21,751 nucleotides of DNA from Firmicutes bacterium UBA4874 (GTDB taxonomy: Bacteria; Bacillota; Clostridia; Caldicoprobacterales; DTU083). The position numbers and the translations under genes are program-made. Under the pieces are notes generated by a model. It was not told where the DNA came from and searched no databases. It saw nothing but the letters and a program-made list of their open reading frames with translations. Where the stretch lies: NCBI GenBank assembly GCA_002399435.1, contig DHDO01000113.1:1-21751 (forward strand), written 5' to 3'. Positions 1 to 21,751 of the stretch are shown here, one piece after another; position 1 is the first letter of the stretch, and each line of letters starts with the position of its first letter.

Positions 1-204
1 GCGGGAATCATTGCACGCAACTATGATACGGATCAGATTTACATCGATGGGCTTCTGGACATCATCGGCAAGGACAAGAGTGAGATTGAGCGATTCATTT
101 TCGATGTAAAGAAGTTATCCGACAAATTCGATATACGCTTTATCATAACAATGAACGGAAATCCTGATAGCGTACCGGCTTTTCTGAAGGAATACATCGC
201 ATAG
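1..204 (+). CDS. C-terminal end of an unrecognised protein (5' cut by window edge)
   Basis: The reading frame is open from the first base and ends at a TAG, giving 67 C-terminal residues. The composition looks like a real soluble alpha/beta protein: a hydrophobic strand (FDIRFIITMNG) follows an acidic helix (KSEIERFIFDVKKLSDKF), and the chain ends in an amphipathic helix (PAFLKEYIA). The strand followed by a polar turn resembles the late strands of a P-loop/RecA-type ATPase, but no Walker motif is inside the window, so this is only a guess. A terminator hairpin follows the stop by about 17 bases, so this is the last gene of its transcript. I do not recognise the family. Confidence 0.75.
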   Translation, partial: AGIIARNYDTDQIYIDGLLDIIGKDKSEIERFIFDVKKLSDKFDIRFIITMNGNPDSVPAFLKEYIA

Positions 205-220
205 GAAAAGCAGATACTTC

Positions 221-251
221 AGCCGAGGGAGATTTCCTTGGCTTTCTTTTT
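221..251 (+). terminator. Rho-independent terminator
   Basis: AGCCGAGGGA and TTTCCTTGGCT form a stem with one G-U pair, followed by TTCTTTTT. It lies just after the stop codon of the upstream partial gene. Confidence 0.8.
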
Positions 252-546
252 GCAGTCGTTTCTCATTTCTGTGATCCGTTTTCAGCAGACATTCTGCATA
301 ATATCATTCCCTTTCTTATTCTTTATGATCTGACTTTATTACTTTACGGAATTATACTGCTTTCTTCCCCAAAAGCCTGCTTTTATTCTTTTTTCCGACT
401 TATTATTCGTTTAGAGCAAAAATTTTTGAGATGCAGAAAAGACGTTGAATGAGGTGCATTGTTTACTTTACAAAAGGTGCTTTTGTGGGATCTTTGAAAG
501 GATGGCGGAAAACGGGGTGAAAGATTGCAAAATTGTGTTAAGATAG
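252..546. other. Stretch without a recognisable gene
   Basis: About 300 bases of AT-rich DNA lie between the upstream terminator and the first GH43-like codons. I see no convincing ORF, RNA gene or repeat. The frame that runs into the GH43 fragment is open from about 433 but is closed by a TAG at 544-546. Translation of that part does not resemble the missing GH43 propeller blades, except perhaps its last few residues. No strong -35/-10 pair is visible. Confidence 0.5.
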
Positions 547-1347
547 CTTTCACCGGAACAGCCATGGGAAATGGCTTCCGCTGACCCCATCTGGAACGAA
601 GGCCCGGAAATGATAAGGCATAACGGCATATATTATCTTACCTATTCCGGAAATTACTTTGGCAGCAGATCTTACTCTGTTGGTTATGCAACGGCAAAAA
701 GTCCCCTTGGTCCGTTTAAAAAAGTTGGGGAAAATCCAATTCTGCAAGCGGGTTCTTATGAAAATATATCCGGAACCGGGAACCACAGCATGGTAGACGG
801 GCCGGGTGGAGAAAGCCTCTTCTTTGTTTACCATTCACATACCTACCCCCAGGCCGGCGGCGGGAACCGGCAGGTGAACCTTGACCGTGCCTGTTTTGAT
901 GAACAGGAGCGGCTGTGCGTAAGCGGACCCACAGTATCTTTGCAGCCTGTTCCGGGGGCAGGGTTCATCAATAATATCGAAATTGCTTGTGGTAATACAG
1001 AATTGCCCGGTTTGCACAACGGCCTGATAACGGTACATAAAAAGGATGCGGAGCAAAGGGATACCATTTTGAAGACAGATGCATCCGGTAAAGTGGAACT
1101 TAATATCAAGTTAAAGAAGGATACGGTTGTTGAGGCTGTCGTAATTTATCGTGGGAGCACGGACTTTGACCGCGCAGAATTGGTTTTTGACGGGAATATT
1201 GTTCTCAAGGATCTTTCGTGCCCTGAAGGGGCTGAACAACGGTCCCTGATTGCGCTGTTTGAACCGATTACCTGTGAAGGGATTACCGTTGCTTTATATG
1301 CAGAACCCGAATCCAAAATCACAATTTCAGAGATACAGCTGCTGTAG
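547..1347 (+). pseudogene. 5'-truncated glycoside hydrolase family 43 gene
   Basis: The frame encodes the back half of a GH43 five-bladed propeller glycosidase (arabinofuranosidase/xylosidase type) and a C-terminal beta-rich segment of about 110 residues. Visible family motifs are LSPEQPWE, then WNEGPEM (the EGP glutamate is the usual general acid), IYYLTYSGNYF, SVGYATA..PLGPFKK, GTGNHSMV and YHSH...GNRQVNLDR. Homology begins just after an in-frame TAG (544-546), so about 150-200 residues with the catalytic base and pKa-modulating aspartates are missing. The only ATG that could restart translation (571) has no Shine-Dalgarno sequence. The gene is probably a remnant and, if translated, would be inactive. 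The retained part is open and undamaged, so the loss may be recent. A short secreted or regulatory product cannot be excluded. Confidence 0.75.
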
Positions 1348-1357
1348 TATCATTTAT

Positions 1358-1389
1358 AACAATGGCCCGTAGAAAACGGGCCATTGTTC
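1358..1389. terminator. Bidirectional terminator hairpin
   Basis: AACAATGGCCCGT and ACGGGCCATTGTT form a perfect 13-bp stem around a short AGAAA loop. It sits between the convergent GH43 remnant and cotJC. The T tracts are short on both sides, so its efficiency is uncertain. Confidence 0.65.
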
Positions 1390-1401
1390 GTGCTTTCCAA
1401 A

Positions 1402-1974
1402 TTAATAGCACTTTTTCCTGTCCTGCTCCTCATAAAGCTTATTCAGGAGTTCACCGAATCGCTGGAAGTGGACAATTTCTCTTTCCCTCAGCCAGCGGAG
1501 AGGGTCAATAACATCCGGATCGTCTGCCAAATCCAGCAGATTTTCATAGGTCGCCCTTGCTTTCTGCTCGGCTGCCATATCCTCTGTCACGTCTGCTATA
1601 GGATCGCCCTTTGACGCAAAATAAGCTGCGGTAAAAGGTACCCCTGTACCGATAGCGGGCCATGTGGATCGCTCATGATCCGCATACCACGGGCCCAATC
1701 CGGATTCCTTGAACTCATCTGCGGGTGCGTCTTTCATCAATTGGTGAACCATCGAACCCACCATTTCAAAGTGGGCCAATTCTTCCGTTCCGATATCATT
1801 CAACAAAGCTGTGGCCTCCGGGATCGGCATATGATATCGTTGGTTAAGATATCGCAGGGATGCTGCCAACTCTCCGTCAGGACCTCCATACTGGCTGATT
1901 ACAGAGCTGGCCATTCTTGGGTCCGGATTTTTGATCCTGACCGGATACTCCATTTTTTTCTCATATAACCACAT
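1402..1974 (-). CDS. cotJC: Spore coat protein CotJC (manganese catalase family)
   Basis: The 190-residue product matches CotJC, a ferritin-like four-helix protein of the manganese-catalase family found in the inner spore coat. Typical features are the N-terminal MWLYEKKMEYPVRIKNPDP, the helix signature NDIGTEELAHFEMVGSMVHQL with Glu and His metal ligands, AAYFASKGDPIADVTEDMAAEQKARATYENLL, and the late LREREIVHFQRFGELL carrying the last Glu/His pair. Length is normal for the family. AGGAGG lies 8 nt before the ATG. It is the last gene of cotJABC, 12 nt after cotJB, and a hairpin follows. In Bacillus subtilis the operon is made by sigma-E in the mother cell. Peroxide disproportionation is plausible from the ligands but is inferred. 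Confidence 0.95.
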   Translation of the reverse strand: MWLYEKKMEYPVRIKNPDPRMASSVISQYGGPDGELAASLRYLNQRYHMPIPEATALLNDIGTEELAHFEMVGSMVHQLMKDAPADEFKESGLGPWYADHERSTWPAIGTGVPFTAAYFASKGDPIADVTEDMAAEQKARATYENLLDLADDPDVIDPLRWLREREIVHFQRFGELLNKLYEEQDRKKCY

Positions 1975-1986
1975 ACATCATACCTC

Positions 1987-2253
1987 CTATCCCTCATTAA
2001 CAACGTCCCAGGGCCATGGTTCGTTGATCCATTGCCACGGGCACTTGCTGCCGGAACCGAAACCAAAATTGATGAGAGGCCCATAAATTCTCTCATATTG
2101 CTGCTTCAAAGCGGCTATTTGAGCAGCATAGGCATTAAAGTCGTTCACAGCTCTTTGATTGCCGGGATGAGTGTCAAGAAACAGGTTTAGTTCCACTGCA
2201 GCAAATTCGTATGCCCGGATTTTATCAAGAAGCGCCTGCTTTTGATCCATCAT
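1987..2253 (-). CDS. cotJB: Spore coat protein CotJB
   Basis: The 88-residue product matches CotJB: an N-terminal helix (LLDKIRAYEFAAVELNLFLDTHP), the NQRAVNDFNAYA region and a tryptophan/proline-rich tail (CPWQWINEPWPWD). I chose the ATG at 2253 rather than the longer frame start at 2271, because AGGAGGG lies 6 nt before it and would otherwise be inside the coding region. This start overlaps the cotJA stop as ATGA, so translation is likely coupled. CotJB is needed with CotJA and CotJC for coat assembly in Bacillus; its biochemical role is unknown. Confidence 0.93.
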   Translation of the reverse strand: MMDQKQALLDKIRAYEFAAVELNLFLDTHPGNQRAVNDFNAYAAQIAALKQQYERIYGPLINFGFGSGSKCPWQWINEPWPWDVVNEG

Positions 2254-2462
2254 TGCAATCCCTCCTGACATCTCATCCTATACGGCATGACCAAATCCGC
2301 AAAAAGGGTGCCGTGATGAAGGGCTTCTTCCGGTGAAAAGACTCTTGCATACGGCTGATCCAGCACATAAGCTCTTGCCAGTTGCCAGTTTGGCTGGGCG
2401 GGAAACTGTGTCTGCATGGAATCCTGTCCCTCTGGCTGCTCCTGATAATCTTCGTACGCCAT
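2250..2462 (-). CDS. cotJA: Spore coat associated protein CotJA
   Basis: The 70-residue product carries the CotJA core: LARAYVLDQPYARVFSPEEALHHGTLFADLVMPY. The ATG at 2462 is preferred because GGAAGGAG ends 8 nt upstream. A GTG three codons earlier would overlap the Shine-Dalgarno sequence. It is the first gene of cotJABC and ends in an ATGA overlap with cotJB. A sigma-E-like promoter lies about 40-70 bases upstream, as expected for a mother-cell coat gene. Confidence 0.93.
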   Translation of the reverse strand: MAYEDYQEQPEGQDSMQTQFPAQPNWQLARAYVLDQPYARVFSPEEALHHGTLFADLVMPYRMRCQEGLQ

Positions 2463-2501
2463 ACAATGCACTCCTTCCTATGATCCAATGCGATATCTAC
2501 A

Positions 2502-2531
2502 TTTATATGTTATTCTGTATCCATGGAATGA
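2502..2531 (-). promoter_or_regulatory. Sigma-E-like promoter of cotJABC
   Basis: On the minus strand TCATTCC (2531-2525) and CATATAAA (2509-2502) are 15 bp apart. The -10 matches 6 of 8 positions of the CATACAAT-type sigma-E consensus; the -35 is weaker. The position upstream of a coat operon supports the call. Confidence 0.5.
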
Positions 2532-2586
2532 GTGCATCATAACAGGCAAAAACAAAAAACACATTTGAGTCATAGGGAGATGGGAA

Positions 2587-3654
2587 TTAAGCTAGTTCCA
2601 GCCATTTCCTTAAATTTTTCCTTACAAATTCATTATCATTCAGGTGAGGATACATGCGAATCACCCGATCAATTTCCTCCGACTGGCCCGGAGAAAGAGT
2701 TTCCTCTGTATCCAGACACCAGATACCCTCCATCAGGCCCTGACGCCGAAGTACTTCGTGAACTCCGGCAATACAACCTTTGAATCCGTTCGCCGCATCA
2801 AAGAAAGCGGCATTGGCATCGGTTATCTGCGCAGCAAGGGTCAGAAGCCGTGCGGGAATAGCTTCCTTTTTTCCTGCTTCCTTCAACTGTTGAAAGATTT
2901 TCACTGCCGTGTGGGTCCACACCGCCCAATGACCCAGCAGTCCTCCTGTAAATCTCTGTTTGTATTCCTTTCCATCCCTGCAGAACCGATATTCGGTAAG
3001 CAGATCCATGGCAATGTGATCGTCATTACCCGTATACAGGGCAATGCTCCGCCTGCGGTCCGACAAAGCCACGGCACGTACCACATCTATGGTCTGGTAT
3101 CGGTTAAAGGAAGCACATTTGATGCCAATCACGCCGGGAATGTCGCAGAGTCTCTGCCAATAATCATAGGAAAAAATCCTGCCGCCTACCGAAGGCTGCA
3201 GATAAAAGCCCACAACCGGGAGTACGGAAGCCAATTGCTCCGTACGCCGGATCAAATCCTTCTCGCTCAGCTGTCCCAATCCGCCGGGACTCAGCAATGC
3301 GGCATCATATCCAAGCTTTTTTGCCAGCTCCGCCTCGCCTATGGCCTGATCCACAGGCCCGCAGACACCTGCCACCCGGAATATCCCTTTCCCGGTTTTC
3401 CTTTCATAGGCGTCCATTTCTTCCGAGCCGATCCTCAGTACTGGCTCCAGCAATCCAATCCGGGGATCCCGTATGGCAAACTGCGTCGTATGCACTGCCA
3501 CCGCCAGGCCCCCCGCCCCGGCATCCAGGTAATATCGGGAAAGGGCCCGCTGTCGCCGTTCATCCAGCTTTCTGTCCGAATTCAGCGCAAGTGGATGAGC
3601 TGGGATCACCGTGCCTTCCTGAAAACGTTTCAGGGCATCCTGCCGAATTGTCAT
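2587..3654 (-). CDS. Dihydrodipicolinate synthase-like class I aldolase
   Basis: The 355-residue product looks like a DapA/NAL-superfamily TIM barrel enzyme that forms a Schiff base between a lysine and a 2-oxo acid. Seen: the AGAGGLAVAVHTTQF strand region near residues 46-60, VCGPVDQAI (98-106), YDAALLSPGGLGQLS (116-130), VGFYLQPSVGG (148-158) and IGIKCASFNRY with the probable catalytic Lys179. It is longer than true DapA (about 290) and belongs to a divergent branch, so lysine biosynthesis is unlikely; a sugar-acid or hydroxy-oxo-acid aldolase or dehydratase is more probable. I chose the ATG at 3654, which overlaps the epimerase stop as TGATG with AAAGGGG 8 nt upstream; a TTG at 3657 is the alternative. 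It is the last gene of the TetR operon. Confidence 0.85.
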   Translation of the reverse strand: MTIRQDALKRFQEGTVIPAHPLALNSDRKLDERRQRALSRYYLDAGAGGLAVAVHTTQFAIRDPRIGLLEPVLRIGSEEMDAYERKTGKGIFRVAGVCGPVDQAIGEAELAKKLGYDAALLSPGGLGQLSEKDLIRRTEQLASVLPVVGFYLQPSVGGRIFSYDYWQRLCDIPGVIGIKCASFNRYQTIDVVRAVALSDRRRSIALYTGNDDHIAMDLLTEYRFCRDGKEYKQRFTGGLLGHWAVWTHTAVKIFQQLKEAGKKEAIPARLLTLAAQITDANAAFFDAANGFKGCIAGVHEVLRRQGLMEGIWCLDTEETLSPGQSEEIDRVIRMYPHLNDNEFVRKNLRKWLELA

Positions 3655-4670
3655 CAATATTTCCCCTTTCTTTCCTCAAAATGAGTTGGCTTGTTTAAAG
3701 TGCGCCCACCGGACAGAATCCATTCTGCTTGCCACTGCAGCATGGTCCGGAGGGAAACCGACGGGTATCCAAAGGTTTTCATTGCTTCCGAAGAGTTATT
3801 CAGAAACGCACTGTCCGATTCTTCCCCTTCAAACCGTACTTCCTTATGAAGCAGCTGTCCCAGCTCCATGGCAGCAAACCGGACGGAAACCGTTTCCGGA
3901 CCGGTAATGTTCATCCGCTTTGCCGGGCTTGCGGTATGAAGCAGGGCACGCAGGGCCATTTCGTTGGCATCCCCCTGCCAGATGCAGTTAAAGCACGGCA
4001 TGTTCACGGACACCGGCCGGCCCGCCATGATATCGGATGCAATATCGCAGAGTACGCCATATCGAAGATCAATTGCAAAGTTCAGGCGATAAAAAAATAC
4101 AGGTGTATGATACTTCAGGGAACCGAATTCAAATATCCTTTCCCTCCCCAGACAGGACATGGAATACTCCCCGTTTGGCATGGGAGGCGTCTCTTCCGTT
4201 GCTCCGCCGGACCAGACAGGCAGCATGGGATAGATATTTCCTGATGAAAAGACAACAATGTTGGAATGCCGGTATCGTTCCGCCACCAGGGAAGGAAGCC
4301 AGACATTCATCGCCCAGGTCCGGGACTCCTGCCCTGCTGTGCCAAATTTCCTGCCCGCCATGTAAATCACATTTTCTGCATCCGGCAGGGAATCCAGCGC
4401 TCCCTGCTCCAGGAGATCCACGGCAGTCGCTTCCACCCCGTTGTCATTCAACAGCTTCACGGCAAGGGGATCCGTAAATCGGGATACCGCAAGGATCTTT
4501 TGGCCGCTTCCTGTCCTTTCCACTGCTTTTTTAGCCAGGAGGCTCAGGGTAGGCCCCATCTTTCCCCCGGCTCCCAGGATCATAATGTCGCCCTTGATTT
4601 TTGAAATATCCTTCAGCAGCTTCTCTGAAGGAGTCGTCAGGAATTCATTCAATGTCTCTTCCTTCCACAT
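3654..4670 (-). CDS. NAD-dependent epimerase/dehydratase-like protein
   Basis: The 338-residue product is an extended short-chain dehydrogenase. The Rossmann fold shows the NAD-binding GAGGKMG at residues 33-39, AVSRF after the second strand, VIYMAGRKFG (101-110), and the active-site serines in VVFSSGNIYP (139-148). The catalytic tyrosine is Y169 in GEYSMSCLGRERIFE, but the usual lysine four residues later is Cys173. The same YxxSCLGRER arrangement occurs, as far as I recall, in a branch annotated only as epimerase, so the change may define a subfamily rather than damage. Expected chemistry is NAD-dependent oxidation or epimerisation of a sugar or sugar acid. GGGAGG lies 9 nt before the ATG, 23 nt after the tetR stop. 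The next gene overlaps by one base. Confidence 0.85.
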   Translation of the reverse strand: MWKEETLNEFLTTPSEKLLKDISKIKGDIMILGAGGKMGPTLSLLAKKAVERTGSGQKILAVSRFTDPLAVKLLNDNGVEATAVDLLEQGALDSLPDAENVIYMAGRKFGTAGQESRTWAMNVWLPSLVAERYRHSNIVVFSSGNIYPMLPVWSGGATEETPPMPNGEYSMSCLGRERIFEFGSLKYHTPVFFYRLNFAIDLRYGVLCDIASDIMAGRPVSVNMPCFNCIWQGDANEMALRALLHTASPAKRMNITGPETVSVRFAAMELGQLLHKEVRFEGEESDSAFLNNSSEAMKTFGYPSVSLRTMLQWQAEWILSGGRTLNKPTHFEERKGKY

Positions 4671-4693
4671 GATATTCTACCTCCCGTTTTTGT

Positions 4694-5341
4694 TCATCGG
4701 TTCTTTTCCCTGTAATTCTGGCTGCATAAATACGACAGCAGGATTTCGGTAACGTGATCCACCCTTTTGTTCAAATCCTCCTTCTTTTCCATCGACATCC
4801 CCAGCAGTTTGGAAAGGGTATAGCGATTTGAAAAATAAGGAAAGCTGAAGGTGATGAGAGACAGCAGGAACTGGTCTTCCTCCACCGATTCCCGAAAGAC
4901 GCCTTCCGCCTTTCCTTTTCGAATCATTTTCCGAATTTGTACCAGAGCCGGATCCCGGGCGTTTCTGAAATCGTTTTTTTGAAAATGTTTTCCCTGATTC
5001 AGGTTTTCCCAAAGAATCAGCCGCACATAGGTGGGATTTTCCTGAAGAAATTCAAAATGCAGCCGAATCAGCTTTTCCATGGCCTCAATGCAGCCCATAT
5101 CCTGTGTCAGCAGTCCCACCTCCTGCTCCCCAAGCCTGCCATACACATGAACCAATACGGTGCGGTACAGCTTCTCCTTTCCACCAAAATATTCATAGAT
5201 CATCCTCTTGTTGATGTCTGCCCGTTCCGCTATCCGGTCCACCCGGGCTCCATAAAACCCTTTTTCCGCAAATTCCAGCTCTGCCGCATGGAGGATGTTT
5301 TTTCTGGTCCGGACAGAATCCCTGGTCCTCACTGCTGTCAA
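4694..5341 (-). CDS. TetR/AcrR family transcriptional regulator
   Basis: The 215-residue product has the TetR N-terminal helix-turn-helix at about residues 10-58: ILHAAELEFAEKGFYGARVDRIAERADINKRMIYEYFGGKEKLY. The remaining helical ligand-binding part includes a large hydrophobic stretch (LLSLITFSFPYFSNRY). The start is a TTG at 5341 with AGGAGGGG 5 nt upstream; no ATG or GTG fits as well. It is the first gene of a three-gene operon with the epimerase and the aldolase, and an inverted repeat sits right after its -10. It is therefore very likely an autoregulated repressor that releases the operon when it binds a pathway-related ligand. The ligand is unknown. Confidence 0.92.
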   Translation of the reverse strand: MTAVRTRDSVRTRKNILHAAELEFAEKGFYGARVDRIAERADINKRMIYEYFGGKEKLYRTVLVHVYGRLGEQEVGLLTQDMGCIEAMEKLIRLHFEFLQENPTYVRLILWENLNQGKHFQKNDFRNARDPALVQIRKMIRKGKAEGVFRESVEEDQFLLSLITFSFPYFSNRYTLSKLLGMSMEKKEDLNKRVDHVTEILLSYLCSQNYREKNR

Positions 5342-5358
5342 TCCAACCCCTCCTATAA

Positions 5359-5374
5359 GTAACCATCTGGTTAC
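5359..5374. promoter_or_regulatory. Probable TetR operator
   Basis: GTAACCA-TC-TGGTTAC is a perfect 7-2-7 inverted repeat. It abuts the -10 of the tetR promoter on its downstream side, covering the transcription start, so bound repressor would block initiation. Confidence 0.8.
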
Positions 5375-5403
5375 ATGATATACGGGGAAGCCCGTGAAGT
5401 CAA
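5375..5403 (-). promoter_or_regulatory. Sigma-A promoter of the tetR-epimerase-aldolase operon
   Basis: On the minus strand TTGACT (5403-5398), a 17-bp spacer and TATCAT (5380-5375) form a near-consensus promoter. The start point falls inside the adjacent inverted repeat. Confidence 0.8.
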
Positions 5404-5413
5404 TAAAAAAGGG

Positions 5414-5447
5414 TAAAAAAAATAAGCAGTTGTTTCACCGCTTATTT
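5414..5447 (-). terminator. Terminator of the STAS gene
   Basis: On the minus strand AAATAAGC and GCTTATTT pair around a 12-nt loop, followed by a run of T. The stop codon TAA of the gene lies within the first arm. Confidence 0.8.
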
Positions 5448-5783
5448 CCTGGCCTCCGGCCAGTTGCCGGTTTTCGGCTCCTCCGTCTTGCGAATCTCCA
5501 TCAGCTCATCCATACGGGTAATCTCCATAAATTTCTGTATCCCCAACTGGGGATGTTCCAGAATCAACTTTCCGCCCCGCCCTTTCATCCTTTTCAGCAA
5601 TGTGATGAATAAGCCGAGACCCGAGCTATCCATAAAATCCACCCTGGATAAATTGACGATGGCTTTCTGATCGGAAGGCAATAGATTTTCTATAATGGTT
5701 TTTCGAATTTCCTGTGCGTTGCTGAAGGAAACATCCCCTTCCAGTTCAATATAAACCGTATCCTCCTTATGACAGATCTTCAT
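5442..5783 (-). CDS. STAS-domain anti-sigma factor antagonist
   Basis: The 113-residue product is a single STAS domain of the SpoIIAA/RsbV type. Seen: IELEGDVSFSNAQEIRKTI at the N-terminus, IVNLSRVDFMDSSGLGLFITLLKRM with the phosphorylatable serine in DSSGLG (Ser53 or Ser54), and KLILEHPQLGIQKFMEITRMDELMEI. The unphosphorylated form of such proteins binds an anti-sigma kinase and frees the sigma factor or another client. GGGAG lies 7 nt before the ATG. No kinase or sigma gene is adjacent, so it is not the spoIIA operon. A MASE3-PP2C phosphatase 8 kb away could be a partner, but that is speculation. Confidence 0.92.
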   Translation of the reverse strand: MKICHKEDTVYIELEGDVSFSNAQEIRKTIIENLLPSDQKAIVNLSRVDFMDSSGLGLFITLLKRMKGRGGKLILEHPQLGIQKFMEITRMDELMEIRKTEEPKTGNWPEARK

Positions 5784-5843
5784 TCAATCACTCCCACTCA
5801 CTTCCATGGTGCAACGATACGATACTTCAGGATCAATCCCTAC

Positions 5844-5873
5844 GGATTTTCCCACCGATCAGCTCCATGATAC
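5844..5873 (-). promoter_or_regulatory. Possible sigma-F/sigma-G-like promoter of the STAS gene
   Basis: On the minus strand GTATC (5873-5869) and GGGAAAATCC (5853-5844) are 15 bp apart. They resemble the forespore pattern GYATA-15-GGNRANAHTR with about 4 of 5 and 8 of 10 matches. A start here would leave a leader of about 55 nt. Confidence 0.3.
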
Positions 5874-6190
5874 ATATAAACAAACCATCCCGTCTGAAAC
5901 AGTCCTTTCCATATTATAATACTATTCTATGCTCTTTCTGCCCGCGGCATGAATCCGAAAATTTTCCATTGCAGAACGAATATCAGAGGAAGGCGCCACA
6001 TGTTTCTATCAATATTTCGGGGGGAGTCATTCCGAACGAAACCGGAAATTCGGTGGAAATTGTCAAGGTTATGGATGAAAACGCTTTAATTGGTATAAAA
6101 CTGGATATCGGAGGAAATTATTACTATGTGGCAACCATATATGCCATCAGAATTCAAAACTGTAAAGAAGGCTGTACAGTGGTCGATTAA
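5867..6190 (+). CDS. Doubtful small ORF of unknown function
   Basis: The frame could encode 107 residues from an ATG, but only the last 60 or so look protein-like: a beta-rich run with NSVEIVKVMDENALIG, KLDIGGNYYYVATIYAIRIQN and CKEGCTVVD. The first 45 residues look like translated non-coding DNA, and the ATG has no Shine-Dalgarno sequence. Shorter in-frame starts at 6053 (GTG) or 6071 (ATG) also lack a good one; GGGGGGAG at 6019-6026 is badly placed for either. It may be a small real gene with an unusual start, a 3' gene remnant, or chance. I do not recognise it. Confidence 0.3.
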   Translation: MIHINKPSRLKQSFPYYNTILCSFCPRHESENFPLQNEYQRKAPHVSINISGGVIPNETGNSVEIVKVMDENALIGIKLDIGGNYYYVATIYAIRIQNCKEGCTVVD

Positions 6191-6232
6191 AGCTGATTGG
6201 AGTTTTGCTGAGTGAGACAGGACAAATCCGTT

Positions 6233-6238
6233 TATAAT
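6233..6238 (+). promoter_or_regulatory. Possible -10 element upstream of polX
   Basis: A perfect TATAAT lies about 60 bases before the polX start. No good -35 is found at 16-18 bp, so the call is weak. Confidence 0.35.
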
Positions 6239-6295
6239 AAATAAGGACCGAAAGTTGAATGGGATTCCGATATCCTGAAAGAAGGAGCGGATGGA

Positions 6296-8020
6296 TTGGA
6301 CAAACATATCGTAGCAGATATCCTGAATGAAATTGGCTTTTATCTGGAATGGAAAGGGGAAAGCCCGTTTAAAACCCGTGCCTATGAAAATGGGGCCAGA
6401 GCTGTGGAGTCCCTGGATGAGGATCTGAAAACTCTGGTTCAGGAAAACAGACTGGGTAGCGTCCGGGGCATTGGAAAGGCCTTGGAACAAAAAATAAGCG
6501 AATTGGTGACAACTGGTCATTTAAAATATTATGAAGACCTGAAAGCGGAGTTTCCATCCGGCTTGTTCGAGCTTTTGAAGATTCCGGGTCTGGGCATCAA
6601 AAAAGTTCGTACCCTTTATGACACACTTGGAATCACCACCATCGGGGAGCTGGAATATGCATGCCGGGAAAATCGTCTGGTGGATCTGCCCGGATTTGGG
6701 GAAAAGACGCAGCAAAATATTATGAAGGGGATTGCCCATGCCCGTACCGGAGCCGATCGGTATTTGCTTTCCGAAGCCGGTGAAGTGGCCTATTCCATCC
6801 TGAAGAAGGGGAAGGACTGTCCGCAGGTTCAATCGATGCAGATTGCAGGGAGTCTGCGCAGAAGCCGGGAAACGGTCAAGGATATTGATATATTGGCATC
6901 TTCCGACCAACCGGAGGACGTCATGAAGTATTTTGTATCCCTGCCGGATGTGGCGGATGTTACCGGACAGGGGGAGACCAAAACCAGTGTCCGGCTGAAG
7001 GAAGGAATTGCCATGGATTTGCGGGTGGTATCTCCGGAACAATATCCTTATGCCCTTCAGCATTTTACGGGAAGCAGGGAGCATAACACCAGATTGCGGC
7101 ATCTGGCAAAGTCCATGGATCTGAAAATGAATGAATACGGCTTATTCCGCGGAGAAGACGAAGAGAGGATTTCCTGTGCAAACGAAGAAGAGATATACCA
7201 GGCTTTGGGAATGTCCTATATTCCTCCTGAATTACGGGAGGATACGGGAGAAATCGAAGCGGCATTGGAGGGCAGGCTGCCAATGTTGGTGGAAAGCAGG
7301 GACCTTCAGGGAATCTTTCATCTGCACAGCCGGTACAGTGATGGCAGCGATACTCTGGCGGCTCTGGCGGAAGGGACGCATAGACAGGGATATCACTATA
7401 TGGGAATATCCGATCACAGTCGTTCTGCCTATTATGCCCGTGGCCTGAAGGAAGAGGATGTTATCCGGCAGCAGGAAGAGATTGATAAGCTCAATGCGGA
7501 ATGGGAGGATTTCCATATTTTCAGGGGCATCGAATCCGATATTCTTCCGGATGGATCCCTGGATTATCCGGATGGTTTTCTGAATCGTTTTGATTTTGTG
7601 ATTGCATCCGTCCATTCAAATTTTCGGATGGACAGGAGCAGCATGACCAATCGAATTTTGAGAGTGCTGGATAATCCGCATACCACTATTCTGGGGCATC
7701 CGACGGGCAGACTGCTTCTGTCCCGGGACGGATATGAACTGGATATGGAACGTATTCTGGAGAAGGCGGCGGAGAAGGAAATCGTGATAGAGATCAATGC
7801 CAATCCCCATCGGCTGGATCTGGACTGGCGCTGGTGCAAAAAAGCAAAGGAAATGGGAATTCGTCTGATGATTAATCCGGACGCTCACAGTGTATCCGAG
7901 ATCTCCAATACGGGGTTTGGCACAACGGTCGCCCGCAAAGGCTGGTGTGAAAAAAAGGACATATTGAATTGCCTGGATACAGCCGGCATGAAGGAATTTT
8001 TAGAGAAAGCGAAAGTTTGA
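6296..8020 (+). CDS. polX: DNA polymerase/3'-5' exonuclease PolX
   Basis: The 574-residue product has the standard bacterial PolX layout. An N-terminal lyase-like 8-kDa domain and helix-hairpin-helix segments come first (GIGKALEQKI near 58, IPGLGIKKVRTLY near 96, LPGFGEKTQQNI near 131). The polymerase nucleotidyltransferase core has GSLRR (185-189), the metal-binding D196 and D198 in KDIDIL, D241, and HFTGSREHN (256-264). A C-terminal PHP domain follows with HLHSRYSDG (342-350), SDHS (372-375), GIESD, SVHSN, GHPTG and NPDAHS, containing the expected His/Asp/Glu metal ligands. It acts in base-excision and gap-filling repair. Length is normal. Start is TTG with GAAGGAG 8 nt upstream; the nearby ATG at 6291 is out of frame. 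Confidence 0.95.
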   Translation: MDKHIVADILNEIGFYLEWKGESPFKTRAYENGARAVESLDEDLKTLVQENRLGSVRGIGKALEQKISELVTTGHLKYYEDLKAEFPSGLFELLKIPGLGIKKVRTLYDTLGITTIGELEYACRENRLVDLPGFGEKTQQNIMKGIAHARTGADRYLLSEAGEVAYSILKKGKDCPQVQSMQIAGSLRRSRETVKDIDILASSDQPEDVMKYFVSLPDVADVTGQGETKTSVRLKEGIAMDLRVVSPEQYPYALQHFTGSREHNTRLRHLAKSMDLKMNEYGLFRGEDEERISCANEEEIYQALGMSYIPPELREDTGEIEAALEGRLPMLVESRDLQGIFHLHSRYSDGSDTLAALAEGTHRQGYHYMGISDHSRSAYYARGLKEEDVIRQQEEIDKLNAEWEDFHIFRGIESDILPDGSLDYPDGFLNRFDFVIASVHSNFRMDRSSMTNRILRVLDNPHTTILGHPTGRLLLSRDGYELDMERILEKAAEKEIVIEINANPHRLDLDWRWCKKAKEMGIRLMINPDAHSVSEISNTGFGTTVARKGWCEKKDILNCLDTAGMKEFLEKAKV

Positions 8021-8038
8021 TTATAACCGGAAAATCCT

Positions 8039-8067
8039 TTGAGGTTTTTCGGGAAATCGGGTATGAT
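8039..8067 (+). promoter_or_regulatory. Sigma-A promoter of hflX
   Basis: TTGAGG, a 17-bp spacer and TATGAT lie just after the polX stop and about 46 bases before the hflX start, so hflX can be transcribed on its own. Confidence 0.6.
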
Positions 8068-8113
8068 ACAGGCAAGCGGCTAAGTAAGATTCAGCAGAAA
8101 GGAGGGATGTAAT

Positions 8114-9886
8114 ATGATCAATGGGAATACAACGGGATTATCCAAACACATTCTATCCCGATTGGAAAGTATAAACGAAATATCAGTGGACAGGGAAGAT
8201 TATCTTTCTGAGGAACTGATCCGGCTGCTTTGTGAATGGACCGGTCAGATCAATCGTGAGATATCCGTTTATTTGAGCCGCAGAGGAGAGATTCTGGATG
8301 TTTCCATGGGAGAACATGATCAGGTCTCCCTGCCCGACAAAGGACTGCGGCGAAGTGAGACGCGCCTGAGCGGAATCCGATGCATCCATACCCATCCCAA
8401 CGGCAGCGGCAGGCTGTCCCGGGTGGATCTGAATTCCCTCTGGAAAATGCGGTTTGATGCCATAACTGCCATAGGGGTCCGGGACGGGGCATTTTCGGAC
8501 TGCTATACGGCCTTTTTGAATCCTCCCGGGGAATCGGAAGAGCCTTACGTGATTTACGGGCCTGTCCCTGTGGAGGAGCTTTGTGGTCCGGCCCTGATGC
8601 GGGAGATCCGGAGGCGGGATCCGCTGATCGGCATTCCTGCGGCGGTTCGTCCCTCGACGGAGGAAGATGAACGGGCGGTTCTTATCGGCCTGGACGACCA
8701 TGGAGAAGGGCTTGCTTCGCTCAATGAACTGGAGGAACTGGCATGGACGGCCGGTGCAGAAGTGTTGTACAAAACCACGCAAAACCGGAAGGCACCGGAA
8801 GCGGGCACTTATATCGGAAGGGGAAAAGCATCTGAGGTGGCACTTTTGTGTCAGTCCCGGAATGCCAATCTGGTGATAGCGGATGATGAACTTTCCGCGG
8901 CTCAGATCAAAAATCTGGAAGATATACTGGGAGTCAGGGTAATTGACCGTACTGCGCTTATCCTTGATATCTTTTCCAGACATGCCGTATCAAGGGAAGG
9001 TAAGCTGCAGGTGGAACTGGCCCAGCTCAAATACCGTCTTCCCAGGCTGATGGGCATGGGAATTGCTCTTTCCCGTCTGGGAGGCGGCATTGGCACCAGA
9101 GGGCCGGGGGAGAAAAAGCTGGAAACCGATCGGCGTCATATTCACAGGAGAATTCATGAAATTGAAGGGGAGCTGGAAAAGGTCCAGGCAAGGAGAGGTG
9201 CCCTGCGGGCAAAACGTGAAAAACACAGGATCCCCATTGTCGCTCTTGCCGGCTATACCAATGCCGGAAAAAGCACGCTGCTCAATGCCCTGACCGGCAG
9301 TGACGTCCTGGTGGAAGACAAATTGTTTGCCACGCTGGATCCGGTTTCCAGGGGAATCAGCCTGCCGGACGGCCGGCGGTTCCTTCTGATTGATACCGTG
9401 GGCTTCATTGATAAACTGCCTCATGATCTGGTGGAGGCTTTCCATTCGACTTTGGAGGAAGTGGTAAAGGCAGACTTGCTGCTGCATGTTGTGGATGCAG
9501 GTTCGCCGAACCTGCTGGAGCAGGCGGCGGTGGTGCGCCGGGTCCTGAGGGAGCTGGGAGCATCCCAGAAAATCATTACGGTATACAATAAAATGGATAC
9601 CGTAACGGATCCAGCTATGCTTCCCGTTGAAAAACCGCAGGCATTCCTTTCCGCCCGCAATGGGGAGGGACTGGAGGAGCTTCTTGCGTTGATCCGGGAA
9701 AACCTGCCGGGACAGACCCATCATCTGCAGCTGGTTGTGCCCTATGACCAGGGGACGATCCGATCCCTGCTCCATGAGGAAGGCAATATTCTTGAGGAGG
9801 AGTTTATGGAAGACGGTGTTCGGATGGTGGCTGAGGTGGACGATGCCCTGTACGGCAGAGTTAAAAATTTTGTAAAAATGGTTTAA
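8114..9886 (+). CDS. hflX: GTPase HflX with an N-terminal JAMM/MPN-like extension
   Basis: The 590-residue product is longer than typical HflX (about 400-430). Residues 185-590 are HflX: the HflX N-domain (GLASLNELEELAWTAGAEV, GTYIGRGKASEVA), the linker with LGGGIGTRGPGEKKLETDRR (322-341) and a coiled coil. The G domain follows with G1 GYTNAGKS (380-387), G3 DTVGF (427-431), G4 NKMD (492-495) and G5 SAR (513-515). HflX binds 50S subunits and splits stalled or hibernating ribosomes. The first 180 residues form a second domain with E49 and H92-x-H94-P-x6-S102-x2-D105, exactly the zinc-binding JAMM pattern. AGGAGGG lies 7 nt before the ATG. The gene follows polX by 93 bp. Confidence 0.93.
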   Translation: MINGNTTGLSKHILSRLESINEISVDREDYLSEELIRLLCEWTGQINREISVYLSRRGEILDVSMGEHDQVSLPDKGLRRSETRLSGIRCIHTHPNGSGRLSRVDLNSLWKMRFDAITAIGVRDGAFSDCYTAFLNPPGESEEPYVIYGPVPVEELCGPALMREIRRRDPLIGIPAAVRPSTEEDERAVLIGLDDHGEGLASLNELEELAWTAGAEVLYKTTQNRKAPEAGTYIGRGKASEVALLCQSRNANLVIADDELSAAQIKNLEDILGVRVIDRTALILDIFSRHAVSREGKLQVELAQLKYRLPRLMGMGIALSRLGGGIGTRGPGEKKLETDRRHIHRRIHEIEGELEKVQARRGALRAKREKHRIPIVALAGYTNAGKSTLLNALTGSDVLVEDKLFATLDPVSRGISLPDGRRFLLIDTVGFIDKLPHDLVEAFHSTLEEVVKADLLLHVVDAGSPNLLEQAAVVRRVLRELGASQKIITVYNKMDTVTDPAMLPVEKPQAFLSARNGEGLEELLALIRENLPGQTHHLQLVVPYDQGTIRSLLHEEGNILEEEFMEDGVRMVAEVDDALYGRVKNFVKMV

Positions 9887-9940
9887 TCCATACTGGGCTG
9901 GGGTAATATAGTTTTATATGCATTATGAGTAACAAGAGAA

Positions 9941-9958
9941 AGTTTCCTGGTGGAAACT
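9941..9958 (+). other. Small hairpin upstream of the ferredoxin gene
   Basis: AGTTTCC and GGAAACT pair perfectly around a TGGT loop, 15 bases before the ferredoxin Shine-Dalgarno sequence. There is no T tract, so it is not a classical terminator. It may cap or stabilise the short mRNA. Confidence 0.4.
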
Positions 9959-9987
9959 CCAACACGACAATATGAGGAGGAATTATT

Positions 9988-10176
9988 TTGAAAGCACATG
10001 TGGATCCGGATTTGTGCATCAGCTGCGGGCTGTGTATCAGCACCTGCGAGGATGTATTTCATTGGGGCGATGACGAGAAGGCAGAGGCCATAGAGGAGGA
10101 TGTTCCGGCGGAACTGGAGGATTCGGTCCAGGAGGCTATCGAAAATTGTCCTACGGAAGCCATTAAGGAAGTTTGA
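9988..10176 (+). CDS. 4Fe-4S ferredoxin
   Basis: The 62-residue acidic product is a small soluble electron carrier. C10-x2-C13-x2-C16 and C54-P fit ligation of a single 4Fe-4S cluster, as in monocluster ferredoxins of Bacillus, Thermotoga and Desulfovibrio. A fifth cysteine, C20, sits where a two-cluster ferredoxin would have its next ligand, but the rest of the second cluster motif is absent. Start is TTG with GAGGAGG 7 nt upstream. It is a short single gene followed by a strong terminator. Its redox partner is not evident from the neighbours. Confidence 0.92.
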   Translation: MKAHVDPDLCISCGLCISTCEDVFHWGDDEKAEAIEEDVPAELEDSVQEAIENCPTEAIKEV

Positions 10177-10240
10177 GTAAGCAGACTGCGCAGAGAATGA
10201 GGCAGTCCGGGGAACAGGGAAAAGTGCAGATTTGCAGCAG

Positions 10241-10281
10241 AAAAGGAGAGGGAATGACGTTTCGGCATTCCCTCTCCTTTT
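10241..10281. terminator. Strong bidirectional terminator
   Basis: AAAAGGAGAGGGAATG and CATTCCCTCTCCTTTT form a perfect 16-bp stem with a 9-nt loop. A-rich and T-rich ends serve both directions, between the convergent ferredoxin and glyS genes. Confidence 0.85.
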
Positions 10282-10355
10282 CGGGTTACAAACTATATTA
10301 TATACTTTGTTGGTCCCTCTTTCCACCTGCAGAGATGGGAGGAATCCGGTATTTG

Positions 10356-11741
10356 CTAAAAAGCTGTTTTTTCCTCCAGCCAGCCGATCAATTCGTTGGT
10401 GGAAAGGCGGATCTGTTTCATGGTGTCGCGGTCCCTTATGGTTACGGTATTATCCTTTATCGTGTCAAAGTCCACGGTGATGCAGAAGGGTGTTCCAATC
10501 TCATCTTCCCTGCGGTACCGTTTTCCAATGCTGCCGATTTCATCATATTCCACGTTGAGTTTTCCTGCCAGTTTGCGGTATAGAGCTTCTGTGGGTTCCC
10601 GAAGTTTTTTGGTGAGCGGCAGGATGGCAGCCTGATAAGGGGCCAGGGCGGGATGAAGCTTCATGACGACGCGGTTGTCTCCGTTATCCAGCGTCTCTTC
10701 TGTATAACTTTCGCTCAGGAAAGCAAGAGCAACCCGATCTGCCCCGAGGGAAGGCTCAATGCAGTAAGGAACGTATTGTTCATTGGTGGTGGGATCCAGA
10801 TAGTTCAGACTTTCCCCGGAGTATTTTGCGTGCTGCTTCAGGTCGTAGTCTGTACGGTCTGCAATCCCCCATAATTCTCCCCAGCCAAACGGAAAGCGGT
10901 ACTCAATATCCGTTGTCGCCTTGCTGTAGTGGGACAGTTCCTCCTTTTCGTGATCCCGCAGCCGGATATGTTCCCCGGATAACCCAAGATCGAGAAGCCA
11001 GTTTTTGCAGAACTCCTTCCAGTAATGAAACCATTCCATATCGTCTCCCGGCTTGCAGAAAAACTCCATCTCCATTTGTTCAAATTCCCGGGTTCGGAAG
11101 GTAAAATTCCCGGGTGTAATCTCATTCCGGAATGCCTTTCCGATCTGGCCGATTCCAAATGGGATCTTTTTTCTGGAAGAGCGCAGAACGTTCTTGAAGT
11201 TTACGAAGATGCCCTGAGCGGTTTCCGGCCGGAGATACAGTTCCGACCGGGAATCTTCCGTTACTCCCTGCCAGGTTTTAAACATCATGTTGAACTGACG
11301 GATGGGAGTAAAATTGGATTTGCCGCACTCCGGGCAGACAACATGGTTTTCCCTGATATACTCCTCCATCCTTGCATTGGACCATCCATCCGCTGTGCCG
11401 TCGGGCAGACCTTTTTTCATCATGTCCTCTTCGATTAACTGGTCTGCACGGAACCGGGCCTTGCACTCCCTGCAGTCCATCAGCGGATCATTGAAATTAC
11501 CCACATGACCGGATGCCACCCAGGTCTTTGGATTCATCAGCACGGCAGCATCCATGCCGATATTGTACGGGCTTTCCTGTATGAATTTTTTCCACCAGGC
11601 CCGTTTCACGTTGTTTTTGAATTCCACTCCAAGCGGGCCATAATCCCAGCTGTTGGCCAGACCGCCGTATATTTCCGAGCCGGGGTAAATAAAGCCCCGC
11701 CCCCTGCACAGAGCGATCAGCTTTTCCATCTTGTTTTCCAT
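10356..11741 (-). CDS. glyS: Glycyl-tRNA synthetase (alpha2 type)
   Basis: The 461-residue product is the single-chain dimeric class II GlyRS that charges tRNA-Gly. It opens with [33 protein letters not shown] CxxC pair ([10 protein letters not shown] ... CPECGKSNF) suggests a zinc knuckle. [25 protein letters not shown] is class II motif 2, and [13 protein letters not shown] is motif 3. The anticodon-binding domain is C-terminal. Length is normal for the family. The frame stays open to 11927, but that part is the T-box leader, so I set the start at the ATG at 11741. AAAGGAG lies 12 nt upstream, which is a rather wide spacing. Expression is expected to rise when uncharged tRNA-Gly accumulates. 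Confidence 0.95.
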
Positions 11742-11769
11742 CGATATCTTTGTCTCCTTTCCTGGCAAT

Positions 11770-11968
11770 AAAAAAGCCCTTCCTCCCATAAAGGGACGAA
11801 AGACTGATCTTCCGCGGTTCCACCCTTTTTGATCCCCATACAGGGATCCTCTTTTTCCTACAGCTCGGGGATGCCTTCCTATCTGCCTGCCGCCGGGTTT
11901 CCACCCTCCCCGGTTCTCTGTTGACAAGGGACAGATCCTACTCCTTCCCGTCGAAGCTGCTTATCCTC
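11770..11968 (-). promoter_or_regulatory. Glycine T-box riboswitch
   Basis: The minus-strand leader contains the T-box core AGGGTGGAACCGCGG (11826-11812), which is conserved and pairs with the acceptor end of uncharged tRNA. It is followed by a terminator hairpin (GTCCCTTTATGGGAGGAAGGGC) and six T. Stem I can be drawn: CAGCT..CG..GGG pairs with CCC..CG..AGCTG, ATCTGTC pairs with GGCAGAT, and the loop on the 3' side shows a GGC glycine specifier at 11875-11873. The CCGGGGA...AAACCCGG distal element resembles that of glyQS leaders. Uncharged tRNA-Gly should stabilise the antiterminator and allow glyS transcription. Confidence 0.93.
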
Positions 11969-11974
11969 AGACTT

Positions 11975-12003
11975 ATTATTGCTAAATACGAAAGAATTGT
12001 CAA
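11975..12003 (-). promoter_or_regulatory. Sigma-A promoter of the T-box/glyS transcript
   Basis: On the minus strand TTGACA (12003-11998), a 17-bp spacer and AATAAT (11980-11975) are near consensus. Transcription would start just before stem I of the T-box. Confidence 0.85.
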
Positions 12004-12010
12004 GTAGAAC

Positions 12011-12039
12011 TTGCCCTTTTTGCAAAAATCATGTACAAT
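12011..12039 (+). promoter_or_regulatory. Sigma-A promoter of the HPr gene
   Basis: TTGCCC, a 17-bp spacer and TACAAT lie just beyond the divergent glyS promoter. The leader to the HPr start would be about 105 nt. Confidence 0.6.
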
Positions 12040-12151
12040 ATACCTAATAATTTTAAATGATCATCAGGCTGGATTGGACTGGGGCAAATCAGGAACCGAT
12101 ACCTGCCGGTTACTTTATCTAATACGAATTAGAACGGAGAAGTGGGGAAAC

Positions 12152-12424
12152 ATGATTGAAAAGGAATTTATCATTAAGAATGAAACCGGACTGCATGCCA
12201 GGTCTGCTGCCATGTTGATCAAAACAGCAGGCAGCTTTACGTCGGATGTCAGCATTATCCGGGACGATAAAACAGGAAATGCTAAAAGCCTTTTGTCTGT
12301 ATTGGCCCTGGGGATCTTCAAGGGAGCCAGGATAAAGATCCAGGTAAGCGGTCCTGATGAAGTTGCGGCTCTGTACAAGATCGGCAAGCTGATAGAGAAT
12401 AACTTTTCTGAAGAAGAGGAATAA
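12152..12424 (+). CDS. HPr family phosphocarrier protein
   Basis: The 90-residue product matches HPr in length and motifs. His15 in GLHARSA is the residue phosphorylated by enzyme I in sugar uptake. Ser46 in NAKSLLSVLALGI is the site of HPr kinase/phosphorylase, through which HPr-Ser-P acts as CcpA co-repressor in Firmicutes. Because His15 is present it is not Crh. The frame is open further upstream, but the ATG at 12152 gives the exact family N-terminus MIEKEFIIKNETGLHAR. The Shine-Dalgarno sequence is only moderate (GGAGAAGTGGGG). No ptsI or PTS permease gene is next to it, so it may be the general HPr or a second, regulatory copy. Confidence 0.93.
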   Translation: MIEKEFIIKNETGLHARSAAMLIKTAGSFTSDVSIIRDDKTGNAKSLLSVLALGIFKGARIKIQVSGPDEVAALYKIGKLIENNFSEEEE

Positions 12425-12431
12425 AAACCCA

Positions 12432-12458
12432 TGGCGCCTTTATGGTGCCCTTTTTATA
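12432..12458 (+). terminator. Terminator of the HPr gene
   Basis: GGCGCC and GGTGCC pair (one G-U) around TTTAT, followed by CTTTTT. It lies a few bases after the HPr stop. Confidence 0.75.
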
Positions 12459-12544
12459 TTCGTATGTCCTTTCACCTTGTTTTCATGCGGCATTGGGCGG
12501 CATAGGCAGCCGGCAGATTTCACATTTTGGGAACGAATTGCAGA

Positions 12545-12562
12545 GCATACAGGAATGTATGC
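12545..12562 (+). other. Hairpin with GGAA tetraloop upstream of the GNAT gene
   Basis: GCATACA and TGTATGC pair perfectly around a GGAA loop, followed by TTCCTTTG. It may be a second, weak terminator after the HPr gene, or a 5' structure of the acetyltransferase mRNA. Confidence 0.4.
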
Positions 12563-12619
12563 TTCCTTTGTAGAATAATTGAAAAACACATTCTGTAATT
12601 GACGGGAGGAGTCCATGCC

Positions 12620-13159
12620 ATGTGGAAGTCCTTGCATTCGATGACAGGCACCGGTGAAAATCTGGTGATAAGGCCGGCCTATCCGGAAGATGCCGCTGCA
12701 TTTCTGGAGACCCTGGAGGAGGTATGTCAGGAAGGGATCTATTTTCTGGAAGACCATGCAGTGCGGTCCGTCCCGGAGCAGGAAAAAATGATCCGGTATC
12801 TGGATCACTCCAGGAATCTGATTGGAGTTGCTGTTTTGAATAATCGGATCGTCGGGGGAATTGCTGTTTTTGCAGGGGGAATGTCGCAAAAGTCCCGAAA
12901 TTTTTGCACTCTGGGGATCCATGTGATAAAAGAAGCGCGGTCCATGGGAATTGGGTTCTCTCTTTTGGCCTACGGGATGGATTGGGCAAAGGAAAGGAAT
13001 TATCATAAGTTGTGTCTCAGTGTATTTTCCACCAATACCCGTGCCATTTCTCTGTATCGTAAAATGGGCTTTCTCGTGGAAGGCTGCCGAAAGGAACAGT
13101 TTTATTTCAGAAACCAATGGGTGGATGAAGTGCTGATGGCCAAATTCCTTCAGGAATAA
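12620..13159 (+). CDS. GNAT family N-acetyltransferase
   Basis: The 179-residue product is a GNAT enzyme that moves an acetyl group from acetyl-CoA to an amine. It has the N-terminal LVIRPAYPEDAAAFLETLEEV, the central strand GVAVLNNRIVGGIAVF, the acetyl-CoA pyrophosphate loop after TLGIHVIKEARSMGIGFSLL, and the C-terminal STNTRAISLYRKMGFLVEG typical of the family. The substrate cannot be told from sequence. The ATG at 12620 is chosen because GGGAGGAG ends 8 nt upstream; the frame itself opens at a TTG at 12599 that would put the Shine-Dalgarno inside the gene. It appears to be a single gene. Confidence 0.92.
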   Translation: MWKSLHSMTGTGENLVIRPAYPEDAAAFLETLEEVCQEGIYFLEDHAVRSVPEQEKMIRYLDHSRNLIGVAVLNNRIVGGIAVFAGGMSQKSRNFCTLGIHVIKEARSMGIGFSLLAYGMDWAKERNYHKLCLSVFSTNTRAISLYRKMGFLVEGCRKEQFYFRNQWVDEVLMAKFLQE

Positions 13160-13174
13160 TCTCCTTGTGACAAG

Positions 13175-13252
13175 TCTTTCGTACAAACGCATTGTAAAAT
13201 CAGGTATAAAATGTAAGCCTCAGGGAATCATTAAACTAGCTTGTACGAAAGA
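13175..13252 (+). promoter_or_regulatory. 12-bp inverted repeat with 54-nt spacer before the 87-residue gene
   Basis: TCTTTCGTACAA (13175-13186) and TTGTACGAAAGA (13241-13252) are perfect inverted copies. The right arm runs into the Shine-Dalgarno GAGGTG of the next gene. In RNA the arms could pair and hide that site; in DNA they could be paired operator half-sites. TATAAA at 13205-13210 lies between them. Confidence 0.6.
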
Positions 13253-13262
13253 GGTGTATCCA

Positions 13263-13526
13263 TTGCGGACCGGAGATCGGATCAAGGAATATACCATTGA
13301 GGCCAACCGAAAACTGAATGGTCCCTATATGGGAACAAAACAGGCGATTCACCTGATTGCCGAAGAAAAGGCCGGGGAATTCATGGTGGCCGGCGACATC
13401 GGACTGAGCAGGGAGGAAAAGGCTCTGCTGATTGGTTTTATCGCCGGGGGAATGATGCAGAGCTTTTCCCTTGGTTATGGTGTCGGAAAGGTGGAAGGGG
13501 AAACAAGGAAGCAAATTCATCTATAG
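13263..13526 (+). CDS. Small protein of unknown function (87 residues)
   Basis: I do not recognise this protein. It reads like a true gene: a charged N-terminal half (TGDRIKEYTIEANRKLNGPYMGTKQAIHLIAEE) with mixed strand and helix character, then LSREEKALLIGFIAGGMMQSFSLGYGVG, moderately hydrophobic but probably not a full membrane helix. The start is taken as the TTG at 13263, with AGAGGTG 6 nt upstream. The frame is open back to 13167, but that part contains the inverted repeat and looks non-coding. It lies between a GNAT gene and the MASE3-PP2C gene, which has its own promoter, so no operon link is clear. Confidence 0.65.
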   Translation: MRTGDRIKEYTIEANRKLNGPYMGTKQAIHLIAEEKAGEFMVAGDIGLSREEKALLIGFIAGGMMQSFSLGYGVGKVEGETRKQIHL

Positions 13527-13531
13527 GGAAA

Positions 13532-13561
13532 TTGTATGATCTGGGTATTTTATGTTATAAT
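13532..13561 (+). promoter_or_regulatory. Sigma-A promoter of the MASE3-PP2C gene
   Basis: TTGTAT, an 18-bp spacer and TATAAT lie about 36 bases before the start codon of the phosphatase gene. Confidence 0.65.
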
Positions 13562-13597
13562 CTAATATTGTAAAGGAAGAAATATCGGAGGGGGATT

Positions 13598-15289
13598 ATG
13601 GGGACTCAGAGATTTCGGAAGGACCGCTTTCTTTTTCTTGCTGTCTTTCTTTTTTCGGCTGTTCTGTATGGCCTGGTATGGTGGCTGAATCCATACCTGT
13701 ATCATGTTTTTCATATGGACGATTTTCTGACCATTCATATTTGCCTGGAGCTTCTGAGTATCGTTATGTCCTTTTGTATTTTTTTAATTGCCTATTATAC
13801 ATTTGAGCGCTGCAGGCGCCTGCGGACGCTCATTTTCTCATGTACATTTCTGGCGGTTGGCCTGCTGGATCTTTTCCATACTCTTGGCTACAATGGCATG
13901 CCAAGGTTTTTGACTCCGCCTTCCGTATCGAAGGCAACGTCCTTTTGGATTGCTGCCCGTCTCACTTCCTGTATTGGGATGCTCATTGCCGGCCTGGTAC
14001 GGGACAAAACCACAAGGGTCAGCCGAAGGCTCTGTGCTGCAGCTTCCCTGGTTTACAGCGGAATCCTTCTTTATCTCCTGACCTACCGGCTGGATCGGGT
14101 TCCACCCCTGTTTATTGAGGGGCAGGGACTGACCCCCCTGAAGATCCATCTGGAGTATCTGATTATCGCCGTCTTTTTGATCAGTCTGGGGCTTTTTTAT
14201 CGGATTTACAGATGGGAGAAGGGGGAGGAAGGATACCGATACGTCATTCTTTCGATTTTGCTGAGTATTTTCAGTGAACTGGCATTTACGCAGTACTACA
14301 ATGTATATGATTCCTATAATCTGTTGGGACATATTTATAAAATTGTCGCCTATTATTTCTTGTTTAAGGCAAAGTTTGTATTAAATGTTCAGAAGCCCTA
14401 TCGTGCTTTACATAAGACAGAGCAGAAGCTGAGCCAGTATGCAGACGGTCTGGAAGATCAGGTGGAGCAGAGGACGAAAGAAATTACAGCGGCCAATGAA
14501 AAGCTGATAAAGGATCTGAACGATGCCAGACATATTCAGAGTGCGCTGCTGCCTGTCAGCTTTCCCATGGCAGAGAGACTTGAATTTTACGCCAGCTACA
14601 TGCCCTGTGAAAAAATCGGCGGCGATTTCTACAATGTATACCGGCTGGATGATGAAAATGTGGGGGTTCTGATCGGCGACGTGGCAGGCCATGGCGTCTC
14701 CGCTGCCATGATCACCGTCTTCATTAATCAGAACATTCATGTCCGCAGGGAATATGACGACGGGCGTATCCGGGTGCTGTCTCCCAAGCAGGTTCTGAAT
14801 AATCTCTATTATACCTATAATCGGATGCCGTTCCCCGAGGAAACCTATACCGTGCTTTTTTATGGAATCTATCATTTAAAGAGCCGGGTATTGACTTATT
14901 GTTCTGCGGGAATGAATGTTTCTCCCCTCGTTCTGGAGAAAAGCGGGGAAGTCCGGCCGGTCCCCATTGTAGGTCTGCCAATCTGTAAGCTGGCAGAGAT
15001 TGTAAGCCCTTCCTATGAGAATCGGAAAATCCAGCTGGAGGAAGGAGACAGCCTTCTGCTCTTTACGGATGGGCTGATTGAAATTGACCGGAAGAAGCCG
15101 GATCAATTCGATGAGCCCAATCTGATGGAGTTCCTGAAAGGAATGAAGAACAAGACTGCGGAAGAAACGGCAGGCTACCTGCTGGATCTGTATCAGGCAA
15201 TATTGGGGGGCAATCAAATGATCGATGATGTAACGGTACTTGTTATGAAAATCAGGGAATCTGATGGAAAGGAGGTGAAATCGTTATGA
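13598..15289 (+). CDS. MASE3 membrane sensor fused to a PP2C-type (SpoIIE/RsbU) phosphatase
   Basis: The 563-residue product has an N-terminal membrane part of about seven helices (residues 11-262), with the LDLFHTLGYNGMP motif (90-102) typical of MASE3. A coiled-coil linker (270-310, HKTEQKLSQYADGLEDQVEQRTKEITAANEKL) leads to a PPM/SpoIIE phosphatase domain (310-555). Metal-binding aspartates are seen in GGDFY (D343), GDVAGHG (D361), FTDG (D491) and DDVTVLV (D543/D544). Such enzymes dephosphorylate STAS antagonists and so activate a sigma factor or another partner-switch client in response to a membrane signal. GGAGGGGG lies 3 nt before the ATG. Its stop overlaps the next gene's ATG as ATGA, so the two are translationally coupled. 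The input signal is unknown. Confidence 0.93.
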   Translation: MGTQRFRKDRFLFLAVFLFSAVLYGLVWWLNPYLYHVFHMDDFLTIHICLELLSIVMSFCIFLIAYYTFERCRRLRTLIFSCTFLAVGLLDLFHTLGYNGMPRFLTPPSVSKATSFWIAARLTSCIGMLIAGLVRDKTTRVSRRLCAAASLVYSGILLYLLTYRLDRVPPLFIEGQGLTPLKIHLEYLIIAVFLISLGLFYRIYRWEKGEEGYRYVILSILLSIFSELAFTQYYNVYDSYNLLGHIYKIVAYYFLFKAKFVLNVQKPYRALHKTEQKLSQYADGLEDQVEQRTKEITAANEKLIKDLNDARHIQSALLPVSFPMAERLEFYASYMPCEKIGGDFYNVYRLDDENVGVLIGDVAGHGVSAAMITVFINQNIHVRREYDDGRIRVLSPKQVLNNLYYTYNRMPFPEETYTVLFYGIYHLKSRVLTYCSAGMNVSPLVLEKSGEVRPVPIVGLPICKLAEIVSPSYENRKIQLEEGDSLLLFTDGLIEIDRKKPDQFDEPNLMEFLKGMKNKTAEETAGYLLDLYQAILGGNQMIDDVTVLVMKIRESDGKEVKSL

Positions 15290-15819
15290 ACAAATCAATT
15301 CGATGGATTTCCAGGACAGCTATTTTGCTGGCATTGACCGTGGTGTTTCAATCGCTGCGGCTGTGGATTCCCGCCATGCCTGCCAATATCAGCCAGATTG
15401 TCGTAGGTTCCCTTGTGAATCTGTGTCTTATTGTTGCAGCTGTTATGACGGGAATCAGTGGAGGACTGATCATTGCCGTTGTCGCTCCCGTTATCGCACT
15501 GATTCAGGGATTTACGCCAGTCCCTGTTCTGGTGGTACCCATTGCCCTTGGCAATCTCGTTCTGGTGGTGATGGCATCTCTTCTGTATAATAGGAATCCG
15601 ATTTTGGCCATCGTCACCGGTGCTGTGCTGAAATTCATCACGTTGTACCTTGGTGTGGTGAAGATCGTCCTGCCGTTTTTCCTGCCCAATGCGCCGGATA
15701 AAATGCGCGCGGCACTTTCCGTTCAATTCAGCTGGCCACAGCTGGTTACTGCAGGGATTGGAGGAGTCCTGGCGGTTGAAATTCTGACTGTCTTAAGAAA
15801 ATCGGTCCGGGAAAAGTAG
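15286..15819 (+). CDS. ECF transporter S component-like membrane protein
   Basis: The 177-residue product is very hydrophobic with about five to six membrane helices. It starts with a positively charged N-terminus and ARTAILLALTVVFQSL-type helix (here SRTAILLALTVVFQSLRLW), a pattern usual for energy-coupling-factor S components, which bind vitamins or metals outside the shared EcfA/A'/T module. Length fits the family. No EcfAAT genes are in the window, so it would be a group II S component using a distant module. The substrate is not clear. A GGAGGTG Shine-Dalgarno sequence lies inside the end of the phosphatase gene, and the two genes overlap by 4 bases. This suggests that the transported compound and the phosphatase signal may be connected. 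Confidence 0.8.
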   Translation: MNKSIRWISRTAILLALTVVFQSLRLWIPAMPANISQIVVGSLVNLCLIVAAVMTGISGGLIIAVVAPVIALIQGFTPVPVLVVPIALGNLVLVVMASLLYNRNPILAIVTGAVLKFITLYLGVVKIVLPFFLPNAPDKMRAALSVQFSWPQLVTAGIGGVLAVEILTVLRKSVREK

Positions 15820-15829
15820 GAAAAAGGAG

Positions 15830-15861
15830 GTAAGGCAGCAGGTATTGTATCCTGCGGCCTT
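15830..15861. terminator. Bidirectional terminator
   Basis: TAAGGC-GCAGG and CCTGC-GCCTTA pair with one A-G mismatch around TATTGTAT. T-rich DNA follows on both sides (CTTTT on plus; CCTTTTTCC on minus). It separates the ECF gene from the convergent 368-residue gene. Confidence 0.7.
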
Positions 15862-16966
15862 ATTCTGTCTTTTCCGGGCTTTCGGACTTCGTACCGGGAT
15901 TTGCATCGGACCCGGTGCCGGAGGAATCCTTTGTCTGTGCCAGCAGCTGAGCCATCCGGAGCATCATTTCCATGGATTCCTTCTGCTTATCATTCATTGG
16001 TGCGGAGGGCGGGACATCCGTTTGCTGTTTCCCGTTCGTTGTGTCTTCTTTTTCTTTCTCCTCTTTTTTAGTTTCTTTGTTGGCAGACTCCATCGTTTGT
16101 GCTATTTTCAGGATTTGCATGAGCTGACCGGCTTTCTCCCCGAATTCCTGAGGCAGAATGGGCCGGATGATGCTAAGAATTTCCCCCAGGGATTCTGCGG
16201 GAGCCGTATTTTGCCCGCTGGTCATGGAATGTCTGTTTTGATAATCCCGGATATTCTGGTTCAACTGATCCACTGTATTATAGGTTCCTATGATCTGATC
16301 CAGCTTTCTTTGGTTGTCCGGATCAACATACGGCTTCATTGCCTTCATAAGCTCTATTTTTTTTGCATCGGGATCAGACGGGACATATACTGCACTATTC
16401 CAGCTTTTTTGCGGACGGGTATGGCTCAGGATACTCCGAATGGAACTCAGTGCATCCAGAATCCCTGTAATGGTGTAAACGGCACCCTGCTGCTGTTCCT
16501 CCAAAAAAGGGCAAATCGCATGTAGCATTTCTATGCTCTTCGGATTGTCCAGCAGGCTCTTAAAGGCGGATTCCATGGATTCCATATCGTAAGTCCATTG
16601 GGTCCGCGCTTTTTTCACTCTCGGCCATAACAGGAACCCGCCAATCAAAAGAAGGAAAAATGTGATTGGGGGAATAAATGTCTGGCTTTGCTTCCTCACC
16701 GGCTGTAAGGGTTGCTGCAAGGGCAGGGGTTCGCTTTCCTCCACCGGAATCCTGTTTGTATGTATCGATGGTTCCCTTGCCTGCTGTGCCGAGGTGGATG
16801 AACTTTTCCCGCTTTCCTTTTTGGTGGGCTTCCTGTCGGACTGCTTTTTATCTTCTGTGGATTTGCCCGACAGCGATGGTTCTGCATCGGGGAAAAGATC
16901 CCGCCTTGGTATGAATTGTTGAGGCGATTTTCTGTTATAAGCGGAATCATTGATTCTCTGAATCAT
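15860..16966 (-). CDS. Single-pass membrane protein of unknown function with repeated I-x-P-h-L motifs
   Basis: I do not recognise this 368-residue protein. Residues 1-97 are polar and low-complexity (Lys, Ser, Pro, Gln). Residues 98-115 (IPPITFFLLLIGGFLLWP) form one membrane helix with a basic flank after it. Residues 125-293 are helical and hold three similar segments: EMLHAICPFLEE (146-157), ELMKAMKPYVDP (205-216) and EILSIIRPILPQ (262-273), each followed by an amphipathic helix. The tail (294-368) is again charged and disordered. The charged ends and single helix suggest a structural or scaffold role, perhaps in sporulation, but that is a guess. AGGAGGG lies 5 nt before the ATG at 16966; a GTG at 16981 overlaps the Shine-Dalgarno and is rejected. 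A divergent small gene shares the motif. Confidence 0.8.
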   Translation of the reverse strand: MIQRINDSAYNRKSPQQFIPRRDLFPDAEPSLSGKSTEDKKQSDRKPTKKESGKSSSTSAQQAREPSIHTNRIPVEESEPLPLQQPLQPVRKQSQTFIPPITFFLLLIGGFLLWPRVKKARTQWTYDMESMESAFKSLLDNPKSIEMLHAICPFLEEQQQGAVYTITGILDALSSIRSILSHTRPQKSWNSAVYVPSDPDAKKIELMKAMKPYVDPDNQRKLDQIIGTYNTVDQLNQNIRDYQNRHSMTSGQNTAPAESLGEILSIIRPILPQEFGEKAGQLMQILKIAQTMESANKETKKEEKEKEDTTNGKQQTDVPPSAPMNDKQKESMEMMLRMAQLLAQTKDSSGTGSDANPGTKSESPEKTE

Positions 16967-16982
16967 CGTATCCCTCCTCACA

Positions 16983-17012
16983 ATGATAGAAACAATTATC
17001 CTTATCTATCAT
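16983..17012. promoter_or_regulatory. 8-bp inverted repeat in the divergent intergenic region
   Basis: ATGATAGA and TCTATCAT are perfect inverted copies 14 bp apart, just upstream of the minus-strand gene's Shine-Dalgarno sequence. It may be a regulator site for the divergent pair. Confidence 0.35.
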
Positions 17013-17094
17013 ACGCAATTTTTCTTATGTTGTGCAGCTTTAAAAAACGATTTGCAAACCATTTCCCATTGCAGATCCTTATTTTCTGTGTCAA

Positions 17095-17124
17095 TTGCAA
17101 GTGTTACGAATAGGATGGTATAGA
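17095..17124 (+). promoter_or_regulatory. Promoter of the 72-residue gene
   Basis: TTGCAA, an 18-bp spacer and TATAGA lie about 30 bases before the start codon, in the 189-bp gap between the divergent genes. Confidence 0.5.
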
Positions 17125-17155
17125 TGGAAAGGAATGAATTCAAAGGAGGGATAGT

Positions 17156-17374
17156 ATGGAGTTCAATACCCAGGATATGAATCGAATGTCGCAGATAGCC
17201 CGGCAGATGCGTGGAAAATCAGAGGATGAAATAGTAAGGGAACTGGCCCGGATGATCCGTTCCGGGGAGGGTGGCCTGACACCAGGGAAGGCGGAGCAGA
17301 TGCTCCGGACGATTCAGCCCATGCTGAATAATGAGCAAAGGAGGAAAATACAAAAACTGATCCGCGAGCTGTAG
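17156..17374 (+). CDS. Small helical protein of unknown function (72 residues)
   Basis: The 72-residue product is charged and predicted all-helical: MSQIARQMRGKSEDEIVRELARMI, a GEGGLTPG turn, then a second helical pair. Residues 47-70 (EQMLRTIQPMLNNEQRRKIQKLIR) match the motif E-h-h-x-x-h-x-P-h-h that occurs three times in the divergent 368-residue protein. AAAGGAGGG lies 5 nt before the ATG, a strong signal. I know of no function. The shared motif and divergent arrangement suggest that the two proteins interact or derive from a common repeat unit. Confidence 0.8.
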   Translation: MEFNTQDMNRMSQIARQMRGKSEDEIVRELARMIRSGEGGLTPGKAEQMLRTIQPMLNNEQRRKIQKLIREL

Positions 17375-17400
17375 AAAGGATAAAATGAGAATTCCCCTTT

Positions 17401-17436
17401 AACATCCTCGCCTTGATATACATAAGATATATCAAG
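17401..17436 (+). promoter_or_regulatory. Inverted repeat and possible mother-cell promoter before the subtilase
   Basis: CTTGATATA and TATATCAAG (17412-17420, 17428-17436) are perfect 9-bp inverted copies around CATAAGA. CATAAGATA in the middle fits the sigma-K -10 pattern CATAnnnTA, with AAC about 17 bp upstream as a -35. The repeat could instead be a terminator-like hairpin of the preceding gene, but it has no T tract. Confidence 0.35.
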
Positions 17437-17458
17437 TAGGAAGAAAGGGGGGATATCC

Positions 17459-18712
17459 TTGAAGAGTCTGTCAGGAATGGTAATGCTGCCTTTTCCGTTT
17501 GGAAACAGAAGTAAGGGCAGGGAAAAGATAGATGGCAGACTGCTTAAAAAGACCAGGACTTTAGGCTTGAGCAGTATTTCCGCCATTGTGTTTTCCAAAG
17601 AGAAGGAAGAGGAAACAAACAGCTGCAAGAAGTATCTGGAAAGCAAAGGCGTGGAGATAAAATATGATCTTCCTTTCATCAATGCTTATGCTGTTGTGAT
17701 AGAAGGCGTGAAGCTGGAAGATACAGCAAGGGCGGATGTCGTCCAGTATATTTCAGATGATATTGAGATGAGCTCACTTTTAAACGTAGCCGCCCAGGAG
17801 GTTGGGGCCAGAGCAATCAATAATACAGGATATACAGGGAAGGGTGTCGGTATTGCAATATTGGATACCGGTATTTACCCACATCAGGATTTCATAAGAC
17901 CAAGGAACCGGATCATAGCATTTAAGGACTTTGTAAACAACAAATTGTCCCCTTATGATGACAACGGACATGGCACCTTTGTTGCCGGCGTTGCAGCAGG
18001 AAGTGGGTATGAATCCGGCGGCAAATACAAGGGAATTGCACCGGAGGCCAGCCTGATCGGAGTGAAGGTCATGGATAAGAACGGCTCCGGCAATTCATCC
18101 GATATTCTGGCAGGTATGCAATGGGTCGCAGATCATCAGAAGGAATACAAAATAAAGGTGCTGTCACTTTCCCTGGGTGCACAGCCTTCCGGTTCCCGGA
18201 TGGATCCTCTTGCGGCGGCAGTTGAAGAAATCTGGAGAAGAGGGATTGTAGTAGTTGCGGCGGCAGGAAATGCCGGTCCCAGTCAAAATACCATAGCCAC
18301 TCCGGGCGTAAGCCCGCTCATCTTAACGGTCGGAGCGGTGGACGATAATCGAACCCCGAAGTACGAAGACGATAAGATAGCAGAGTTTTCAAGCCGGGGC
18401 CCTGTGAACCGAAATCTCGTAAAACCGGATATCGTGGCACCTGGTGTAGGCATTACTGCGCCGGACGCGGATCTGGAATATACCGGCTCCCGCCGGCCGG
18501 AAGCCCTGAAAATACCTTATAAGAGCATGTCAGGTACCTCTGTGGCAACGCCGGTTGTTTCCGGCGCAGCTGCCCTGCTTCTCGGGAAAAATCCGGAAAT
18601 GACGCCGTCTGAGGTAAAAGAAGCTTTGATGAAAAATGCTTATCAAATGAATGTAAGTAAATATGCACAGGGGAAAGGAATATTGAATATTCGGAAGTCC
18701 ATGGGTATTTAA
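17459..18712 (+). CDS. Subtilisin-like serine protease (S8 family)
   Basis: The 417-residue product has the complete subtilase triad: D136 in ILDTGIYPHQDF, H171 in NGHGTFVAG, S361 in SGTSVATP, and the oxyanion Asn271 in AAGNAGP. Residues 35-105 look like a short inhibitor-type propeptide (SAIVFSKEKEE...INAYAVVIEGVK). There is no clear signal peptide, so it is closer to the intracellular AprX-like type than to secreted subtilisin. It could act in the mother cell, but cell location is inferred. Start is the TTG at 17459 with AAGGGGGG about 7 nt upstream. It follows the 72-residue gene by 84 bp and ends in a strong terminator. Confidence 0.95.
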   Translation: MKSLSGMVMLPFPFGNRSKGREKIDGRLLKKTRTLGLSSISAIVFSKEKEEETNSCKKYLESKGVEIKYDLPFINAYAVVIEGVKLEDTARADVVQYISDDIEMSSLLNVAAQEVGARAINNTGYTGKGVGIAILDTGIYPHQDFIRPRNRIIAFKDFVNNKLSPYDDNGHGTFVAGVAAGSGYESGGKYKGIAPEASLIGVKVMDKNGSGNSSDILAGMQWVADHQKEYKIKVLSLSLGAQPSGSRMDPLAAAVEEIWRRGIVVVAAAGNAGPSQNTIATPGVSPLILTVGAVDDNRTPKYEDDKIAEFSSRGPVNRNLVKPDIVAPGVGITAPDADLEYTGSRRPEALKIPYKSMSGTSVATPVVSGAAALLLGKNPEMTPSEVKEALMKNAYQMNVSKYAQGKGILNIRKSMGI

Positions 18713-18713
18713 C

Positions 18714-18755
18714 CGGGAGGAGGTTCGTTTCCTCCCGCTTTCCATCTTTTTGCTG
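18714..18755 (+). terminator. Terminator of the subtilase gene
   Basis: CGGGAGGA and TCCTCCCG form a perfect 8-bp stem around GGTTCGTT, followed by CTTTCCATCTTTTT. It starts directly after the stop codon. Confidence 0.75.
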
Positions 18756-18802
18756 TTTTACAGGAATCAATCCTATCACTTATTCTTTATGGGAGGATTT
18801 TC

Positions 18803-19669
18803 ATGGTAAATCGGAACAGGATGACGGGAGAACGCAGATCTCCGCATGAGATACTGGTAATCGGTGATATTATGCTGGACCAATATATGATGAGCCGGGA
18901 GACAGACCTGTGCCAGAGGATCCATGCATCGATGCCGAAGCCGGACGGAATGATCTGCTGCCTCGGAGGAGCAGCCAGTGTGGCTGCAAATATCAGAAAC
19001 ATAGGCGGGAAAGTTACCCTGGCCGGTGTGGTTGGAAAGGATGAAGAAGGGGAAAGGATTCGGAAGATACTGAGTCGAAAGAACATTCCCACTATTCTGG
19101 GAGTGGGTGATTCCTGGTGTACAGCGGGAAACCTTTGGAATGCCGCCGGGGAGCTGTCTGTTGTTCTCCGGAACGGGGAACGTACACGGGAATTTACATC
19201 CTGTATCTTTTATGATGTTCTGCGATTGGTGACCTTGATAGCAGACGATATCTGTCTTGTAATGATATTGGATTACGAAAGGGGCATCGTTTCGGAAGGA
19301 CTGCTATGTGCCGTCCGGGAAATTTGCGAACCCAGGGAAATCCCTGTCCTCATTGGTTCAAGCGGAAAGGATTTATCCAAATACCGGGGGAACGATGTCA
19401 TCCGACTCAATTTTACCGATACACAGGCCGTGTTCCTGGCGGGCCTGTCCATGGGGATTTCCATGGGGCTGCCAAAGGAAACAGCCTGCAAAATGGCGGA
19501 TGAACTGGTTCTGAGAACTGTCAGTAAGGAGACATCCTACAGCGGAGAGAACTTCCCTAATGAGGAAGATTTCCCTGGGGAAGTGGAAGCCGGGACAGCA
19601 AAAGCCGAAGATTGGAGAAGAATTGTGGAATGCGTGCCTCCTGGAAAACCGGTCAGCCACTCCGGCTGA
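18803..19669 (+). CDS. Shortened PfkB-family (RfaE/HldE kinase-like) protein lacking GAGD
   Basis: The 288-residue product follows the ribokinase-fold heptose kinase branch at first: ILVIGDIMLDQYMM (17-30), GGAASVAANIRNIGGKVTLAGVVGKDEEG (55-83), LDYERG (156-161) and PVLIGSSGKDLSKYRG (181-196). It then jumps from RLNFTDTQAV (201-210), matching the PNxxE region, directly to FLAGLSMGISMGLPKETACKMAD (211-233), which matches the part after the catalytic GAGD. About 60-80 residues, with the GAGD anion hole and catalytic base, are missing without a frameshift. The C-terminal 45 residues are acidic and unlike the family. GGGAGGA lies 6 nt before the ATG. ATP-dependent kinase activity seems unlikely, so it may be a pseudokinase or a decaying gene. 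Its end overlaps the convergent desulfurase by 17 bases. Confidence 0.8.
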   Translation: MVNRNRMTGERRSPHEILVIGDIMLDQYMMSRETDLCQRIHASMPKPDGMICCLGGAASVAANIRNIGGKVTLAGVVGKDEEGERIRKILSRKNIPTILGVGDSWCTAGNLWNAAGELSVVLRNGERTREFTSCIFYDVLRLVTLIADDICLVMILDYERGIVSEGLLCAVREICEPREIPVLIGSSGKDLSKYRGNDVIRLNFTDTQAVFLAGLSMGISMGLPKETACKMADELVLRTVSKETSYSGENFPNEEDFPGEVEAGTAKAEDWRRIVECVPPGKPVSHSG

Positions 19670-20792
19670 TTTCGTACAACGCCCGGACACACTGTTTTAC
19701 TTCCTCCAAAGTATTGAAAATACCGAAACTGAAACGTACCGTGCCCTGATTCAGGGTACCGATGGTTTCATGGGCAAGCGGACAGCAATGAAGACCGCCT
19801 CTGGTTGCAATGTCATAGCGTTCATCCAACAGATTGGAGACTTCGGACGAATCCTTTTCCCCAACATTGACGGATACGATACCGGTTTTGCCTTTTCCGG
19901 AAGGCTGATACGTTTTGATTCCGCTGATATGTGAGAGGGCTTCCAGAAAGAGCTTTTCCAATCGCTGTTCCCGGGCCAGCAGTTTGGATGGACTCTGGTC
20001 CAGTATATATTTCACACCGGCTGCCAATCCGGCAATGCCGGGAGTATTCAGCGTTCCGGATTCATATTTATCCGGCATCAGATCCGGCTGATCCAGGCTC
20101 TCGGACTGACTTCCGGTGCCGCCTTCCCGGACCGTGTCAAGCTCTATATCCGGATGGATGTACAGGCCGCCTGTTCCCTGCGGACCCAGCAGGCCCTTGT
20201 GACCCGGAAAGGCCATCAGATCCACCGGCAGGGCGGACAGATCAATGGGAAGGATTCCGGCAGTCTGGGCTGCGTCCACCAGATAGGGAATTCCATGATC
20301 CCTGGCAATATTTCCGATTTCTTCAATCGGAAGAATGGCGCCTGTAACATTGGAGGCGTGGGCGGTGACAATCAGACGGGTGTTGGGCCGGATTGCCGTT
20401 CGGATATCCTCCGGATCCAGGACTCCCTCCGGGCTGCACTGTACAAAGGTCAGCTCCAGGCCTTGCTTTTCCAGCTTTTTTAACGGCCTGGCAACGGCAT
20501 TGTGCTCCATGGATGTAGTGATTACGTGATCTCCCGGAGTCACCATGCCCTTGATGGCCAGATTGAGACTGTCCGTACAATTATAGGTAAAGATGATCCG
20601 GAAGGGATCGCTCAGATGGAACAACTCGCAGAGCATTTCCCGGGCATACAGCAGGATCTGACCAGCCTGAACAGCCATTTTGTGTCCGGATCTGCCCGGG
20701 TTCGCTCCATATTTCTCCATGCATTCCGTTACCGCCTGGCAGACAGCCGGTGGTTTTGGCCAGGTTGTCGCGGCATTGTCCATATATATCAT
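19653..20792 (-). CDS. Cysteine desulfurase family aminotransferase (class V)
   Basis: The 379-residue product is a PLP enzyme of the NifS/CsdA fold, closest by eye to the cysteine-desulfurase-like group often found with DUF3343. Seen: MIYMDNAATTWPKP (1-14), GANPGRSGHKMA, TSMEHNAVARPL with the PLP-stacking His97, VDAAQTAG with Asp173, FPGHKGLLGPQGTGG with Lys199 as the Schiff-base lysine, YESGTLNTPG, and RGGLHCCPLAHETIGT with the catalytic cysteine (336 or 337). It should release sulfur, or selenium, from cysteine or selenocysteine onto a carrier. GGGGG lies 7 nt before the ATG at 20792. The frame opens earlier, at 20822, without a Shine-Dalgarno sequence. It is divergent from the DUF3343 gene, 91 bp apart. 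Confidence 0.92.
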   Translation of the reverse strand: MIYMDNAATTWPKPPAVCQAVTECMEKYGANPGRSGHKMAVQAGQILLYAREMLCELFHLSDPFRIIFTYNCTDSLNLAIKGMVTPGDHVITTSMEHNAVARPLKKLEKQGLELTFVQCSPEGVLDPEDIRTAIRPNTRLIVTAHASNVTGAILPIEEIGNIARDHGIPYLVDAAQTAGILPIDLSALPVDLMAFPGHKGLLGPQGTGGLYIHPDIELDTVREGGTGSQSESLDQPDLMPDKYESGTLNTPGIAGLAAGVKYILDQSPSKLLAREQRLEKLFLEALSHISGIKTYQPSGKGKTGIVSVNVGEKDSSEVSNLLDERYDIATRGGLHCCPLAHETIGTLNQGTVRFSFGIFNTLEEVKQCVRALYEISRSG

Positions 20793-20883
20793 GGTATTTC
20801 CCCCAATTATATATTGTAACAACTTTCTTTCCCAACCAATATATTAAATCAGGGAATATTATAGAACCAAAGGAGTGAAGCAA

Positions 20884-21156
20884 ATGCCCTATCAGGAAAC
20901 GTTTGACATCCTGTCGTTTCGTTCCAGACAGCATGCCCTTCATTTTGCCCAGATTCTTCAGGATCAAGGTATCCCGACTCAGGTGATGTCTACCCCAAAG
21001 GAAGTTGCAGTGGGCTGTGGTTTGTCCCTCCGGTTTTCACCTTATATGACCGGGCGAGTCCTTCCGTTGTGCAGGCAGTATAACCCTCCTGTCATTGGCT
21101 GTTATCGTGTGGCAAGAACGGGCGCCAATACCCTCATCACCCGCATCCCCATATAG
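20884..21156 (+). CDS. DUF3343 domain protein (putative Se/S carrier-like)
   Basis: The 90-residue product fits DUF3343: an N-terminal FDILSFRSRQHALHFAQILQDQGIPTQVMSTPKEV, then the conserved cysteine turn VGCGLSLRFSP, then a C-terminal strand and helix. Members are thought to carry sulfur or selenium on that cysteine, handed on by a desulfurase. The divergent cysteine desulfurase next door supports this. AAAGGAG ends 8 nt before the ATG at 20884; a GTG at 20875 overlaps the Shine-Dalgarno sequence. No selD, yedF or selenoprotein gene is in the window, so the choice between selenium and sulfur is open. Confidence 0.88.
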   Translation: MPYQETFDILSFRSRQHALHFAQILQDQGIPTQVMSTPKEVAVGCGLSLRFSPYMTGRVLPLCRQYNPPVIGCYRVARTGANTLITRIPI

Positions 21157-21220
21157 GGCAGCAGCAAGTTATGGAGGTAGTTTGCAAAGGGCATGAAGTT
21201 TTGCACTGCAGGCTGAAAAA

Positions 21221-21249
21221 AAAGGAAACCGATTATACGGTTTCCCTTT
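21221..21249 (-). terminator. Terminator of the CAP-domain gene
   Basis: GGAAACCG and CGGTTTCC pair perfectly around ATTATA. On the minus strand the stem is followed by eight T. It may also stop plus-strand transcription from the DUF3343 gene. Confidence 0.85.
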
Positions 21250-21255
21250 GTGATA

Positions 21256-21293
21256 GTTGAAATTCATTCCGGTCAGCTGGATAGAATTTCAAC
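21256..21293. other. 10-bp inverted repeat near the CAP-gene terminator
   Basis: GTTGAAATTC and GAATTTCAAC are perfect inverted copies 18 bp apart. The loop can add a short inner stem (TCC/GGA). It lies between the CAP-gene stop and its terminator. Function is unclear; it may be a 3' mRNA structure. Confidence 0.45.
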
Positions 21294-21316
21294 TCTTTCA
21301 TTTTTGCTTCATTTCC

Positions 21317-21751
21317 TCATTTTCCGATAAACATCTGAGTGTAATATCTGCCGTCCACAATCCCGATTCCGATATGGGTAAAGCTGGAGTTCAGGATGTT
21401 TTCCCTGTGTCCTTCCGAATTCATCAAACTGGTATGGGCACCTTCCACGCTGCTGTTCAGGGCAATGTTTTCACCTGCCGCACGGTATGTGATGCCGAAG
21501 CTCTTCATCATATCAAAAGGACTTCCATATGTGGGAGAGGTATGGGAAAAGTAGCCTTTGTCCTTCATATCCTGGGACTTGATCCTGGCAACCCGGCTGA
21601 GCTCCGGATCGATTGTCAGGGGAGACACACCGGCTTTCTGACGTTCCTGGTTGACCAGCTGAATCATTTTCTGTTCTTCTGCGCTCAGCTGATAACCGGA
21701 AGACTGTCCCGGGTTCTGCGTGGGTTTTGCAGTGGGAGCCGGTGTAGGCTT
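21317..21751 (-). CDS. CAP/SCP (YkwD-like) extracellular domain protein, N-terminus outside window
   Basis: The 144 visible C-terminal residues begin with a proline/threonine linker (KPTPAPTAKPTQNPGQSS) and continue into a full bacterial CAP domain: MIQLVNQERQKAGVSPLTIDPEL, ARIKSQDMKDKGYFSHTSP, GENIALN, MNSEGHRENILNSSFTHIGIGI and YYTQMF. The two His (SHTSP and GHREN) and Glu residues that form the CAP cleft are present. The missing 5' part probably encodes a signal peptide and perhaps more linker or repeats. YkwD-like proteins are secreted or spore-associated in Firmicutes; their activity is not settled. The frame is open to the window edge, so an internal ATG start at 21667 is not needed. 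Confidence 0.9.
   Translation of the reverse strand, partial: KPTPAPTAKPTQNPGQSSGYQLSAEEQKMIQLVNQERQKAGVSPLTIDPELSRVARIKSQDMKDKGYFSHTSPTYGSPFDMMKSFGITYRAAGENIALNSSVEGAHTSLMNSEGHRENILNSSFTHIGIGIVDGRYYTQMFIGK

Follow-up and report, generated by a model that had tools for sequence, protein, structure and literature searches.

Does the long N-terminal extension of the HflX GTPase encoded in this window (the whole stretch of DNA analysed, 21,751 nucleotides) constitute a second enzyme, and if so, on what might it act? HflX has been studied in ribosome rescue, ribosome biogenesis and macrolide-lincosamide tolerance, with its GTPase activity and ribosome contacts at the centre of that work. The initial annotation had proposed that residues 1-180 are not part of standard HflX and that they hold the residues of a JAMM-type metal site. 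The features on which this proposal bears are the following.

8100..8105, + strand: AGGAGG, likely ribosome-binding site, 8 bases 5' of ATG 8114 (sequence reading)
8114..9886, + strand: hflX, HflX GTPase with an N-terminal JAB/MPN+-like domain, 590 aa (TIGR03156)
8114..8671, + strand: N-terminal domain, residues 1-186, modelled (AlphaFold pLDDT 88.2)
8195..8593, + strand: JAB/MPN-like core, about residues 28-160 (alignment to solved JAMM structures)
8258..8260, + strand: E49, predicted catalytic glutamate, opening strand 49-55 (sequence, AlphaFold model, alignment to the RadC Glu)
8351..8383, + strand: R80-x4-L85-x-G87-x-R89-C90, conserved stretch ahead of the metal site (model, alignments)
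8387..8395, + strand: H92-T93-H94, predicted zinc ligands, end of strand 88-94 (sequence, model, PDB and RadC profile alignments)
8417..8428, + strand: S102-x2-D105, predicted oxyanion serine and third zinc ligand, start of helix 103-112 (sequence, model, PDB and RadC profile alignments)
8675..9706, + strand: HflX core, comprising GTP-bdg_N, GTP-bdg_M and the G domain (GYTNAGKST, residues 380-388)

A conserved JAMM-type motif ahead of the HflX core

The window protein scores 459.1 bits against TIGR03156 (cut-off 216.75), which assigns it to the HflX equivalog family, and it is the sole match above that cut-off in its genome. The match covers residues 188-531, and in a structure-sequence search the alignment to the best solved HflX chains, which we take to come from E. 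coli, Listeria, mycobacteria and other organisms, begins only at residue 186. Judged from these alignments, HflX proper would begin at about residue 186 and residues 1-185 would lie outside standard HflX, in line with the initial annotation. All core domains of HflX are present and the GTPase core looks complete from its sequence. Ribosome binding and splitting may be expected by analogy with the family. Given the AGGAGG ahead of ATG 8114, the extension is probably translated within hflX.

In JAMM enzymes the zinc is held by two histidines and an aspartate, a glutamate serves as general base and a serine lies at the oxyanion position. The superfamily motif, an upstream E followed by H-x-H-x7-S-x2-D, is present in the window domain, and E49, H92, H94, P95, S102 and D105 each occupy the position first assigned to them in ORF 8114-9886; the pattern H.HP.{6}S..D occurs once in the 590-residue protein. 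The other frames (>= 60 aa) of the retrieved loci and the window add up to 802,224 residues, in which HxHPx6SxxD was matched five times, by the genome's single RadC gene (entered twice in this set) and by three further HflX copies that had escaped exclusion, and in no gene other than RadC or HflX. Shuffling the domain's own 180 residues produced E-(30..60)-HxHPx6SxxD in 4 of 200,000 trials. These other-frame counts and shuffles, together with the conservation of the site among homologs, make a chance motif unlikely, and we reject it.

Searches with residues 1-185 returned 2474 homologs at E <= 1e-3, and in the best 120 of these E49, H92, H94, S102 and D105 are kept without exception, while P95 is replaced by Ser in four. 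Three homolog searches together listed 249 proteins, comprising 240 with an intact site, P0235, which has no residue aligned at E49, and eight site-lost proteins, all of which were retrieved with a site-lost copy as query. These proteins and 133 loci made up 382 rows, five of which were removed for gaps (P0235, the intact L124 and L125, and the site-lost L123 and L143); after a redundancy cut at 70%, all five site residues, E49 and S102 included, occur together in 106/112 domains. The 106 intact domains have a mean pairwise identity of 38%, the lowest being 23%. The conservation of E, H, H, S and D that the initial annotation had asked about is thus found both in close relatives and across the non-redundant set. 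In the stretch ahead of the site, C90 and L85 stand at 96% over this wider set, and R80 ends a low-confidence loop of the AlphaFold model (residues 71-80, mean pLDDT 56).

Predicted fold and family resemblance

By structure comparison, the predicted fold of the N-terminal domain resembles JAB/MPN, with a resemblance that is weak in some of the searches. In the model, the Glu lies on a strand, the HxH at a strand end and the S/D pair at the next helix, as the JAB fold would require. The closest structure is PfJAMM1, a protein solved also with SAMP2. PfJAMM1, AMSH/Sst2, Rpn11, CSN5 and BRCC36 have the predicted fold and the E/HxHP/S/D site in common with the window domain, which differs from JAMM deubiquitinases in its low identity (4-18% in structural alignments), its fusion to a ribosome-splitting GTPase and the lack of any ubiquitin partner found.

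Family profiles recover single members poorly. The window domain scores 15.4 bits (E 0.018) against Prok-JAB PF14464, short of 25 bits; with E values up to 10 allowed, RadC PF04002 (cut-off 22.1 bits) is listed neither for the whole window protein nor for residues 1-180 alone, and NCBIfam has no entry for residues 1-180. Across 17 diverse domain members, Prok-JAB matches 13 (best E 4.7e-4) and the RadC model matches nine weakly (best E 0.01), with unrelated families matching one or two of the 17 at E down to 0.0021. Of 49 members scanned (48 homologs as returned and the window domain), 13 match Prok-JAB at E <= 0.1, the best at 0.0026. When a profile of the 17 domains was compared with PDB sequences, AMSH-like proteases came out on top (E 0.025) with HTHP..S..D in register, closely followed by ribosomal S19 (E 0.077) and other chance rows.

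A larger profile of 121 intact domain rows, which contains the window domain twice, was aligned by hhalign with 25 RadC domains and reached a score of 32.5 and a probability of 54%, with an E of 1.3e-4 that is valid for that single pair comparison. This alignment pairs E49, H92, H94, S102 and D105 with the RadC site, so that at profile level the domain resembles a known JAB family with the site in register. Against RadC, 20 column-shuffled profiles scored at most 19.9 and the HflX core 17.5; the 17-row profile gave 22.3 and a probability of 5%. RadC itself is encoded by a separate gene in the window genome. A fold unrelated to JAB/MPN would have counted against the initial annotation; the modelled fold is JAB/MPN-like, with which the RadC profile match agrees. 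In our judgement, residues 1-186 almost certainly adopt a JAB fold, and family knowledge makes it very probable that the domain binds metal.

Distribution of the fusion and loss of the site

The survey sample consisted of 299 genomes drawn from the phylum, of which 267 were rated good. The domain was detected at E <= 1e-3 in 54 of them (48 of the good ones), one further, site-lost copy in G150 being recognised only on reading its long HflX; an intact JAMM-type site on HflX is present in 47/299, and HflX itself matches in 228/299 at 1e-80. Within the window's own class, none of the nine other genomes in the sample has the domain. A scan of titled genome contigs gave 348 pattern matches, 337 of which encode a relative, and the best 80 of these carry Clostridia- or Bacillota-type titles. 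The survey, the scan and the literature fit the suggestion that the extension is widespread in Clostridia and little discussed. One Clostridia-type HflX (P0191) is named after a Caulobacteraceae MAG and was probably mis-binned.

Of 134 domain-bearing loci (54 from the survey and 80 from the scan), 133 encode the domain and the HflX core in a single open frame; in the remaining one the contig ends first, and no stand-alone copy occurs among the 134. A tree of 109 HflX cores was built from 47 proteins with an intact domain, eight with a site-lost domain and 54 without the domain, the last chosen by hand from about 173 genomes, mostly one per family code and six from f56. Presence or absence of the domain changes 16 times on this tree, compared with a mean of 36.8 after shuffling. 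As well-supported branches force only three of the 16 changes and the backbone is unresolved, an old fusion with many losses, the simplest reading of these sequences, is favoured rather than proven.

Eight of the 55 survey genes keep the domain but have lost the site, and these fall under four family codes (f89 four, f46 two, f96 and f88 one each). The f89 copies lack HxH, while E and S/D are kept in three of the four; these three (L119-L121) have F-x-R in place of HxH and so display a half-lost site, and in the fourth (L122) the stretch examined is cut before E49. A search seeded with one site-lost copy gave 14 matches, eight of site-lost type, bearing the names Sporohalobacter, Acetohalobium, Frackibacter, Selenihalanaerobacter and Fuchsiella, genera that presumably belong to the Halobacteroidaceae. 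All eight read YLT at the HTH positions. R56, G58, G66, L85, G87, R89, C90 and D115 are invariant over 19 aligned intact and site-lost sequences. Since the site-lost homologs retain these R/G/C residues while HTHP is gone, two separable constraints can be distinguished in the alignments. One is apparently catalytic and in most cases holds for the whole site or for none of it; the other falls on the R/G/C residues, some of which adjoin the loop ahead of the site (residues 71-80), and we read this second constraint as one on docking or structure. The half-lost f89 sites and the other lineages with the domain but without the site provide natural controls. In L123 (G177:C1:2587163-2587414), a site-lost HflX N-domain, there is one in-frame stop inside the match, and the sister copy L184 lacks the domain entirely, a pattern suggestive of ongoing loss.

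Site-intact and site-lost copies of one fold are also found in MPN+/MPN- pairs such as Rpn11/Rpn8 and eIF3h/f, some of which are tied to translation; in HflX, the two versions are instead alternatives in different lineages. The domain might therefore be an MPN-type binding or structural module throughout, whose metal site stabilises it or binds a ligand and cuts nothing, and which shapes the docking of HflX on the 50S subunit in the manner of the mycobacterial extension, which is thought to act on rRNA in the accessible text of PMC12493154. The four family codes that dispense with the site, and the Halobacteroidaceae-type homologs with their invariant R/G/C residues, favour such a module, but a purely structural zinc should not need the joint retention of all five residues, E49 and S102 in particular, and we consider it unlikely.

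Predicted reaction and candidate substrates

We instead favour, as the likely reading, that residues 1-186, joined to a complete HflX, form a JAB/MPN+ (JAMM-type) domain that acts as a metal-dependent hydrolase. While the motif, its conservation, the predicted fold, the fusion and its distribution come from the present analysis, the zinc and the mechanism are taken from knowledge of the family, in the light of which a hydrolase is probable. With H92, H94 and D105 as zinc ligands, E49 would activate a metal-bound water molecule, S102 would stabilise the reaction intermediate, and the domain would hydrolyse a bond for which peptide or isopeptide is somewhat the better guess.

Location and kind of substrate are suggested by analogy only. 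In the accessible text of PMC12493154, the mycobacterial N-terminal extension has 39-58 residues, far fewer than the 1-186 domain; that of M. smegmatis HflX contacts uL16 and H38 and reaches H69-71, and ND1 deflects H69. By this analogy, the domain would arrive with HflX at the large subunit's intersubunit face as the ribosome is split, would lie by the A site, and would act on something that splitting lays open there. Family knowledge of JAMM enzymes and the mycobacterial location together lead to our best guess, namely that the domain is a hydrolase and encounters its substrate at the intersubunit face during splitting; that the substrate is ribosome-linked has, on this analogy, close to an even chance.

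JAB folds resemble deaminases and the activity of RadC is unsettled, which raises the idea that the domain acts on RNA or on an ester such as peptidyl- or aminoacyl-tRNA. The RadC-like alignment of the site, a dsDNA deaminase (9k3e) among the Foldseek rows and the supposed position near the A site and PTC region (PMC12493154, accessible text) are compatible with this idea. We nevertheless think it very improbable, as the JAMM enzymes known so far are peptidases or isopeptidases. In addition, HflX does not bind ribosomes carrying peptidyl-tRNA, according to the accessible text of PMC12493154.

The initial annotation had also speculated about the clipping of a modifier. An enzyme that strips a ubiquitin-like modifier (ThiS/MoaD/SAMP-type) off ribosomal proteins or off nascent ones would suit the solved PfJAMM1-SAMP2 pairing, and bacterial JAB relatives often adjoin E1-like and Ub-like genes (PMC1779556, main text). 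However, the window genome, which is 92% complete and has one ThiF-family protein, yielded no match to the ThiS family, the only ubiquitin-like family searched. ThiS is found in 221/299 survey genomes at E <= 1e-3, and its absence from 13/47 intact carriers and 65/252 other genomes (hand counts) shows no association with the domain. Around hflX, 99 of 110 loci were usable for comparison, the window included (flanks up to about 4 kb for scan loci, shorter for survey loci), and no conserved operon partner emerged, as the commonest neighbour family occurs in at most 14/99 loci and, by eye, no ubiquitin-like protein or E1 is among the 14 commonest families listed. ThiS-type modifiers thus lend no help to the speculation, and a role of this kind seems most improbable.

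The ribosomal protein bL27, whose protease is Prp, was rejected as a substrate, as Prp is already present in 37/47 intact carriers, the window genome included. Among the ten intact carriers without Prp, bL27 was found in eight and gave no match in two; in all eight it starts MAHKK with no leader, while a leader is present in 3/3 Prp-bearing controls. In these Prp-less carriers bL27 thus has no leader, and the domain apparently does not replace Prp. Leader and Prp go together in the genomes looked at (bL27 genes in L203-L213). RqcH (NFACT_N match) is present in 47/47 intact carriers but also in 11/14 control genomes, and this comparison is uninformative about the domain.

Both the fold and the GTPase are known, and their combination is apparently undescribed. 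Extensions of HflX in several Clostridium and Paenibacilli species are noted in PMC12493154, whose accessible text names no JAMM domain, and the main text of a 2006 survey of prokaryotic JAB systems (PMC1779556) does not mention HflX. The literature searched, which left subscription papers and preprints outside its scope, gave no description of a JAMM/JAB/MPN-type domain on HflX among the matches listed. With a complete, conserved JAMM site on HflX in 47/299 genomes, the splitting of ribosomes may in many species be linked to another reaction, probably a hydrolysis. We tentatively propose that in a large set of Clostridia-type bacteria HflX doubles as a zinc protease. When it opens a dead-end ribosome, its JAMM domain would cleave one particular bond, located on the released large subunit, a bound factor or the nascent chain, in the way that Rpn11 acts next to the motor of the proteasome, and some lineages would have made the domain a non-cutting adaptor. 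We know of no ribosome-rescue model with a built-in protease step; if the proposal is true, it adds a step to bacterial ribosome rescue.

Elsewhere in the window, a 338-aa ORF at 3654-4670 (-) is NAD-dependent epimerase-like by eye with no Pfam match at 1e-5, and a manganese catalase (1402-1974, -), a MASE3-SpoIIE phosphatase (13598-15286) and a subtilase (17459-18709) appear ordinary. Just upstream of hflX lies a DNA polymerase X with a PHP domain (6296-8017), a family found near hflX in 6/99 loci, the window included. Directly 3' of hflX is a 62-aa ORF (9988-10176), ferredoxin-like by eye, with a TTG start; a ferredoxin-like gene is the +1 neighbour of hflX in eight other loci of the 99 compared, and the window's own ORF is missing from that neighbour group probably because of its TTG start.
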